Shown here piece after piece: positions 1-64,000 of a DNA stretch of 64,000 nt. Positions within the stretch are counted from its first letter, which is position 1, and each line of letters opens with the position of its first letter. The notes beneath the pieces were generated by a model. The model saw only the letters and a program-made list of their open reading frames with translations. It made no database searches and was not told where the DNA came from. Both the position numbers and the translations under genes were made by a program. The DNA is from an uncultured Bacteroidia bacterium (GTDB taxonomy: Bacteria > Bacteroidota > Bacteroidia > Bacteroidales > UBA932), in assembly GCA_902784435.1 (NCBI GenBank), contig CACZUR010000003.1, forward strand, positions 1-64,000. The letters are read 5' to 3'.

Positions 1-102
1 GCGCGCCGGATGGCGACGACCGCTCGCCTACAAAGATAAGACAGCGGTCTTGATTTTTATACAACGGGCCTAAAATCGACAGATTTTATATATATTTGTT
101 TC
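1..102. other. Leader region upstream of dnaE
   Basis: No coding region is seen here. GACCGCT (18-24) and AGCGGTC (43-49) form a 7-bp stem with an 18-base loop, followed by a T-rich stretch. This could be the terminator of a gene to the left of the window, but the loop is long. A TATATTTG box lies at 91-98, four bases before the dnaE ATG, and matches the Bacteroidetes -7 element TAnnTTTG. No good TTTG -33 element is found 19-21 bases before it. Confidence 0.35.
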
Positions 103-3100
103 ATGAGTTTCGTGCATCTTCACGTCCACACCCAGTACTCCATCCTGGACGGACAATCCTCCATAGAAAACCTCTTTAACCGGGCCGATGAGCTGGGAAT
201 GCCGGCCCTGGCCATTACGGACCACGGCAACATGTATGGCGTAAAGGAGTTCTTCAAGTACGCCAAGAAGCATCCGGACGTAAAGCCCATCATCGGCTGT
301 GAGGTGTACGTTACCCGGCACTATGACCATCGGCTCAAGGACAACGAGCACAGGGGGTATTATCACCTGATCCTGCTGGCTAAGAACTACCAGGGCTACA
401 AGAACCTGGCTAAGATTGTGTCCATCGGCCATATCGAAGGCAAGTATTACGACAAGCCCCGCGTGACGCACGAAATCATCGAGCAGTACCACGAGGGCCT
501 CATTTGCTCGTCGGCCTGTATGGCGGGAGAGATTCCCCGCGCTATCCTGGCGCACGACGACGAAGCTGTGGATAAAGCCATCCTGTGGCACAAACGCGTG
601 TTCGGGGAGGACTACTACCTGGAGGTGATGAAGCACAAGACGGAGGTCCCCGGCCTGGACAACGAGCTGTACAAAAAGCAGTGCTACTACTGCGAGGAAA
701 TCTTCAAACTGGCCCAGAAGCACGGTATCAAGGTCATCGCCACCAACGACGCCCACTTCGTGCGCAAGGAGGACGGCCCCGTGCACGACCGCCTCATCTG
801 CCTCACCACCAACGCCTATATCGACGACCCGGACCGCCTGCGCTATACCCAGCAGGAGTACATCAAGACGGAAGAGGAGATGCTGTCGCTGTTTCCGGAC
901 CATCCGGAGGCCCTGGCCAATACGCTGGAGGTGGCCGGCAAGGTGGAATCCTATTCCATCGACATAGACCCTGTGCTGCCTGTGTACGAAATAGATCCGG
1001 CTTTCATGGCCGATATCGACGCACACCTGGAAAAGTACAAGGATATCATCGATGCGGGCCGATGCGACAAGTACGGCACCTACCGCGGCGACGGTTTCTG
1101 CCACTCGGTGGCCTATCTGTGTCACCTTACTTACCTGGGCGCGCACGAGCGCTACGGGGAAACCCTGAACCAGGAGCAGCAGGAGCGCATAGACTTCGAG
1201 CTCAAGACCATCTGCCGCATGGGTTTCCCGGACTATTTCCTCATCGTCCAGGACTATATCGCCGCCTCGCGCGCCATGGGCTGCATGGTGGGGCCGGGCA
1301 GGGGAAGCGCCGCCGGTTCCGTGGTGGCTTACTGCCTCAAAATCACCAATCTGGACCCTATCCGCTACCAGCTCCTGTTCGAGCGTTTCCTGAATCCGGA
1401 CCGCATTTCCATGCCGGATATCGACGTAGACTTCGAAGACCTTACCAAGGCCCACGAATACGTGGAACGCAAGTACGGAGCCTCGCACGTGTCGCGTGTC
1501 ATTACCTTCGGTACCATGGCGGCCAAGAGCGCCATCAAGGATGTGGCGCGCATTTCCCATGTGAGCATCGACGAGAGCAACCGGCTCACCAAGATGGTTC
1601 CGGACCGCCTGTCGGAGAAAAAGGAGAAGGAATATCCCTTCAATCCCAAACTGGACGAATTGAAGCCCGGTTTCACGGTGGTGGAACGGGACGGAAAAAC
1701 CTACCAGGTGGGCCTGGAAGACACCGACGTTAAAATCACGCTCAAAAACTGCTACCGCCTGGTCCCGGAATTCATCAACGAACTCAACAACGGCCCGGAA
1801 ATCAACCGGGAAGTGCTCAAATACGCCCAGGCGCTGGAAGGCAGCGTGCGCCAGGTGGGCATGCACGCCTGCGCCACCATCATCGGCCGGGGAGACCTGA
1901 CGGACTATCTGCCCATCTGCCTGTCCAAGGATAAGGAAACCGGCGAAGACGTCCGTACGTCACAGTACGACGGCCATTATATCGAGGATGTGGGCATGCT
2001 CAAGATGGACTTCCTGGGCCTCATCACCCTGTCCATCATCCACAACTGCCTGAACCTGATCAAGGAGCACCACGGGGAGGATATCGACATAGAGGCCATT
2101 CCCATCGATGACAAGCCCACGCTGGAGCTTTACGGCCGCGGAGACACCACTGCCGTGTTCCAGTTCGAATCGGACGGCATGCGCAAATACCTGCAGCAGC
2201 TGCGCCCGGAGCGTTTCGAGGATCTGATCGCCATGAACGCCCTCTATCGGCCCGGTCCCATGGACTACATTCCCAGCTTCATTGCCCGCAAGCAAGGGGA
2301 GGAACCCATCGAATACGACCTCCCCGAGATGGAGGAATTCCTGCAGGATACCTATGGCGTAACCGTGTACCAGGAGCAGGTGATGCTGCTGTCCCAGAAG
2401 CTGGCCGGCTTCACCAAAGGCGAGGCCGACAAACTGCGCAAGGCCATGGGCAAGAAGCAGATAGATATCCTGAACTCCCTGAAAGACAAGTTCATGAAGG
2501 GCGGGGAGGCCAACGGTCACCCGGAAAAAGTGCTGGATAAAATCTGGAAAGACTGGGAGAAGTTTGCCCAGTATGCCTTTAACAAGTCGCACGCCACCTG
2601 CTACGCCTGGGTAAGTTATCAGACCGGCTGGCTCAAGTGCCACTATCCGTCGGAATTCTTCGCCTCCTGCCTGGACTGCGCCAAGAGCCTGGAGGAAATT
2701 ACCAAGATCATGGACGACTGCAAGGGCCATGGCATCAAGGTCCTGAATCCGGACATCAACGAAAGTGCCGCACACTTCACCGTGAACAAGAACGGAGACG
2801 TGCGTTTTGCCCTGGGCTCTATCAAGGGATTCGGCGCCAACGTAGTAGACGCCATCATCAAGGAGCGGGAAGAAAACGGCTTGTTTACAGATGTTTACGA
2901 CTTTGTGGAACGCATGTCCGGCAGCGTGAACCGCAAGAGTTTCGAGAGCCTGGTCCATTCCGGCGCCCTGGACAGCTTCGGGCACAAGCGCAGTATGTAT
3001 TTCCAGCCCGGCAAGGGCAACGCAGACCTGTTCATCGACCAGATTACCCGCTACGGAGACCTGTACCGGAGTGACGCCCTGAACGGGGCTGTGTCCTTGT

Positions 3101-3858
3101 TCGGAGACATGGAAGAGATGAAACCGGAACGCCCGCCCCTGCCGGCCGATGAAGGCTATATGGACGTGATGGAAATGCTCCAGAAGGAGAAAGAACTGGT
3201 GGGGATGTACCTGAGCTCCCATCCGCTGGACCGCTATCGGTTCGAAATAGACCATTTTGTGAGCACGCCCCTGGCCACGCTATCCAACTTTGTGTCGGAG
3301 TGTGAGTCACGTAAGAATACGGCCAAAATCAGCATCGCGGGCATTGTCACAGACTTCAAGCAGCTTACCACCAAAACGGGCAAGCCCTATTCCCGCACCA
3401 TGCTGGAAGACTACAGCGGCTCCTATGAGCTGTCGCTCTTCGGCAAAGACCACGAGACCTTCATGCAATACATGCAACCCAAGGCCACCCTGTTCCTGGA
3501 AGGCGAAGTGGGGGAGAAATTCTTCCTGAAGCCGGAAGAAAAGGCTGCGGGGAAATCGGCCCCCTATGCCTTTAAACTGAAGAAAGTGACGCTCCTGGGC
3601 AATGTCGCGGAAAGCAAGCTGGCGGGCTTCAGCATGGACATCACCACTCCGATGCTAACCCCCGCGTTCCGGGAGGACCTGGTGAAGGTGGTGAAGCATC
3701 ACAAGGGCGCCATCCCCCTCACCATCTACCTGTTCGATCCGGGTACCAAATACCGTATCCAATTCTATTCCAAGAAGTTCCAGGTGGCCGTGACCCAGGA
3801 ATTCATCCGGGACCTGCAACGGATCGGGATAGACCGGTACGAAGTTCAGAGCAAATAG
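103..3858 (+). CDS. dnaE: DNA polymerase III alpha subunit (DnaE)
   Basis: This is the catalytic subunit of the replicative DNA polymerase, acting at the replication fork with the sliding clamp and clamp loader. The 1251-residue product is within the usual DnaE length. The N-terminus is a PHP domain beginning FVHLHVHTQYSILDG, with a second PHP motif ITDHGNMYG near residue 40. The polymerase palm carries the catalytic MPDIDVDF motif near residue 436. The helix-hairpin-helix segment and the OB-fold region (near KISIAGIVTDFKQLTTK, about residue 1076) follow, as in DnaE1 proteins. The ATG at 103 is the natural start because the PHP domain begins immediately after it. No frameshift is seen. The gene ends in a clear terminator and converges with secDF across the repeat array. 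Confidence 0.98.
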   Translation: MSFVHLHVHTQYSILDGQSSIENLFNRADELGMPALAITDHGNMYGVKEFFKYAKKHPDVKPIIGCEVYVTRHYDHRLKDNEHRGYYHLILLAKNYQGYKNLAKIVSIGHIEGKYYDKPRVTHEIIEQYHEGLICSSACMAGEIPRAILAHDDEAVDKAILWHKRVFGEDYYLEVMKHKTEVPGLDNELYKKQCYYCEEIFKLAQKHGIKVIATNDAHFVRKEDGPVHDRLICLTTNAYIDDPDRLRYTQQEYIKTEEEMLSLFPDHPEALANTLEVAGKVESYSIDIDPVLPVYEIDPAFMADIDAHLEKYKDIIDAGRCDKYGTYRGDGFCHSVAYLCHLTYLGAHERYGETLNQEQQERIDFELKTICRMGFPDYFLIVQDYIAASRAMGCMVGPGRGSAAGSVVAYCLKITNLDPIRYQLLFERFLNPDRISMPDIDVDFEDLTKAHEYVERKYGASHVSRVITFGTMAAKSAIKDVARISHVSIDESNRLTKMVPDRLSEKKEKEYPFNPKLDELKPGFTVVERDGKTYQVGLEDTDVKITLKNCYRLVPEFINELNNGPEINREVLKYAQALEGSVRQVGMHACATIIGRGDLTDYLPICLSKDKETGEDVRTSQYDGHYIEDVGMLKMDFLGLITLSIIHNCLNLIKEHHGEDIDIEAIPIDDKPTLELYGRGDTTAVFQFESDGMRKYLQQLRPERFEDLIAMNALYRPGPMDYIPSFIARKQGEEPIEYDLPEMEEFLQDTYGVTVYQEQVMLLSQKLAGFTKGEADKLRKAMGKKQIDILNSLKDKFMKGGEANGHPEKVLDKIWKDWEKFAQYAFNKSHATCYAWVSYQTGWLKCHYPSEFFASCLDCAKSLEEITKIMDDCKGHGIKVLNPDINESAAHFTVNKNGDVRFALGSIKGFGANVVDAIIKEREENGLFTDVYDFVERMSGSVNRKSFESLVHSGALDSFGHKRSMYFQPGKGNADLFIDQITRYGDLYRSDALNGAVSLFGDMEEMKPERPPLPADEGYMDVMEMLQKEKELVGMYLSSHPLDRYRFEIDHFVSTPLATLSNFVSECESRKNTAKISIAGIVTDFKQLTTKTGKPYSRTMLEDYSGSYELSLFGKDHETFMQYMQPKATLFLEGEVGEKFFLKPEEKAAGKSAPYAFKLKKVTLLGNVAESKLAGFSMDITTPMLTPAFREDLVKVVKHHKGAIPLTIYLFDPGTKYRIQFYSKKFQVAVTQEFIRDLQRIGIDRYEVQSK

Positions 3859-3865
3859 CTTCCTA

Positions 3866-3892
3866 CGGACGCCCGAGGGCGTTCGTTTTTTT
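3866..3892 (+). terminator. Rho-independent terminator of dnaE
   Basis: ACGCCC (3869-3874) pairs with GGGCGT (3877-3882), extended outward by three further pairs, one of them a G-T wobble. Seven T bases follow. The hairpin starts 8 bases after the dnaE stop codon. Confidence 0.8.
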
Positions 3893-3896
3893 GTGT

Positions 3897-4527
3897 GTGT
3901 ACATACCTGGTATGTGCAGCGGGTTGGAGGCGGCTTGCGGCGGCTTCGGAGGCGGTTCCGGCGGAGGTATGTACAGCTGGAATGGCGTAGGAGGCCGTTT
4001 TCGTGTACATACCTGGTATGTACAGCGGCCAGGAAGGGGTTCTGGCGGAGGTATGTACAGCTGGAAGGCGCTGGGAGGGCGTTTTTGTGTACATACCTGG
4101 TATGTACAGCGGCCAGGAAGGGGTTCCGGCGGAGGTATGTACAGCTGGAATGGCGTAGGAGGCCGATTTTGTGTACATACCTGGTATGTACAGCGGCCAG
4201 GAAGGGGTTCCGGCGGAGGTATGTACAACTGGAATGCGCTGGGAGGGCGTTTTCGTGTACATACCTGGTATGTACAGCGGGAGGAGAAGGGTTCCGGCGG
4301 AGGTATGTACAGCTGGAACGCACTGGAAGGCCGTTTTTGTGTACATACCTGGTATGTACAGCGGGAGGAGAAGGGTTCCGGCGGAGGTATGTACAGCTGG
4401 AACGCGCTGGGAGGCCGATTTTGTGTACATACCTGGTATGTACAGCGGCCAGGAAGGGGTTCTGGCGGAGGTATGTACAGCTGGAACGCGCTGGGAGGGC
4501 GTTTTCGTGTACATACCTGGTATGTAC
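3897..4527. repeat. Tandem 84-bp repeats, each with a 19-bp palindrome
   Basis: Eight copies of GTGTACATACCTGGTATG start at 3897, 4003, 4087, 4171, 4255, 4339, 4423 and 4507. After the first interval of 106 bases, every interval is exactly 84. Each copy holds the inverted repeat GTACATACC-T-GGTATGTAC (for example 4005-4023; copy 1 has one mismatch). Within each unit, 35 bases further on, there is a single direct half-site GGTATGTAC followed by AGCTGGAA. Between these motifs the units differ by only a few bases. The array fills the space between the converging genes dnaE and secDF. Since 84 is divisible by 3, several frames stay open on both strands, but codon content and the mirrored frames argue against a gene. 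Its function is unknown; a minisatellite or protein-binding array are possibilities. Confidence 0.9.
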
Positions 4528-4585
4528 GGTGAGTGTGGATGGGTTTCCGGGCGTGACCCCGCGGCATTCCCCGAAAAGCCATAGA

Positions 4586-4615
4586 AAAAGCCGACCCCGA
4601 AAGGAGCCGGCTTTT
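4586..4615 (-). terminator. Terminator of secDF, possibly bidirectional
   Basis: AAAAGCCG (4586-4593) and CGGCTTTT (4608-4615) form an 8-bp stem around a short loop. Read on the minus strand, the stem ends in a T-rich tail. It lies about 65 bases beyond the secDF stop codon. Confidence 0.7.
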
Positions 4616-4680
4616 GCGTCATTTGCGTCATCCCAGCGCAGCAATTGCGCAAGGGAAGGGCGGGGCGACAAGACAGACAA

Positions 4681-7454
4681 TTACTTGTCGGCCTTGTTCT
4701 GTTTGCGCATGGTGGCATCGTACATGATGGGCGTGCCGATCATGATGGATGCGTAGGTACCGATGATCACACCCAGGCACAGGGCCACGGCCAGACCGCG
4801 GATGCTTTCGCCGCCGAAGAAGGCGATGGCAAGCATCGGGAGGAGGGTGGACACGGAGGTGTTCAGGGTACGGGTAAGGGTGGCGTTCAGAGCGGTGTTC
4901 ACCGTGTCACGGAAGTCTTCCTTCGGGTGCAGGCCCCGCTGCTCACGGATACGGTCGAAGATAACCACGTTATCGTTGATGGCGTAACCGATGATGGTGA
5001 GGATAGCGGCAATGAAGGTCTGGTCCACATCCAGGTTGAACGGCAGGATACCGTTGAACAGGGAGAAGAAACCAATGACGATGAGCGCCGTGTGGGCCAG
5101 GGAGACCACACCGCCAAGGCCCCAGGTCCAGCCCTTGAAGCGGACTGCGATGTAGGCGAAGATGGCAATCAGGGCCAGGAATACGGCGATGAAAGCGCTG
5201 CGGGTGATATCACGGGCGATGGTAGGACCTACCTTGTCGGAGGAAATGATACCGTTGGGGTTCTCCAGGGTGGAGTTGAAGTCTTCCAGCTGGATGTTCT
5301 CCGCGTAGAAGCCCTTGAGGGCGTTGAACAGCAGGCCTTCGATTTCGGCGTCTACACTGGTGCTTTCCTGGTCGTTCTTGTACTGGGTGGTGATCTTCAT
5401 CTGGGAGTCACCGCCGAACTGCTTCACCTCTACGGAATACTGGTCGATGCCGGCTGCGCGGGCGGCCTCCTCGAAGGTGGCCTCTACGGAAGCACGGACC
5501 TCTTCTGCGGTGACGCTCTTGTCGAAGCGCACGACATAGGTACGGCCGCCGGTGAAGTCTACACCGTAGCTGAAGCCCTTGAAGGCGATGGACAGGATGG
5601 AGATCACGATGAGGGCACCGGAGATGATGTAAGACCACTTCTTGGCGCCGATGAAGTCCCACTTGGTGTTCTTCAGGATACCCGCGGTGAGCTTGTTGGA
5701 CATGGCTACGGTCTTGCCGGCCTTGATGCGGTCGTCGAAGATGATGCGGGTGATGAAGATGGAGGTGAGCACCGAAGTGATGATACCGATGATGAGGGTG
5801 GTAGCAAAGCCCTGCACAGGACCGGAACCGAAGATGTAGAGGATGATACCGGTGATGAGGGTGGTGAGCTGACCGTCGATGATGGCGCTGTAGACCAGAC
5901 CGGCGATACCGGGCAGGGTAAGGACGGCGCCGAAGCTTACGAGCACGCCGAAGAGCAGGAGCACGTTGCACAGCAGGGCTACGTCGGCAATGAGACCGGC
6001 GCCCTGGTAGAAGAACACCATGTAGATGAGCACCAGGCAGAAGGCGATGAGGAAGGAGATGAGACCGGCCTTGATGGAAGCGCTACCCAGGGAAGGACCC
6101 ACGACCTGCTCCTGGATGATGGTGGCAGGGGCGGGGAGCTTACCGGATTTGAGCACGTTGGCCAGGTCTTCGGCTTCCTGCACGTCGAAGTTACCGGTGA
6201 TTTCGGAGGAACCGCCGGTGATTTCGGTGTTCACGGTAGGATAGGAATACACCAGACCGTCCAGGACGATGGCAACCTGCTTGCCGATATGGACACGGAA
6301 GGAGCGCCGTTGCCGCCCTGCTGGGCGCCGTTGAAGTTCACGCGGGCGTCGGTGACCACACCGCCGTCCAGGGGAGCCTTGCCGTCACGGGAGGTGGACT
6401 TGATGGCCACCAGTTCGTACAGGTTGTTGCCCTTGACAAGGTCTGTGGGTTTCACGGACCACATACCGCGGAAGCCGGCCGGCAGCACGTCGGCAGCCAT
6501 GGCCAGGTACTGGTTCACGGTAACGGTGTCCACACCGGCGGCGAAGCCCAGGCATGCGTTGTTCCAGCCGGAAGGGGAGAACACGCGGAACAGGGGATTG
6601 GCCACGGCGGTGCTGTCGCTCAGGTTGCCCAGGATTTCGGCCACGCGTGCATCCACGGCATAGAGGTCTACCTCATTGCCCTGGTAGGTGGGCCAGAATT
6701 CCAGGGAAGCGGTGCCCTGCAGGAGCTTGCGCACACGCTCAGGATCTTTCACACCGGGCAGTTCGATGAGGATTTTGCCGGAGTTGCCTACCTGCTGGAT
6801 GTTGGGCTGGGTGACGCCAAAGCGGTCGATACGGTTGCGGAGCACGTTGAAGGAGTTGTCCACGGCGCTCTTGGCTTCCTGGCGGATTACGCTGATCACC
6901 TGTGCGTTGGTGGCGTCGTTGGCCACTTTGTCACGCAGTTCGTAGGTGGCGAAAATCTCTGCCAGGCGGCGCTGAGGGGCCACCTGCTCCCAAGCCTGCT
7001 CAAACAGGCCGATGAAGTCTGCGCTGGAGGCGGTGTTGTTGGCCTTTGCCTGGGCCAGAGCGGCCACGAAGTCCGGGTCCGAGCTGTTGCCGGACAGGGC
7101 TTTGACAAGGTCTTCCAGCTGCACCTGCAGCATGACGTTCATACCGCCCTTCAGGTCCAGACCCAGGTTGATTTCCTTTTCCTTAACACTCTTGTAGGAG
7201 TAGCCCAGGAACACTTTTTCGTTGCTGATAGAGTCTACGTACGCTCTGTTGCGCACCGCCGCCACGGAGTCCTGTACGAATTCACGGACATCGGCGGCCA
7301 CATTGTTGGATTCTACAAACTGCAGGGCCTGTTCCTGGGCATACTTGGCTGCTTTCTTCTCCTGGAGACGGGTGACCAGGGTGAAGGACAGCTGCCAGAT
7401 GCTGGCAATGGCAAGGCAGATTGCTACGAATCTAATCCATCCTTTACTTTGCAT
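4681..7454 (-). pseudogene. secDF: SecDF protein translocase subunit, split by a frameshift
   Basis: SecDF is a membrane protein that uses the proton gradient to help SecYEG export proteins. Two overlapping reading frames together make one fused SecD-SecF of the Bacteroidetes kind. 7454-6231 encodes the SecD start (MQSKGWIRFVAICLAIASI, first membrane helix, and the periplasmic motif LGLDLKGGMNVMLQV). 6252-4681 resumes at YSYPTVNTEITGG and runs through the remaining SecD helices and the SecF half (FKGFSYGVDFTGGRTYVV). At about 6286-6297 the first frame leaves the family sequence just after GAPSVS, and the other frame rejoins it at IGKQVAIVLDGLVYSYP. The conserved stretch of about 15-18 residues that normally lies between them is missing. 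The change is therefore a deletion of roughly 50 bases that is not a multiple of three. It could be an assembly error or a real mutation; everything else is intact. Confidence 0.85.
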
Positions 7455-7527
7455 TTTTGTTATTGTTTAAATTATATCTTTTTTCCGTCTGCGGCAGCGT
7501 CGTTAGACACTACGGCAAAATAGGTTG

Positions 7528-7535
7528 CAAATTTA
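7528..7535 (-). promoter_or_regulatory. Possible -7 promoter box for secDF
   Basis: Read on the minus strand this is TAAATTTG, a match to TAnnTTTG, about 74 bases upstream of the secDF start. No clear -33 TTTG was found at the usual distance, so this is only a candidate. Confidence 0.35.
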
Positions 7536-7577
7536 CGATTTTTTTTCGGATTTGAGCACTTTCTCGTAACTATTTCT

Positions 7578-7585
7578 TAATTTTG
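7578..7585 (+). promoter_or_regulatory. Possible -7 promoter box for the PD40 protein gene
   Basis: TAATTTTG matches TAnnTTTG and ends 15 bases before the ATG at 7601. A TTTG lies at 7551-7554, but the spacing of 23 is longer than the usual 19-21. Confidence 0.35.
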
Positions 7586-7600
7586 CAGGCTGCATTGCGA

Positions 7601-9208
7601 ATGAAAAAACGCCTGATAGTCATATTTTCCCTGCTTTTGGCAGCGGGGACGGGTCTGCGGGGACAGGAAATCCTGGACCGTCCGCAACCCCTGGAGGTCC
7701 CCGTGGCGCGCGGGAGGCTGTCGCTGGAGCAGATGCTTCAGCGGGCCGACAGCCTGCACGCCGCCTTCCGCTTCCAGGAGGCTATCGGCCTGTATATGAG
7801 CATCTCCGGGGCCGATTTAAGCGCCCGTGCCCGCGAAGAACTGGACCGCAAGGTGGCCGCCTCGCAGAACGGCCTCAACATGACGGATTTCTGCGCCACG
7901 CCGCACGTGGTGGCCCGGCAGCGCTTCTCCCGGAAAGACTTTTTCCTCTTCTATCCGCTGGGGCAGCGGGCCTGGCGCCCCTCGCCCAATCCGCTGGATT
8001 CCCTTTCCGAATACCCCCTGTACTATCCCAAGGATGCCAAGGCCGTGTATTTTTCGGCCCTGGACAAGGCGGGAACGCGCAGCCTTTTCGTCACCGAAGA
8101 CCGGGATTCCCTCTGGAGTGCCCCCCGGCTGCTGTCCGAGGACGTCACCTCCACAGGCAGCGAGATTTTCCCCATGCTGTCCCCGGACGGAAACACCCTG
8201 TATTTTGCCTCGGACGGCCTGTTCGGCATGGGCGGCTTTGACCTGTATTCCTGCACCTGGGACCCGGAAACCCAGGGGTGGGGGAGTCCCGTGAACCTGG
8301 GCTTCCCCTTCAGTTCCCCCGGTGACGATTTCCTCCTGATGGATACCCCGGACGGCAAATATACACTCTTCGCCTCCAACCGGGAATGCTCCCGGGACAG
8401 CGTATATGTGTATGTGGTGGAATACGAAAAAAACCGTGCCCGGAAGGCTGTCCGCTCGTACGAGGAGTTGCGGCAGATCGTATCCCTGCGGCCGGAGAAC
8501 AATCCTTCCCGGATAGACAATGCATCGGCTGTGTCCGGCGGCGTCACCGACAACGCCAACACGCGCCTGTATATGCGTAAAAATCAGGAGGCCAGGGCCA
8601 TTCGCGACTCCCTGGACAGCTACCAAAAGGCCATCGACGCCCTGCGGACCCGGGTGGCCCGGGCGCACGAGGACGAAACCGCCGCCCTCACCGCCAGCAT
8701 CCGCGACAAGGAACAGGCCATGGCGCCCCTTCGCGTCCTGCTGGAAGAGACCGAACTGGAGATCCGCCTGGTGGAGCAGAGTTTCCTGCAGAGCGGCGTG
8801 GTGCAGCAGGGCGGCAACGAGGCCCGCGAGGTGGTGGGTTCCTCGTCCGGCTATACCTTTGCGCGGAATGCCATCGGCCCGCGCTTCAAGATGAAGCTGG
8901 AAAAGCCCGCCTCACGCCCGTATTTCCGCGTTTCTCCGGTGGGCCGATTCGCCCAGGACAACACCCTTCCGGCCGGCCTCGTGTATCAGATCGAGCTGTT
9001 TTCGTCGCCCCGGCATGCGTCCGTGGAGGACATCGGCGGCCTTTCGCCCGTGTACGAGCGCCTCACCTCCAATCTGCGCTATACCTACTCCGTGGGCCTG
9101 TATCCCACCTACGATGCCGCTCTCTCCGACCTGAACGTCGTGCGCCTGCTGGGCTTCCCCGACGCCCGCATCGTGGCCTTCCACGACGGCCGTCCCGTCC
9201 TGCGGTAG
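7601..9208 (+). CDS. Secreted PD40 beta-propeller protein with SPOR-like tail
   Basis: This is a predicted exported protein of about 535 residues. The preferred start is the ATG at 7601, which gives the signal peptide MKKRLIVIFSLLLAAGTGLRGQ; an upstream in-frame Met would precede the signal with six extra residues. Residues about 30-90 look helical and may form a short repeat domain (QRADSLHAAFRFQEAI). Two PD40-type propeller repeats follow, with signatures DGNTLYFASDGLFGMGGFDLY and DGKYTLFASN. A charged, probably coiled-coil segment comes next (DETAALTASIRDKEQ). The C-terminal 75 residues (YQIELFSS, then SVGLYPTYDAALSDL and GFPDARIVAF) have the look of a SPOR-type fold, which binds peptidoglycan in other proteins. 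The exact role is unknown. It is transcribed away from secDF and ends next to a repeat array. Confidence 0.7.
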   Translation: MKKRLIVIFSLLLAAGTGLRGQEILDRPQPLEVPVARGRLSLEQMLQRADSLHAAFRFQEAIGLYMSISGADLSARAREELDRKVAASQNGLNMTDFCATPHVVARQRFSRKDFFLFYPLGQRAWRPSPNPLDSLSEYPLYYPKDAKAVYFSALDKAGTRSLFVTEDRDSLWSAPRLLSEDVTSTGSEIFPMLSPDGNTLYFASDGLFGMGGFDLYSCTWDPETQGWGSPVNLGFPFSSPGDDFLLMDTPDGKYTLFASNRECSRDSVYVYVVEYEKNRARKAVRSYEELRQIVSLRPENNPSRIDNASAVSGGVTDNANTRLYMRKNQEARAIRDSLDSYQKAIDALRTRVARAHEDETAALTASIRDKEQAMAPLRVLLEETELEIRLVEQSFLQSGVVQQGGNEAREVVGSSSGYTFARNAIGPRFKMKLEKPASRPYFRVSPVGRFAQDNTLPAGLVYQIELFSSPRHASVEDIGGLSPVYERLTSNLRYTYSVGLYPTYDAALSDLNVVRLLGFPDARIVAFHDGRPVLR

Positions 9209-9216
9209 TCCGGATG

Positions 9217-9500
9217 GCTTGGATGGTGCAGGTTGCGGTTTATTTGGCGCAGGCTGCGGTTTGGATGGCGCAGGTGAGGTTCTGGATGGCGCAGGCTGCA
9301 GTTTGGATGGTGCAGGTGGGGGTCTGGATGGCGCAGGCTGAATTTCAGGGGCTATGCCGGCGCCATGGGAACGCACAGGATGACAATTCATGGCGCAGGT
9401 ATCGGCACTAGAATTAGACCTGCGCCAAATAAGCCCAGACCTGCGCCAAATAAGCCCAGACCTGCGCCGATAACGGGTAGGCCTGTGCCATCCCGCCCCC
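9217..9500. repeat. 21-bp tandem repeats in both orientations
   Basis: GCAGG within the unit TTGGATGGCGCAGGCTGCGG recurs at 9228, 9249, 9270, 9291, 9312 and 9333, with intervals of exactly 21. A further same-strand copy of TGGCGCAGGT lies at 9391-9400. From about 9417 the motif appears in reverse orientation as ACCTGCGCCAAATAAGCCCAG, two exact 21-base units followed by degenerate ones to about 9490. The array lies between two converging transcripts, the PD40 gene and tRNA-Ser. No coding evidence is seen. Confidence 0.85.
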
Positions 9501-9640
9501 CTGTCCCGCTCCGGCTAGCCCTGTCTTGCCCGCGGCGTCCCGTCGCATCCCGTCCTGCTCACCCCCTGTCCCGCTCCAGCAAGCCCTGTCCCGCCCGCGG
9601 CGTCCCGTCGCATCCCGCCTCATCCCGCCCCGCCTCGTCC
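9498..9640. repeat. GC-rich direct repeat, about 65-bp period
   Basis: CTGTCCCGCTCC begins at 9501 and again at 9566. Both copies are followed by related sequence ending GCGGCGTCCCGTCGCATCCCG. The block is very C-rich on the plus strand. No gene or known element is recognised. Confidence 0.7.
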
Positions 9641-9695
9641 ATCGCACACGAAAACAGCCAGCTGCTTGCGCAACCGGCTGTAAATCAATTTTTTG

Positions 9696-9784
9696 CGGAG
9701 GGGACGAGATTCGAACTCGTGGTACAGAATAACCCGTACGGCAGTTTAGCAAACTGCTGGTTTCAGCCACTCACCCACCCCTCC
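9696..9784 (-). tRNA. tRNA-Ser (anticodon GCT)
   Basis: Read on the minus strand, GGAGGGG (acceptor stem) pairs with CCCCTCC followed by the discriminator G. The anticodon arm is CAGT-TTGCTAA-ACTG with anticodon GCT, which reads AGC and AGU serine codons. The T arm is ACGAG-TTCGAAT-CTCGT. A long variable arm between the anticodon and T arms and the 89-base length are typical of class II tRNA-Ser. The CCA end is not encoded. Confidence 0.95.
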
Positions 9785-9906
9785 GGGCTTAAACCCGGCG
9801 GCCGTCACAAAAGACGGACTGCAAAGATACGAATTTTTTCACAGTTCGCAAGACAGCACGTGAAAAAAATGTTTTTTTGCGTGAAATCCTTGCGGTTTCG
9901 AAATCG

Positions 9907-10548
9907 TTACGGTTTCCACCAGGCGGGGCGGGTGTAGTCCAAGCCCTGGCGTTCCCGGGCCCAGGACTCCGAAACGAAGACGGTGTCGGCCCGGTCTATG
10001 TACAGGATGCCGTCCAGGTGGTCGCACTCGTGCTGGAAGATGATGGCGGTGTAGCCCTCGACCCGTTCCCGGCATACGGCTCCCGTCTCCAGGTCCGTGT
10101 AATGCACCACCACGCCGCTGTAGCGGGGTACATATCCCCGCATGGGGGGCACGGAGAGGCAGCCTTCCGGCCCGTGGGTGATTTCCCCGAACAGGCTGTC
10201 CAGACCCACGTTCACATAACACTCGAAGGGTTCTCCGGGCTTGTCGAAGCGCTGCACCCACACCACGCGGCGGTTGATGCCCACCTGCGGAGCGGCGATG
10301 CCCACTCCGTCCTGTGAGGGGTGTGTCACGGTGCGCAGCATCTGATGGGCCAGTTCCTTCAGTTCCCCGCTCTTGAGCTGGGCGGCGCTGACCTCGCTGC
10401 TGGGCGTGCGCAGAATGGCGCTGTCCAGCGGCAGCACCGTCACATACATGGGGTCCTGTCCGGCCCCAATCACCTGCCGTTCCCACGGGCTCCAGCCACC
10501 GCCGCAGGCCGTGAGCAGCAGCAGGCTCCATATCCATAATTTCTTCAT
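9907..10548 (-). CDS. def: Peptide deformylase with a lipoprotein signal
   Basis: Peptide deformylase removes the formyl group from the first methionine of new proteins, using a bound metal. All three family motifs are present: GVGIAAPQVG, EGCLSVP (metal-binding Cys) and QHECDH (two metal-binding His and the catalytic Glu). The ATG at 10548 gives a product of about 213 residues that starts MKKLWIWSLLLLTACGGG, a lipoprotein signal with lipobox LTAC. A Met 12 codons upstream (10584) is possible, but the lipobox would still be present. A lipid-anchored, exported deformylase would not meet nascent chains, so its substrate is unclear. It may be a second deformylase alongside a cytoplasmic one elsewhere. 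It is divergent from the next gene, which also encodes a lipoprotein-type enzyme. Confidence 0.9.
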   Translation of the reverse strand: MKKLWIWSLLLLTACGGGWSPWERQVIGAGQDPMYVTVLPLDSAILRTPSSEVSAAQLKSGELKELAHQMLRTVTHPSQDGVGIAAPQVGINRRVVWVQRFDKPGEPFECYVNVGLDSLFGEITHGPEGCLSVPPMRGYVPRYSGVVVHYTDLETGAVCRERVEGYTAIIFQHECDHLDGILYIDRADTVFVSESWARERQGLDYTRPAWWKP

Positions 10549-10606
10549 GGCCATAAAGATAGCACACCTGCTCCGTTTCTGCAAACCGCCGGCTGGCTTT
10601 TTCGGG

Positions 10607-10614
10607 TATTTTTG
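10607..10614 (+). promoter_or_regulatory. Possible -7 promoter box for the LD-carboxypeptidase gene
   Basis: TATTTTTG matches TAnnTTTG and lies 29 bases before the ATG at 10644. No clear TTTG is seen 19-21 bases upstream. Confidence 0.4.
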
Positions 10615-10643
10615 CTAACTTGCACACCGTAAGCACAAATGCT

Positions 10644-11780
10644 ATGAATAGACACCTTCTTCTTCTGTCCGCCCTGGCGTTGGTCTTCCTGGCCTGCTCC
10701 CGGGACGAGAATGCGTTGGAGCCCGTGGTCCTTTCCTGTATGGCCCCGGCTTTCCTGAAGCCCGGCGACAAAGTGGCGCTGCTGTCGCCATCGTCCTTCA
10801 CCCCCATGGAGAATGTGGTCTCGGGCGTGTCCATCCTGCAGGAATGGGGACTGCAGCCCGTCATCGGCCCGAATGTGGGCAAAACCTACAAGGGCAGCTA
10901 TGCCGGTACGCCGGAAGAGCGCCTGGCGGACCTTCGCTGGGCGCTGGAAGACCCTTCCATCAAAGCCATCCTGTGCAACCGGGGAGGGTACGGGACCATC
11001 GGCCTGGTGGACAAACTGCCCCTGGAAGTGCTCAGCGCCCATCCCAAGTGGCTGGTGGGCTTCTCCGACATCGCCACCCTGCACGGCATGGAAACCCGCG
11101 CCGGGGTCATGAGCATCCACGGTACCATGTGCTCGCTCATGGCTAAATACGAGGGAAAGGACATCTCCAGCCTCCTCCTTCGGGACCTTCTGATGGGCGA
11201 TATTCCCGCCTACGAACTGCCGGCCCACCCCCAGAGTATCCCCGGCAAGGCTTCCGGCATCCTGGTGGGCGGCAACCTGTGCACCTTCTCGCCCGTGCTG
11301 GGCACCCCGGCCGATGCTACCCTGGGCAGGGACATCGTCCTGTTCATCGAGGAAGTGGAAGAGAACATGAGCCACATCGACAGGCTCATTAACCTCCTCA
11401 TTTTCAATGGTGTAATGGACCGCTGTAAGGGCGTGGTCCTGGGCCAGTTCACGGACTGCGAGGCCAACCTGGACTTCGGCAGCGTAGAGGAAATGATCGT
11501 CTCTTACCTCAAGCCCTATGGCGTCCCGGTGCTGGCGGGCTTCCCCGGCGGCCACGGCGAGGTAAACCTGCCGCTGGTGATGGGCGCTCCCGTCACGCTG
11601 GACGTGCGCTCCGACGGAGCCACCCTGTGCTTCGGCCTGGAAGGCACGGCGCAGTCTACCATCGTCACGGCCGAAATCCCGGAAACGGTCACCGCCAATG
11701 CAGACGAAGAACGGGAAGCCAAAGCCTCCCGTCTCCTGCGTCTATACAATTTTGTCAAGCACTACAGCGGCGCCCGCTAG
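10644..11780 (+). CDS. LD-carboxypeptidase (peptidase S66 family), predicted lipoprotein
   Basis: S66 enzymes cut the last D-alanine from muropeptide tetrapeptides in cell-wall recycling or remodelling. The family fold starts at LKPGDKVALLSPSS. The nucleophile motif is VGFSD (Ser), and the Glu/His region is seen in IEEVEENMSHIDR and GFPGGHGEVNLPLVMG. The start at ATG 10644 gives MNRHLLLLSALALVFLACS, with lipobox LAC, so the protein is probably anchored in a membrane facing the periplasm. An earlier in-frame Met at 10620 would put eight polar residues before the signal. Most described LdcA enzymes are cytoplasmic, so the export signal is a notable variation. The gene ends three bases from the converging clpB stop codon. 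Confidence 0.85.
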   Translation: MNRHLLLLSALALVFLACSRDENALEPVVLSCMAPAFLKPGDKVALLSPSSFTPMENVVSGVSILQEWGLQPVIGPNVGKTYKGSYAGTPEERLADLRWALEDPSIKAILCNRGGYGTIGLVDKLPLEVLSAHPKWLVGFSDIATLHGMETRAGVMSIHGTMCSLMAKYEGKDISSLLLRDLLMGDIPAYELPAHPQSIPGKASGILVGGNLCTFSPVLGTPADATLGRDIVLFIEEVEENMSHIDRLINLLIFNGVMDRCKGVVLGQFTDCEANLDFGSVEEMIVSYLKPYGVPVLAGFPGGHGEVNLPLVMGAPVTLDVRSDGATLCFGLEGTAQSTIVTAEIPETVTANADEEREAKASRLLRLYNFVKHYSGAR

Positions 11781-11783
11781 TAA

Positions 11784-13946
11784 TCAGGCGTTGCGGAGCA
11801 CCACTTTCGCCCCGGCGGCGTCTACCACCACCGTGGAATCCTTCCGGATGCTTCCGTCCAGTACAGACTTGGCCAAAAGGTTCACCAACTCTTTCTGAAT
11901 CAGTCGTTTGATGGGCCGTGCGCCATAGGACGGGTCGTAGCCGTGCTCTACCATGTAATCCTCGAAGGCCGGGGTGAACTGCAGGGTAATGTCGCTGGCC
12001 TGGAGCTTCTGCTGCAGCGCTCCTTCCTGGATGTGCAGGATGTCGCGGATATCGGCCTTGGTGAGCGGGTCGAACATGATAATCTCGTCAATCCTGTTCA
12101 GGAATTCCGGACGGACGCTCAGTTTGAGCACGTCCAGCACCTTGGCGGCGCATTCGTCCAGCAGGCCGCGGCGGTTGGCGATGGCCTGGACATCCAGTCC
12201 GTTCACCTCCGGCAGGCGCTCCATATAGCTCTGGATGATATCGGCCCCGGCATTGGAGGTCATGATGAGGATGGTGTTCTTGAAGTCTACCGTACGGCCC
12301 TTGTTGTCGGTGAGCCGGCCGTCGTCCAGCACCTGCAGAAGCACGTTGAACACGTCCGGGTGGGCTTTTTCAATCTCGTCCAGCAGCACCACGCTGTAGG
12401 GTTTGCGGCGCACGGCCTCCGTGAGCTGGCCGCCCTCGTCGTAGCCCACGTATCCCGGAGGCGCGCCCACCAGCCGGGACACGGTGTGCCGCTCCTGATA
12501 CTCGGACATGTCGATACGGGTGAGCATGTTCTCGTCGTTGAACAGGAATTCGGCCAGCGCCTTGGCCAGTTCGGTCTTGCCCACGCCGGTGGTTCCCAGG
12601 AACAGGAAACTGCCGATGGGGCGTTTTTCGTTGCTCAGGCCCGCCCGGCTGCGGCGTACGGCATCGGCCACGGCCCGGATGGCGGGATCCTGACCCACGA
12701 CCCGCTTGTGCAGTTCGCTCTCCATCCGGAGCAGCTTTTCCTTCTCGCTCTCCAGCATGCGCTGGACGGGGATACCGGTCCACTTGGCCACCACCTCCGC
12801 CACGTCCTGCGGCGTAACCGCCTCTGTGACAAGCGGATCCTGGATGGATTCGGCCTTGACGGTGAGCTCGTCGATGCGCTTTTGCAGGGCGCCCATCTTG
12901 CCGTAGCGGATTTCCGCCACCTTGCCGTAGTCGCCCGCCCGTTCCGCAGCCTGCGCCTCCAGCTTCAGGTCTTCCATCTGCTGACGGGCCGTCTGCAGCC
13001 CGCCCAGGATCTCTTTCTCGTCGTTCCAGCGCTTCATCAGCTGCGCCTGCTTCTCCCGCAGGGCGCTCAGTTCGGCCTCCAGCTTTTCCAGTTTGGCCGA
13101 TGCCCCTTCGTGCTTGACGGCCTCCCGCTCAATCTCGCGGCGGCGGATGTCGTTGTTGATATCGTCCAGGGGCTCCGGCACCGAATTCATCTCCAGGCGC
13201 AGCTTGGAGGCGGCTTCGTCCACCAGGTCGATGGCCTTGTCCGGCAGGAAACGCGAGGTGATGTAGCGGTGCGAGAGGTTCACGGCGGCAATGAGGGCGT
13301 CGTCCTCGATGCGCACCTTGTGGTGGTTCTCGTAGCGCTCCTTCAGGCCACGCAGGATGGCGATGCTCTCGGCGGGCGAGGGCTCGTCGATGAGCACCAT
13401 CTGGAAACGGCGCTCCAGGGCTTTGTCGGCCTCGAAGTACTTCTGATACTCGTCCAGGGTGGTGGAGCCGATGCAGCGCAGTTCGCCGCGGGCCAGGGCC
13501 GGTTTCAGGATGTTGGACGCATCCATGGCCCCGGACGTGCGACCGGCGCCCACCAGCGTATGGATTTCGTCGATGAAAAGGATGATTTCACCGGCGCTGT
13601 CCACCACTTCCTTCACCACGCCCTTCAGACGTTCTTCGAATTCGCCCTGGTACTTGGCGCCGGCAATGAGGGCGCCCATGTCCAGGGAATAGACTTTCTT
13701 GCTTTTCAGGTTTTCGGGCACCTGCCCGTTCACGATGTTCTGGGCGATGCCCTCCGAGATGGCGGTCTTGCCCACGCCGGGCTCGCCCACCAGGATGGGG
13801 TTGTTCTTGGTTCGCCGGCTCAGGATCTGCAGCACGCGGCGGATTTCGTCGTCACGGCCGATCACCGGATCCAGCTTGCCTTGCGAAGCGCGTTCGTTCA
13901 GGTTCACGGCGAAGCGCTCCAGGAATGTACTATTGTTGTCTGCCAT
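11784..13946 (-). CDS. clpB: ClpB disaggregase lacking the N-terminal domain
   Basis: ClpB pulls proteins out of aggregates together with DnaK, using two AAA+ ATPase rings. The first ATPase has Walker A GEPGVGKT (residues 54-61) and Walker B ILFIDEIH. The long middle coiled coil runs from about residue 260 to 370, and the second ATPase has [18 protein letters not shown] and the C-terminal [12 protein letters not shown]. The protein is 720 residues, against about 860 in full-length ClpB. It begins [18 protein letters not shown], just before the first ATPase domain, and no N-domain sequence is visible in the 200 bases upstream. This matches the short ClpB form that other bacteria make from an internal start. 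It is otherwise intact. Confidence 0.95.
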
Positions 13947-14060
13947 AATTCAGTCTCCTTTGCCCGCTGTTCCATCAATCTCCGTTCCTTGGGACTTGTA
14001 CTGACAATTTGGCAGGAAATCGGCCTGGTGCGCAAGTGCTTGATACTGTGGTATATATAA

Positions 14061-14092
14061 AATTTTATCGGGGCAGATTGCTCCGATAAAAA
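14061..14092 (-). terminator. Terminator between secG and clpB
   Basis: TTTATCGG (14064-14071) pairs with CCGATAAA (14083-14090), with three more inner pairs (GCA/TGC). On the minus strand it is followed by AATTTTAT. It fits a terminator for the secG operon. Confidence 0.65.
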
Positions 14093-14146
14093 TCCATAAA
14101 GCGCTGATAATCAGGTTGTTGGCAACCGGCGACCACCGCCCGGCAG

Positions 14147-14500
14147 CTACTGCTCCGGTTCTGCCTCGGGGTTCTCCTGGGATACAGGGAAGGCGGGCAT
14201 CTCGGCGGTGTTCTCCACCTGGTTCACAATCTCGGTGCCGATGGTGTCGTTGGCGCCACGCTGGGTGTTGCCGCGGGCGACGAATACGGTGATGATGCTC
14301 AGGACCAGGATGAAGGCTACCAGGTACCAGGTGGCCTTTTCCAGGATGGTCGCCGTCTGGCGCACGCCCAGGGTCTGGTTGGCGGAGGTGAAGTTCGTTG
14401 CCAGGCCGCCGTCCTTGCCGTTCTGCAGGAGGACGACCGCAATCAGGAGAATGGCTGCGATGATGATCAGGACAACCAAAATGGTGAATGCTGCGTTCAT
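14147..14500 (-). CDS. secG: Preprotein translocase subunit SecG
   Basis: SecG is the small membrane partner of SecYE in protein export. The 117-residue product has two membrane helices (ILVVLIIIAAILLIAVVLLQ and WYLVAFILVLSIITVFVA) joined by the family loop QNGKDGGLATNF. An acidic, Gln/Glu/Pro-rich tail of about 35 residues extends the C-terminus, which is common in Bacteroidetes SecG. It is the last gene of the minus-strand run that includes lptE, 13 bases after the preceding gene, and is followed by a hairpin terminator. Confidence 0.95.
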   Translation of the reverse strand: MNAAFTILVVLIIIAAILLIAVVLLQNGKDGGLATNFTSANQTLGVRQTATILEKATWYLVAFILVLSIITVFVARGNTQRGANDTIGTEIVNQVENTAEMPAFPVSQENPEAEPEQ

Positions 14501-14513
14501 ATATTCTTACTTT

Positions 14514-15092
14514 TTAATCTAATTCGTCGATAAGGGATGCAAAGTAAGCACTTTTTTCCGGAAAATCCAAAATCAGACGGGAATAAATGCGCCGGGCCTC
14601 CTCCGGACGGCCCTGTTCGGCAAAGATCCGGGCCAGGGTTTCCGTGGCAAACTGGTCTGCGATTTCCGACACTTCCTCTGCCGCATCATGCTCCGGGCGG
14701 GTTTTGCCGGCAAAGCGGGAGAAGATGTTGTCCGACCCCGTGCGCACTTTGTCGTACTGGGCCTGGGAGAAGTAGTCTCCGCCCACCACGTGCACCTGAT
14801 GCTCTCCGCCCTCCGGGTCCGGCGTTTCCATGTAGGAGGCCAGGAGGCGGGACACGTCCTTGTCCGAGCAGTCTGCCGTGCGCGAACCGCGCAGCAGCCG
14901 CGCCACTTTGCTGCGGTCTGCCACATACAGGGCCTCCGAGGCATACTGGTCTTCTCCCCAGCTGTCGCCCATGGCGTTCATGCGGCGGCACAGTTCTATG
15001 CGGGCCGCGGAAAACCAGGGATACAGGTTTACCACGCCGGAAAGTTCGTCCAGCGTGAGGGTACGGATGTCGATATGGGAGCCGGCTACCAC
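14514..15092 (-). CDS. Conserved hypothetical protein between lptE and secG
   Basis: I do not recognise a characterised family. The 192-residue product has no signal peptide or membrane helix. The N-terminal part (IRTLTLDELSGVVNLYPWFSAARI) is followed by a polar middle. The C-terminal 45 residues (ETLARIFAEQGRPEEARRIYSRL) resemble one tetratricopeptide repeat pair. Its start overlaps the end of lptE by seven bases, and secG follows 13 bases later, so the three genes are almost certainly co-transcribed. A cytoplasmic protein linked to envelope assembly is a reasonable guess, but nothing in the sequence proves it. Confidence 0.75.
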   Translation of the reverse strand: MVAGSHIDIRTLTLDELSGVVNLYPWFSAARIELCRRMNAMGDSWGEDQYASEALYVADRSKVARLLRGSRTADCSDKDVSRLLASYMETPDPEGGEHQVHVVGGDYFSQAQYDKVRTGSDNIFSRFAGKTRPEHDAAEEVSEIADQFATETLARIFAEQGRPEEARRIYSRLILDFPEKSAYFASLIDELD

Positions 15093-15586
15093 TGCGCTAC
15101 GGTTGCGTTAAAGATGTCTTCTACCAGTTTTTCGATGATGGTTTCGCAGAGGGTGCCCTCTACGGCGTCCAGCGACTGCGTGGCGTCGAAGTCCTCGTAG
15201 GCGCTGAAGGACTTGGATACGTCGTCTTCCGGATACTTCTTGTTGGAGAACTCCACCTTCACGGTAACGGTAAGGCGGTTCTGGGAGGCCTGTTCGTCGG
15301 CCGTGACCGCCGTGGCCTTTACGTCGTATCCGGTAATTTCGCACACCAGCTCCAGGTCTCCGTCCACGTCTACCTGCTCCAGGCGGGTGAGCTTGCGGTA
15401 CTTGTCCTGCAGGGCTTCCGTGAGGTCGTTGGACAGGGAAGGGTTCACCCGCAGGGCCTTGTACTCTACGTAGGGGATGGTGATGGTGTTCACATCGGCC
15501 TGGATGGAAGTGCCTGTGAAAGAGTAGATTCCACAGGAGCAGACAGCCAGGGCGGCCATGAGCAGTATGAGAAGGCGGCGTTTCAT
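15086..15586 (-). CDS. lptE: LPS assembly lipoprotein LptE
   Basis: LptE plugs the LptD barrel in the outer membrane and helps insert lipopolysaccharide. The 166-residue product starts MKRRLLILLMAALAVCSCGIYSF, with lipobox CSC-G. The GIYSFTGTS segment just after the cysteine is typical of Bacteroidetes LptE. The rest alternates short beta strands (TITIPYVEYKA, RLTVTVKVEFSNKKY) with helices. ATG at 15586 is chosen because it gives the lipoprotein signal and overlaps the sigma-54 regulator stop codon as ATGA, a sign of translational coupling. A longer frame extending upstream inside the regulator gene is a shadow. Confidence 0.88.
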   Translation of the reverse strand: MKRRLLILLMAALAVCSCGIYSFTGTSIQADVNTITIPYVEYKALRVNPSLSNDLTEALQDKYRKLTRLEQVDVDGDLELVCEITGYDVKATAVTADEQASQNRLTVTVKVEFSNKKYPEDDVSKSFSAYEDFDATQSLDAVEGTLCETIIEKLVEDIFNATVAQW

Positions 15587-16794
15587 TTCTTGCGGTATTC
15601 CGGGGGCAGTTTGCGGTACAGCGTGCGCTCGCTCATGCCCAGTTCTTCGGCGGCCAGTTTGCGGTTGCCGTGGTGTTTTTCCAGGGCCAGGCGGATGAGG
15701 TCTTCCTCCCGGCGGCTCACGTTCAGGCTGCCGTCCTTTTCCGGTTCCCGGGGGGCTTCCACATGCACGATGGGCTTGCTGGCGGTGTATTCCTCTCCCT
15801 GCCATTCGGCCTCTTCTTCCGGGACGGAGGCTTGCGGGGCGGGCAATTCCCGGCGGTCCAGGCGGGCTTTCAGGGCATCCACTTCCTGCTTGAGGTCGAA
15901 GATGGCCTTGAACAGGGCCTGGCGCTCGTCCTGGCTGAAGGCGCTCTGGGGCTGCGGGCCCTCGTACAGCACGGGAATGGGTTCCCCTTGCTCCCGGGGC
16001 ATATAGGGCTGAAGCTGCGCTGCGCTGAGTTCGATGCGCTGCAGCGTAGGAGTCACCTTCACGGAAAGCGTGGCCGTGAGCGCCTGCGTAAAGCCCTGCA
16101 GCTGCCGCACGTTGCCCGGCCAGCGGTACTGTTCCAACAGGCGGATGGCATCCGGCTTAAGGCTGATCTTGCACATGCCGTTTACCTCCGAAAAGTCCGA
16201 CGTGAACTTGCGGAACAGTAGATAAATATCTGATTTTCGCTCTCTTAGCGCGGGAACGCGGATTTGGGCGGCCGACAGGCGGAAGTACAGGTCTTCGCGG
16301 AACTTGCCCCGCTTGACGGCCTCGTAAAGATGGACGTTGGTGGCCGCCACGATGCGCACGTCCGTGTGTTCCACCTTGTTGGAGCCCACCTTGCGGAATT
16401 CTCCGCTCTGCAGCACGCGCAGCAGCAGTGCCTGCGACTCCTGCGGAAGCTCCGCAATCTCGTCCAGGAAGAGCGTGCCGCCGTCGGCCTCTTCGAAATA
16501 GCCTTTGCGGGTGTCTACCGCGCCGGTGAAGGAGCCTCTCACATGGCCGAACAGCTCCGAATTCACCAGTTCCTTGGGCAGGGCGCCGCAGTTGACCACG
16601 AAGAAACTGCCCTGCCGGCGGTTGCTGAACTGGTGGATGATGCGCGCCACGTTCTCCTTGCCCACGCCGCTTTCGCCCTGGATGAGGACGCTGAGGCCGG
16701 TGGGCGCAAACTTGACGGCCGTTTCCAGGGCGTCGTTCAGCACCGGGTCGTTGCCGATGATATCGTATTTGTTCTTGAGCGCTTGCAAGTCCAT
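15583..16794 (-). CDS. Sigma-54-dependent transcriptional activator, no receiver domain
   Basis: This AAA+ enhancer-binding protein would open promoters bound by sigma-54 RNA polymerase. The 403-residue product begins directly with the AAA+ domain: Walker A GESGVGKE near residue 40, the sigma-54 contact loop as GSFTGA rather than the usual GAFTGA, and Walker B GGTLFLDEI. A Fis-type helix-turn-helix closes the protein (NRKLAAEELGMSERTLYRKL). About 70 charged residues link the two. There is no N-terminal sensor or receiver domain, so activity is probably set by level or by a partner. It is translationally coupled to lptE, an arrangement I associate with other Bacteroidales genomes. Confidence 0.9.
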   Translation of the reverse strand: MDLQALKNKYDIIGNDPVLNDALETAVKFAPTGLSVLIQGESGVGKENVARIIHQFSNRRQGSFFVVNCGALPKELVNSELFGHVRGSFTGAVDTRKGYFEEADGGTLFLDEIAELPQESQALLLRVLQSGEFRKVGSNKVEHTDVRIVAATNVHLYEAVKRGKFREDLYFRLSAAQIRVPALRERKSDIYLLFRKFTSDFSEVNGMCKISLKPDAIRLLEQYRWPGNVRQLQGFTQALTATLSVKVTPTLQRIELSAAQLQPYMPREQGEPIPVLYEGPQPQSAFSQDERQALFKAIFDLKQEVDALKARLDRRELPAPQASVPEEEAEWQGEEYTASKPIVHVEAPREPEKDGSLNVSRREEDLIRLALEKHHGNRKLAAEELGMSERTLYRKLPPEYRKK

Positions 16795-16809
16795 AACACG
16801 GCAAAGTTA

Positions 16810-18123
16810 CTACTTTTTCACCAGACAGCAAAGGCCGGCCACCGTGAACAGGGCGTTCATCAGGAGCAGCTCGTAGCTGAAATGATAGCCGCCGAACCAG
16901 CGCACGGAATTCAGGTCCAGCACCAGGCACACCACGGGGGCCAGGACGGCCACCAGGGGCACCCAGGCGTCCCTGACCTGCTTTTTGCACAGCAGGCCGA
17001 AGCCGAACAGGCCCAGGAGGGGACCATAAGTATAGCTGGCCAGCCGGTACACGGCGTCGATGACGCTGGTGGAGTTGAGGACGTTGAACACGATGATGCA
17101 GACGGCCATGAGAAGGGCCATGGCGGTATGGACCTGCTTCCGGCGGGTGTCCTTCCCGCCCAGGATGTCGATGGTGAAGGAGGTGGTGAGGGCCGTGAGG
17201 GCGCTGCCGCCGGCGGGGAAGCCGGCCATGACCAGGCCGATGACAAAGAGCGCCGCCACCAGCCACGAGGCCGGCAGCAGGCCGCTCCAGGCCACCGCCG
17301 GGAACAGGGCGTCGCCGCGCTCCTGCAACCCGTGCAGGGCGGCGAACTGATAGAGGTATACCCCCAGCAGCAGGAAGAGGGAAATGACCACCACCTGCAG
17401 GAATACGCTCACAATCAGGTTCTTCTGGGAATCCTTCACGCTCTTGCAGGCCAGCGTGCGCTGCATCATGTCCTGGTCCAGGCCGGTGCAGGCCACCACG
17501 GTGAACAGGCCGCCCAGCAGCTGTTTCCAGAAGAACTGCGGGTGGTTCACGTCGTCAAAATAGAATACCCGCATGAGCGAGGTGTCCGGCCGCCCCACTT
17601 CCTTGCCGATGAGCGCGATGCACAGCACCACCGCCAGCAGCATGGAAAGGGTTTTGACCATGTCCAGGCCGATGACGGCCTTTACGCCGCCGCGCACGGT
17701 ATACAGCCATTCCAGCGCCATCACGGCCAGTACCGTCACCCAGAAGGGAATGCCCAGGGGGCCGAACAGCAGCAGCTGCAGCGTGGCGATCATCAGGAAC
17801 AGGCGCACGGAGGCCCCCAGCATCTTGGACACGAAGAAAAACCATGCTCCACACTTGTGGGAGGCGGTTCCGAAACGTTTTTCCAGGTATTCGTACACCG
17901 ACACCACGTTGAGCCGGAAGTACAGCGGGGTAAGGACGAAGGCAATGACCAGATAGCCCAGGACAAAGCCCAGGCACATCTGCAGGTAGCCCCATCCCAC
18001 GCTGCCCACCATGCCCGGCACCGAAACGTAAGTGACCCCGGACAGGCAGGAGCCGATCATGGCGATGGCTACCTTCCACCATGCGGTGGAACGGGTTGCG
18101 TAAAAGTCTTTCTTATCGGCCAT
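16810..18123 (-). CDS. Sodium:solute symporter family protein, short N-terminus
   Basis: SSS-family transporters import small solutes with sodium. The 437-residue product has about twelve hydrophobic segments. The first family landmark, IGSCLSGVTYVSVPGMVG, appears near residue 23, where many relatives have a whole extra helix of 40-50 residues before it. Here the ORF opens with the polar MADKKDFYATRSTAWW, so the first membrane helix seems to be missing or to start at a different codon. The gene overlaps the end of the LytTR regulator by 11 bases, which suggests that the short start is genuine. The substrate cannot be predicted from sequence alone. Confidence 0.85.
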   Translation of the reverse strand: MADKKDFYATRSTAWWKVAIAMIGSCLSGVTYVSVPGMVGSVGWGYLQMCLGFVLGYLVIAFVLTPLYFRLNVVSVYEYLEKRFGTASHKCGAWFFFVSKMLGASVRLFLMIATLQLLLFGPLGIPFWVTVLAVMALEWLYTVRGGVKAVIGLDMVKTLSMLLAVVLCIALIGKEVGRPDTSLMRVFYFDDVNHPQFFWKQLLGGLFTVVACTGLDQDMMQRTLACKSVKDSQKNLIVSVFLQVVVISLFLLLGVYLYQFAALHGLQERGDALFPAVAWSGLLPASWLVAALFVIGLVMAGFPAGGSALTALTTSFTIDILGGKDTRRKQVHTAMALLMAVCIIVFNVLNSTSVIDAVYRLASYTYGPLLGLFGFGLLCKKQVRDAWVPLVAVLAPVVCLVLDLNSVRWFGGYHFSYELLLMNALFTVAGLCCLVKK

Positions 18124-18907
18124 CTTTGAACTGGTCTTTAAAGGCCCGTCCGATGGGGAACGGGTCCGGCAGCCCCAGGAGCTTCACCTGGGCGGCCGTG
18201 CGCTTTTCGATGCGCCAGAGGGGAATGATGTACGAGCGGTGGATGCGGGCGAATTTGCCCTGCGGAAGCATTTCCAGCGCGCTTTTGAGGCTGATCTGGG
18301 TTACTACGTCGTCCAGGTTGTCCAGGTGGAAGCAGGAGTAGTTGTTGCGCCCTTCTACATACTGGATGGCCGACAGGGGAATGTGTACCGTCTTGTAGTC
18401 CGACTTCACCAGGAGCTCTTCCCCGGCCATTTCCCCGCTTTCCGCGCGGCGGGTTTCCAGGGCTTCGCGGGCGGCTTCCTGCACGGCCTCCTTGTCTGCC
18501 CGGCGGCTTAGCCAGCGCAGGCGCGTGGACAGCATGCCCACGGGCAGGGAATAGGCCAGGACGGCCACCAGCAGCACCCACATGGCGGTTTCGTGCGGCG
18601 GCATCTTCCCCAGGCGTGCGGTGTCCTGGGGGAAGTCTACGGTGGTAAGCGTCATCAGGAAGGTGACCGCCCAGATGAGCAGCAGGATGCCCGCCACCGT
18701 GACCAGTCGCTTCCAGGTCTTGACCACCAGCAGCGGACCCAGGCCGAAGCGCCCGATGAAGTACACGGCATACAGCCACAGCACATACAGCAGCACATAG
18801 GCAGTGTGCCACTGGAGCCACTCTCCGGTGGGGAAAAGGAACATCATCCCCGGCATCACCAGGATGCAGAAGATGATGTCCGTGCGCAGTATCTCGCTCC
18901 GGATCAC
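18113..18907 (-). CDS. Membrane-bound LytTR-family transcription regulator
   Basis: The 264-residue product has four predicted membrane helices in its first 130 residues (IIFCILVMPGMMFLF, YVLLYVLWLYAVYFI, VTVAGILLLIWAVTFLM, AMWVLLVAVLAYSLPVGML). A charged linker follows, and then a LytTR DNA-binding domain from about residue 165 (DYKTVHIPLSAIQYVEGRNNY, ISLKSALEML, FARIHRSYIIP). LytTR domains bind DNA through beta strands. The membrane part may sense an envelope signal. It lies three bases after the TPR lipoprotein gene and overlaps the symporter gene, suggesting one operon. Confidence 0.88.
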   Translation of the reverse strand: MIRSEILRTDIIFCILVMPGMMFLFPTGEWLQWHTAYVLLYVLWLYAVYFIGRFGLGPLLVVKTWKRLVTVAGILLLIWAVTFLMTLTTVDFPQDTARLGKMPPHETAMWVLLVAVLAYSLPVGMLSTRLRWLSRRADKEAVQEAAREALETRRAESGEMAGEELLVKSDYKTVHIPLSAIQYVEGRNNYSCFHLDNLDDVVTQISLKSALEMLPQGKFARIHRSYIIPLWRIEKRTAAQVKLLGLPDPFPIGRAFKDQFKDGR

Positions 18908-18910
18908 TTC

Positions 18911-20548
18911 TTACAGCTGATAACCGGCGAATTCGATGTCACGGGCGGCGCGGGCCTTCAGGGCAGGGTTCTTATAGGCGTTTTCCAGACAGGTTTTCAC
19001 GTCTTCCTGCCGGCCCTGGCGGGCGGCGATGATGGCCTTGAGGTACCACACCTTGGGGTCCTGGCAGTGGGCGCGTTCCTTGGCGGCGTCCAGCTGGTCG
19101 TTCAGAATGTAGGCCAGCACGCTGTTGTGGCAGCAGCCGGGAGCGTCCTTGAGCACCTGGGCGGCTTCCTCGTACTGTCCGGTGAGGATGAGCACGATGC
19201 CCAGATTGTTCTTGGCTTCCTGGGTGCCGGCTTTGCGGAAGCAGTTCTCGGCGGTGGCATAGTCCCCTTTGTGCAGGGCCAGCACACCCATGGCGTTCAC
19301 GACGTCGGCGTCTCCGCCCTTGACCTCTGCCAGACCGGCTTCGGCCTTGGCGTCCTTGCCTTCCATCAGGTACAGGCAGGCCAGGTTATACTGGGCGCGG
19401 TCGCTGCCGAAGCGCTCGATGGCTTTCTTGTAGATGCTTTCCTTCTGGGCGTTGTCCTTTACTACGGAAGCCACGCGAAGCAGGGCTTCCTCGTCCAGGA
19501 CCGACTCGTTGCCTTCCAGGAGGGAAAGCAGTTCCTCGTTGCTGTAGTTCTTGTATTCCACGTTGGCGATGAGGCGGGCGCGGCGCAGTTCCGGCAGCAC
19601 CTCTCCCTTGAGGGCGGTGAACACCTGGGACATGTTGCGGATTTCGTTTTCCCGTACGGCGGGGTCGCTGTACATGGACAAAACGCGCAGGATCAGGTCT
19701 TTATCTTCCAGGCTGCTCTGCTGCACCAGCTGCTGGAAGCCTTCCCAGTCTTCGCCCACGCTGCGGACGGTGGGGTTGGCGGCTTCGTGGCCCTTGGTCA
19801 CTTTTTCCCAGGCCTTGGAGGCCGATGCCGACCGGTTGTCCGACAGTTTTTCGTTCTTGTCCACGGCCCCTTCCGGGGAAGCGTAGGCTACGATTTCCGT
19901 GCTGGTGATGCTGCTGCGTTCATCGGCCGAAATGGCGTCCAGGGCGGCCAGGAAGTCTTTTACGGACTTGCCGGAAAGCTCCGAGTTGCGCACGTCCGAG
20001 CTATTGACCAGGTACTTGATCTGGCCCTCGGTGGTGCTGGAGATGACATCCTGGTAATTGTCTTTCTTGAGGGCCAGGTTGCCTGCACGCTTCACCAGCA
20101 TGTAGGTGGTGTTGGCACCGTCGGCCACTTTCTTGGAAGGAAGGCTGATGGTCTTGTTGCCGGCGATGACCTTGGCGCGCAGCTCCAGGTAGCTCTTTTC
20201 CATGCCTTCCACGTAGTCGAAGTGAATCTTTTCGCGGACCGTCTGGCCGTCGGAGGAGACCACCTTGTAATTGTTCTTCACCTTTTCTCCCTGGTACTTG
20301 AAGGGCTTCATGGAGGCTTCTCCGCCCTCGTACACGATGACGGGGGTCACTTCCACCACCACGTTGGGGTTGAAGTAATCTTTGGGGTAGGTGACCGATA
20401 CGGTGGCGTCGATGGCGTCATTGATAACCTCCAGCACGGGAGGGACACAGTCGGTCTTGACATTGTCGGCCATCTTGGCCATCTTTTCCGGGGATGCGCA
20501 CGCAAAGGCCATTGCGGCGGCAGCCAATACGAGAAGGGATTTTTTCAT
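18911..20548 (-). CDS. Tetratricopeptide-repeat lipoprotein
   Basis: This is a 545-residue predicted lipoprotein; the signal MKKSLLVLAAAAMAFACAS has lipobox FAC. Residues about 30-170 are mostly beta-type (VTYPKDYFNPNVVVEVTPVIVY). Residues 175-270 carry an OmpA-like-looking stretch (STEIVAYASPEGAVDKNEKLSDNRS). The C-terminal half holds several tetratricopeptide repeats, such as AQYNLACLYLMEGKDAKA, NAMGVLALHKGDYATA and NNLGIVLILTGQYEEAA. Such proteins usually act as scaffolds in the envelope. It is the first gene of the minus-strand run, with a strong promoter match 37 bases upstream. Confidence 0.8.
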   Translation of the reverse strand: MKKSLLVLAAAAMAFACASPEKMAKMADNVKTDCVPPVLEVINDAIDATVSVTYPKDYFNPNVVVEVTPVIVYEGGEASMKPFKYQGEKVKNNYKVVSSDGQTVREKIHFDYVEGMEKSYLELRAKVIAGNKTISLPSKKVADGANTTYMLVKRAGNLALKKDNYQDVISSTTEGQIKYLVNSSDVRNSELSGKSVKDFLAALDAISADERSSITSTEIVAYASPEGAVDKNEKLSDNRSASASKAWEKVTKGHEAANPTVRSVGEDWEGFQQLVQQSSLEDKDLILRVLSMYSDPAVRENEIRNMSQVFTALKGEVLPELRRARLIANVEYKNYSNEELLSLLEGNESVLDEEALLRVASVVKDNAQKESIYKKAIERFGSDRAQYNLACLYLMEGKDAKAEAGLAEVKGGDADVVNAMGVLALHKGDYATAENCFRKAGTQEAKNNLGIVLILTGQYEEAAQVLKDAPGCCHNSVLAYILNDQLDAAKERAHCQDPKVWYLKAIIAARQGRQEDVKTCLENAYKNPALKARAARDIEFAGYQL

Positions 20549-20584
20549 ATGCGGTAGAATATTATTATTCTGTTCTTAATTCCA

Positions 20585-20615
20585 CAAATATAATCAAAAT
20601 GCCGTACACTGCAAA
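20585..20615 (-). promoter_or_regulatory. Bacteroidetes-type promoter for the TPR lipoprotein gene
   Basis: On the minus strand, TTTG (20615-20612) is followed by exactly 19 bases and TATATTTG (20592-20585), matching the TTTG-N19-TAnnTTTG consensus. The box lies 37 bases before the ATG at 20548. Confidence 0.75.
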
Positions 20616-20616
20616 A

Positions 20617-20648
20617 TTTGGACTTTTGCGAGAATTGTCCTAACTTAG
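20617..20648 (+). promoter_or_regulatory. Candidate promoter for the XylR-type regulator
   Basis: TTTG at 20617-20620 is followed after 20 bases by TAACTTAG (20641-20648), one base off TAnnTTTG. It overlaps the divergent promoter of the TPR lipoprotein gene. Confidence 0.4.
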
Positions 20649-20694
20649 TGGCAACTAACGCATAATAAACCTATTAAAATCCCTTTTCCGCGCT

Positions 20695-21864
20695 ATGCGA
20701 CTGGTGTTTATGACGGACTTCACGGAGCAGTTCCCCTACCGTCTGCTCCGCGGCATTATCAAATACGGCCAGGAAACCGGAGACCATTGGGTGGTGTGCA
20801 AGATGCCGCCCTCCTACAAGCGGGAAAACAGCCTCCGGAAGGTGGTGAACTTCTGTGCGGACTGGCGGGCCGACGTGATGATCGGCCAGTTCGATCCGGG
20901 AGACAACCTGGACCTGTTCCGCCGCAAAGGCATCGTCGTGATGGCCCAGGACTTCATTACCCCGTTCAAGGGTGTTCCCAATATTACGGCAGACTATCAC
21001 AGGATGGGCCAGATGGCCGCAGAACAGTTCATGGCCAGCGGCTTCCGGGAATTCGCCTTCTTCGGGAACAACGGCATGTGCTGGAGCGATGGCCGCCGGG
21101 ACGGTTTCCGGGACACCCTGGAAGCGGCGGGCCTGGGGGACCACCTGCACATCTACGACCGGCAGCGGGTGAGCAACCTCTGGTTTTACCAGCAGAACCG
21201 CCTGCAGGAATGGTTGCAGTCCCTGCCCCGGCCGGTGGGCATCATGGCCTGCGACGACAACCAGGCCAGCATCCTGCTGGAAGCCTGCCGCACCCTGGGC
21301 ATCCGGGTTCCCTTCGACGCCGCCATCATCGGCGTGGACAACGACGAAATCCTTTGCACCATGTCGGAGCCCTCGCTCTCTTCCATCAACGTAGACCTGG
21401 AGCGGGGCGGTTACGAAACCGCTGCCCTGGCCGCCCAGATGGTCAAATACGGGCTGTTCGAAGGGCCGGACATCGTCCTGCAGCCCCTTTCCATCATCAC
21501 GCGTACCTCCTCCAGCGTCATCGCCACCAAAGACCCGGCCATCCACCAGGCCCTGCAGTTCATCAACGACCACGTGGACCACAAAATCCTGGTCACCGAC
21601 GTGCTGGAGCATGTGCCCATGTCCCGCCGCCTGCTGGAGCAGCGCTTCTTGAAGGCCACCGGAACCACCATTTACCAGTATATCTGCAACGTGCGCATCA
21701 ACCGCTTTGCGCAGCTGCTGCTCTCCAGCAAGGATTCCATCGCCGACATTGCCGCCCGCATGGACGAGGCCGATCCCAAAAGCATTGCCCGGCGTTTTCA
21801 GGCCATCAAGGGGTGTACGCCATCGGCCTACAGAAAGCAAAATTTACGCAAATTGGGTGGATAA
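20695..21864 (+). CDS. XylR-type regulator: sugar-binding domain plus AraC DNA-binding domain
   Basis: The 389-residue product combines a LacI-like periplasmic-binding-protein fold (residues 1-270; GVPNITADYHRMGQMAAEQF, MACDDNQAS, IIGVDNDEILCTMSEPSLSS) with a C-terminal AraC-type double helix-turn-helix (residues 280-389; GTTIYQYICNVRINRFAQL, SIADIAARM, CTPSAYRK). It is cytoplasmic, with no signal peptide. Proteins of this layout switch sugar catabolic genes in response to a free sugar. It stands directly before the ROK kinase gene, 66 bases away on the same strand, and is the natural candidate to regulate the large locus that follows. The inducing sugar is not known; GlcNAc or GlcN would fit the neighbouring enzymes. 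Confidence 0.92.
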   Translation: MRLVFMTDFTEQFPYRLLRGIIKYGQETGDHWVVCKMPPSYKRENSLRKVVNFCADWRADVMIGQFDPGDNLDLFRRKGIVVMAQDFITPFKGVPNITADYHRMGQMAAEQFMASGFREFAFFGNNGMCWSDGRRDGFRDTLEAAGLGDHLHIYDRQRVSNLWFYQQNRLQEWLQSLPRPVGIMACDDNQASILLEACRTLGIRVPFDAAIIGVDNDEILCTMSEPSLSSINVDLERGGYETAALAAQMVKYGLFEGPDIVLQPLSIITRTSSSVIATKDPAIHQALQFINDHVDHKILVTDVLEHVPMSRRLLEQRFLKATGTTIYQYICNVRINRFAQLLLSSKDSIADIAARMDEADPKSIARRFQAIKGCTPSAYRKQNLRKLGG

Positions 21865-21901
21865 ATACGCAAATTAAGAATTTTTCATAGGCGATGCCGC
21901 A

Positions 21902-21909
21902 TAACTTTG
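21902..21909 (+). promoter_or_regulatory. -7 promoter box ahead of the glycan locus
   Basis: TAACTTTG is a perfect match to TAnnTTTG and lies 21 bases before the ROK kinase ATG. The T-run near 21,880-21,890 stands where a -33 element would be, but no exact TTTG is seen. A weak -33 element is compatible with a promoter that needs an activator. Confidence 0.5.
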
Positions 21910-21930
21910 TGTCACTAACCTAATAATATA

Positions 21931-22752
21931 ATGACACTTGGTATCGACATCGGCGGAACTACTATCAGTCTGGGCCTCGTCCAGGGTGCCCAGGTGGTAA
22001 AAGAAGTCTGTGTTCCGTCCTTCGCCTCCAATGCCACGCAGGAGCAGACGCTTCAGTATCTGGCCAGCCAGATCGAAGCGCTGTTTTTCCCTGCGGTGGA
22101 AAAGATTGGAATCGGCGTCCCTTCCGTAGCAGACCCGGAAGAGGGTATCGTTTACGATGCTGCCAATATCCCCTCCTGGGACGTAGTGCCTCTGAAAGAG
22201 AAACTGGAAGCCCGTTTCGGGGTCCCCGTCAAAGTGAACAACGACGCCAACTGCTTTGCCCTGGGCGCCGCCGCCATGCTGGAAGATGTCCCGCACACCG
22301 TCGTGGGCGTCACCCTGGGTACGGGAACCGGCGTGGGCATCGTCGTAAACGGAACCCTGTTCAGCGGCAGCCATTGCGGCGCCGGGGAAATCTGTTCCCT
22401 GGCCTATAACGGTGCCGACTATGAAAGTTTCTGTTCCAAAAAGTTCTTTACAGTCCGCGGACTGAACCCGAAAGACGTGGCCATCCGGGCCTGCCAGGGA
22501 GATCCCGAGGCCAACGCCCTGTTCTGGGAGTTCGGCCATCACATGGGCGAGCTGCTCACCGCGGTGATGTATGCCTACGACGCCGACTGCATCCTGCTGG
22601 GCGGGGGCATCGCCAAGGCATTTCCTCTCTTCGAGGCCCCCATGTGGGCCACTCTCCGCGAAAAGTATCCTTACTATCGTTCCCTGGAAGAGCTCACCAT
22701 CAAGGTGCTTCCGCAGCAGAACCTGGCGCTTGTCGGTGCCGCCCTCCTTTAA
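21931..22752 (+). CDS. ROK-family sugar kinase
   Basis: ROK kinases phosphorylate hexoses or amino sugars with ATP in the cytoplasm. The 273-residue product starts MTLGIDIGGTTISLGL, the phosphate-binding motif. VNNDANCFALGA contains the catalytic Asp, and GVTLGTGTGVGIVVNG is the second phosphate motif. The usual zinc-site pattern (E-x-G-H followed by several Cys) is altered: the sequence reads GAGEICSLAYNGADYESFCS. Such variants are not unusual among Bacteroidales ROK proteins, but the change makes substrate prediction uncertain. Placed ahead of a glucosaminidase-like GH2 and a GH20 hexosaminidase, it may phosphorylate GlcNAc, GlcN or glucose. The GH2 gene starts nine bases after its stop codon. 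Confidence 0.88.
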   Translation: MTLGIDIGGTTISLGLVQGAQVVKEVCVPSFASNATQEQTLQYLASQIEALFFPAVEKIGIGVPSVADPEEGIVYDAANIPSWDVVPLKEKLEARFGVPVKVNNDANCFALGAAAMLEDVPHTVVGVTLGTGTGVGIVVNGTLFSGSHCGAGEICSLAYNGADYESFCSKKFFTVRGLNPKDVAIRACQGDPEANALFWEFGHHMGELLTAVMYAYDADCILLGGGIAKAFPLFEAPMWATLREKYPYYRSLEELTIKVLPQQNLALVGAALL

Positions 22753-22761
22753 TTTTTGTCT

Positions 22762-25236
22762 ATGAAAATGTCTTTTATCCCTGTTTTGTGTATGCTCGTC
22801 GCCGCCTGCGCACCGCTGGAATCGGCGGGCCCCCTCACCCATTGGACCCTCCAGAACAGTGACGGCGGCAAAAAGTACGAAGTGACGGTTCCCTGCACGG
22901 TGGCCGGCGCCCTGAACGAGGCCGGCGCCCTGGGAACGGATCTCCTGGAACAGATGCGTTACCAGGAGGCGGACCGGACGCAGTTCGACAGCCCCTGGGT
23001 CTATACCACGCGTTTTGCCGCCCGCAAGGGCATGCGCTATGTCCTGCGCTTCGAAGGCCTGAATTTCTATGCCGACATTGACCTGAACGGCCGGCGGATT
23101 GCCGCTGCAGACACCACCATGGGCACTTTCCATGTGCGGGAATTCGACGTGACTTCGATGGTCAAAGGCAAAAATACCCTGTCCGTGCGTGTCGCCCGGG
23201 CCCAGAAGGGAGACTTGAACCACGGCTATGTGGACTGGAACCCCAGGCCCCTGGACGAAAGCATGGGCATCGTGCGTCCGGTGTACCTGATCGAGACGCC
23301 CGACGTGGAGGTGCAGGACGTTTTCGTGCGTCCGCTGGTAAACCCCGAAGACCTGTCCCAGGCTTCCTTCCGCCTGGAGGCCACGCTGGTGAACCGCAGC
23401 GACAAACCCGTGGAAGGCAAGCTGGAGGCACGCTATGACAGCGGCCTCATCGACCTTCCCGTGAAACTGGCGGCCGGGGAAACCCGCACCGTGAAGGTAG
23501 AGGAAGCCGTGGAGAATCCGCGCATCTGGTGGACCCGTGAGATGGGTGCCCCGGAACTCTACCACCTGGACGCCGCTTTCGTGAAAGACGGGGTTGTGTC
23601 CCATCGCCGGGAGGTGGTTTTCGGCCTTCGGGATATCAAGAGCGAGATTGACGAATACGGCCACCGCCTGTTCATCCTGAACGGCCGCAAGGTCCTCATC
23701 AAGGGCGCCGGCTGGACCGACGACATTTTCATGCAGGACACCCCGGAAAGCATTGCCGTCCAGCTGCGCCTGGTGGCCCACATGGGACTGAACTGCATCC
23801 GCTTCGAGAATATCTGGGGCAAGGAAGACACCGTGTACGACCTGTGCGACCGGATGGGCATCCTGGCCCTGGTGGGCCTGAGCTGCCAGTGGGAATGGGA
23901 AGACTATTGCGGCCTGCCCGAATACAAGCGGTACGGCTGCATCAACGACCCCCGTTCGGAGCAGATGGCCGTGCGTTACTTCCACGACCTGCTACTGCGC
24001 ATGCGCAACCACCCCTCCGTCATCGGCTGGCTCACCGGCAGCGACCGCATTCCCAACCCGAAGCTGGAAGCGGTATACCTGAAGCTGTATGAGCAGCTGG
24101 AGTATCGTCCCTACATCTGTTCGGCCAGCAGCATGAGCTCCCTGGCAGGGCCTTCCGGCGTGAAGATGACCGGTCCCTATGAGTATGTGGGCCCGGACTA
24201 CTGGTGGGTGGACAAGAAGAACGGCGGCGCTTTCGGGTTCAACACCGAAACCGGTCCCGGCCTCAACATCCCCCAGCTGGAAAGCGTGAAAAAGATGGTC
24301 GGGGAGAAGGATCTGTGGCCCATCGGCGATGCCTGGCACTATCACTGCACGGCTTCGTCGTCCCACATGAACAACACCCATTTCCAGGAGGCCGTGATGA
24401 AGGGCATCTACGGTGAGGCCACCGGCCTGGAAGACTATATGAAAAAGGCCCATGCGCTGGATTACGATTCCGTGCGCTCCATGTACGAGGCTTTCCGCTG
24501 CAACGTGCCGGTGAGTACCGGCGTGGTGCACTGGATGCTCAACAGCGCCTGGCCGTCCCTGTACTGGCAGCTGTACGACTGGTACGGCAACCCCACCGCC
24601 GGTTTCTATGGCACCCGGAAGGGCACCGCGCCCATCCAGCTGGTGTATAATTTTGCCGACAAGTGCGTGTGGGCCGTGAACGATGCGGTTTCCCGGCAGG
24701 AAATAACCGCTACCTTGAAAGTGTACGATGTAAACTCCGCCCTTGTGCGGGAGGAAAGCAAAAAGCTGGTGAGCTGCGAGCGCACGCCCGTGAAGGTGTT
24801 CGAGGCCATCGACGGTCCCTGCTTCGTGGCCCTGTCGCTGGAAGGCGGCGCGTATGCCACAGACAATTTCTACTGCGTACCCGAAAGCGGAAACGACTAC
24901 CGCTGGGAGAAGAGCGACTGGTGGGGCATTCCTTTCAATGGCTACTGCTCCCTGGACTTTGTAACCCGGCTGCCCGAAACCCAGGTGGCCATGACCGTGG
25001 CACCGGCCGACGGAGGCTATGCGGTAACCCTGGAAAACAAAGGCGAGGTTATCGCCTACCAGAACATCCTGAAGGCCCTCTCGCCGGACAACGACCTGGT
25101 TCCCGGTGCGCTCTGGACCGACAATTTCTTCACCCTCCTTCCCGGAGAGACCAAGACCGTGAGCTGCCAGCTGCCGGAGGGCTGCGCCAGCGCCCGCATC
25201 ACCTTCTCCGGATGGAACGCCAAACAAGCCGAATAA
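22762..25236 (+). CDS. GH2 glycosidase resembling exo-beta-D-glucosaminidase
   Basis: This is a predicted lipoprotein of about 824 residues (MKMSFIPVLCMLVAACAPLE, lipobox AAC). A jelly-roll sugar-binding domain (SPWVYTTRFAARKGMRYVL), an immunoglobulin-like domain, a TIM barrel starting near LFILNGRKVLIKGAGWTDD, and further beta domains follow. The putative acid/base is Asp428 in TGSDRIPNP and the nucleophile Glu496 in FNTETGPG. An Asp at the acid/base site, in a GSD motif, is the known hallmark of exo-glucosaminidases such as CsxA, whereas most GH2 enzymes have NE. Removal of terminal beta-GlcN from deacetylated chitin-type oligosaccharides is therefore the best guess. A TTG six bases upstream is an alternative start. 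The stop overlaps the phosphatase start (TAATG). Confidence 0.85.
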   Translation: MKMSFIPVLCMLVAACAPLESAGPLTHWTLQNSDGGKKYEVTVPCTVAGALNEAGALGTDLLEQMRYQEADRTQFDSPWVYTTRFAARKGMRYVLRFEGLNFYADIDLNGRRIAAADTTMGTFHVREFDVTSMVKGKNTLSVRVARAQKGDLNHGYVDWNPRPLDESMGIVRPVYLIETPDVEVQDVFVRPLVNPEDLSQASFRLEATLVNRSDKPVEGKLEARYDSGLIDLPVKLAAGETRTVKVEEAVENPRIWWTREMGAPELYHLDAAFVKDGVVSHRREVVFGLRDIKSEIDEYGHRLFILNGRKVLIKGAGWTDDIFMQDTPESIAVQLRLVAHMGLNCIRFENIWGKEDTVYDLCDRMGILALVGLSCQWEWEDYCGLPEYKRYGCINDPRSEQMAVRYFHDLLLRMRNHPSVIGWLTGSDRIPNPKLEAVYLKLYEQLEYRPYICSASSMSSLAGPSGVKMTGPYEYVGPDYWWVDKKNGGAFGFNTETGPGLNIPQLESVKKMVGEKDLWPIGDAWHYHCTASSSHMNNTHFQEAVMKGIYGEATGLEDYMKKAHALDYDSVRSMYEAFRCNVPVSTGVVHWMLNSAWPSLYWQLYDWYGNPTAGFYGTRKGTAPIQLVYNFADKCVWAVNDAVSRQEITATLKVYDVNSALVREESKKLVSCERTPVKVFEAIDGPCFVALSLEGGAYATDNFYCVPESGNDYRWEKSDWWGIPFNGYCSLDFVTRLPETQVAMTVAPADGGYAVTLENKGEVIAYQNILKALSPDNDLVPGALWTDNFFTLLPGETKTVSCQLPEGCASARITFSGWNAKQAE

Positions 25237-26399
25237 TGAAACGTCTCCTTTGTATTTTTCTGGCGCTCGGCGCCATCCCCGTTTTCGCCCAGAACCCTGA
25301 GGATCTGGACCGCGACCGCTCCAAATATGCTACCTACTCCTTCTCCAAGGACGACCAGTATAAGGTGGAAACCCCTTACCGGACGGTGAGTGTGAAACAG
25401 CCCAAGGGCAAGAAAATCAAGAATGTGATTTTCATGATCGGCGACGGCACCGGCCTCACGCAGTGGAATGTGGGCTGGGTGGCCAACGGGGGTGCCCTGA
25501 ACATCGACCAGATGCCTGTGGCCGGCTATTCCCGTACCTATGCCACCGACAAGCTCATCACGGATTCCTGCGCCGGCGGCGCCGCCCTGGCCAACGGAAA
25601 GAAGACCAAATACGGTTACATCGGCCTGGGCCCCGACGGAGAGAAGGTAGAATCCAACCTGCAGTGGGCCAAGCGTGTGAAGGGCATGAAGACGGGCGTT
25701 ACCGTCACCTGCCGCATCAATGACGCCACCCCGGCGGACTTCTGCGTGCACGGCCCCACCCGCAAGGATGAGGAAGGCCTGGCCGCCCAGTACGTGGACG
25801 CCGACGTAGACTTCATCTCCGGCGGCGGCACCCATTTCTGGAACCAGCGTTCCGACGGCCGCAACCTCATCGAGGAGATGAAGGCCAAGGGCTATACCTA
25901 CGTGGACAAACTGGAAGACATTGCCGGCGCACAGGGCGGCAGATTCCTGGGCCTGTACGACGAATACGACCTCAAACCCGCCCTGGACCGCGGTCCCATT
26001 CTCCTGGAAAGCACCCTGAAGGCCATTCAGATGCTCGACAACAAGAAGGGCTTCTTCCTCATGGTGGAGGGTTCCCAGATTGACGATTGGGCCCACCGGA
26101 ACAAGGTGGGGTACATGTGCGAGGAACTTTTCGACTTTGACAAGGTGATCGGCGCCGTTTTGGAATGGGCCGAAAAGGACGGTCACACCCTGGTGGTGGT
26201 GACGGCCGACCACAACACCGGCGGTCTCACCCTGCTCAAGGGCAGCATCGAGGACCGCGAGGTAAAGGTGCACTTCTCCACCAAGGGCCATGACGGCATC
26301 GTGGTGCCCGTGTTTGCCTACGGGCCCGGCGCCGAGGCCTTTGCCGGCGTGCACGACAACGCGGAAATTGGACAGATTGTAAGGAAACTGCTCAAATGA
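25236..26399 (+). CDS. Alkaline phosphatase (PhoA-like)
   Basis: This is an exported phosphomonoesterase of 387 residues. The signal peptide is MKRLLCIFLALGAIPVFAQ. Family metal and nucleophile motifs are in order: NVIFMIGDGTG (metal Asp), ITDSCAGGAALANG (nucleophile Ser111 after Asp110), MVEGSQIDDWAH, and VVTADHNTGG (metal Asp and His). C-terminal GHDG supplies a further His. It starts one base before the GH2 stop codon is complete, and its own stop overlaps the GH20 start as ATGA, so it is tightly coupled into the glycosidase operon. A phosphatase in this position suggests that the target glycan, or a released sugar, carries phosphate; this is inference. The larger reading frame upstream of 25236 is a shadow of GH2. 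Confidence 0.93.
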   Translation: MKRLLCIFLALGAIPVFAQNPEDLDRDRSKYATYSFSKDDQYKVETPYRTVSVKQPKGKKIKNVIFMIGDGTGLTQWNVGWVANGGALNIDQMPVAGYSRTYATDKLITDSCAGGAALANGKKTKYGYIGLGPDGEKVESNLQWAKRVKGMKTGVTVTCRINDATPADFCVHGPTRKDEEGLAAQYVDADVDFISGGGTHFWNQRSDGRNLIEEMKAKGYTYVDKLEDIAGAQGGRFLGLYDEYDLKPALDRGPILLESTLKAIQMLDNKKGFFLMVEGSQIDDWAHRNKVGYMCEELFDFDKVIGAVLEWAEKDGHTLVVVTADHNTGGLTLLKGSIEDREVKVHFSTKGHDGIVVPVFAYGPGAEAFAGVHDNAEIGQIVRKLLK

Positions 26400-28555
26400 T
26401 CCGGCTGCTCACCCTCATACTGGCCCTGATGCCCCGGCTCATTCCCGCCCCTGCCGAAATGCAGGTGCGGGACGGGTCGTTTACGCCGGGTGCCGGGAAA
26501 CAGGTGCAGTTCGTGCTGGATAAAAAGGCCGGATTGCCGGCCGAAGGCTACATCATAGATATCACGCGCTCGCGCGCGAAGGTGACGGCTTCCTCCGAAG
26601 CCGGCCTCTTCTATGCCCGCCAGACGCTGTCCCAACTGGAGATGGCCGGTCAGGCCGGCCATGACGTCATTCCCGGCTTGACCGGGAATCTTCCCTGCGT
26701 GTATATCAAGGACTACCCCCGTTTCCGCTGGCGCGGATTCATGGTGGACGCCGCGCGCCATTTCATGAGCGTAGAGCAGATCAAGCGGCACATAGACATC
26801 CTGTCGCAGTACAAGATCAACGTCCTGCACTGGCATCTGACCGACGACCAGGGCTGGCGCATCGAAATCAAGAAGTACCCCCCCCTTACCCAGGTAGGTG
26901 CCATCCGTACGGAGTTTGACGGCTCGGTTACGGAAGGCTATTATACCCAGGAGCAGATCAAGGACGTGGTGGCCTATGCCGCCGAGCGCTTCGTGACGGT
27001 GGTTCCGGAAATCGAGATGCCCGGCCACAGCATGGCGGCCATCCGCTCGTATCCGGAGCTCTCCTGCGAAAAGCAGCCGGTAGGGAACTTCTACACCTGG
27101 GGCTCTCCGGACATCGTCCTGTGTCCCGGCAGCGAGTTCACCTTCCGTTTCCTGGAAGACGTGATCGCGGAGGTGGCGCCCCTGTTCCCCGGCAAGTACA
27201 TCCACATCGGCGGCGACGAGTGCAAGAAAGTGCGCTGGGAAAAATGCCCGGCCTGTCAGGCGCGCATTGCCTCCGAAGGCCTGGTGGCCGATGAAAAAGG
27301 CACGGCCGAAGAAAAGCTCCAGAGCTATGCCGTCCGGCGCATGGAAGGCATCCTGGCCAAGTTCGGCAAGAGCCTCGTGGGCTGGGACGAAATCCTGGAA
27401 GGCGGCCTGAGCCCCAACGCCACCGTCATGAGCTGGCGCGGCGAAAAGGGCGGCATCCAGGCAGCCCGCGAAGGCCACGATGTGGTGATGACCCCCGGCA
27501 GCGCCGGCCTGTACCTGAACCATTACCAGGGAGACCCCAAGGCGGAGCCGGAGTGCTATGCCCACCACTCCGTCCTGCAGGTTCCCTATGACTACAATCC
27601 GGTTCCTTCTGAGCTTACCGCCGAGGAAGCGAAGCACATCCTGGGTGTGCAGGGGAACCTCTGGAGCGAGTATATTTACTCCGACGCCATGCGGGACTAC
27701 CTCACCTTCCCCAAGATGTTCGCCGTGGCCGAAACCGCCTGGACTCCGCAGGAAAAGAAAGATTTCCCGGACTTCTGCCGGCGTCTGGATGCAGCCTGCG
27801 CCCGCCTGGATGCCCTGGGCATTACTTATCACATGCCCCTTCCGGAACAGCCCGGCGGTTCGTTCAGCCAACTGGCTTTCCGTGACTCCGCGGTGCTCAC
27901 TTTCACCACTTCCAGGCCCATGGACATGGTCTATACCCTGGATGGAACGGTGCCCACGGCGGCATCGGCCCGCTATGAAGGCCCCATCGTGGTCCGGGAA
28001 AGCGGCCTGCTGCGCATCGCCAGCCTCACTTCCTATGGCAAGCTGAGCCCCGAGCGCAAGGTAACCCTTGAGAAGATGGAACCCATCCCGGCACTCCATC
28101 CGGAAAAGCTCAGCGGAAAACTCTCCGTACGCCATACGCCCGGCCGCTTTATCCTTCCGCACGACATTCCCTTCGGCACGGAGTGGACCACCTTGGAGCT
28201 GGAAGATATCCGCAAAATCCCCAAGCTGTATCCCTTCAGCGGCAATATGCAGGACCCGAAGTTCTTCGCTGCCGAGGCCGAAGGCTACTTCCGGGTATCG
28301 GCCACCGATGCCTGGCAGTTCAGCTCCCTCTACGACGAAGTGTGGGTGGACGGCCGCCTGGTGGTGGACAACCGCGGGGAAATCAGGAAAAACTTCCGGC
28401 ACGACGGTTCCCTGGTGCTGGAAAAAGGCATCCACCACCTCCGCGTGGTATTTTTGAGCAACGTGAACGGCGGCTGGACCACCGCCCGCAACAAAGGCGA
28501 AGTGCTGGTGCGCCGCGCCGGTACCGAAAAATGGAGACAGATAGAGATTCAGTAG
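26396..28555 (+). CDS. GH20 beta-N-acetylhexosaminidase with PA14-like tail
   Basis: The enzyme removes terminal beta-linked GlcNAc or GalNAc. The 719-residue product has a weak signal (MIRLLTLILALMPRLIPAPAE), an N-terminal alpha/beta domain, and a TIM barrel from FRWRGFMVDAARHFMSVEQ with LHWHLTDDQGWRIEI. The catalytic Asp274-Glu275 pair is in HIGGDECKKVRW. Family motifs GWDEIL and WRGEKGG follow. A short Fn3/chitobiase-type segment (TLDGTVPTA) and a C-terminal domain of about 130 residues resembling PA14 (AEGYFRVSATDAWQFSSLYD, LEKGIHHLRVVF) complete it; PA14 domains often bind sugars. Its start overlaps the phosphatase stop, and the GH18 gene starts two bases after its stop. It probably acts on oligosaccharides in the periplasm. 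Confidence 0.95.
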   Translation: MIRLLTLILALMPRLIPAPAEMQVRDGSFTPGAGKQVQFVLDKKAGLPAEGYIIDITRSRAKVTASSEAGLFYARQTLSQLEMAGQAGHDVIPGLTGNLPCVYIKDYPRFRWRGFMVDAARHFMSVEQIKRHIDILSQYKINVLHWHLTDDQGWRIEIKKYPPLTQVGAIRTEFDGSVTEGYYTQEQIKDVVAYAAERFVTVVPEIEMPGHSMAAIRSYPELSCEKQPVGNFYTWGSPDIVLCPGSEFTFRFLEDVIAEVAPLFPGKYIHIGGDECKKVRWEKCPACQARIASEGLVADEKGTAEEKLQSYAVRRMEGILAKFGKSLVGWDEILEGGLSPNATVMSWRGEKGGIQAAREGHDVVMTPGSAGLYLNHYQGDPKAEPECYAHHSVLQVPYDYNPVPSELTAEEAKHILGVQGNLWSEYIYSDAMRDYLTFPKMFAVAETAWTPQEKKDFPDFCRRLDAACARLDALGITYHMPLPEQPGGSFSQLAFRDSAVLTFTTSRPMDMVYTLDGTVPTAASARYEGPIVVRESGLLRIASLTSYGKLSPERKVTLEKMEPIPALHPEKLSGKLSVRHTPGRFILPHDIPFGTEWTTLELEDIRKIPKLYPFSGNMQDPKFFAAEAEGYFRVSATDAWQFSSLYDEVWVDGRLVVDNRGEIRKNFRHDGSLVLEKGIHHLRVVFLSNVNGGWTTARNKGEVLVRRAGTEKWRQIEIQ

Positions 28556-28556
28556 T

Positions 28557-29843
28557 ATGCATAACAGACGGATCATAAGCACCTTCGTGTTCCTTTCCCT
28601 GCTGGTGTGCGCCTGCACGCCGGACCAGCAGGGTCTGGTCATCACTCCGCCCAATTCCAAGCCCAATTCCGGCACCCAGAACGGCGGCGGAAACAACAAT
28701 AATAACAGCAACGGTCAGGGCACCGACCCCGGCACCGGCACCACCACCCCCCAGCCCGCCGGAACGCTGTGCACGGACATCGGCCAGACACCCATCATCC
28801 TGGCCTACTTCACCGAGTACACCGAAACCCTGCCGGAGGTGAGCCTCCTCACCCACATCAACTACGCCCACGGCCGCTTCAAGAACCCCAAGACCGGTGA
28901 CGGCGGCATCGTGATCACCGAGTCCTCCAAGGCGCCCATCGCCAAGGTGGTGGCCCTCAAGAGCGTGAACCCCAAACTGAAGGTGATGCTCATGATCGGC
29001 GGCTGGGGCGCCCATGCCGACGGCTTCTCCATGATGGCCCGCGACGCAGCCAAGCGCACTGCTTTCTGCAAGAGCGTGAAGCAGCTGCTGGACTTCCACA
29101 AGCTGGACGGGGTGGACATCGACTGGGAATATCCCACCCAGAGCGCAGACAACGAGACGGGCTGCGACCCCTCCGACACCCAGAATTTCAACCTGGTACT
29201 GAAGGAGTTACGCGAAACCCTGGGCACCGGCAAGATCATCTCTTACGCTTCTTCTTCCTCCCATCCGGAATATGTAGACTGGGCCACCGCCATCAACTAT
29301 ATCGACTACGTGAACGTGATGACCTACGACATGGGCGCGGCCCCCAAAGGGCATAACTCCCCGCTGCACAAGGGCGAGCGTTTCACCCACAGCAGCTGGG
29401 ACGAGAGCATCCAGAAGCACGAAAAATACCATGTTCCCAAGAACCGCCAGGTGATGGGCGTCCCCTTCTACGGCAAGGCCGAAAAGAACCCTGAGGACGC
29501 CTACAAGGTCTTTGTGGACAGCAAGGGGAAGCTGGGCTATTCCATCAAATACCGGGATATCGTCCCCATCGTCAAAGAAGGTACCTACATGGGCGTGACT
29601 CTTACGAAAAAACTGCACCGTGTGTGGGATCCCAAATCCATGGTACCTTTCCTGGCCGACGATACGGGCCGCAATTACCTCTCCTACGACGACCCCGAAT
29701 CCGTTGAGGCCAAGGGCCTGTACGTGAAAAACGGCGGAATGCTGGGCGCCATGTTCTGGGAGTACCGCGGCGACACCGACAACCACGACCTCCTGAAAGC
29801 CCTGGTGAAGGGCGTCTACGGAAAAGAAACTGTTTTACAATAG
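28557..29843 (+). CDS. GH18 chitinase-like surface lipoprotein
   Basis: GH18 enzymes cleave internal beta-1,4 bonds next to GlcNAc in chitin or N-glycans. The 428-residue product has a lipoprotein signal (FVFLSLLVCACTPDQQ) and then a low-complexity linker rich in Asn, Gly and Thr (residues 35-70). The barrel holds VMLMIGGWG and the catalytic DGVDIDWEYP motif with Glu191. NVMTYDMG and MFWEYRGD are later barrel motifs. All DxxDxDxE residues are present, so it should be active. The flexible linker and acidic residue after the lipobox fit a surface enzyme. Whether it prefers chitin or N-glycan cores cannot be decided. It immediately precedes the first SusC. Confidence 0.93.
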   Translation: MHNRRIISTFVFLSLLVCACTPDQQGLVITPPNSKPNSGTQNGGGNNNNNSNGQGTDPGTGTTTPQPAGTLCTDIGQTPIILAYFTEYTETLPEVSLLTHINYAHGRFKNPKTGDGGIVITESSKAPIAKVVALKSVNPKLKVMLMIGGWGAHADGFSMMARDAAKRTAFCKSVKQLLDFHKLDGVDIDWEYPTQSADNETGCDPSDTQNFNLVLKELRETLGTGKIISYASSSSHPEYVDWATAINYIDYVNVMTYDMGAAPKGHNSPLHKGERFTHSSWDESIQKHEKYHVPKNRQVMGVPFYGKAEKNPEDAYKVFVDSKGKLGYSIKYRDIVPIVKEGTYMGVTLTKKLHRVWDPKSMVPFLADDTGRNYLSYDDPESVEAKGLYVKNGGMLGAMFWEYRGDTDNHDLLKALVKGVYGKETVLQ

Positions 29844-29884
29844 AATACAAACACATATAAACTATTAATCTAACTAACTAACCA

Positions 29885-32800
29885 ATGAAACAGAAAGTAG
29901 TCCAAATTGCAAGACTGGCTGCTGTGCTGTGTCTCCTGCTGGGAATGTGGGGCCCTACGGCCCTGGCCCAGCGGGGCATTACCGTCAAAGGTAAGGTGGT
30001 AGACGCAGACGGTTTGCCGGTGATCGGTGCGGGTGTCACCCTGAAGGGGACCACCACCGGTGTGGCTGCCGATGTGGACGGAGCCTTTACGCTGAACGTT
30101 CCCGGCGAGACTGCTGTACTGGAAGTGTCGGCCCTCGGTTATGTGACCGAAGAGGTGAAAGTGGGCAAGCAGCGGAATTTCACCGTTGTGCTGCGCGACG
30201 ACACCCAGTCCATTGAAGCCACGGTGGTGGTGGCCTATGGTACCCAGACCAAAGCCACCGTCACGGGCGCCCTGACGTCCATCGACAACAAGGCGCTCAT
30301 CAAGGCCCCCGTGGCCGACGTAACCAACGTGCTGGCCGGTCAGATGCCCGGTGTTTCCACCGTGCAGGAAACGGGTCAGCCCGGTGAAGACTACGCCAAG
30401 ATCTACATCCGAGGCGCAGGCTCCCTCTCCGACTCCAACGCCACTCCGCTCATCCTGGTGGATGGCGTGGAACGTCCCCTGAACACGGTGGACCCCAACG
30501 AAATCGAGAGCCTGTCCATCCTGAAGGATGCCGCCTCCACGGCGGTGTTCGGTGTGCGCGGCGCTAACGGTGTCATCATCGTCACCACCAAGCGCGGCGA
30601 CGCCGGCAAGCCCAAGATCTCCGTGAGCTCCATCACCGGTGTGCAGGTGCCCATGTCCTACATCACCCAGAGTTCCAGCTACGACTTTGCCCGTTATTAC
30701 AACGTGTACCAGTGGAACGACGGCAAGACCGACCCGGGCCTGTACTTCACCCCGGAAGCCATCGAGGCCTACCGCACGGGCAGCGACCCCATCATGTTCC
30801 CCAACACGCAGTGGCACGAACTCATGTTCCGCAAGGCCTTCGTCCAGACCAAGAACAACATCAACATCAGCGGCGGTTCGGACAAGGTGCGTTACTTCGT
30901 GTCCATGGGTTACATGTTCCAGAACGGTCTGCTGAAGCAGATTCCGGATGTCACCTACGACAACAACTACTCCTACAACCGGTATAACTACCGTGCCAAC
31001 CTGGACTTCAAGCTCACCGAGACCACGGACATGAAGTTCAACATCAGCGGTGTCATCGGCAACACCCGCGAACCCCTGGACAGCGACCGCGGCAACATCT
31101 GGATGCTCACCATGCTGTGGGCACACCCCACGGCCTCCCCGGGTATCGTGAACGGCATGCCGGTGACGGTGGTGTCTTACGACGCCCTGCCCGACGGCCT
31201 TACCAAGTGGAACGGCTGGGAGTACTACTACTGGTCCGGTTACCAGGCCAAGTACAAGACCACCCTGGACATGGACATGACCATCACCCAGCGCCTGGAC
31301 TTCATCACCCAGGGCCTGAGCGCCTCTCTCAAGGGCAGTTATGACACGGACATGGCCATCACCAAGAAACGCACCGGCAGCGGCGGTTATCACCAGACCA
31401 TCGAATACCAGTCCTGGGCCGACAACAGCGGCCTGTCCATGAGCGACCCCGCCTTCGACCGCACCTATCTGCCGGTCATCAGCGGCTCCGAGCCCACCCT
31501 GAGCTACTCCGAATCCACGGACGACGACAAGAGCTGGTACATCGAGGCCCGAATCGACTACAAGCGCAAATTCGCCCACAAGCACAATGTGAGCGCCCTG
31601 CTGCTGTACAACCAGTCCCGCGACTACTATCCCAGCAAATACAGCTGGCTGCCTTACGGTTACGTGGGCTGGGTGGCCCGCGCCACCTACGGCTACAAGG
31701 ACAAGTACCTGGTAGACCTGAGCGCCGGTTACAACGGCTCCGAGAACTTCGCCCCGGGCAAGACCCGTTACGGTCTGTTCCCGTCGGCCTCCCTGGGCTG
31801 GGTGGTCTCCGAGGAGAAATTCATGAAGAAGGCCCCCTGGATCGACTTCCTCAAGCTGCGCGCCTCCATCGGCAAGGTGGGTAACGACCAGGGCAATTCC
31901 GTGCGCTTCATGTACATGGACGGCGTGTGGAACAATGCCGGTTCCTACTACTTTGGCGTGAACAGGAGCGACGGCGTTCCGCGCTACGAGCTGGGCACTC
32001 CCGGCAACCTGGGCGTTACCTGGGAGACGGCGCTCAAGAGCAACATCGGCCTGGACTTCGACCTCTTTAACTACCGCCTGCACTTCAGCGGCGATATCTT
32101 CCAGGAGCACCGCACCGGTATCCTCATCGCCCCGCGCTCGCTGCCGTCCATCATTGCCACCAGCCTGCCCAATATGAACCTGGGTATCGTGGACAATGCC
32201 GGTTACGAGGTGGAACTGGGCTGGAAGGACCACGTGGGCGACTTCACCTATGATATCAGCGGCAACGTCACCTTCGCCCGCAACAAGATTATCTTCGAGG
32301 ACGAAGTGGAACCCGAATTCGAGTATCAGCGGGAAACCGGCGGTTCTACCGGCCGATACATGCTGTACCAGTTCGAGCGCCTGTACCAGAAGAGCGACTT
32401 CTACCGGGATGCCGACGGCGTCTTGCGCCTGAACCCCGACCTGCCGCAGCCTTCCAACGCCGTGTATCCCGGCGACTGTATGTACAAGGATCTGAGCGGT
32501 GACGGCGTCATCGACGGCCGCGACCGTATGTACGACGGTTATCCCAACCGTCCGGAATACGTGTTCGGTTCCAACTGGCGCTTCGGTTACAAGGGTTTCA
32601 ACCTGCAGCTGAACTGGATTGCCGCCACCAACGTGAGCCGTGTGTGGAACGCCGACTACCGTATCCCGTTCACCAACTCCGGTCACCGTGGCTTGCTCAA
32701 GTACTTTGCCGACGACTGCTGGATTGACAACGACAATCCCTGGGCCCCCGGCCGTGAAGACGGCACCCTGCCGCGCTTCACCAAGACCAACTATCCCTGG

Positions 32801-33058
32801 AACTCCATGGACTCCACCCTCTGGACCGTGGATGCTTCCTACCTCCGACTCAAGAGTGCCAGCTTCGGCTACACCTTCTCCCGGAACAAATTCTTCGACA
32901 AACTGGGCATCAGCAGCCTGGGCCTGATGTTCACGGGCTACAACCTGTGGACCCTGTCCAAGATGACGCTCCAGGACCCGGAAGCCAAGTCCAGCTCTTC
33001 CAGCGGTTCCTACCCGCTGGTGAAGACCTACAACCTGGCCATCAACATCACATTCTAA
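29885..33058 (+). CDS. SusC-like TonB-dependent outer-membrane transporter
   Basis: This is the outer-membrane channel of a SusCD glycan importer, 1057 residues. The signal peptide ends at TALAQRG. A CarboxypepD_reg domain follows (residues 30-110; VKGKVVDADGLPVIGAGVT, DGAFTLNVPG), then a TonB-box-like EATVVVAYGTQ. The plug domain has NVLAGQMPGVSTVQETG, LILVDGVERP and ESLSILKDAASTAVFGVRG. The remaining 800 residues form the barrel, ending in the aromatic NLAINITF. It is 41 bases after the GH18 gene and 12 bases before its SusD partner. The substrate is inferred from the neighbouring GH18/GH20 enzymes. Confidence 0.96.
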   Translation: MKQKVVQIARLAAVLCLLLGMWGPTALAQRGITVKGKVVDADGLPVIGAGVTLKGTTTGVAADVDGAFTLNVPGETAVLEVSALGYVTEEVKVGKQRNFTVVLRDDTQSIEATVVVAYGTQTKATVTGALTSIDNKALIKAPVADVTNVLAGQMPGVSTVQETGQPGEDYAKIYIRGAGSLSDSNATPLILVDGVERPLNTVDPNEIESLSILKDAASTAVFGVRGANGVIIVTTKRGDAGKPKISVSSITGVQVPMSYITQSSSYDFARYYNVYQWNDGKTDPGLYFTPEAIEAYRTGSDPIMFPNTQWHELMFRKAFVQTKNNINISGGSDKVRYFVSMGYMFQNGLLKQIPDVTYDNNYSYNRYNYRANLDFKLTETTDMKFNISGVIGNTREPLDSDRGNIWMLTMLWAHPTASPGIVNGMPVTVVSYDALPDGLTKWNGWEYYYWSGYQAKYKTTLDMDMTITQRLDFITQGLSASLKGSYDTDMAITKKRTGSGGYHQTIEYQSWADNSGLSMSDPAFDRTYLPVISGSEPTLSYSESTDDDKSWYIEARIDYKRKFAHKHNVSALLLYNQSRDYYPSKYSWLPYGYVGWVARATYGYKDKYLVDLSAGYNGSENFAPGKTRYGLFPSASLGWVVSEEKFMKKAPWIDFLKLRASIGKVGNDQGNSVRFMYMDGVWNNAGSYYFGVNRSDGVPRYELGTPGNLGVTWETALKSNIGLDFDLFNYRLHFSGDIFQEHRTGILIAPRSLPSIIATSLPNMNLGIVDNAGYEVELGWKDHVGDFTYDISGNVTFARNKIIFEDEVEPEFEYQRETGGSTGRYMLYQFERLYQKSDFYRDADGVLRLNPDLPQPSNAVYPGDCMYKDLSGDGVIDGRDRMYDGYPNRPEYVFGSNWRFGYKGFNLQLNWIAATNVSRVWNADYRIPFTNSGHRGLLKYFADDCWIDNDNPWAPGREDGTLPRFTKTNYPWNSMDSTLWTVDASYLRLKSASFGYTFSRNKFFDKLGISSLGLMFTGYNLWTLSKMTLQDPEAKSSSSSGSYPLVKTYNLAINITF

Positions 33059-33070
33059 ACAAGGCGTCCC

Positions 33071-34900
33071 ATGAAAAAGTTTGTACAAATTCTGAGCATT
33101 GCCCTGCTGGCAGCAGGACTGGTCGCCTGTGAAAGTCTGAAACTGGGCGACGCCGGCCTGTCCAAGGCCCCCGAGACCTCCGGTGCCACCATCGACACCC
33201 TCTTCGCCACCCTGACGGATGCCGACAAAGTGCTTACATCGGCCTATTACAACCTTCCGTACGGGCTGGTGTCCGACTTCGACTCCAAGATGGGAAGCGA
33301 TTTCCTGGAGTCCATCACGGACCACTTCATTTCCAACAAGCACTCGGACAGCGACGGTCCCAACAACCTGTATTACTCCGGCGGTCTGTCCGCCAACCTT
33401 ACCGGTTCCTATGCCGGCGGCGAAAACTACCGCTTCGGCAGCGAGAAGGATTACACCGTCGTCCGGTATGCCTGGCTGTTCCTGGAGAACGCCGACCGCA
33501 TCCCGAATGCCGATCCCGGCCTCCTGGCCCGCAAGAAGGCCGAAGCCAAGGTGTGCATGGCCATCGCCTATGCCAACATGCTCCGTTACCTGGGCGGCGT
33601 CCCCATCCTGGACCACGCCGTGCAGGCCGACGAAGAGATGAAATACCCCCGCAACACCTTCGCGGAAACCGTAGATTATATCGTGAAGCTTTGTGACGAA
33701 GCCGCCCCGGACCTCCCCTGGAGCGTTTCCGCCGCGGAAGACGGCCGCATGACCCGCGCCGCCGCCCTGGGCCTCAAGCTCAGGATCCTGTGCTTCGCCG
33801 CATCGCCCACCTTCAATTCCGACACCAAGTGGCATCCCCAGGCCGATGAGTACACCTGCTACGGCAATTACGACGTAGCCCGCTGGCAGGCCGCCAAGGC
33901 CGCTGCCGACGAGTTCATGCGCGAGCAGCTGTCCAACGGCCACTACGCCCTGGAGCAGGCCACCGTGGCCGACCCCGTCAAGGGCATCCAGCCCCGTGAC
34001 TACCGCCTGGCCTACCGCCGGGGATACATCAACCGCGGTTCCTCGGAAGCCATCATCTCCATCCGCAAGTCCAACAGCACCAGCTACCACGACAAGCACT
34101 TCGAGATCCAGGGTTCCTACGGCAGCGGCTGCTCCCTGAACTGGGTAAACAAATTCCCCTGGGCCGACGGCACCCCCTTCCCGGAGGACTTCGACTGGGA
34201 GAACAAGGGCAACTGGCCTGAGCATCCCTTCTTCAAACCGGATCCCAACGGTACCCTCAAGGTGGGCAACGCCACCTTCACCGAAACCCGTGACCCCCGT
34301 CTGTACGAGAACATCGGCGTTCCCGGCGACCTTTGGAGAGACGGTACCGTGGGCCGTGGCTATGACAACCACAAATACCACCAGGACGGCTGCCCCGGCT
34401 TTATCATGATGAAATTCGTGATGCAGCAGAACAGCGACCGTTCCAACCCGCCGCACTGGTGCATGATGCGCTTCGCGGAGGTGCTCCTGAATGCAGCCGA
34501 GGCCTATAACGAGGCCGATGGCGGCCCCTCCGACAAGGCCTATTCCTATGTGAATGCCGTGCGCAACCGTGTGGGCCTTCCCAACCTTCCCGAAGACCTG
34601 ACCAAGGAAGAATTCCGCAAGGCCCTGATCCTGGAGCGCGAACTGGAGTTCGGCTTCGAGGAGGTGCGCTGGTTTGACATGGTCCGCTGGGGCCTGAAGG
34701 AAGCCTTCACCACGCCCCTGAAGGGTCTCACCTCCATAGGTGACAAGAACAGCGAGGCCACCGTCTTCCGCTTTGCCGTGAAAGACGCCTACCCGCCCCG
34801 CAAGTGGTACACCGAATTCGACACCAAGTGGTATCTCGCCCCTATCCCGTCCGTAGAAATCCAAAAGAACTACGGAATGACCCAGAACCCGGGTTGGTAA
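33071..34900 (+). CDS. SusD-like (RagB/SusD) glycan-binding lipoprotein
   Basis: This is the surface lid of the SusC transporter, 609 residues. The lipoprotein signal is MKKFVQILSIALLAAGLVACES (lipobox VAC-E). The helical SusD fold is supported by TDADKVLTSAYYNLPYG, AKVCMAIAYANMLRYLGGVP and the C-terminal RFAEVLLNAAEAYNEA and ILERELEFGFEEVRWFDMVRWG. The tail YLAPIPSVEIQKNYGMTQNPGW is the usual SusD ending. It sits 12 bases after SusC, and the second SusC follows 20 bases later. Confidence 0.96.
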   Translation: MKKFVQILSIALLAAGLVACESLKLGDAGLSKAPETSGATIDTLFATLTDADKVLTSAYYNLPYGLVSDFDSKMGSDFLESITDHFISNKHSDSDGPNNLYYSGGLSANLTGSYAGGENYRFGSEKDYTVVRYAWLFLENADRIPNADPGLLARKKAEAKVCMAIAYANMLRYLGGVPILDHAVQADEEMKYPRNTFAETVDYIVKLCDEAAPDLPWSVSAAEDGRMTRAAALGLKLRILCFAASPTFNSDTKWHPQADEYTCYGNYDVARWQAAKAAADEFMREQLSNGHYALEQATVADPVKGIQPRDYRLAYRRGYINRGSSEAIISIRKSNSTSYHDKHFEIQGSYGSGCSLNWVNKFPWADGTPFPEDFDWENKGNWPEHPFFKPDPNGTLKVGNATFTETRDPRLYENIGVPGDLWRDGTVGRGYDNHKYHQDGCPGFIMMKFVMQQNSDRSNPPHWCMMRFAEVLLNAAEAYNEADGGPSDKAYSYVNAVRNRVGLPNLPEDLTKEEFRKALILERELEFGFEEVRWFDMVRWGLKEAFTTPLKGLTSIGDKNSEATVFRFAVKDAYPPRKWYTEFDTKWYLAPIPSVEIQKNYGMTQNPGW

Positions 34901-34920
34901 ACTAAAAATGGCACCCGAAG

Positions 34921-37900
34921 ATGAAAAGACTATTTACATATATCCTTCTTCCGCTTCTTCTGGCAGGTTCCACGGCCTTCGCGCAGGAGCAGTCCCTGCT
35001 GGACTCCCTGTCCCTGGGCAACGCATACAACCTGAATGCGAACGTGAACCTGAAAGCCGGAAGCTGCCTCTTTGACAAGAGCCCCGAAGCGGACATTTCG
35101 AATGCACTCTACGGTCAGTTCTCCGGCCTGCTGGTGAAGACGGGTTCCAGTACCTACGACTCCAACCAGGCCAAACTGAAGCTGTCCCTGCGCCTGCACG
35201 GCCACAGCCCGCTGCTGCTGGTAGACGGCCTGCCCCGCGACGTGGAAGACATCTCCGGCCTGGAGATCGAATCCGTGAGCATCCTCAAAGATGCTGCCGC
35301 CGCTGCACTGTATGGCGTCAAGGGCGGCAACGGCGTGGTGATGATCACCACCAAGCGCGGCAAGGACTCCCCGCTGAAGGTGAGCGGCACCTACCAGTAC
35401 GGCTACGCCGTCATGTTCCGCCCGCCGGAATTTGCCGATGCCTACACCTATGGCTTCATGATGAACGAGGCCCGCAGCCTGGACGGTCTGCCCGCCAAGT
35501 ATTCCGAGGCCGAACTCCTGGCCCTGTACAGCGGCCAGTACCCCTATGCCTATCCCAATGTGAACTGGTGGAACGAGGTCTACCGCAACCACGGTGACAA
35601 CCACCGCGCCCAGTTCACCTTCCAGGGCGGTAACCGCAACTTCCGCTATTTTGCGGCCCTGGACTATCTGAAAGAGGATTTCCTGTATAAGAAAGCCACC
35701 GCCGACGACCGCTACAACGGCAACCATTACGACAACCGCCTGGGCATCCGGGCCAACGTGGACGTGAACATCACCAGTACCACCACCATGAAGATTGGCG
35801 TGATGGCCCGCCTGGCCGAATTCAACCAGGGCTACTACTCCGGTCGTGTGGAAAGCACCCTGTACAAGCTGCCCGCCGCGGCCTTCCCCATCCAGCAGGC
35901 CGACGGAATCTATGGCGGAACGCCCCTGTACGGCGCCGTGAACCCGGTGGCCGTGATGCAGGAGAACGGTCAGCGCCAGTGGTCCCAGACCAAGGTCCTG
36001 GCCGACGCCATGCTGCGTCAGGACCTGGGCGGCCTCCTCAGGGGCCTGTCGGCCGACGTGAATGTGGGCTTCGACTACATCGGCCTGCTGTACGAGCGCG
36101 CCTCCAAGGACTGGCAGTATTCCGAACTGGTGAGCACCCTGGCTGCCCAGGGCAACCAGAGCTACATCCTCAGCGAACAGAAGTACTACGGCGTCAACTC
36201 CAAGACCGTGGACTTCGACCACTATTTCAAGAATCTGCAGATGCGTTTCGAACTGCAGGGACGCTTGAACTGGGCCCGCGACTTCGGAAAGAACCACCTG
36301 GAAGCCCACGCCGGCTACCGCATGCGTTCCTGGATCCTGAGCGGACAGAACAATTCGTCCAAGACGCAGGAATACCTGGGAACCGTGAGCTACGACTGGA
36401 ACAAGCGGCTGTTCGTAGACGCCGTGCTCAACTATTCCGGTACGGCCTACATTCCCAAGACCGGCAAGCGCTTCAACTGGTATCCCGCCATCAGCGTGGC
36501 CGGGGTCATCCTGCCCGGAGACCCTTACATCAAGGCCTATGCATCGGCCGGTATGGCCGGCAGCGACGGTGACCTGGAGCACGAACTGTGGCGCCAGAGC
36601 TATGTGAGCGGCAACAGCTTCTACTTCGGCGGCAACGGCGGCACCAGCTTCAGCGGCCGCACCGAAGGCGACATGGCTGCCGTCACCCTGGCTCCCGAGC
36701 TTTCCAAGAAGGCCACCGTGGGTGTGGACATGAAGTTCTTCGGCGGCCGTCTGGGCCTGAATGCCGATGCCTTCCTGGAGCACCGCAGCAACATCCTCAT
36801 CTCCCCGAGCAACATCTCCGGCGTCATCGGCATCGGTGTGAACGACCAGAGCCTGGGCGAGCAGAGTTACAAGGGCGTGGATGTGGGCGTCAACTGGAAC
36901 GAGACCCGCGGCCACTTCAACTACGGTCTGTATGCCAACGGCGGCTGGCTGTTCACCAAGGTCATCAATGACGGCCAGGCCTACCAGATGTACGACTATC
37001 TGTACCGCAAGGGTTATCCCGTGGGCCAGAAGTACGGCCTGGAAGTGATCGGTATCTTCCAGAACCAGGTAGAGATCAACAACAGCCCCCGCCAGACCTT
37101 CGGCGAGGTGCGCCCCGGCGACCTCAAATACCGCGACCAGAACGGCGACGGTGTCATTGACAACCAGGACCGCGTGCGCATGTTCGGCAGCTCCACGCCG
37201 CTGCTGCAGTTCGGCTTCGGCCTGCACGCCGGCTACAAGGGCTTCAAGGTATACGCCGACTTCCAGGGCGTTACCGGTGTTACCATCGACCTCCTGGACA
37301 GCCCGCTGTACCAGCCGCTGGTGAATAACGGCACCATCTCTAATACCTTCCTCAACCGGGAAATCACCTGGGCCCCCGGCCGGGAATACGCGGCCACCAT
37401 GCCGCGCCTGACCACCCAGGAGAACAACAATAACTACCGCGCCAACTCCCTGTGGTATCGCGACGGTTCCTTCATCAAGCTGCGCAACGTCGGCGTCTCC
37501 TACACCTTCCCGGAGAGCCTCCTGCGCCTGTGCGAAGCCACCGTGTTCCTGCGCGCCACCAACCTGTTCAGCCTGGACAATATCCATTTTGCCGATCCTG
37601 AACAGCTGGGCGCCTACTATCCTTCCACCCGTACTTTCTGGGCCGGCATCACCATGAAATTCGGCCAGGGCGGCAAGAAAGCCGCTGCGCCCAAGCAGCC
37701 CGTGCACGTAGAGCCTTACGTGCCGCAGGTCATCGAGAAAGAGGTGATCAAGGAAGTGCCCGTAGAAGTGGTGAAGGAAGTGGTGAAAGAGGTGGTGAAG
37801 GAAGTTCCCGGCAAGACTCTCACGCCCGGCGAGAAGTATGAGGACGACCTCTACTTCGTCATCGACCAGGCCGAGCTGAGGCCCGACGAGGCCTTCAAAC

Positions 37901-38151
37901 TGGGCCGCATCTGCCAGATTCTCAAGGACAATCCGGACGCGAAGATTTACATCACCGGCTATGCCGACACCGCCACCGGAACGCCCGAGGGCAACAGGAT
38001 TCTCTCTGCCAAACGCGCCAACTCCGTCGTGGACATGCTCGTGAAAGCCGGCATTTCCCAGAACCGCATCGTCGCGGAAAGCAAGAACACCGACCGTGAC
38101 GCATCGGCCAGCCCTGCATCCAACCGCGTTGCCGTTTGTATCATCAAATAA
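34921..38151 (+). CDS. SusC-like transporter fused to a C-terminal OmpA domain
   Basis: The 1076-residue product has signal peptide MKRLFTYILLPLLLAGSTAFAQ. The plug follows at once: DISNALYGQFSGLLVKTG, LLLVDGLPRDVED, ESVSILKDAAAAALYGVKG. The CarboxypepD_reg domain of ordinary SusC proteins is absent, and no TonB box is obvious. The barrel runs to about residue 925 (TFWAGITMKFGQGG), where SusC proteins normally stop. Here it continues through a linker of repeated KEV units (EKEVIKEVPVEVVKEVVK, residues 938-965) into an OmpA-like domain (975-1076; YFVIDQAELRPDEAF, YITGYADTATGTPEGN, LSAKRANSVVDMLVKAGI, SNRVAVCIIK). OmpA domains bind peptidoglycan; the family Asp and Arg are both present. The protein would be a channel tied to the cell wall. 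It pairs with the SusD gene 14 bases downstream. Confidence 0.92.
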   Translation: MKRLFTYILLPLLLAGSTAFAQEQSLLDSLSLGNAYNLNANVNLKAGSCLFDKSPEADISNALYGQFSGLLVKTGSSTYDSNQAKLKLSLRLHGHSPLLLVDGLPRDVEDISGLEIESVSILKDAAAAALYGVKGGNGVVMITTKRGKDSPLKVSGTYQYGYAVMFRPPEFADAYTYGFMMNEARSLDGLPAKYSEAELLALYSGQYPYAYPNVNWWNEVYRNHGDNHRAQFTFQGGNRNFRYFAALDYLKEDFLYKKATADDRYNGNHYDNRLGIRANVDVNITSTTTMKIGVMARLAEFNQGYYSGRVESTLYKLPAAAFPIQQADGIYGGTPLYGAVNPVAVMQENGQRQWSQTKVLADAMLRQDLGGLLRGLSADVNVGFDYIGLLYERASKDWQYSELVSTLAAQGNQSYILSEQKYYGVNSKTVDFDHYFKNLQMRFELQGRLNWARDFGKNHLEAHAGYRMRSWILSGQNNSSKTQEYLGTVSYDWNKRLFVDAVLNYSGTAYIPKTGKRFNWYPAISVAGVILPGDPYIKAYASAGMAGSDGDLEHELWRQSYVSGNSFYFGGNGGTSFSGRTEGDMAAVTLAPELSKKATVGVDMKFFGGRLGLNADAFLEHRSNILISPSNISGVIGIGVNDQSLGEQSYKGVDVGVNWNETRGHFNYGLYANGGWLFTKVINDGQAYQMYDYLYRKGYPVGQKYGLEVIGIFQNQVEINNSPRQTFGEVRPGDLKYRDQNGDGVIDNQDRVRMFGSSTPLLQFGFGLHAGYKGFKVYADFQGVTGVTIDLLDSPLYQPLVNNGTISNTFLNREITWAPGREYAATMPRLTTQENNNNYRANSLWYRDGSFIKLRNVGVSYTFPESLLRLCEATVFLRATNLFSLDNIHFADPEQLGAYYPSTRTFWAGITMKFGQGGKKAAAPKQPVHVEPYVPQVIEKEVIKEVPVEVVKEVVKEVVKEVPGKTLTPGEKYEDDLYFVIDQAELRPDEAFKLGRICQILKDNPDAKIYITGYADTATGTPEGNRILSAKRANSVVDMLVKAGISQNRIVAESKNTDRDASASPASNRVAVCIIK

Positions 38152-38165
38152 AAAGAGCGAAAGTT

Positions 38166-39833
38166 ATGAAAAAGATATTCTATATTCTCTCCGCTGCGCT
38201 CCTTCTTGCAAGCTGCAACTTCCTGGATTTTGACGAATCGTCCAGCCAGTACTCCCGCGAGGACATGTACAAGACTTACAGCAATATCCAGAAGATGCTC
38301 ACCAACATCTACGGCTACATGCCCAACAAGGATATCGCCGATGTGTCCAGCGCCCTCCGCGACTGTGGCAGTGACGACGCCGAATACGCGGACCCCGAGG
38401 CCAGCGTCCAGCGTTTCACCAACGGCAACTGGAGCCCCCTGCAGACCGTAGACGACAAATGGAGCCTGTACAACGGCGTCCGCAGCGCCAACGAGTTCCT
38501 GGAGTCCATCCAGACCGTGGACCTGTCCATGTACCAGTACGACGTGAAATACCAGCGCTGGCTGGAACACCTGGCCTATTATCCTTACCAGGCCCGGGTC
38601 CTGCGCGCCTATTTCTTCTTCGAGCTAGCCCGCCGCTACGGCGACATCGCCATGCCCCTGACCATGCTCACCGCCGAGGAGGCCAACGCCATTGAGAAGA
38701 CCCCCTTCGACCAGGTCATCGACTTCATCGACACGGAGTGCTCCGCGTGTGCCGCACAGCTGCCCACCACGTATGTGGGTCTGATGGACGACGAGATCGG
38801 CCGCGTGACCAACGGCTTCGCCCTGGCCGTGCGGGCCAAGGCGCTGCTGTACGCCGCCTCCCCGCTGCACAATCCTTCCGGCGACAAAGCCAAGTGGCAG
38901 AAAGCTGCCCGCGCCGCCAAGGACCTCATCGACCTGAACCAATACCAGCTGGATCCCGCCGAAAAGGCCAACAACTACCTTTCTCCGGAGGTGATCATGG
39001 CCATCTGCCGCTCCGAAAGCCAGAGCTTCGAGCGCTACAACTTCCCGGTCCGCTTCACCGAGGGTGACCGTTCCTCCATGGCCGGCACCTTCCCCACCCA
39101 GAACCTGGTGGACGCCTTCCAGACGGCCGCCGGCTACGACATCACCCTGGGTGCGAACGGCTGGCAGACCGCCGACCCCGCCTTTGACATCACCAAGCCT
39201 TACGAAGGCCGCGATCCCCGCTTCGCCCGGGCCATCCTGGCCAACGGCATGCCGTTCAAGGGCTCCACGATCGAAACCTTCGTCGGGGGCAAGGACTACA
39301 GCGCCACCCGCAGCGAACTGGGTACGGCTACCGGCTACTACCTCCGCCGTTACATTCAGGAAAGCACCAGCTTCACCCCTGAAAATACGGTGACCAACAA
39401 ACACCAGTGGATTGTCTACCGCTACGCCGAGGCCCTTCTGAGCTTCGCCGAGGCCGCCAATGAGGCCTTCGGTCCTGCCGATGCCTCCCTGGGCCTGAGC
39501 GCCCTGGATGCCATCAACCAGGTGCGGGCCAACGCCGGCATGCCGGACGTTGAGGCCTCCGACGCAGCCGCCTTCCGCGAGGCCGTACGCCGCGAGTGGC
39601 GGGTGGAATTCGCCTTCGAAGACCACCGCTTCTGGGACGTGCGCCGCTGGAATATCGGCCAGGATGTGATGGGCCAGATAGACGGTGTGGAAATTGTGAA
39701 GAGCGGAGCCAACCTCTCCTACAGCAGGAAGGTGGTGGAAACTCGCACCTGGTCTTCCAAGATGAACCTCTATCCCATCCCGCAGGCCGAAGTGTTCAAC
39801 AATCCCAACCTTACCCAAAACACCGGATGGTAG
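38166..39833 (+). CDS. SusD-like lipoprotein, partner of the SusC-OmpA fusion
   Basis: The 555-residue product starts at ATG 38166, giving MKKIFYILSAALLLASCNFLDFDE with lipobox ASC-N; an earlier in-frame Met would add ten polar residues. SusD features include YQARVLRAYFFFELARRYGDI, GFALAVRAKALLYAASPLHNP, YRYAEALLSFAEAANEA and VRREWRVEFAFEDHRFWDVRRW. The tail is LYPIPQAEVFNNPNLTQNTGW. Acidic residues just after the lipobox fit surface export. It likely closes over the fused SusC and helps choose its substrate. Confidence 0.95.
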   Translation: MKKIFYILSAALLLASCNFLDFDESSSQYSREDMYKTYSNIQKMLTNIYGYMPNKDIADVSSALRDCGSDDAEYADPEASVQRFTNGNWSPLQTVDDKWSLYNGVRSANEFLESIQTVDLSMYQYDVKYQRWLEHLAYYPYQARVLRAYFFFELARRYGDIAMPLTMLTAEEANAIEKTPFDQVIDFIDTECSACAAQLPTTYVGLMDDEIGRVTNGFALAVRAKALLYAASPLHNPSGDKAKWQKAARAAKDLIDLNQYQLDPAEKANNYLSPEVIMAICRSESQSFERYNFPVRFTEGDRSSMAGTFPTQNLVDAFQTAAGYDITLGANGWQTADPAFDITKPYEGRDPRFARAILANGMPFKGSTIETFVGGKDYSATRSELGTATGYYLRRYIQESTSFTPENTVTNKHQWIVYRYAEALLSFAEAANEAFGPADASLGLSALDAINQVRANAGMPDVEASDAAAFREAVRREWRVEFAFEDHRFWDVRRWNIGQDVMGQIDGVEIVKSGANLSYSRKVVETRTWSSKMNLYPIPQAEVFNNPNLTQNTGW

Positions 39834-39862
39834 TCTAACCTATGATTAAAAACAATAGCCAT

Positions 39863-41554
39863 ATGAAAACCCTTACAAGAATCTTTGCCCTTCTGGCCGT
39901 CGTCGGTGCAATGGCTTCCTGCCAGATGTACAAGATTGACACGCAGATGACCCCCGAGAAGGCGGCTGCTTCCATCCGGATGGAGTGCAGTGCCGTGGAA
40001 TCCTACACGCTCCCGGCCATCGACCCGGAGAGCATCAACTTTAACGTAAGTTCCAATACGCCTTGGACGCTTACCCTGTCCAGCGGCGCCGACTGGCTTT
40101 CCGTAAGCCCGGCATCCAGCGCCAGCAGTGCCCTCATTGCCGACGTTACCGTGACCGCACAGCCCAATAACGGCGAAGACCGCCAGGCCACCCTTACCCT
40201 CAAAGGCGACAACATCGCCCTGGCCAAGGTCATCACCATCAAGCAGACCCGCAAGGGCCGCCTGTTCATCACCCCCGTCTCCAAGGACTTCGCCGCATCC
40301 GGCGGTCCGCTGAACTTCACCATCCAGACCAACCAGGACTGGGAGGTGCGCTGCGACCAGAGCTGGATCAGTTTCAACCGCGAGAGCGGCGCCCCGGATC
40401 CGGAAGGCCGTACCCTCCTGATCGTGGCCACGGCCGAGCCCAGCGACGTGATGGAGCGCACCGCCACCATCACCGTGGTGGCCGGTGACGACGAGGAAAG
40501 CTTCGACGTGGCCCAGCGGGGCACCTTCAATCTCACGGAGCTCTCCGGCGCCTTCGCCTCCGAGGGCAGCAGCCAGAACATCACCCTCAAGACCGACCTG
40601 CCCTGGGAGATCAGTGCCGACAAGGACTGGATCAGCTTTGACAAGACCTCCGGCAACGGCGACGGAACGGTAACCACCATCGTAGCCACCGCCGTGGCCA
40701 ATGACGGCCCGGCCCGCAAGGCCAATGTGACCGTTACCGCCGGCGGCCTGGACAAGACCTTCGAAGTGAGCCAGAGCGGTTTCACCTTCGAGATCGTGGC
40801 TCCGGCCTCTCCCGAAATGCCCCGTGCCGGCGGCGAACTGGTCCTGAACGTGAATGCCGGCGCCGCCTGGGAGCCTGCCACGGAAGTGGAAGGCTGGACC
40901 GTGGAAAAGATAGATGCATCTTCCTTCAAGGTAAAGGCTTCTTTCAACAACAAGTTCCTCCCCAAGACCGGCATCGTGTCCATCACATCGGCCAACGCCT
41001 CCGCCGAGATCGAGCTCACGCAGGATGTGAACTTCGAATTCACCGACGCGGAAGTCCAGGAAGACGGTTCCGTCAAGATTTTCGGCGACAGGAAGTCCCG
41101 TGTCACCCTGAAAGATGCGGCCCGCTACGTCTCCTTCGTGCTGGAAGTGGGCGACACGTATTTCGATGACGCCGGTCAGTTCTGGCTGTGCACCCACGAT
41201 GCCGCCGGAGACTCCGAGCTCCAGTGCCAGATTACCCTGAACGGCAACAAGCGCCTGCGCACCAACGGCGGCCACACCGCCTACGGTTCCACCAAGTTCG
41301 ACATCACCAAGGACGAGATGAACGCCATCACCGAATACCGCATGGACTTCCGGCCCAATGCAGCGAATCCTGCCCAGATAGACCTGGAGTTCTTCTACAA
41401 CGGAACCAGCAGGCAGGTGCACACCAGCACCAATCCCTATAACGGCAATGCCGAAGCCAGCGGTCACTACTTCTTTGGAACAGACAGCGGCGCCAGCGGT
41501 TCCTCTACCTGGTACATAGTAAAATCCTGCACCCCCACCTTCATTGCTGAGTAA
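39863..41554 (+). CDS. BACON-repeat surface lipoprotein with lectin-like tail
   Basis: This is a probable surface glycan-binding lipoprotein of 563 residues (MKTLTRIFALLAVVGAMASCQM, lipobox ASC). Another Met lies seven codons upstream at 39842. Four consecutive immunoglobulin-like BACON repeats of about 85-90 residues fill the N-terminal two thirds; typical cores are TPWTLTLSSGADWLSVSPAS, QDWEVRCDQSWISFNRESG and LPWEISADKDWISFDKTSG, each ending near a strand such as VITIKQT or FEVSQSG. The last 170 residues (from VNFEFTDAEVQEDGSVKIF) form a separate beta-rich domain that I do not recognise but which looks like a lectin-type sandwich. It follows the second SusD by 8-29 bases, the position typical of surface glycan-binding proteins. 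Confidence 0.85.
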   Translation: MKTLTRIFALLAVVGAMASCQMYKIDTQMTPEKAAASIRMECSAVESYTLPAIDPESINFNVSSNTPWTLTLSSGADWLSVSPASSASSALIADVTVTAQPNNGEDRQATLTLKGDNIALAKVITIKQTRKGRLFITPVSKDFAASGGPLNFTIQTNQDWEVRCDQSWISFNRESGAPDPEGRTLLIVATAEPSDVMERTATITVVAGDDEESFDVAQRGTFNLTELSGAFASEGSSQNITLKTDLPWEISADKDWISFDKTSGNGDGTVTTIVATAVANDGPARKANVTVTAGGLDKTFEVSQSGFTFEIVAPASPEMPRAGGELVLNVNAGAAWEPATEVEGWTVEKIDASSFKVKASFNNKFLPKTGIVSITSANASAEIELTQDVNFEFTDAEVQEDGSVKIFGDRKSRVTLKDAARYVSFVLEVGDTYFDDAGQFWLCTHDAAGDSELQCQITLNGNKRLRTNGGHTAYGSTKFDITKDEMNAITEYRMDFRPNAANPAQIDLEFFYNGTSRQVHTSTNPYNGNAEASGHYFFGTDSGASGSSTWYIVKSCTPTFIAE

Positions 41555-41560
41555 AAGCTT

Positions 41561-43087
41561 ATGAGAAAGACAGTTTACATACTCTGCGCGGCCGCAGCCC
41601 TCGTCACGGGGCTGTGGGGCTGCCAGAAGAAGGCGGAAGACCCCGTGAAGACGGTGGACCTGCGCTACCGGGCCAACGACAGTTATGACCTGCCGGCTAC
41701 GGGCGCACAGGCTTTCACCATCCTGGTGGCCTCTTCCGACCCCTGGACCGTCACCAGCGAGCATCCCGACTGGTGCATCATCTCCGAGGAGGAGGGTGCC
41801 GCCTCCGACCCCGAACTGGTACATACCGGAAAAGCCGAAGCTACGGTGATCCGTATCCAGTACTACGACAACACTTTCCTGGACGACCGCACGGACAAGA
41901 TCTATATCAAGAGCGACTACTGGACCGGCAAGACCATTACCGTGAACCAGAAGGGCAGTGCCTACCTCGTCATCCCCGAGGAAGACCTGAGCATGGACGT
42001 GGAGAAGGCCGGCGGCGAATTCGTCATCCACATCTCTTCCAACCAGGACTGGAGCTCTCAGGTCACCGACGGTGACTGGGTAACCATCACCGACGGCGCC
42101 ACCGGCAACGGTGACGGCACCGTGACCGTGAACGCGGCCGACAACGCCGCCGAGCTCCGTTATGCAGAGGTGACCGTGTCGGACCGCCACAACGTGCCCG
42201 TCGCCAAGATCCTGTTCACCCAGGACGGTGTGCAGCTGGTTCCCGCCGTGGAAGAACTCCGCGCCGGCTACGACCAGCCCACGGCCGAGTTTGACATTGC
42301 CGCCAACGCAGACTGGACGGTGGTGAAAGCCTCCGAAGGCGACGACTGGTTCACCATCCTCACCCCCAACGGTTCCGGCGATGGAAAGGTCCAGCTGAGC
42401 TTCACCCAGAACGACGGCGAAGGCCTCCGCAAGGCCGAAATTATCGTGAAGAACGTGGCCGCCAACCCGGATGACTTCCAGGTGGAAAAGACCGTCGTGG
42501 TCAAGCAGGCTTACAAGATTGACCCCGTCCGCGTGGAAGTGGACAATGACGAGCTCAGCCTCTGGAAGAGCGACTGGGCCAATGTGCCCACCTATGCCAA
42601 GGGCGTAGGCACCACCTTCCTGGGCAAGGCCCGCCTGAACCGCAGCATGCCGTTCGGCTCCTACACCTTCCGCTGGAGCAACTTCGTCACCGATCCCGAA
42701 CTGGGCGGTCCGCGTGTGCGCCACTGGTTCTGCTTCTCCGAGAGCGCGGAAATCAAGTGCGACATCCGTCCGGCCGACGTAAAGGTGAGCTTCGACTTCA
42801 ATGCGGCCGGCGACGGCAACAAGCCCAGCGTAGACTCCTACACGGCCATTGACGACTGGACGCAGCCTATCGAATTCACCATCAAGTTCGACCCCAGCGG
42901 CGCCGAACACTGCCATGTCTCCTATCAGGTGAACGGCCAGGACGCCGGCAGCTGGGATTCCGGCCCTGAACTGATGCGCTCCGTCAAATGGAACGCCAGC
43001 ATCAATATGTACTTCGGTGTAGACGTGGCCGGCAGCGCCATCTGCGAATGGTACGAATACACCGCTCCTATGAACTGGGACGAATAA
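41561..43087 (+). CDS. BACON-type surface lipoprotein
   Basis: A 508-residue predicted lipoprotein (MRKTVYILCAAAALVTGLWGCQKKAED, lipobox WGC). Charged residues after the cysteine resemble the export signal of surface lipoproteins. Three BACON-like repeats follow (SSDPWTVTSEHPDWCIISEE, SNQDWSSQVTDGDWVTITDG, ANADWTVVKASEGDDWFTIL), each closing with a strand such as ITVNQKG, ILFTQDG or VVVKQAY. The last 190 residues form a distinct domain (FGSYTFRWSNFVTDPELGG, KCDIRPADVKVSFDF, EHCHVSYQVNGQDAGSW) without a family I can name; it has the look of a concanavalin-like lectin. It is six bases after the previous BACON gene, and the pair may bind successive parts of the same glycan. Confidence 0.82.
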   Translation: MRKTVYILCAAAALVTGLWGCQKKAEDPVKTVDLRYRANDSYDLPATGAQAFTILVASSDPWTVTSEHPDWCIISEEEGAASDPELVHTGKAEATVIRIQYYDNTFLDDRTDKIYIKSDYWTGKTITVNQKGSAYLVIPEEDLSMDVEKAGGEFVIHISSNQDWSSQVTDGDWVTITDGATGNGDGTVTVNAADNAAELRYAEVTVSDRHNVPVAKILFTQDGVQLVPAVEELRAGYDQPTAEFDIAANADWTVVKASEGDDWFTILTPNGSGDGKVQLSFTQNDGEGLRKAEIIVKNVAANPDDFQVEKTVVVKQAYKIDPVRVEVDNDELSLWKSDWANVPTYAKGVGTTFLGKARLNRSMPFGSYTFRWSNFVTDPELGGPRVRHWFCFSESAEIKCDIRPADVKVSFDFNAAGDGNKPSVDSYTAIDDWTQPIEFTIKFDPSGAEHCHVSYQVNGQDAGSWDSGPELMRSVKWNASINMYFGVDVAGSAICEWYEYTAPMNWDE

Positions 43088-43109
43088 AGGACCTTAAATG
43101 CATCTGATT

Positions 43110-44945
43110 ATGAAAACCATCGATAAATTAGCGATCCTTTGCATCCTGGGCCTGGCCGTTTCCTGCGGTCAGAAGAAAGACGAGCCTGTGACTCCGGAAC
43201 CCGTGGTCCCGGAGGCACAGCCCGAAACCCGCACGCTCACCTTCGTCCTCCCCGAGATTGTCCTGGAGGAGAACGAAGAGGCCCCCGCGGCCCTCAAGAC
43301 CGCCTGGGTGGCCGGCGACCAGATTGTGGTGCACGGCGAATATGCCAAGAACCAGGTGACGGTTACCCTGGCCGCCGGTGACATATCGGCCGACGGGAAA
43401 TCGGCCACCGTCACCGTCAACAACCTGTATCCCTACCAGCGGGAAGACTGCAGCAGCACGCTCTATGCCTCCTACCCGGCTTCCCTGTCCGACAACCTGA
43501 AACACTGCTTCTTCTACAGCAAGTTCTCTACCACCAACGCCGATATCATGGCGGCCAGCAATGGCAGCGGGGACACCTTCCAGTTCCAGCGCATCTGCGG
43601 CGTGCTGTCGCTTTCCGTCGAGGGCAATTACGACGGCTATATGCTGTCCACGCCCAAGAAAGAGGCGCTGGGCTACGAGTTCCTGCAGGTGAAGCTCACC
43701 GACAAGGAGCAGATCTTCGCCCAGTATAAGGGAGACCCCGTGATGCAGATGGAAGGGCCCATGAACGGCTCTGAAATCCTGATCTATCTGCCGGACGGCA
43801 CCAGTTTTGCCGCCGGCTTCACCCTGAAGCTTCGGGAAGGAGAGGAATACACCAAAATCTTCAAGTACGAGGATCCTGTAGAGATTGGCCGGGGAGGCGT
43901 GGTGGATATCGGTGACATCACCGCCGGCATCCAGAAATACGACAACCCGTTCAGTGCCGACATCAAGGACCTGGATGCCAATGGCAGCGCCAACTGCTAC
44001 ATCGTCACCGAACCCGGCGGCTATAAGTTCAAGGCTGTGAAGGGCAACAACGCCGTGATGTTCCTGGAAGAGCCCGCCGAGGCCAAAGTGCTCTGGGAAA
44101 CCTGGAACGACAATGCCGAGGTCACGCCCGGCAGCGTGCTCACGTCGGCCTCCTATGCCGAAGACTTCATCATCATCCACACGCCCGAGACCCTGAGGCC
44201 CGGTAACGCCGTGGTGGCCGCCACCAACGAGAATGGCGACATCCTCTGGAGCTGGCACATCTGGATTCCGGCCACCGCCATCGAGACCGCCAGCTACGGC
44301 GGCATCATGGGCGCAGACCTGATGGACCGCAACCTGGGCGCACTGGTGGCCACCGCAGCCACGGACAACCAGATTGACATCCTGTCCTACGGCATGGTGT
44401 ACCAGTGGGGCCGCAAAGACCCGTTCACGGCCGCAGGCTCCTTCAACTCCGGCACGCAGGCCACCTACGCCGGCGAGCCCGAAGAAGTGGCTGCCATGCA
44501 GATCAGCCTGGAAGAGTCCATCGCCCACCCGCGCCTGCTGGGCCACATCGACAACGGCGACTGGGCCACCATCCCCAACAACGACTTCTGGACGGAACTG
44601 GAGAAGACCATCTACGACCCGTGCCCTCCGGGCTACCGCGTACCCAACCGCACCGGCGATTTCTGGGCAGCCGACTTGTCGGCCCAGACCGGCTGGGGCA
44701 TCAACGCTACAGCCGGCTGGCTCAAGCTGGGTTCTCCTGCCGCCGTATTCCCCATCGCCGGTTACCGCGACGACTATTCTGTGGGCGGTATGGCCAAGGT
44801 GGGTTCCCGTACCCTGTATTGGTTCGCCCGTGCAGCCTCCGATACCAAGGGCTCCGGCGCCGACCTCCGTCAAGACAAAGGCACCTATGTATTCGGTTCG
44901 GCTCCCAAGGCCCGTCTGGGCTCTGTACGTTGCGTAGTAGAGTAA
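43110..44945 (+). CDS. Surface lipoprotein: fimbrillin-like N-terminus plus FISUMP module
   Basis: The 611-residue product starts at ATG 43110 with MKTIDKLAILCILGLAVSCGQKKDE (lipobox VSC). Residues 35-280 resemble the fimbrillin/Mfa-like fold seen in Bacteroidales (TAWVAGDQIVVHG, YPYQREDCSSTLYASYPASL, FQFQRICGVLSLSVEGNYDG). From about residue 288 comes a two-part module shared with the next three genes: GSANCYIVTEPGGYKFKAVK, VLWETWND, ILWSWHIWIP, then the FISUMP (Fib_succ_major) core LMDRNLGALVAT (about 404), YQWGRKDPF, IYDPCPPGYRVP (about 502) and a final LGSVRCVVE. FISUMP modules were named from Fibrobacter surface proteins. A binding role on the cell surface is likely but unproven. Confidence 0.82.
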   Translation: MKTIDKLAILCILGLAVSCGQKKDEPVTPEPVVPEAQPETRTLTFVLPEIVLEENEEAPAALKTAWVAGDQIVVHGEYAKNQVTVTLAAGDISADGKSATVTVNNLYPYQREDCSSTLYASYPASLSDNLKHCFFYSKFSTTNADIMAASNGSGDTFQFQRICGVLSLSVEGNYDGYMLSTPKKEALGYEFLQVKLTDKEQIFAQYKGDPVMQMEGPMNGSEILIYLPDGTSFAAGFTLKLREGEEYTKIFKYEDPVEIGRGGVVDIGDITAGIQKYDNPFSADIKDLDANGSANCYIVTEPGGYKFKAVKGNNAVMFLEEPAEAKVLWETWNDNAEVTPGSVLTSASYAEDFIIIHTPETLRPGNAVVAATNENGDILWSWHIWIPATAIETASYGGIMGADLMDRNLGALVATAATDNQIDILSYGMVYQWGRKDPFTAAGSFNSGTQATYAGEPEEVAAMQISLEESIAHPRLLGHIDNGDWATIPNNDFWTELEKTIYDPCPPGYRVPNRTGDFWAADLSAQTGWGINATAGWLKLGSPAAVFPIAGYRDDYSVGGMAKVGSRTLYWFARAASDTKGSGADLRQDKGTYVFGSAPKARLGSVRCVVE

Positions 44946-44970
44946 TTAATAAACTAAATAATAACCTCTT

Positions 44971-47900
44971 ATGAAAAAGTTTTTGACAAGTGTTGCTATG
45001 GCGCTGCTCCTGGTTGGCTGCGCCAAGGAGTATGACGATTCGGGCCTCAAGGAACGGATCGGTGCCCTGGAAACCCGTGTCACGGCCCTGGAGAGCTCCA
45101 TTCAGAGCCTCCAGAGCGCCATCGGCGAGGGTGTGTTCGTAGCCAAAGTGCAGGAACTGGCCGACCCGGAGACGGGGAAAACCGTCGGCGTCACCATCAC
45201 CTACACCAACGGTGACGTGAAGTACTTCGAAATCAGCCCCAAGGCCGACTATACCGGCCCCGTCGTGGGCGTGATCAAGAGCGGCTCCGGTGCCCTGGTA
45301 TGGGCTATCGACGGCGTCGCTATTCAGGTGAACGGTGATGAAGTGCCTGTGTATCAGACGCCTGTGTTCACCATTGACGGCGACGGCAATCTGCTGGTTT
45401 CCATCGATGGCGGCGAACCCGTGGTCCTGGGCCAGGTGCAGAACGAAGGCGCCACCCTGGTGGATGGCATCTTCACCGACATCAAGGTGGAGCAGGACAA
45501 GGTGGTCCTCACCCTCAGTGACAACACCAAGGTGAACATCCCCTTCGCCGAAGCCTTCAAGCTGAACATCGAGACCAAGGAATTCACCTTCGGCACCCTG
45601 GATGCCATCGAGGTTCCCTATACGGTGAGCGCCAAGACCGCAGGCACCGTGGTGGGCGTGGCCGGTTACAATCCCAAGGAGTTCTCCGTGAAAGTGGAGG
45701 CCGACAAGATTGTGGTTACCCCGCTCAGCCTCAAGGCCGCCGGCGTCATGCTGGCCTATGCCGACTCCAAGATCGGCTTGGTCTCCACCGAGAGCCTGAC
45801 CTTCGAAGGCGAGGGCCTGGAAGTGACGGACAAGCCGTTCAGCGCCGAAATGGACTACATGGCCCCCGGCGAGGATGCCTCCGTGGAGGTGAACGTGGTT
45901 TCCAACGTGGACTTCGATGTGAAGCCCGTGGATGAATGGATCAAGCTCGTGAGCGTAAAGGCCCAGGCCTACACCATCACGCTGTCCCTGGACGACAACA
46001 CCACCGGCGCTTTCCGTACCGGTACCGTGAACCTCGTGAAGAAGGGAACGGAAGACGTTATCCAGACCATCGTCATCGGCCAGGATGCCGCTGCTCCGGC
46101 CGAAGCCGGTCCTGCCAACCTGAGCAAGAAACAGAGCGCCAACAGCTACATCGTAACCGCCGCCGGTGAATACAAGTTCGCCGCCGTGAAGGGCAACAGC
46201 GAAGAGAGCGTAGGCGCTGTAGCCAAGGCCGAAGTCCTGTGGGAAACCTACAACAACGATCAGGAAGTGGCGGTCGGCAGCGTGATTGCTTCGGTGAATT
46301 ATGCCGACGGCTTCATCAGCTTTGCCACCCCGGATGTCCTTTTGCCCGGTAACGCCGTTATCGCCGCCAAGGATGCCAATGACGTCATCCTCTGGAGCTG
46401 GCACATCTGGATTCCGGCAACGGAAATTACGACCGACACCTATGGCCTTTACAGCCTGCCCCTGATGGACCGCAACCTGGGCGCCCTGGTAGCCGCCACG
46501 GCAACGGCCGAGGCACCGGTAGAATCCTATGGCTTCCTGTACCAGTGGGGCCGCAAAGACCCGTTCCCGGGCCCTGCAGCCGTGTCCGGCAGCGCGTTTG
46601 CCAAGACGTCCGGTCCCGCCCCGTCCCAGCTTTCCGGTGACGGTGCCACCGAGGCCTGCAAGATTACGCTGGAGCAATCCATCCAGAATCCGCTCCTGAT
46701 GGGCCGCATGAACAACAAGGGCTGGATTACCCCGGCCAACAACGAGCTCTGGCTGGACGAGTCCAAGACCATCTACGACCCCTGCCCTCCGGGCTACCGC
46801 GTCCCTGCAAGAGATGCCGAACAGCCTCTCCACGGCAGTGATTTCACGGCCGTGACCGGTTGGACGGAGAGCAAGGACTTCCACATCTTTGGCATGGGTG
46901 ACCCTGTGGCCGTGTTCCCGTTCACCGGTTACCTGGACGACTATGATCCCGCAGGCAGCGTGGCTAAGAATGGCCTCCGTGCACTGTACTGGACTGCTCA
47001 CAAGAGCGACGACGAAACGGCTTATGGCATGAATGTCCGCGAAACCACCTCCGGCGGCAACGCGCACAAGCTGGGCACCGCCGGTAAGTCCCGTGGCGGC
47101 AGCATCCGTTGCGTGGTCTTCGACCCTACGGCCATTGTTCCTCCTACACCCACTCCCGGCGGCGGTAATGAGCCCGCCAGCGCCATCGACCTGAGCAAAG
47201 ACGGCAGCGCCAACAGCTATATCCTGGGCGCGGGCGGCAACTATAAGTTCGCAGCCGTGAAGGGTAACAGCGCCGAGAGCGTAGGCACCGTGGCTTCTGC
47301 CGAAGTCCTGTGGGAAACCTTCAACACCACGACGGCTCCCGAAGCTGGCGCCATTATCGCCAGCGTGGGTGTAGAGGATGGTTTCATCACCTTCTCCACC
47401 CCGGATCCCATCATGTGCGGCAATGCCCTCATCGCAGCAAAGGATGCCGAAGGCAACATTCTCTGGAGCTGGCACATCTGGATTCCCATCGACGACGTTG
47501 CAACCCTGGACGGAACGGCCCTCTGCGGCGCCCAGATCATGGACCGCAACCTGGGAGCCCTGGTAGCCACCAGCGCTACCGGCGAAGTGGACCCGCTGTC
47601 CATCGGCCTTAACTACCAGTGGGGCCGTAAAGACCCGTTCCCGGGCATGGCTTCCATGTCCTCCAATACCGGTGCTGCCGTGGCGGGAACGGCCTGGACG
47701 GCACACGGCACCACGGAAGACACGGCGTATGCCATTGCACACCCCACGGAGTACATCCACATTCCCAACGTGGATGAAGGCGTCTGGAATAAGGATGATC
47801 CGGCGGACCTCTGGAATGCCGACGGCGACAAGAAGACCATCTATGACCCCTGCCCTGCGGGCTACCGCGTACCGCTGTATGACAGCTCCCTGCCCATGTG

Positions 47901-48168
47901 GAGCGGCAGTTTCGGCGACGGCTGGACCATCGAGGTGGATGCCAAACGCTTCAGCTACGGAGAGATTGTCTTCCCGGTTGGCGGCTACATCGACTGCTGG
48001 ACTCCCGGCTATGCCAAGGTGGGTGAAAGAACCCATATCTGGGCAGCCAAGAAGTATGATTCCGAACGTTCGAACTGCCTGTACTTCCGTGCCGACAAGG
48101 ATAACAAATACTACTCCCAGAAGTTCCACAAGGCCAAAGCCGGCTCTGTCCGCTGCGTAGCCGAATAA
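44971..48168 (+). CDS. Large surface lipoprotein with coiled-coil stalk and two FISUMP modules
   Basis: The 1065-residue product has signal MKKFLTSVAMALLLVGCAKEYDD (lipobox VGC, acidic export residues). A short coiled coil follows (LKERIGALETRVTALESSIQ, residues 25-50), as in stalked surface proteins. A DUF4988-like region comes next (GVTITYTNGDVKYFEISPK, PVFTIDGDGNLLVSIDGGEP), then a BACON-like domain ending at VIQTIVIGQDA. Two tandem modules of about 350 residues complete it. The first (380-720) holds SANSYIVTAAGEYKF, MDRNLGALV near 499 and YDPCPPGYRVP near 602. The second (740-1065) holds SANSYILGAGGNYKF, MDRNLGALV near 856 and YDPCPAGYRVP near 958. A Pro/Gly linker (VPPTPTPGGGNEP) separates them. 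The duplicated module suggests avidity for a repeating ligand. Confidence 0.85.
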   Translation: MKKFLTSVAMALLLVGCAKEYDDSGLKERIGALETRVTALESSIQSLQSAIGEGVFVAKVQELADPETGKTVGVTITYTNGDVKYFEISPKADYTGPVVGVIKSGSGALVWAIDGVAIQVNGDEVPVYQTPVFTIDGDGNLLVSIDGGEPVVLGQVQNEGATLVDGIFTDIKVEQDKVVLTLSDNTKVNIPFAEAFKLNIETKEFTFGTLDAIEVPYTVSAKTAGTVVGVAGYNPKEFSVKVEADKIVVTPLSLKAAGVMLAYADSKIGLVSTESLTFEGEGLEVTDKPFSAEMDYMAPGEDASVEVNVVSNVDFDVKPVDEWIKLVSVKAQAYTITLSLDDNTTGAFRTGTVNLVKKGTEDVIQTIVIGQDAAAPAEAGPANLSKKQSANSYIVTAAGEYKFAAVKGNSEESVGAVAKAEVLWETYNNDQEVAVGSVIASVNYADGFISFATPDVLLPGNAVIAAKDANDVILWSWHIWIPATEITTDTYGLYSLPLMDRNLGALVAATATAEAPVESYGFLYQWGRKDPFPGPAAVSGSAFAKTSGPAPSQLSGDGATEACKITLEQSIQNPLLMGRMNNKGWITPANNELWLDESKTIYDPCPPGYRVPARDAEQPLHGSDFTAVTGWTESKDFHIFGMGDPVAVFPFTGYLDDYDPAGSVAKNGLRALYWTAHKSDDETAYGMNVRETTSGGNAHKLGTAGKSRGGSIRCVVFDPTAIVPPTPTPGGGNEPASAIDLSKDGSANSYILGAGGNYKFAAVKGNSAESVGTVASAEVLWETFNTTTAPEAGAIIASVGVEDGFITFSTPDPIMCGNALIAAKDAEGNILWSWHIWIPIDDVATLDGTALCGAQIMDRNLGALVATSATGEVDPLSIGLNYQWGRKDPFPGMASMSSNTGAAVAGTAWTAHGTTEDTAYAIAHPTEYIHIPNVDEGVWNKDDPADLWNADGDKKTIYDPCPAGYRVPLYDSSLPMWSGSFGDGWTIEVDAKRFSYGEIVFPVGGYIDCWTPGYAKVGERTHIWAAKKYDSERSNCLYFRADKDNKYYSQKFHKAKAGSVRCVAE

Positions 48169-48179
48169 CATTTTTTCAT

Positions 48180-48205
48180 CCAGGGGGCGCTGACCCGCCC
48201 CTTGG
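48180..48205 (+). promoter_or_regulatory. GC-rich intergenic hairpin 1 of the FISUMP series
   Basis: CCAGGGGGCG pairs with CGCCCCTTGG as ten base pairs with one G-T wobble and a six-base loop. It follows the stop codon of the double-FISUMP gene by 11 bases and is preceded by TTTTTTCAT. No T-run follows, so it does not look like a simple terminator. A processing or mRNA-stability element is possible. A closely related sequence recurs at 52615. Confidence 0.65.
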
Positions 48206-48242
48206 GTGCCAAGATTTTAACAACACAAAAACTAAAAAAGCT

Positions 48243-48386
48243 ATGAAGAAAAAAGAATTGTATGCATCGCCCCAGACAGAAGTGCTGGAGCTAAGCTATG
48301 CCGAGCCTGTTTGTCAGGCCGCTTCTCCTACCAATAGCGGCGTGCAGGATTATCAGAAAGATTCTTATACTCCCGTCTGGGGTTAA
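48243..48386 (+). CDS. Small ORF, 47 residues, paralog of the ORF at 50486
   Basis: Too short for ordinary gene calling but well supported. The peptide starts MKKKELYASPQTEVLELSYA and continues EPVCQA before a variable tail rich in polar residues (ends DSYTPVWG). The first 26 residues are identical to those of the small ORF at 50486, while nine of these 26 codons differ only at synonymous positions. That pattern means selection on the peptide. There is no signal peptide or membrane segment. Its stop is 16 bases before the next lipoprotein start. I do not know its function; short peptides of this general kind occur in other Bacteroidales. It could be a leader peptide that controls the next gene, or a product in its own right. 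Confidence 0.8.
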   Translation: MKKKELYASPQTEVLELSYAEPVCQAASPTNSGVQDYQKDSYTPVWG

Positions 48387-48387
48387 C

Positions 48388-48395
48388 GAGGAGGG
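48388..48395 (+). promoter_or_regulatory. Strong Shine-Dalgarno site before the lipoprotein at 48403
   Basis: GAGGAGGG ends seven bases before the ATG. Strong sites of this type are rare in Bacteroidetes. It fixes the start at 48403 rather than the upstream in-frame Met at 48298, which lies inside the small ORF region. Confidence 0.7.
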
Positions 48396-48402
48396 CTGCA
48401 TC

Positions 48403-50400
48403 ATGAAAAAAGTCTTTCTATATGCTTCGGCCACCCTTTGCGTGGCCCTGCTGGCCCTCTCTTGCCAAAAGGCATCTGAGCAGGACAGTCTTGTAACGAT
48501 CGCTCCCGAGCAGGAAGCATCCTGTCCGGTAACGCTGACGTGCGCTTTCCCGTCCATGGAAACCATGAACAAAACAAAGGTTTCCTTTGCCGCTGACGGA
48601 ACGACACAGTGGCAGGTGGGAGACAGGCTGATTATCTATGGACTGACCGCCTCCGAAAAAATCGTTCATACGCTTTCGGCCGACGAGATAACGGACCCCA
48701 AAAACGCCGTATTCACCGTTGATTTATCCGGGGTTACGCCCAGTACCTGGGGCTATAAGCACTACAATGTGGCATTCCCGTATGACGAAGAGAACGTTCC
48801 GTTTACCGCCAGTTCCACCGATGACAGCGGCCGCGCCAGATTTCACAATACCAACCAGTTGTTGATGGCGGGATACATCAACGACGATAACGACATCGTC
48901 CTTTATAATCTGAATGCGGCTATTCTGTTCAAAGTTGACGGTGACTTTGACTCGTACCATTTCCTGGGCGCCGATGGCACAGAAATCGTCGGTTATGCCA
49001 ACTATCTCTGCCAAATGAACAACGCGACGCCCATTTACCGCAAAAAATATCTGCAAAGCAATGGAACGGCCGATCCTCTGACCAGGATTTCCGGCACGCT
49101 CCTCAGCAATAACGGTTCCGGGTATAACTATATCTATCTTCCCGTTAACAATTCCGATGCGGCGGGAGACGACGCCGATGCCGTATCTCTCCCGAATGGT
49201 TTCACCATCCAGTTTGTGAAAGAGGGTGTGATTAAAAAGACCATCACTTCTACGGCGGGCCTTACCATTTCCCCCGGCCACTTCATCGACCTGGGCCTGC
49301 TCCCGACTGCTTATATGCATGATTATGAACCCATTCCTGCTTCGGAAAAACTCACGGCTACAGAATTGAGCAATCCCCAATCGGCCAACTGCTATGTTGT
49401 TGACGGTGGTAATGACGCCAATAGGAACAAGGTGTTCAAGTTCCCTGCCGTTCAGGGAAACACCTATGTCTATGACGGGGATGCCGGGACATCTGTCGGC
49501 ACTGTCGCGAGCGTGGACATCGTATGGGAAACCTGGAATAACGCTGAGACCGTCACCGCAAACAGCGTAATTGCAATTGTTGACTATAAAGACGGATTCG
49601 TTTATTTCAAGATGCCTTCTACGCTTCATGCCGGCAATGCGCTCATCGCCGCAAAAGATGCCGATGGCAACATTCTTTGGAGTTGGCATATCTGGGTGCC
49701 TGCAGACATTTATAAAGGCGCTAGCACTGCTTACAATGCCAATACTTTTGGGATTTCCGTTCCCGCAATGATGAGTAGAAATTTGGGGGCTCTGGTAGAT
49801 GCTCAGGCAGAGGAGTCAGAAGTAGATGTAAGATCCTTTGGTCTGATGTATCAGTGGGGCCGAAAGGATCCGTTCATGGGTCCCGGTGCCGTTGCAACCA
49901 AAACGGCGGCAACCATGAATGCAAGGATTGCCTTCTCTATTTATAGCGGACAACTTAGTTTAGCGGAATCCATCGCAAATCCCACTCGATTTGGCAACTA
50001 TAGTGGCGACTGGAATTCAACCCCCGACGCCGACCTTTGGGGTGATGTTAGTGGCACCAAGTCCATTTATGACCCCTGCCCGACCGGTTATAAGGTTCCG
50101 AGGAGAGATGTCGACGGAAATATTCTGTTCAAGACTGCCGATTTGACGGATCAGACCGGCTGGGAGGCGAACACTGCTTATCATTGGTTCACCGTCGGTT
50201 CTCCCAAGGCCGTTTTCCCGATTTGCGGTTACTATTACTATAATGGAAAACTTGACCATGTTGCCGATAGAACGCTTATTTGGAATTCCCATAAGTCTGA
50301 TGACAATAGCGCATATACCCAGTTCTTTAATGCTGGGGAAACCACGAAGGATGCATATAAAAAAGCCTATGGCGGCACTGTCCGCTGCGTAGCCGAATAA
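48403..50400 (+). CDS. Surface lipoprotein: fimbrillin-like domain plus FISUMP module
   Basis: The 665-residue product starts MKKVFLYASATLCVALLALSCQKASEQD (lipobox LSC, acidic residues after it). Residues 40-310 are fimbrillin-like (TTQWQVGDRLIIYGL, PYDEENVPFTASST, NLNAAILFKVDGDFDSYHF). The shared module begins near residue 323 (QSANCYVVDGGNDANRN) and contains VDIVWETWNN, ILWSWHIWVP, MSRNLGALV (one change from MDRNLGAL), YQWGRKDPF, IYDPCPTGYKVP and GTVRCVAE. The GC content falls clearly in this C-terminal half; bases 49561-49620 are 35 percent GC by hand count, far below its neighbours. This may mark exchange of the module by recombination. It follows a small ORF by 16 bases. Confidence 0.82.
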   Translation: MKKVFLYASATLCVALLALSCQKASEQDSLVTIAPEQEASCPVTLTCAFPSMETMNKTKVSFAADGTTQWQVGDRLIIYGLTASEKIVHTLSADEITDPKNAVFTVDLSGVTPSTWGYKHYNVAFPYDEENVPFTASSTDDSGRARFHNTNQLLMAGYINDDNDIVLYNLNAAILFKVDGDFDSYHFLGADGTEIVGYANYLCQMNNATPIYRKKYLQSNGTADPLTRISGTLLSNNGSGYNYIYLPVNNSDAAGDDADAVSLPNGFTIQFVKEGVIKKTITSTAGLTISPGHFIDLGLLPTAYMHDYEPIPASEKLTATELSNPQSANCYVVDGGNDANRNKVFKFPAVQGNTYVYDGDAGTSVGTVASVDIVWETWNNAETVTANSVIAIVDYKDGFVYFKMPSTLHAGNALIAAKDADGNILWSWHIWVPADIYKGASTAYNANTFGISVPAMMSRNLGALVDAQAEESEVDVRSFGLMYQWGRKDPFMGPGAVATKTAATMNARIAFSIYSGQLSLAESIANPTRFGNYSGDWNSTPDADLWGDVSGTKSIYDPCPTGYKVPRRDVDGNILFKTADLTDQTGWEANTAYHWFTVGSPKAVFPICGYYYYNGKLDHVADRTLIWNSHKSDDNSAYTQFFNAGETTKDAYKKAYGGTVRCVAE

Positions 50401-50412
50401 CGCGTGTGCCGA

Positions 50413-50445
50413 TGTGCAAAGTTGGTTGTTGGCCAACCTTGCACA
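50413..50445 (+). promoter_or_regulatory. Intergenic hairpin 2 of the FISUMP series
   Basis: TGTGCAA (50413-50419) pairs with TTGCACA (50439-50445), and GTTGG pairs with CCAAC inside, with one A-C mismatch between the two stems and a seven-base loop. An A-rich stretch, not a T-run, follows. It lies between the 48403 gene and the second small ORF, matching the position of hairpin 1. Confidence 0.65.
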
Positions 50446-50485
50446 CAAAAGAGAATTTAAAAACACTAAAAACTATAAAAACGCT

Positions 50486-50635
50486 ATGAAGAAAAAAGAA
50501 CTGTACGCATCGCCCCAGACAGAAGTACTGGAGTTGAGCTACGCAGAGCCTGTCTGCCAGGCAACTTCGACCAATGCCGGTGTGCCGGATATCGTGATGG
50601 ATGGTTATCTCCCGGGATGGGAAAGCATTTTGTAA
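50486..50635 (+). CDS. Small ORF, 49 residues, paralog of the ORF at 48243
   Basis: The peptide starts MKKKELYASPQTEVLELSYA, then EPVCQA, followed by a different tail (TNAGVPDIVMDGYLPGWES). Across the 26 identical residues nine codons differ from the sister ORF and none changes the residue, so the reading frame is under selection. A longer frame from 50414 includes sequence across the hairpin and is unlikely to be the true start. The stop codon overlaps the Shine-Dalgarno site of the next gene. Its position (hairpin, then small ORF, then lipoprotein) is the same as at 48180-48403, showing that the whole block was duplicated. Function unknown. Confidence 0.8.
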   Translation: MKKKELYASPQTEVLELSYAEPVCQATSTNAGVPDIVMDGYLPGWESIL

Positions 50636-50640
50636 GGAGG
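50634..50640 (+). promoter_or_regulatory. Strong Shine-Dalgarno site before the lipoprotein at 50649
   Basis: AAGGAGG overlaps the small ORF stop codon and ends eight bases before the ATG at 50649. This suggests that ribosomes finishing the small ORF could restart on the lipoprotein gene. Confidence 0.7.
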
Positions 50641-50648
50641 ACCGAATT

Positions 50649-52604
50649 ATGAAAAAACTGATTCTTTATTCCATCGCTGTATTCAGCGCCGCCTCCCTGC
50701 TCCTTTCCTGCCAGAAGAACCAGGAAGAGATTAAACCCGTTCAGGAGCCTAATCTGCAAACCCTTACCGTGACCTTCCCTTCGATTGACGGCGCCGACAC
50801 GAAAGTGAGCAACGATCTCGGAACCACCGGCTGGGAAGTGGGCGACAAGCTTGTGTTCCAAGGCTGCCCGAAACCCTCAGGTACTGCCATCGCACCCATC
50901 GTCCACGAACTTACTGCCACAGAGATCGTCGACCCGAAAACGGCCGTCATCAACATCGATCTGTCTTCCCTTTCTCCGGACGAAGGGACGCCGTATGAGA
51001 TTAATGTAGCTTATCCTGCGGAGGCCTGGTCTTCTTATTCTTCCAGCCATACGTATGGCCGCAGCCGTTTTACCGATGCCACCAACCAGTTGTTGCTGGC
51101 CGGCTACCTGAATGGCAGCAGCATCGAACTGGAGCATGTGACCGCCGTCCTGTTCTTCAAAGTGCCCGCCGGTCTCGACGGACTCGTAGATTCTTACACA
51201 TTCTCCGGCAAGAACGGCGAAGTATTGGGGTATGGAAAATATCTCGTAGAGATTAACAGCTCTTCTCCTTCCTATCTGGCCAAGCTTGGTGCCGAAACCT
51301 ATGGAACCCTGGACCCCGTCACCAGTCTGTCCGGCCCCGTCGTTGCTGACGGAACAACCGTACATGCCATCTATTTCCAGAACGAAATAGACCTTGCCGA
51401 CGGCTTTACCCTCCTGTTCAAACTGGGAGGCGTTCCTAAGAAGACCATCTCGGCTTCTGCACAGCTCCATCTGGTCCATGGTCATGGCGTAGATTTGGGC
51501 CTTCTTCCCGAAGCATATATCGGGGATTACAAAGCTCCGGCAACGCATGATTCCTCCATTCCTACGACCGGAGCAACTGCTCTGGACGAGAGCGGAAACG
51601 CCAACAGCTACATTGTTGATGGCAGTGATTCCGACAATGAAGGAAAGGTGTTCACCTTCAAGGCCTATAAGGGCAACAGCACCACGAGCGTCGGAATCGT
51701 TGCTTCTGCCGAGATTCTGTGGGAGACCTGGAATACCGACGAAGTAACGGCCAACACCGTTATAGAGGCTGTAGACTTTGAAAAGACAGCCGCCAACGAC
51801 TACTACACCATCGTCTTCAAGACACCCGCTAGCCTGCATCCCGGAAACGCCGTCATCGCCGCCAAGGACGCCGGTGACAATATCCTCTGGAGCTGGCATA
51901 TCTGGGTACCTGAAACAACCGTTGCAGACGTGGCGGATGGCACAGTATTCAGTGCAACGGATGTTATGGACCGTAACCTGGGCGCACTTGTTGCCGCAGT
52001 TGCCAATACAGACGCAGACGTTGATATCAAGTCCCTTGGTTTGATGTATCAGTGGGGACGTAAGGATCCGTTCGTAAACAGAAGTGTTCTTGCCGGTTCT
52101 ACCAAGGCTAAGATTGAAGGCACTGCGGAAAGTGTTGCAGAGGGAACCATTTCTTTGGAAGAGTCAATTGCCAATCCCAGACAGCTTGGCCATACTAATG
52201 ACGCAAACTGGCTTTCTATTTCTGACAATACACTTTGGAGTAATTCAACAAAGACTATTTACGATCCCTGTCCCGTAGGATATCGTGTACCTGCCAGAAA
52301 TACCGACATTCATGTCTGGTCTGGTAGTAATAAAGTGACAGATGCTGACGGTTGGGCTTACAATGCCGAACACTACTGGTTCACGCTCGGTTCCCTTGTA
52401 TTCCCCGATGCAAGTTATCGTGATGATTATGGTGTAGGATCCATCCGTTATGATTCTGCGAAACCTCGTACCATGATTTGGAGTGCATACGCTTCCGGTG
52501 AGAATAAGGCATACTGCATCGACCTTAGGTTCAACGAGAGTTCTTTCAGCCGCAAGGAGAATCCCAAAGCACGTGTTGCTGCGGTCCGCTGCGTAGTGGA
52601 ATAA
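50649..52604 (+). CDS. Surface lipoprotein: fimbrillin-like domain plus FISUMP module
   Basis: The 651-residue product starts MKKLILYSIAVFSAASLLLSCQKNQEE (lipobox LSC). The N-terminal half is fimbrillin-like (TTGWEVGDKLVFQG, PAEAWSSYSSSHTYGRSRF, LEHVTAVLFFKVPAGL). The shared module starts near residue 312 (SGNANSYIVDGSDSDNEGK), with SAEILWETWN, ILWSWHIWVPE, VMDRNLGALVAA (about 439), YQWGRKDPF, IYDPCPVGYRVP (about 537) and VAAVRCVVE. GC drops in the last third: 52201-52260 is 33 percent by hand count, against 58 percent at 50761-50820 in the same gene. This internal change echoes the 48403 gene. A hairpin follows the stop codon. Confidence 0.82.
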   Translation: MKKLILYSIAVFSAASLLLSCQKNQEEIKPVQEPNLQTLTVTFPSIDGADTKVSNDLGTTGWEVGDKLVFQGCPKPSGTAIAPIVHELTATEIVDPKTAVINIDLSSLSPDEGTPYEINVAYPAEAWSSYSSSHTYGRSRFTDATNQLLLAGYLNGSSIELEHVTAVLFFKVPAGLDGLVDSYTFSGKNGEVLGYGKYLVEINSSSPSYLAKLGAETYGTLDPVTSLSGPVVADGTTVHAIYFQNEIDLADGFTLLFKLGGVPKKTISASAQLHLVHGHGVDLGLLPEAYIGDYKAPATHDSSIPTTGATALDESGNANSYIVDGSDSDNEGKVFTFKAYKGNSTTSVGIVASAEILWETWNTDEVTANTVIEAVDFEKTAANDYYTIVFKTPASLHPGNAVIAAKDAGDNILWSWHIWVPETTVADVADGTVFSATDVMDRNLGALVAAVANTDADVDIKSLGLMYQWGRKDPFVNRSVLAGSTKAKIEGTAESVAEGTISLEESIANPRQLGHTNDANWLSISDNTLWSNSTKTIYDPCPVGYRVPARNTDIHVWSGSNKVTDADGWAYNAEHYWFTLGSLVFPDASYRDDYGVGSIRYDSAKPRTMIWSAYASGENKAYCIDLRFNESSFSRKENPKARVAAVRCVVE

Positions 52605-52614
52605 GCTTTTTCAT

Positions 52615-52640
52615 CCAGGGGCGGCTGACCCTGCCCCTGG
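52615..52640 (+). promoter_or_regulatory. GC-rich intergenic hairpin 3 of the FISUMP series
   Basis: CCAGGGGC pairs perfectly with GCCCCTGG, extended by a G-T and a G-C pair, with a six-base loop. The surrounding sequence TTTTTCATCCAGGGG and GGGTGCC is nearly the same as at 48171-48210, so the two sites are copies of one element. No T-run follows. Confidence 0.65.
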
Positions 52641-52671
52641 GTGCCGGAAAAACACTAAAACGTATATCGAT

Positions 52672-54759
52672 ATGAAAACATCGAGAATTCTGAGCATTGC
52701 GCTCGTCAGTGCCTGCATCGGCCTTCTGGCCGCCTGCACCACAGAAAAGGTGATGGGCATGGTGGTTCCGGGGCCCAACACCAAGCCCTCCAGCGGGGAG
52801 ATTCCGTCCGGAGATCCCTTCAACCCGGACGCTCCGGATCCGGGTCCCGGCCCCAGTGAGGAAGACCCCATGGACGCCATCGTGAACAACCCCGAGCGCC
52901 TGGCCCGGCTGGGCATTACGCCCATCATTGAAATCTACTACACGGAGTACACCCGGACAGACCTGTTCCCGTCGCTGGAAGAGGTGCGCAACTTCACGCA
53001 CATCAACGTGGGCCATGTGCGCTTTGTGAACAAAGACACCGGCGAAGGCATCGAGATTGACTCCAAGACCATCCCGCTGGTGCAGAAGTTCGTGGCCTAC
53101 AAGGACCAGTACCCGGAGCTGAAGGTGAAGCTGCAGATGGGCGGCTGGGGCAAGAATGCCGACGGCTGGTCCCAGATGGCCCGCGATCCTGAGAAGCGCA
53201 AAGCCTTCGTGGACGAGTGCGTAGCCATTTGCGAGCAGTACGGCGTGGACGGCTTCGACATAGACTGGGAGTATCCCACCTATGCCGCCAAGGACGGCGA
53301 CCACGTAAACGGTGCCTCCCCGGCAGACTTCGAGAACTTCGTGACCCTGTTCAAGGAGATGCGCGAGGCCATGCCCGACAAAATCCTCTCCTACGCAGCC
53401 TCCGACAGCGGCAAATACACCGACAACGTGGGGGTGCTGCCCTACATCGACTACATCAACGTGATGACCTACGACCAGGGCAATCCGCCGTACCACAATT
53501 CCTCGCTGTACCGCAGCGGCATCACCGGCAGCCGCTGCTGCGCCGAAGCCATCGACGACATTTTCCATGGCAAGCAGGGCATCCCTTACCAGATGATGAA
53601 CTTCGGCCTGGCCTTCTACGGCCATGGCGACGGCTACAAGCAGACGGTGGGCAACCGCTATCCTTCTTCCGTGGACTACAGCAAGCTGGAAGACATCTTC
53701 TTCAAGAACAAGTGCGATGACATGGACGTGAAGGGCGTGAACTACCGCATCTGGGACGATGTGGCCAAGGTTCCCTACCTGGGCGACGCCCTGGGCCGCA
53801 TGTATGCCAGCTATGAGGACATAGAGTCCATCAACGCCAAGGTGGAATACCTCAAGAGCCGCAACATGCTGGGCGCCATGATCTGGGAGTACCGGCACGA
53901 CAACGACCAGGGAACCCTGCGCCATGCCGTGAAGCATGCCATGGACGGGAATCCCGATGCTCCGGGCCGATGGGAACGTCCGGAAGAGAATGTGGAGCCC
54001 GAGAAGCCGGCCGAACTGCCGGTGATGGGCAAAGCCACCAAGTTCGTCCTCCAGAAGGGCACCGAGAAGGTGGAAGAGCTCTCCGGCCTGTGCCTGAGCA
54101 AGGACAAGGACTTCCTCTGGGGCGTGCACGACAAGGGCACCCTGTACAAGATTTACTTCGACGGAAGCTTCGAGAAACACTGGTACCACGATGCCGACAT
54201 GGAAGGCATTACCCTGGACCCGGACACCGGAGACCTGTATATCGGCCTGGAGAGCAGTTCCAAGTCGGCCTATAAGGTTCCCGCACCGGGTTACAACTCC
54301 TATTCTTCCCTGTTCGCGGTGGAAGGCGTGGCCGATATGGGCAACTCCGGCGTGGAAGGCATTACCTGGCACAAGGGGAACCTGTACTTCGGCACGCAGA
54401 CCGGCGCCCGCCTGTTCGAATACAAGCTGGACGGCACGCAGCTGTGGAAGAAGAGCCTGCGCGATGTCACGTCCACCATCTCCGAGGTGGGAGACCTGTG
54501 CTACGACCCCGTGAGCGACTACCTGTGGGTACTGGATTCCAACAGCAACAAGGACAAGCCGCAGTATCTGGGCTTCACGCTGTATCTGTTCACCGGCGAC
54601 GGCAGCAAGCTGCTCAATACCTACTATGTGGGCGACTTTGCCAACTGGAACCCCGAAGCGGTGTGCGTAGACCACGGAAACAGCTGTATCTGGATTGCCG
54701 ACGACTGCGACAGCGGCAACCCTTCCTGGCTGCACAAGGTTGAGTTTACAAATCTTTAG
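52672..54759 (+). CDS. GH18 glycosidase fused to a SdiA-regulated-type beta-propeller
   Basis: A 695-residue surface lipoprotein (MKTSRILSIALVSACIGLLAACTTEK, lipobox AAC). A Pro/Gly/Asp-rich linker (residues 35-65) leads to a GH18 barrel with VKLQMGGWGKNADGW, the intact catalytic DGFDIDWEYP (Glu200), NVMTYDQG and AMIWEYRHD. From about residue 450 a second domain of roughly 240 residues contains propeller-type repeats: ELSGLCLSKDKDFLWGVHD, MEGITLDPDTGDLYIGLE, VEGITWHKGNLYFGTQTG, EVGDLCYDPVSDYLWVLDS and PEAVCVDHGNSCIWIADD. This is like SdiA-regulated (PF06977) proteins. I know no described role for this domain on a GH18; holding the substrate is a guess. It closes the locus and is followed by a terminator. 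Confidence 0.88.
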   Translation: MKTSRILSIALVSACIGLLAACTTEKVMGMVVPGPNTKPSSGEIPSGDPFNPDAPDPGPGPSEEDPMDAIVNNPERLARLGITPIIEIYYTEYTRTDLFPSLEEVRNFTHINVGHVRFVNKDTGEGIEIDSKTIPLVQKFVAYKDQYPELKVKLQMGGWGKNADGWSQMARDPEKRKAFVDECVAICEQYGVDGFDIDWEYPTYAAKDGDHVNGASPADFENFVTLFKEMREAMPDKILSYAASDSGKYTDNVGVLPYIDYINVMTYDQGNPPYHNSSLYRSGITGSRCCAEAIDDIFHGKQGIPYQMMNFGLAFYGHGDGYKQTVGNRYPSSVDYSKLEDIFFKNKCDDMDVKGVNYRIWDDVAKVPYLGDALGRMYASYEDIESINAKVEYLKSRNMLGAMIWEYRHDNDQGTLRHAVKHAMDGNPDAPGRWERPEENVEPEKPAELPVMGKATKFVLQKGTEKVEELSGLCLSKDKDFLWGVHDKGTLYKIYFDGSFEKHWYHDADMEGITLDPDTGDLYIGLESSSKSAYKVPAPGYNSYSSLFAVEGVADMGNSGVEGITWHKGNLYFGTQTGARLFEYKLDGTQLWKKSLRDVTSTISEVGDLCYDPVSDYLWVLDSNSNKDKPQYLGFTLYLFTGDGSKLLNTYYVGDFANWNPEAVCVDHGNSCIWIADDCDSGNPSWLHKVEFTNL

Positions 54760-54792
54760 GAAATCTTAATGTGGGTTTTCGTAAATTGGGAG

Positions 54793-54832
54793 GTGCGCTA
54801 CGCAAATTGAAAATTTCGTGGCGCACTTTTCG
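54793..54832 (+). terminator. Terminator at the end of the glycan locus
   Basis: GTGCGCTACG pairs with CGTGGCGCAC as ten base pairs with one wobble, followed by TTTTCG. The loop holds an AT-rich segment. It starts 33 bases after the last GH18 stop codon. Confidence 0.7.
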
Positions 54833-54834
54833 TA

Positions 54835-54948
54835 TATATTTGCTACCGACCTATTAAAGTTGGTTATCAGGTTATTAATTGGTTAATGCTTTGGGACTCC
54901 CCAAAGAAAACTTGCGACCCGGGTGGAAACTCCGGCCGCAAGTTTTTT
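54835..54948 (+). ncRNA. Possible small RNA of about 100 bases
   Basis: TATATTTG (54835-54842) matches the -7 box TAnnTTTG. It is followed by a stretch without a convincing ORF, a perfect hairpin CTTTGGG-ACTC-CCCAAAG, and then the stem AACTTGCG / CGCAAGTT ending in seven T bases at about 54941-54947. Such a promoter-hairpin-terminator unit between converging genes could produce a transcript of about 100 bases. No -33 TTTG is found at 19-21 bases. The T-run hairpin also serves as a terminator for pheS on the other strand, since it is followed by T-rich sequence in both directions. No known RNA family is recognised. Confidence 0.4.
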
Positions 54949-54971
54949 TGTGATTCCGCGTTGAGGGGTGT

Positions 54972-56006
54972 TTACACCTCCGTGGCAGTGGCGAATTCCT
55001 GCAGGAAACGCATGTCGTTTTCGAAGTAGTGGCGGAGGTCGTTCACCTGCCACTTGAGCATGGCGATGCGCTCTACGCCCATGCCGAAGGCGAAGCCGGA
55101 ATAGACCTCCGGGTCTATGCCGCTGGCTTTGAGTACGTTCGGGTCTACCATGCCGCAGCCCATGATTTCCAGCCAGCCGGTGCCTTTGCAGATGTTGCAG
55201 CCTTTGCCGTGGCAGATGTTGCAGCTCACGTCCACTTCGGCCGAAGGCTCCGTGAACGGGAAGTAGGAAGGACGCATACGAATCTCGGTTTCCGGGCCGA
55301 ACATCTCGCGGGCGAACAGCAGGATGGCCTGCTTGAGGTCTGCGAACGTGACGTTTTTGTCAATGTACAGGCCCTCTACCTGGTGGAAGATGCAGTGGGC
55401 GCGGGCCGATATGGCCTCGTTGCGGAACACGCGGCCGGGGCACACTACGCGGATGGGCAGCGGCTGGGTTTCCATGGTGCGCACCTGGACGGAAGAGGTG
55501 TGGGTGCGCAGCAGCAGGGGATTCACATGGCCGGTGCTCACAAAGAAGGTATCCTGCATCTCGCGGGCCGGGTGGTTGGGCGGGAAGTTCAGGGCCTCGA
55601 ACACGTGGTAGTCGTCCTCGATTTCCGGGCCCTCCGCCACGTCGTAGCCAAATTTGCGGAAAATGTCCACAATCTGCTGCCGGACGATGGAAACGGGATG
55701 GCGGCTTCCCAGCGGGAAGGCATCCCCGGGCATGGTCAGGTCTTCCTTGGGGGCGAGATCCTGCGCGGCTTCCTCGGCGGCCGACTTCAGCTCTTCGATG
55801 CGGGCCAGGGCGGTCTTCTTGAGTTCGTTCAGTTTCTGGCCGTATTCACGCTTGAGTTCCGGCGCCACGGTGCGGAACTGCTCCATCAGGGCCGTGATTT
55901 CGCCTTTTTTGCCCAGGAAACGGATACGGGCTTCCTCGGCCTCTTTCTGGGTGCTGGCCCGGAGCTCTTCCAGCTCCTTGCAAATCCTGTCAATCGCTTC
56001 TTTCAT
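54972..56006 (-). CDS. pheS: Phenylalanyl-tRNA synthetase alpha subunit
   Basis: PheS is the catalytic subunit that charges tRNA-Phe. The 344-residue length is normal. The N-terminal coiled coil (residues 1-85; ARIRFLGKKGEITALMEQF) is followed by the class II synthetase core: motif 1 region HPVSIVRQQIVDIF, motif 2 VRTMETQPLPIRVVCPGRVFRNE (spans about residues 175-200), and motif 3 near GFAFGMGVERIAML. A cysteine pair block (CNICHGKGCNIC, about residue 265) precedes WLEIMGCGMVDPNVL; this variant is common in Bacteroidetes. It follows the small secreted protein gene by three bases, sharing its promoter. Confidence 0.97.
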   Translation of the reverse strand: MKEAIDRICKELEELRASTQKEAEEARIRFLGKKGEITALMEQFRTVAPELKREYGQKLNELKKTALARIEELKSAAEEAAQDLAPKEDLTMPGDAFPLGSRHPVSIVRQQIVDIFRKFGYDVAEGPEIEDDYHVFEALNFPPNHPAREMQDTFFVSTGHVNPLLLRTHTSSVQVRTMETQPLPIRVVCPGRVFRNEAISARAHCIFHQVEGLYIDKNVTFADLKQAILLFAREMFGPETEIRMRPSYFPFTEPSAEVDVSCNICHGKGCNICKGTGWLEIMGCGMVDPNVLKASGIDPEVYSGFAFGMGVERIAMLKWQVNDLRHYFENDMRFLQEFATATEV

Positions 56007-56009
56007 ATC

Positions 56010-56423
56010 TTATTTCTTGTTTTTGCGTTTGTCGCGGGCGGCCTGCGCGCGCTTGCCGCCGTTTTTCCAGTACTTGGCCCACTGCTCCGGGGTGAAGTAC
56101 TTCTTGTAGGTATTGTCTATCTGCTGCATCCACTTGTCCTGCACATTCTGGTACAGGTCCGTGTTCTCTACCTTGGCCTTGGACATGTTCTCCATTTCCT
56201 CGGTCATGGCCTTGTAGTCGTGCGTAAGGGTGGAGTCTACGTAAAACTCCTGCCAGTATTCCAGCTCCAGCATGCCGGAGAGGCGCTGCACCTCCTTGTC
56301 GATGAATTCCATCAGCTGCTTTTCCTTCTCTTCTGGGGTCTTTGGCGCCTGGTTTTGGGCCTTCGCGGCAAAAACCGACAAGCTTACGGCAGCGATGACG
56401 CTTATAAAACGATAAAAATTCAT
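56010..56423 (-). CDS. Small secreted protein upstream of pheS
   Basis: I do not recognise a named family. The 137-residue product has a signal peptide (FISVIAAVSLSVFAAKAQ) with a cut expected after AQ. The mature part is charged and helical (EKEKQLMEFIDKEVQRLSGML, YKAMTEEMENMSKAKVE) and ends in a strongly basic tail (KRAQAARDKRKNKK). The motif FTPEQWAKYWKNGGK resembles the end of small periplasmic helical proteins of the Spy/LTXXQ kind, but the match is weak. It is co-transcribed with pheS, three bases away, behind a good promoter. Confidence 0.75.
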   Translation of the reverse strand: MNFYRFISVIAAVSLSVFAAKAQNQAPKTPEEKEKQLMEFIDKEVQRLSGMLELEYWQEFYVDSTLTHDYKAMTEEMENMSKAKVENTDLYQNVQDKWMQQIDNTYKKYFTPEQWAKYWKNGGKRAQAARDKRKNKK

Positions 56424-56448
56424 ACCTTTGTAAACTAATCTTAACCCG

Positions 56449-56480
56449 CAAAATTACGCAAAATATAGAAAAAGCCCAAA
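56449..56480 (-). promoter_or_regulatory. Bacteroidetes-type promoter for the secreted protein and pheS
   Basis: On the minus strand TTTG (56480-56477) is followed by 20 bases and TAATTTTG (56456-56449), a match to TTTG-N19/21-TAnnTTTG. It lies 26 bases before the ATG at 56423. Confidence 0.7.
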
Positions 56481-56484
56481 TACG

Positions 56485-58269
56485 ATGAGAAAAACCATCC
56501 TCAAACTGGCGGTATCGGCCCTGGCGGTGCTCTCGTTCCAGCCCGCAGGCAACAGCTGCACCAACGTGATTATTACCCGCGGCGCCTCTGCAGACGGCTC
56601 CGTCCTGGTGTCTTATGCGGCCGATTCCCACTACCTCTTCGGCGAACTGTATTACCATCCGGCGGCAGACTGGAAAGCCGGTTCCATGCTTCCCATCTAC
56701 GACTGGGACACCAACCGCTACCTGGGAGAGATTGAGCAGGTATACCACACCTACCAGACGGTGGGCAACATGAATGAGCACCAGCTCATCATCACGGAAA
56801 CCACCTGGGGCGGCCGCACGGAACTGGAGGACAAGAAGGGCGGCATCGACTACGGTTCGCTCATCTACATCGCCCTGCAACGCGCGCGCACCGCCCGTGA
56901 GGCCATCGACGTCATCGTGAACCTGGCCAACGAATACGGCTACGCCTCCGAGGGCGAAACCTTCTCCATCGCCGACAAGAATGAGGCCTGGATCATGGAG
57001 CTCATCGGCAAGGGCACGAATATCCGCAACGGCGTGAATACGCAGAAAGGCATCGTCTGGGTGGCCCTGCGCGTGCCGGACGGGGCCATCTGCGCCCATG
57101 CCAACCAGGCGCGCATCGGCAAGTTCCCCCTGAACGATCCCGACAACTGCCTGTATGCCCCGGACGTGATTTCCTTCGCCCGCCGCAAGGGCTATTTCGA
57201 GGGTCTGGACAGCGAATTCAGCTTCAAGAAAGCCTACTGCCCCGTGGATTTCGGCACTGTGCGCGGCTGTGACGCCCGCGCCTGGAGCGCCTTCAACATC
57301 CTCACGGACGGCTGGTTCTCGTTCTACGACGAGGAAGGCAACCCCATCACGCGGGACGCCTATTCCTACCTGGACTACGTGATGGGCAACAACCTGGAAG
57401 GGGACTTCCCGCTGTTTGTCTATCCCCGCCGCAAGGTGAGCGTGAAAGATGTGGCCGATGTCATGCGCGACCACTTCGAGGGCACCCCCATGGACATGAC
57501 CCAGGACATTGGCGCCGGCGGAAACGCCCTGCCGTACCGCTGGCGGCCCATGGAGTTCAGCTTCGACGGCAAAACCTACGTGAACGAGCGTGCCATCGCC
57601 ACCCAGCAGACCGGCTTCTGGATGGTGGGCCAGGCCCGCAACTACGTCCCCGACGTGGTGGGCGGCATCCTTTGGTTCGGCACGGACGATGCCGCCACCT
57701 CCTATCTCACCCCCATCTACACCAGCACCACCAAGGTGCCGGACTGCTTCCGCGAAGGCAACGGAGACCTGCTGCATTATTCCGACAAGGCGTCGTTCTG
57801 GATCAACAACCGCATTTCCAACGCCTGCTACAAGATGTACAATGTCATGGCCCCGCACGTGCGCGCCAAGGCCGACCTGTTCGAGTACGACCAGATGGAG
57901 CGCCGCACCCACTCCGTGGACAGCATGGCCGTGGTCATGTACAACCAGGTGGTGGTGAAGCTCCAGAAGAAGATGGAGTCCAAGGGCATTGAGATGGTGT
58001 CCCGCCAGCCCTTCTCCAAAGTGGTGAAGTACGTGACGGACTATACCGTAAAAACGGCCCAGGACCAGTTCGAGGAATGGAAAAAGCTGGAAGAGGAGCT
58101 GCTGGTGAAGTTCATGGACGGCAATGTGAAGCCCCAGAATCCGGACGGCACTTTCGTGCACTCCGAATACAGCGAAGGCATTCCGGAAAAGGTGGAGTGG
58201 CCCGGCTACACGGAACTCTGGAAAGAGACCGTGGCCCAGGAGCACGGAGAAACCATCCGCGTGCCGTAG
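56485..58269 (+). CDS. Dipeptidase of peptidase family C69
   Basis: C69 enzymes are cysteine peptidases that cut dipeptides; they activate by removing a short leader so that Cys becomes the first residue. The 594-residue product carries a signal-like start (LKLAVSALAVLSFQPAGNS) followed by the nucleophile Cys25 in CTNVIITRGASADGS. Family features include YQTVGNMNEHQLIITETTWGG, YASEGETFSIADKNEAWIMEL, ANQARIG and WSAFNILTDGW. The C-terminal 100 residues are helical and charged. It is transcribed divergently from the small secreted protein and is likely periplasmic or surface-located. No other gene in the vicinity suggests a special substrate. Confidence 0.93.
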   Translation: MRKTILKLAVSALAVLSFQPAGNSCTNVIITRGASADGSVLVSYAADSHYLFGELYYHPAADWKAGSMLPIYDWDTNRYLGEIEQVYHTYQTVGNMNEHQLIITETTWGGRTELEDKKGGIDYGSLIYIALQRARTAREAIDVIVNLANEYGYASEGETFSIADKNEAWIMELIGKGTNIRNGVNTQKGIVWVALRVPDGAICAHANQARIGKFPLNDPDNCLYAPDVISFARRKGYFEGLDSEFSFKKAYCPVDFGTVRGCDARAWSAFNILTDGWFSFYDEEGNPITRDAYSYLDYVMGNNLEGDFPLFVYPRRKVSVKDVADVMRDHFEGTPMDMTQDIGAGGNALPYRWRPMEFSFDGKTYVNERAIATQQTGFWMVGQARNYVPDVVGGILWFGTDDAATSYLTPIYTSTTKVPDCFREGNGDLLHYSDKASFWINNRISNACYKMYNVMAPHVRAKADLFEYDQMERRTHSVDSMAVVMYNQVVVKLQKKMESKGIEMVSRQPFSKVVKYVTDYTVKTAQDQFEEWKKLEEELLVKFMDGNVKPQNPDGTFVHSEYSEGIPEKVEWPGYTELWKETVAQEHGETIRVP

Positions 58270-58315
58270 CTGCAAAAAATTAGCCCCGGGGAGTACACTT
58301 TTGCGCAAAGTTTTT

Positions 58316-58323
58316 TAACTTTG
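58316..58323 (+). promoter_or_regulatory. -7 promoter box for the porin gene
   Basis: TAACTTTG is a perfect match to TAnnTTTG, 70 bases before the ATG at 58394. No TTTG is found exactly 19-21 bases upstream. Confidence 0.45.
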
Positions 58324-58393
58324 GGTTTAGAATTGAGATAGTTAGACAATTATTTTCAATTTATAACCAATTCTAACCATTATTTTTAACACT

Positions 58394-59740
58394 ATGCGCA
58401 AGCTTATTTCCCTCATTGCCCTGGCGCTGCTCACCCTGTCGGCAGCGTATGCACAGAAGGTCAACCAGTATGGTGTGGCCGTGCAGAGTGATCGCTTGGA
58501 CGTAGAGGCCCAGGACGGTATCCTGGTGCTGGCATCGCCCAATTCCGCCTACAAACTCTGGTTCGACATCCGTGTCCAGGCCGATGCCGCCGTGTTCACC
58601 GGCGCACCCGCCTTTGCCGACAAAATCGGTAACGGCGTAAGCATCCGCCGCGCCCGTTTTGCCGTGAAAGGCCAGGTGGACGAAAACTGGTATGGCGAAT
58701 TTGACATGGACCTGGCCAACGGCCTGGTAGAACTCAAGGACGCCATTGTACGTTACACCGGCGTTCCCAACCTGGAACTCCAGGTAGGTAACTTCAAGGA
58801 GAACTTCTCCATCCAGCGCAACACCACTTCCCGCTACCTGCAGTTCATGGAGCGTCCCATGGTGTGCTCGGCCCTGACGCCTTCCCGTCATCTGGGTATC
58901 AACGCCAAGTATGCCAAGGACTGGCTGTGGGCCAGCCTGGGCTGGTTCGGCCCCGAGATTGCCGGTTCCGAAGAGTGGACCTACATTGCCGACAACAACA
59001 AGGACTTTGGCTACAACGCCGGCTACTCCATCACCGGCAAGCTGGTGCTGCGTCCGCTGTTCAAGATGGACAACGCCAGCCTGCACCTGGGCGGCGCCGT
59101 TTCCTACCGCACCCCCAAGGTGAGCGTAGAGAAATACGGTAACTACCGTGCCAGCTCCCGCAACTCCACCAGCATCAACCGCAAGAAATACCTGGATACC
59201 GACAACCTGCCCGGCTACGACCACAATCTCCTGTGGACGGTAGAACTGGCCGGTCACTGGAAAGGCCTGCGCTACGAGGCCGCCTACGTCCAGGACAACG
59301 TGGCCTTCAAGGCCGATGCAGCCGACCCCACCCCCAAGAAATTCTGGGGATGGTACGCCCAGGCAGGCTATCTGCTCTTCGGCGGTTCCCAGCGCTACGA
59401 CGCCAACGGCGGCAAGTACACCAAGGTAAAGCCCGGCAAGAAGTGGGGCGATGTGGAACTGTGCGCCCGCTATGAATACTGCGACCTGAACAGCGGCATG
59501 GTCTTCGGCGGCGCCGCCGAGGCCTACACCCTGGGCCTGAACTACTGGGTTACCAACAATGTGAAGATGCAGCTGAACTACCAGTTCAACAACAACGACC
59601 GTTACGCCAACGGCAAGAACAAACTGTTCGTGGGCCTGGACGAGGCCGGCAATCCCACCAAGGACTTCGGCAAGATTGCGTCCAAGAGCGCCGGCGTAGA
59701 CTATCACATGCTGGCCGTCCGTTTCGAGATTGACTTCTAA
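58394..59740 (+). CDS. Outer-membrane porin (phosphate-selective porin O/P type)
   Basis: The 448-residue product has a signal peptide (MRKLISLIALALLTLSAAYAQ). Its beta-barrel pattern of alternating residues includes YKLWFDIRVQADAAVF, VSIRRARFAVKGQVDENWYGE, and LQVGNFKENFSIQRNTTSRY, which is typical of the OprO/OprP family. The final strand MLAVRFEIDF ends in Phe as barrel proteins do. The upstream leader is about 65 bases. The lamin-tail lipoprotein gene follows closely and is probably in the same operon. Despite the family name, the substrate cannot be assumed to be phosphate. Confidence 0.88.
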   Translation: MRKLISLIALALLTLSAAYAQKVNQYGVAVQSDRLDVEAQDGILVLASPNSAYKLWFDIRVQADAAVFTGAPAFADKIGNGVSIRRARFAVKGQVDENWYGEFDMDLANGLVELKDAIVRYTGVPNLELQVGNFKENFSIQRNTTSRYLQFMERPMVCSALTPSRHLGINAKYAKDWLWASLGWFGPEIAGSEEWTYIADNNKDFGYNAGYSITGKLVLRPLFKMDNASLHLGGAVSYRTPKVSVEKYGNYRASSRNSTSINRKKYLDTDNLPGYDHNLLWTVELAGHWKGLRYEAAYVQDNVAFKADAADPTPKKFWGWYAQAGYLLFGGSQRYDANGGKYTKVKPGKKWGDVELCARYEYCDLNSGMVFGGAAEAYTLGLNYWVTNNVKMQLNYQFNNNDRYANGKNKLFVGLDEAGNPTKDFGKIASKSAGVDYHMLAVRFEIDF

Positions 59741-59753
59741 AATGCAACGCCTT

Positions 59754-60575
59754 ATGAAAAAGCTCATCATATCCCTGGCCGCCGTCCTGGCCCTTTCTGC
59801 CTGCGTAAAGGATGCCCTGTATCCCTATCCCAGCGTGGCCGACGTGAAAAACACCGTGGCCTATTATGATACCGACGACGTCACCGTCACCACCACCATT
59901 TCGGCCCTGGTGGACATCCAGGAAGTGAACCTGGTCTATACGGCCGGCAGCGCCGCCGCCAAGACTGTGAAGATGACCGCTTCCGGAAAAACCTATACCG
60001 GCGTCATCCCCGCCCAGCCCATGGGCACCGAGGTGAAGTACTTCATCGAGGCCCTCACCGCCGGCGGCAAGACCACATCGGCCACCGCGTCCTACAAAGT
60101 GGGCGAGGCCCCGGTAGACTACACCAAGCTCAAGCTGAACGAGCTCAACGGTAACGACAAGTTCATCGAAATCATCAACACCGGCAAGGATCCCGTGACC
60201 ATGAAGGACGTGACCATCTTCAAGGATTCCGGTGCCGAAGCCACCTGGACGGGTCCCGCCACCCTGCTGCAGCCCGGTGCCATCCTCCTGCTGTACAGCG
60301 AAGACGTAACCGCGGCCGGAAAGGCCCAGGAAGGCTATGACGAGGCCCTGGTATTCCATTCCGGCCTGTCGGCCAAGAAGGCCGTGCGCATCCAGCTCAA
60401 GGACCCCGCCGGCAACGACGTGGACGACTTCAACCTGGTAACCGTGGCCAAGACGGCCCCCGCCTCCTACAGCCGCGTTCCCGACGGTACCGGTAAATGG
60501 TGCTACACCGACGCCACGCCCGGCGCCAAGAACGCTACCGACGCTTCCGATCCCGTGACCGGTTTTGCACAGTAA
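59754..60575 (+). CDS. Lipoprotein with a lamin-tail-like domain
   Basis: The 273-residue product starts MKKLIISLAAVLALSACVKDALY (lipobox SAC) at ATG 59754; another Met four codons upstream at 59742 is possible. Residues 30-125 form a beta-rich domain (YDTDDVTVTTTISALVDIQEV, KYFIEALTAGGKT). From about residue 128 a lamin-tail-type fold follows: LKLNELNGNDKFIEIINTGKD, VTMKDVTIFKDSG, LQPGAILLLYSED, and a close with SYSRVPDGTGKW and ATPGAKN. Lamin-tail domains in bacteria occur on envelope proteins and are thought to aid binding. The porin gene ends 13 bases before it, suggesting a joint envelope function. Confidence 0.8.
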   Translation: MKKLIISLAAVLALSACVKDALYPYPSVADVKNTVAYYDTDDVTVTTTISALVDIQEVNLVYTAGSAAAKTVKMTASGKTYTGVIPAQPMGTEVKYFIEALTAGGKTTSATASYKVGEAPVDYTKLKLNELNGNDKFIEIINTGKDPVTMKDVTIFKDSGAEATWTGPATLLQPGAILLLYSEDVTAAGKAQEGYDEALVFHSGLSAKKAVRIQLKDPAGNDVDDFNLVTVAKTAPASYSRVPDGTGKWCYTDATPGAKNATDASDPVTGFAQ

Positions 60576-60596
60576 ATCGCTAACAGACAAGTAATT

Positions 60597-61235
60597 ATGG
60601 CAGAACTCAAAATTGGTGAACAGTCCAAGCCCCGCTTCGAATTCCGCAGCTTTGGACAGAACTTCGACGCCGCCGCCAAACGGATGGCCCGTCTGAGCGT
60701 TCCCGTCCCGGAGAAAGTCTGGGAGCGCGAGAGCGACGAAATCTATATCATCAGCGCCAAGAACGACATCAACAACACCAAGATCCGTAATGGCAAGATG
60801 GACATCAAGACCTATGTCCAGACCGTCGACGGACTGGAGCAGTGGAATCCCCTGATGAAGGGCGAATTCCCCATCTCCCGCGAAGTGCTGGAGAAGGAAG
60901 TGTTTCCGGCCTTCATGGTAGAGATGCCCGCCCTCACCCAGGACACCTACACGTATGAGGAATTCATCGCCATGGTCAAGGCCAACCGCGACCTGGCCGC
61001 CGTGCGCGTGCACAAGCAGCGCTTCGGCTACATGGTGAACGACACCATCTGCGAGGTGGGCAACGTCATCATCAACGGCGCCAAGGTGGTCACCATCAAT
61101 TCGGAATCCACCGAGATCGAGGACATCAAGAAAACCATCGCGGACTGCGGTCTGGAAGGGGTGGAGAACATCAACTACCTGCAGGCCATCAAGCGCGTGA
61201 TCGGCATGAGCGACAAACCCTTAGCAAACGAATAG
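60597..61235 (+). CDS. Uncharacterised protein, possibly a divergent CYTH/triphosphate-tunnel fold
   Basis: A 212-residue cytoplasmic protein with no signal peptide. I cannot assign a family firmly. Several segments echo CYTH proteins: FEFRSFGQNF at the start, KMDIKTYVQTVDGLEQW in the middle, VRVHKQRFGYMVNDTICEVG, and IINGAKVVTINSESTEIEDI toward the end. These follow the order of strands, with basic residues, that line the CYTH tunnel. The next gene, three bases downstream, encodes an evident CYTH protein, so the two may be ancient duplicates or a pair working together. A structure prediction would settle it. Confidence 0.6.
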   Translation: MAELKIGEQSKPRFEFRSFGQNFDAAAKRMARLSVPVPEKVWERESDEIYIISAKNDINNTKIRNGKMDIKTYVQTVDGLEQWNPLMKGEFPISREVLEKEVFPAFMVEMPALTQDTYTYEEFIAMVKANRDLAAVRVHKQRFGYMVNDTICEVGNVIINGAKVVTINSESTEIEDIKKTIADCGLEGVENINYLQAIKRVIGMSDKPLANE

Positions 61236-61238
61236 GCC

Positions 61239-61715
61239 ATGGCACAGGAAATTGAAAAGAAATTCTTGGTCAAGGGAGACTTCAAGGCCGATGCCTTCAA
61301 GGCCACCCGCATCACCCAGGGCTACCTTTCCTCCGTTCCGGAGCGCACGGTGCGCGTCCGCGTGAAAGGGGAGAAGGGCTTCATCACCATCAAGGGCATC
61401 GGCAACGCCTCCGGCGCCGCCCGCTTCGAGTGGGAGAAGGAAATCCCCGTAGAGGAAGTCAAGTCCCTGCTGGAGCTGGCCGAACCGGGCGTCATTGACA
61501 AGACCCGCTATCTGGTCAAGAACACCGACGGCGTGCACACCTGGGAAGTGGACGAGTTCTACGGCGACAACGAAGGCCTTACCGTGGCCGAAGTGGAACT
61601 CGCCGACGAGAACGAGCCCTTCGACAAGCCGGCCTGGCTGGGAGAGGAAGTGACGGGAGACCCCAAGTACTTCAACTCCATGCTCATGAAGAACCCTTAC
61701 AAGAACTGGAAGTAA
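61239..61715 (+). CDS. CYTH-domain protein (triphosphate tunnel metalloenzyme)
   Basis: CYTH enzymes act on triphosphates such as inorganic tripolyphosphate inside a tunnel of beta strands. The 158-residue product starts with the signature EIEKKFLV (ExExK). Further strands carry the expected charged residues: RTVRVRVKGEKGFITIKG, ARFEWEKEIP, IDKTRYLV, HTWEVDEFYGDNEGLTVAEVEL. The single-domain size is usual for bacterial members. It lies between the possible paralog at 60597 and the transporter at 61717, with gaps of three and one bases. The physiological substrate is unknown. Confidence 0.92.
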   Translation: MAQEIEKKFLVKGDFKADAFKATRITQGYLSSVPERTVRVRVKGEKGFITIKGIGNASGAARFEWEKEIPVEEVKSLLELAEPGVIDKTRYLVKNTDGVHTWEVDEFYGDNEGLTVAEVELADENEPFDKPAWLGEEVTGDPKYFNSMLMKNPYKNWK

Positions 61716-61716
61716 G

Positions 61717-63294
61717 ATGATGGACCCGCTGGACATGAACAACTACCGGGTTGAGAAACTGCCCAAGATGCAGAAATCGACCTTTGAGGTGTGGATGGCC
61801 CGCTTGGGCGCTCCACTCGCCCTCATCGCGTTTGTCTGGATTTGCTGGTTCTGTCACATCGGGTTCATCGACAACCTGGACCAGAGCACCTTGGCGGCCA
61901 CGGCGCAGAAGCGTCTGGCCGCCCTGGGCCTGGACGGGTTCATCCGGGCCAATTATGCCATGCTGGCCATTTTCGTGGCCAGTCTCATCCTGTGGATGAC
62001 GGAGGCCATTCCCAATTACCTGACCTCCCTCATCCTCATCCTGGGCGTGGTGCTGTTCAACGTGACCACGCAGAAAGAAGCCCTGGCCCAGCTGGGGCAT
62101 CCCGTGATGTGGCTGAATATCCTGAGCTTCGTCCTGGCCTCCATGCTGGTGAAAACGCGTTTTGCCAAGCGGCTGGCGCTCGCTTTCGTGATTAAATTCG
62201 GTCGAAGCGCCAAGGGGGTGCTCTGGAGCTTCCTCCTGATTAACCTGGTGCTCAGCGCCTTCATATCGGCCACCACGGTGAAGGCCACCATCATGCTGCC
62301 CATCTTCATGGTCATCTGCGCCATCTACGGGGCCAGTGACGGCCATCGCAACAATTTCGGCCGCAACCTGGTCATCCAGAACCTGTTTCAGGTGAACATC
62401 GGCGCCAATGCCTTCTATACCGGCAGCGGCGCGCACCTGCTGGCCATCTCCCTGATTGCCGGCTTCGTGGGCAGCTGCGACTTCGGCTACAAAGAATGGC
62501 TCATCGCCGTGGGCCCCATGAGCATCATCATCCTGGTGGTGGGCCTGCTGCTGGGTATGTATGTGTTCTTCCCCATGAAAAAGGAAGAGCAGGTGCCCCA
62601 GCTGGAAGGCGGTATCGAGCGCCTGAAAGCGGAACTCTCCGCCATGGGGAGGATGTCGGCCCAGGAATGGAAGGCCGTGGGCATTTTCCTGGTGGTGCTG
62701 TTCCTGTGGGTGACCAAGGGCACCTTCCACAACATTGACGAAACCATCGTGGCCCTGATCGGCGCCGTCCTGGCCCTGCTGCCGGGCATCGGCGTAGTCA
62801 AATGGAACGATGTGGACATTCCCTGGCACCTGATGCTCTTCAGCGCCGGTGCCTATGTGCTGGGCAGCGGCCTCAACGCCACGGACCTGCCCAATACCAT
62901 GGTCAACGCCGCCTTCGATTCCCTGGGCATTACGGCCGACACCCCCTTCTGGGTGCTGTACGTCATCCTCACCTTCCTGATGATGTACTCCGGCCTGGTC
63001 TTTCAGAGCAAGACCATCCGCACCATGGTGTTCGTGCCCATCGCCCTGGGCGTAGAGAAGCGTTTCGGCTTCCCGCCCATGAGCCTGGCCCTCCCGGTGT
63101 CCATGCTCATCGAGCACTGCTACGTGCTCCCCTTCAACAGCAAGCCCGCCGCCCTGCTGTACACCACCAATCACTACAGCATGACCGACGCCTTCAAATA
63201 CGGCATCACCATGATGACCTTCTCCTGGCTGCTGATCCTCTTCTTCGGACAGACCGTCCTCAAATGGTTAAACATTACCCCGGGTTTGTTCTAA
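61717..63294 (+). CDS. SLC13/DASS-family anion transporter
   Basis: DASS transporters move dicarboxylates, citrate or sulfate, usually with sodium. The 525-residue product has about eleven membrane helices. The family substrate motifs are visible as ISATTVKATIMLPI near residue 185 and, in the second half, GFPPMSLALPVSMLIEHCYVL with nearby FNSKPAALLY. The N-terminus has a polar segment of about 25 residues before the first helix (LALIAFVWICWFCHIG). The start at 61717 is one base after the CYTH stop codon, suggesting translational coupling. The specific anion cannot be told from sequence. Confidence 0.9.
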   Translation: MMDPLDMNNYRVEKLPKMQKSTFEVWMARLGAPLALIAFVWICWFCHIGFIDNLDQSTLAATAQKRLAALGLDGFIRANYAMLAIFVASLILWMTEAIPNYLTSLILILGVVLFNVTTQKEALAQLGHPVMWLNILSFVLASMLVKTRFAKRLALAFVIKFGRSAKGVLWSFLLINLVLSAFISATTVKATIMLPIFMVICAIYGASDGHRNNFGRNLVIQNLFQVNIGANAFYTGSGAHLLAISLIAGFVGSCDFGYKEWLIAVGPMSIIILVVGLLLGMYVFFPMKKEEQVPQLEGGIERLKAELSAMGRMSAQEWKAVGIFLVVLFLWVTKGTFHNIDETIVALIGAVLALLPGIGVVKWNDVDIPWHLMLFSAGAYVLGSGLNATDLPNTMVNAAFDSLGITADTPFWVLYVILTFLMMYSGLVFQSKTIRTMVFVPIALGVEKRFGFPPMSLALPVSMLIEHCYVLPFNSKPAALLYTTNHYSMTDAFKYGITMMTFSWLLILFFGQTVLKWLNITPGLF

Positions 63295-63315
63295 GGGCTT
63301 TTTTTCTTATCTTTG
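63285..63315 (+). promoter_or_regulatory. Bacteroidetes-type promoter placed to give a leaderless mgtC-like mRNA
   Basis: TTTG (63285-63288) is followed by exactly 19 bases and TATCTTTG (63308-63315). The ATG starts four bases after the box, which is about where transcription should begin. The TTTG element lies inside the end of the transporter gene. Confidence 0.7.
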
Positions 63316-63319
63316 CGTT

Positions 63320-63946
63320 ATGGAAGTGAATTGGGTACTCATCACCCGGCTGGTGATTGCCGGGGTTTTCGGGGGTCTCATCGGCCTGGAGCGGGAGTTC
63401 CGGGCCAAGGAGGCCGGCGTGCGCACACACTTCATCGTGGCGCTGGGCAGTGCCCTGTTCATGATTATTTCGCAGTTTGCCTTTGAGGGCAAGCAGCACG
63501 ATGCCGCCCGCGTGGCGGCGCAAGTGGTTTCAGGCATCGGCTTCATCGGGGCTGGCGTCATCATTTTCCAGCAGAACGCCGTGCGGGGCATCACCACGGC
63601 GGCGGGCCTGTGGGTGGCGGCGGCCATCGGCATGGCCTGCGGCGACGGCATGTACTCCGTGGCCCTCGCGGCCACCCTGCTCACCATCTGCGTGATGGAG
63701 ATGATGCATTTTATCAACCTGCACCTGAACGACCGGGCCATGGAAGTGATCCTGGTTCCGCCGCCGGGATACGACCCTCTCTCTTTCCCGGACCAGCTTA
63801 AACAAATGAAAATCAAAATGGAATCCTTCTCCTATGACAGCGGTCAGATTCACCTGATGCTCCGTTTCCGCCACAAGGACCATCTGGGCCAGCTCCGGGC
63901 CATGATGGAGCGGCTGGAAGGGTTCACCGTCGTCAAAATCAACTAA
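63320..63946 (+). CDS. MgtC/SapB-family membrane protein
   Basis: The 208-residue product opens with the family N-terminal membrane domain: GLIGLEREFRAKEAGVRTH, VALGSALFMIIS, RVAAQVVSGIGFIGAGVIIF and GITTAAGLWVAAAIGMACG. These correspond to the conserved helices of MgtC. The C-terminal 75 residues form a small soluble domain (QIHLMLRFRHKDHLGQLRAMM), similar to ACT-type tails of relatives. Family members affect magnesium or other envelope stress, but the mechanism varies. The start is fixed by the membrane motif, which begins about ten residues later. The promoter leaves almost no 5' leader. Confidence 0.92.
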   Translation: MEVNWVLITRLVIAGVFGGLIGLEREFRAKEAGVRTHFIVALGSALFMIISQFAFEGKQHDAARVAAQVVSGIGFIGAGVIIFQQNAVRGITTAAGLWVAAAIGMACGDGMYSVALAATLLTICVMEMMHFINLHLNDRAMEVILVPPPGYDPLSFPDQLKQMKIKMESFSYDSGQIHLMLRFRHKDHLGQLRAMMERLEGFTVVKIN

Positions 63947-63959
63947 AACTATAACCTTA

Positions 63960-64000
63960 TGACCCACTTATTTTACCTGGTTCCGCTGGCCGCCGTGCTG
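63960..64000 (+). CDS. Start of a probable membrane pyrophosphatase (truncated by window end)
   Basis: Only 41 bases are visible: an ATG at 63960 and the residues MTHLFYLVPLAAVL. Ion-pumping membrane pyrophosphatases (HppA) of Bacteroidetes begin with a similar hydrophobic VP-x-A-x-VLAL helix. The assignment rests on that short similarity alone, and any membrane protein would be possible. Confidence 0.4.

Follow-up and report, generated by a model that had tools for sequence, protein, structure and literature searches.

A SusC-family transporter gene continuing into an OmpA-type domain in a gut Bacteroidales genome, and the patchy recurrence of this layout within the genus

Introduction

SusC/RagA transporters such as BT1763 and RagA end, to our knowledge, at the last barrel strand. 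The window analyzed here (64,000 nucleotides of DNA from an uncultured Bacteroidia bacterium) contains a SusC-type gene that runs on past this point into an OmpA-type domain, raising the question of whether the fusion is real, whether it is unique, and what a peptidoglycan-binding tail might do for a glycan importer.

Results

Structure of the fusion gene

The following features were annotated in the fusion gene:

34921..38151, + strand: SusC-OmpA fusion gene, 1076 aa
34921..34983, + strand: probable Sec signal peptide, residues 1-21, by eye from the translation
35074..35337, + strand: plug domain, residues 52-139, with no NTE ahead (PF07715; TIGR04056 from model position 107)
35074..37662, + strand: SusC plug and barrel, residues 52-914 (TIGR04056)
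37663..37830, + strand: KEV-repeat linker, residues 915-970 (translation; pLDDT <50 at 917-964)
37843..38148, + strand: OmpA-type peptidoglycan-binding domain, residues 975-1076 (PF00691; Foldseek)
37966..37968, + strand: D1016, counterpart of the peptidoglycan-binding Asp (alignment to Pal 1oap, 9uu2)
38014..38016, + strand: R1032, counterpart of the peptidoglycan-binding Arg (alignment to Pal)

The gene is a single uninterrupted frame from ATG to TAA, and the SusC body is joined in frame to an OmpA domain, as the initial annotation had read it. The SusC model TIGR04056 matched residues 52-914 with 513.5 bits (cut-off 368.25), the SusC signature TIGR04057 was passed with 60 bits (cut-off 46.2), and PF00691, the match on which the annotation had staked its reading, was found at residues 978-1064 (E 5.9e-16, 59 bits, cut-off 27.2). 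The Pfam plug and barrel matches proposed alongside it fell below their cut-offs, at 22.3 bits against 23.9 and 21.7 bits against 27, respectively. The last barrel strand was placed at residues 903-914 from the AF2 model and the ends of relatives. There was no Pfam match to the NTE (PF13715), and neither reading by eye nor a loose pattern found a TonB box between the signal peptide and the plug, where a divergent box is possible; the box of BT1763 is given as VDEVVV in a passage of PMC7782687. Both absences had been annotated correctly, and because the family model is passed without an NTE, the body is still filed as SusC, in an NTE-less group.

The tail scored 41.7 bits against the Pal model TIGR02802 (cut-off 125.35) and 46.6 bits against the PorE model NF052230 (cut-off 600), the latter covering the last PorE domain only. 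D1016 and R1032 line up with this Asp and Arg in Pal, bearing out the claim that the family residues are kept; a section of PMC6572160 describes this pair in OmpA-type domains as binding DAP. Foldseek searches with the full-length model, of modest confidence at a mean pLDDT of 61, ranked structures of the levan SusC BT1763 first and placed RagA in the top 10. With the tail model, also of modest confidence (mean pLDDT 62.5, linker low), peptidoglycan-binding domains of OprF, PorE, and Pal came first, in line with the predicted fold, and A. baumannii OmpA was also matched (entries 5u1h, 6top, 3td3, 3td5, and 9uu2, with 3td3 and 3td5 being A. baumannii OmpA).

Gene neighborhood

The ordinary SusCD pair noted beside the fusion was recovered, along with a partner SusD and 2 glycoside hydrolases:

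26396..28555, + strand: GH20 hexosaminidase, same gene cluster (Pfam E 6.4e-115)
28557..29843, + strand: GH18, same gene cluster (Pfam E 9.1e-62)
29885..33058, + strand: ordinary SusC with NTE, upstream pair (PF13715, PF07715; TIGR04056 918 bits)
33071..34900, + strand: SusD, upstream pair (PF07980 E 1.5e-42)
38166..39833, + strand: partner SusD lipoprotein, starting 14 nt past the fusion stop (PF07980 E 4.2e-49, LPAM_1)

Across 26 orthologous loci (the window and L009-L033), the upstream SusC was present in 25, the upstream SusD in 26, and the downstream SusD in 25, the 2 misses lying at contig ends. Since the tandem pair is kept with or without a tail in these loci, it is older than the tail. 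In another genome, G168, a 1467-aa frame joins SusD1 and SusC2 and has no tail.

Tailed SusCs across the genus

The initial annotation knew of no described SusC with this layout. In the genus, a gut Bacteroidales group, tailed SusCs were identified in 33 of 300 genomes searched, and the remaining 267 had none among the matches listed. The SusC-OmpA layout recurs and is no one-off. Six of the 17 SusCs over the TIGR04056 cut-off in the window genome carry an OmpA tail, and 7 further OmpA-domain frames of 233-568 aa in this genome exceed the Pfam cut-off. We found 76 KEV tails in 32 of the 300 genomes, 72 of them within frames >1000 aa; 3 of the 4 in shorter frames were checked, and all 3 follow SusC barrel pieces. 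Tails with an Ala-rich linker, at least 11 in 5 genomes, show the same domain order on SusCs, and body group c7 holds both types (5 KEV tails and 1 Ala-linker tail). Out of 102 tail-matching frames read, 93 match a SusC profile and spread over 21 body groups, which leaves 9 ordinary OmpA proteins with lengths of 226-457 aa. The peptidoglycan-binding motif is kept in all 93 tails, and a SusD-like gene lies within 400 nt of 84 tailed SusCs.

Outside the family, no fusion turned up at the thresholds used among the candidates scored in genomes sampled at order level (393) and phylum level (385). Where a genome had more candidates, 8-9 of them were scored, a depth that fusions of a rare or divergent kind could escape. 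A search of open-licence PMC literature returned no description of a SusC with an OmpA tail; one may exist elsewhere.

The tailed loci of the window genome stand in different clusters, with GH18/GH20, GH88, GH3, and GH2 genes at 4 of 6; at a fifth (L047), 3 flanking proteins were scanned and gave a weak BACON match only. This check covered 5 of the 6 loci, the sixth being L045. A tie of the tail to one substrate was rejected on the differing GH genes at 4 of the 6.

The initial annotation also linked the missing NTE and TonB box to the anchor, and this link did not survive. Among 27 aligned orthologues, 23 are tail-less and have the same NTE-less start, whereas tailed SusCs elsewhere keep the NTE: among 8 scanned, the 7 besides the window protein have a TIGR04056 match beginning at model position 1 or 2, and CarbopepD_reg_2 was present in 4 of 4 tailed proteins scanned. 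Because the lack of NTE and TonB box is a trait of the group, tail or not, the suggestion of an anchor rather than a pump finds no support in the family; its milder form, an anchor as well as a pump, fits better.

Patchy presence among orthologues

Among 53 genomes with the window-type body, 4 were tailed by frame length, with 1 of the 53 (G005) lacking a visible C-terminus. The nearest tail-less orthologue is 82% identical and the most distant tailed one 70%, and none of the 50 tail-less relatives continues past the last barrel strand, all stopping at residue 914. On the body tree (57 rows, 7 tailed), starred branches force at least 5 tail changes, and the window pairs with the tail-less L010 at a starred 99. 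A gain of the tail at the window locus or its loss in the sisters would each fit. The second body group is similarly mixed, its nearest orthologue (86%) being tail-less and 4 genomes at 78-82% tailed.

On a dnaE tree of 49 genomes, which were chosen for the test and not at random (G111, the fiftieth, gave no dnaE match), tailed genomes are partly clustered, with 10 changes against a shuffled mean of 14.8 and 3 of 500 shuffles as low. A single origin of the tailed genomes was not supported, at least 9 changes being forced.

The tail as a probable DNA cassette

The linker, OmpA domain, and stop codon, approximately 430 bp, behave like an exchangeable 3' cassette in sequence comparisons. Between unrelated SusCs, tail DNA can be as much as 92% identical while the flanks stay at background level, as in L166/L090, where the OmpA part is 92% identical, the barrel end 51%, and the 3' flank 49%. 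OmpA DNA identity is ≥80% in 51 of 3743 cross-group pairs, and in the 25 of these that were listed the flanks are at 41-57%, so the edges are sharp for some pairs; the synonymous difference pS is only 0.17 and 0.29 in 2 cross-group pairs (L166/L090 and L095/L116). The OmpA part is under purifying selection, with dN/dS <0.35 in 17 of 18 pairs. Because the OmpA tree, built on 107 columns, has poor resolution, its starred branches forcing >1 change for groups c1 and c7 only, the case for exchange is built on DNA identity and the body tree.

Tails within a genome are slightly more alike (mean DNA identity 0.677 vs 0.661, a level reached in 45 of 2000 shuffles of the labels). Strong same-genome homogenization was rejected on this slight excess, though it is clear for L115/L119 of G155, 2 members of one body group with near-identical tails on bodies 58% identical.

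Discussion

For the computed facts of fusion, recurrence, patchiness, sharp cassette edges in some pairs, kept binding residues, and purifying selection, we consider an exchangeable peptidoglycan anchor on working SusCD-type glycan importers the probable explanation. The SusC barrel would carry a periplasmic linker and OmpA domain after its last strand, the domain would hold the SusCD complex on peptidoglycan non-covalently, and many SusC genes of the genus would have gained the cassette, lost it, or exchanged it for another, with transport presumably still working. Anchoring itself is plausible from sequence and fold. The benefit may be that the importer is kept in the outer membrane of its own cell and not shed in vesicles, or else that it is held firmly at the wall when TonB pulls on it. 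The vesicle reading is weakened by PMC6222051, which places SusC of B. theta, together with a TonB-dependent receptor, largely in the outer membrane, both being named without such a tail. That paper also reports a SusC carrying a 3xFlag tag at its C-terminus and the fractionation of outer membrane and vesicles. Further, a bolder version appears possible but rather doubtful: a mobile anchor cassette would make SusC importers wall-fixed in cis and be switched per importer by recombination at the susC 3' end, and wall-fixed importers would stand on the peptidoglycan with which ExbD of the Ton motor interacts, so that TonB would pull between 2 points of one scaffold.

Several other explanations were weighed. 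The data come from MAGs, and near-identical tails within a genome, such as L115/L119, can be mis-joined by short-read assemblers, so it had to be considered that faulty assembly or binning might have brought susC and an ompA-like gene together. We rejected such a join and hold it scarcely credible: a tailed orthologue occurs in 2 separate records (L011 and L031, body dS 0.054), the junction comes right behind the last strand and in frame, a SusD-like gene comes next in 84 of 93 cases, and the window OmpA domain shares no more than 74% identity with any of the 80 other KEV tails compared, so that it is no collapsed repeat. Vertical descent alone, with the tail ancestral in SusCs and lost by most lineages, draws on 2 results: 48 of 81 KEV tails find their best protein match in another genome within the same body group, a sign of vertical inheritance, and on the OmpA tree the members of a body group fall together (26 changes vs a shuffled mean of 58). 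It is nonetheless very unlikely to suffice, given the cross-group pairs with high OmpA identity between background flanks, their low pS, the 2 linker types within one body group, and the lack of fusions among the candidates scored outside the family.

The tail could also be a neutral passenger, a recombination-prone piece of KEV/OmpA DNA of no benefit. Its patchy presence, repeated gain or loss, and cassette-like edges would suit this, but the low dN/dS, the motif retained in every tail, and a second linker type in the same domain order on SusCs give the passenger little chance. Finally, the abundant SusC barrel might be one more carrier linking outer membrane and peptidoglycan, with transport incidental. 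Tails do sit on SusCs from unrelated gene clusters, and a section of PMC12204202 states that pal genes were not detected in Bacteroidetes and puts PorE forward as a tether. However, the window genome already has its 7 other OmpA-domain frames, and 267 of the 300 genus genomes have no tailed SusC among the matches listed. Induction by substrate is usual for SusC genes in clusters of this kind and is a poor fit for a constitutive tether, and we regard this general tether as unlikely.

Compared with known systems, the fusion shares with SusC/RagA the plug, barrel, SusD partner, gene-cluster context, and top fold matches, and differs in the added linker and OmpA domain and, for the window protein, in having neither NTE nor obvious TonB box. 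OmpA/OprF porins likewise place a peptidoglycan-binding domain of the same fold after an outer-membrane barrel, but theirs is the small OmpA barrel and not that of a SusC-family importer. With Pal the fusion has in common the peptidoglycan-binding domain and the aligned Asp and Arg, but by eye its signal sequence has no cysteine for a lipid. PorE, a protein of type IX secretion, likewise comes from Bacteroidota, ends in an OmpA domain, and came second in the tail fold search, but the fusion matches this last domain only. The remainder of PorE, a lipoprotein, is made of CpoB-, TolB-, and carboxypeptidase-like parts ahead of the Pal-like one, according to a section of PMC12204202.

The same operon and barrel with or without the tail form a natural, replicated plus/minus set, in which any effect of wall fixation of a TonB-dependent transporter on uptake, vesicle loss, and outer-membrane stability can be sought. 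This touches the role of peptidoglycan in Ton-driven import (PMC10771500) and outer-membrane attachment in a phylum for which a section of PMC12204202 reports no detected Tol-Pal. SusC genes, usually regarded as units, appear to gain and lose a 3' module.

Domain architecture and predicted fold of the fusion protein

The gene under study and two further features of the window are as follows:
34921-38151 (+): uninterrupted reading frame of 1076 codons, encoding the SusC-OmpA protein
29870-34864 (-): open frame of 1664 aa on the strand opposite susC-susD, which most probably arose as a side effect of G+C-rich codons
22756-54759: GH2, GH20, two GH18, two susCD pairs, and BACON proteins, which looks like a utilisation locus for chitin or another GlcNAc-glycan

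The initial annotation had described a SusC barrel running into an OmpA domain, and this layout was confirmed in the open frame, with residues 52-914 matching SusC by TIGR04056 (513.5 bits), the signature TIGR04057 scoring 60 bits, and PF00691 (OmpA) matching the C-terminus at residues 978-1064 (5.9e-16). Pfam's generic models for the plug and the barrel stayed under their cut-offs. An AlphaFold2 model of modest confidence (27 sequences, mean pLDDT 61) places the final barrel strand at residues 903-914, followed by a low-confidence stretch (917-964) and then a folded OmpA domain. Foldseek ranked BT1763 structures first for the whole model, with RagA in the top ten, and the tail (linker plus OmpA domain) modeled separately (mean pLDDT 62.5) was likewise predicted to adopt an OmpA fold, matching OprF, PorE, Pal, and Acinetobacter baumannii OmpA, the latter also with a peptide ligand. 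The family Asp and Arg were correctly recognized as retained, since those of Pal align with D1016 and R1032; in A. baumannii OmpA, these two residues bind diaminopimelate (PMC6572160).

Distribution of tailed SusC proteins

Further long SusC-OmpA proteins, which the initial annotation had proposed to look for, were found both in the same genome and across the genus. Six of the 17 SusCs above the TIGR04056 cut-off in the genome itself were tailed, with bodies (the SusC part) 21-43% identical over BLAST segments and last 200 residues 42-64% identical. Searching 300 genomes of the genus with an alignment of nine tails, we identified 76 matches with the KEV-repeat linker that scored at least 171 bits. 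These were spread over 32 genomes, and for 72 of the matches the frame was longer than 1000 aa; the remaining 4 frames had 319-683 aa, and the three checked each lay behind SusC barrel sequence (in genome G134, in two frames). Lower-scoring matches comprised ordinary OmpA proteins (350-410 aa in most cases) together with another fusion type, whose linker is Ala-rich, at 91-114 bits. Together, the two types were present in at least 33 of the 300 genomes, the Ala-linker count being a lower bound among the matches listed. The family search (299 genomes, genus members included) added KEV tails in four genomes of a second genus, one of them in a 274-aa frame ended by a contig edge. Among the best 8-9 candidates per genome, the order search (393 genomes, E 1e-30) gave no tail from any genome but the own one, and the phylum search (385 genomes, a different alignment, E 1e-22) likewise gave no further fusion.

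For closer reading, 64 of the 76 genus KEV places were fetched, six more belonged to the own genome and were read separately, and G134:C40, G070:C4, G159:C49, G027:C58, G074:C72, and G155:C62 were left unfetched; the fetched set also took in 11 Ala-linker loci, nine loci found by the family search, and three genes for ordinary OmpA proteins. Tail matches in these, the own-genome loci, and L009-L042 comprised 102 frames, 93 of SusC (called with a profile built and iterated inside the same set) and 9 of ordinary OmpA proteins (226-457 aa). Because places were chosen mostly for long frames, a restriction of the tail to SusC holds just for the loci read. Curated models concurred where applied (TIGR04056 in 8/8 tailed proteins, the Pfam plug in 4/4 others). 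L009 and L084 are one locus, and L161 and L129 are truncated by contig ends. The tailed bodies fall into 21 groups at 45% identity, and 84 of the 93 frames have a SusD-like gene no more than 400 nt away. For body group 6 (L092, L098, L099, L108, L140, and L141), no SusD-like gene was found in that range, and a BACON protein was directly next in three of its six frames, the three checked.

Ordinary OmpA-type genes in the own genome included:
L051, 1627-5534 (contig C41) and L049, 5258-9165 (contig C22): near-duplicate blocks encoding an OmpA protein of 452-457 aa and two other proteins, of 621-622 and 182-188 aa; one block sits on a 7.7-kb contig and the other near a contig end
L048, 3528-7419 (contig C7): tandem of three ordinary OmpA-type genes, 400-405 aa

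Presence and absence of the tail within one operon

Relatives of the window protein's barrel occurred in 53 of the 300 genus genomes, four of them tailed by frame length, with the G005 match ending short of the C-terminus. A relative as distant as 70% identity was tailed and the nearest, at 82%, was tail-less. A longer frame in G168 was rejected as a tailed candidate; this 1467-aa frame (L257, G168:C3:42500-50500, from position 1122) joins the first SusD and second SusC of the same operon without a tail, and reflects either a fusion of SusD to SusC or the loss of a stop codon. In a body tree of 57 rows, 7 of them tailed (two from the same locus), the tail needs five changes, each forced by well supported branches, and the partner of the window protein is the tail-less L010 (86% identical, support 99). 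All 50 tail-less rows end at residue 914. The operon is otherwise constant over 26 loci, and the neighboring SusCD pair reported initially recurs, with the upstream SusC in 25/26, the upstream SusD in 26/26, and the downstream SusD in 25/26, both misses falling at the ends of contigs. The same pattern was seen in a second body group, with a tail-less nearest orthologue (86%) and four tailed genomes at 78-82%.

Inheritance and exchange of the tail

We traced DNA identity along the gene for pairs selected for similar tails. In cross-group pairs, identity was approximately 30-65% at the barrel end, climbed inside the linker, and dropped again past the stop, peaking at 81-100% in L166/L090 and at approximately 60-96% in the others, among them the window gene paired with L044 of the same genome (60-86%). 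Two orthologous control pairs stayed high through the barrel too (68-91%). Over all 3743 cross-group pairs compared, OmpA DNA identity reached at least 80% in 51, and both flanks were 41-57% identical in the 25 listed of these. The synonymous difference (pS) was low in 2 of 10 cross-group pairs (0.17 and 0.29), and was 0.20 for L115/L119, from one genome and one body group; protein constraint may add to the tail resemblance in the other eight cross-group pairs (0.41-0.57). One body group had five members with KEV tails and one with an Ala-linker tail. A few bases 3' of the stop may travel with the cassette: a AAAGAGCGAAAG-like stretch past the stop was common to the window gene, L011, and L031, partial in L009, and absent in the six tail-less genes inspected. 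Wholesale shuffling is, however, countered by two results: for 48 of 81 KEV tails the most similar tail belonged to an orthologue from a different genome, and more than one change was forced by the short OmpA alignment in just two body groups. Set beside the cassette-like pairs, these observations indicate that inheritance and exchange both act.

Predicted anchoring, transport, and possible benefit

The C-terminus of an outer-membrane barrel points into the periplasm, so the OmpA domain sits where peptidoglycan is. The binding motif was retained in 93/93 tails, and dN/dS of the OmpA part was below 0.35 in 17 of 18 orthologue pairs (0.62 in the 18th, with almost no changes); several pairs had a higher ratio for the tail than for the body. 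Given the motif and the low dN/dS, the tail is predicted, from sequence and structural models, to be likely to anchor SusC to peptidoglycan.

The N-terminal extension (NTE, PF13715) was kept in most tailed SusCs tested with curated models (7/8 in one set, 4/4 in another). As SusD partners are also mostly present, tailed SusCs would be expected to import as usual. The window protein was rightly said to lack the NTE and an obvious TonB box, and both absences are traits of its orthologue group (window 34921-35080 and loci L009-L033), which stands second in a tandem susCD-susCD operon. PMC7782687 describes abnormal growth on levan for BT1763 mutants without the NTE or without the TonB box.

The SusC and OmpA domains are each well known already; no description of their fusion, or of its exchange among importers, was found in searches of the open-licence PMC literature. 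The tail may be beneficial in either of two ways. In the first, it would keep the importer in the outer membrane and out of vesicles. In Bacteroides thetaiotaomicron, PMC6222051 reports that an outer-membrane porin with a peptidoglycan-binding domain remains in that membrane and that some SusC-like proteins enter vesicles; yet it also places most of SusC itself, and of a TonB-dependent receptor, in the outer membrane, so retention there needs no tail. The second would be mechanical: peptidoglycan has been proposed to anchor the Ton motor via ExbD (PMC10771500), on which basis an importer fixed to the wall would offer TonB a fixed point for pulling.
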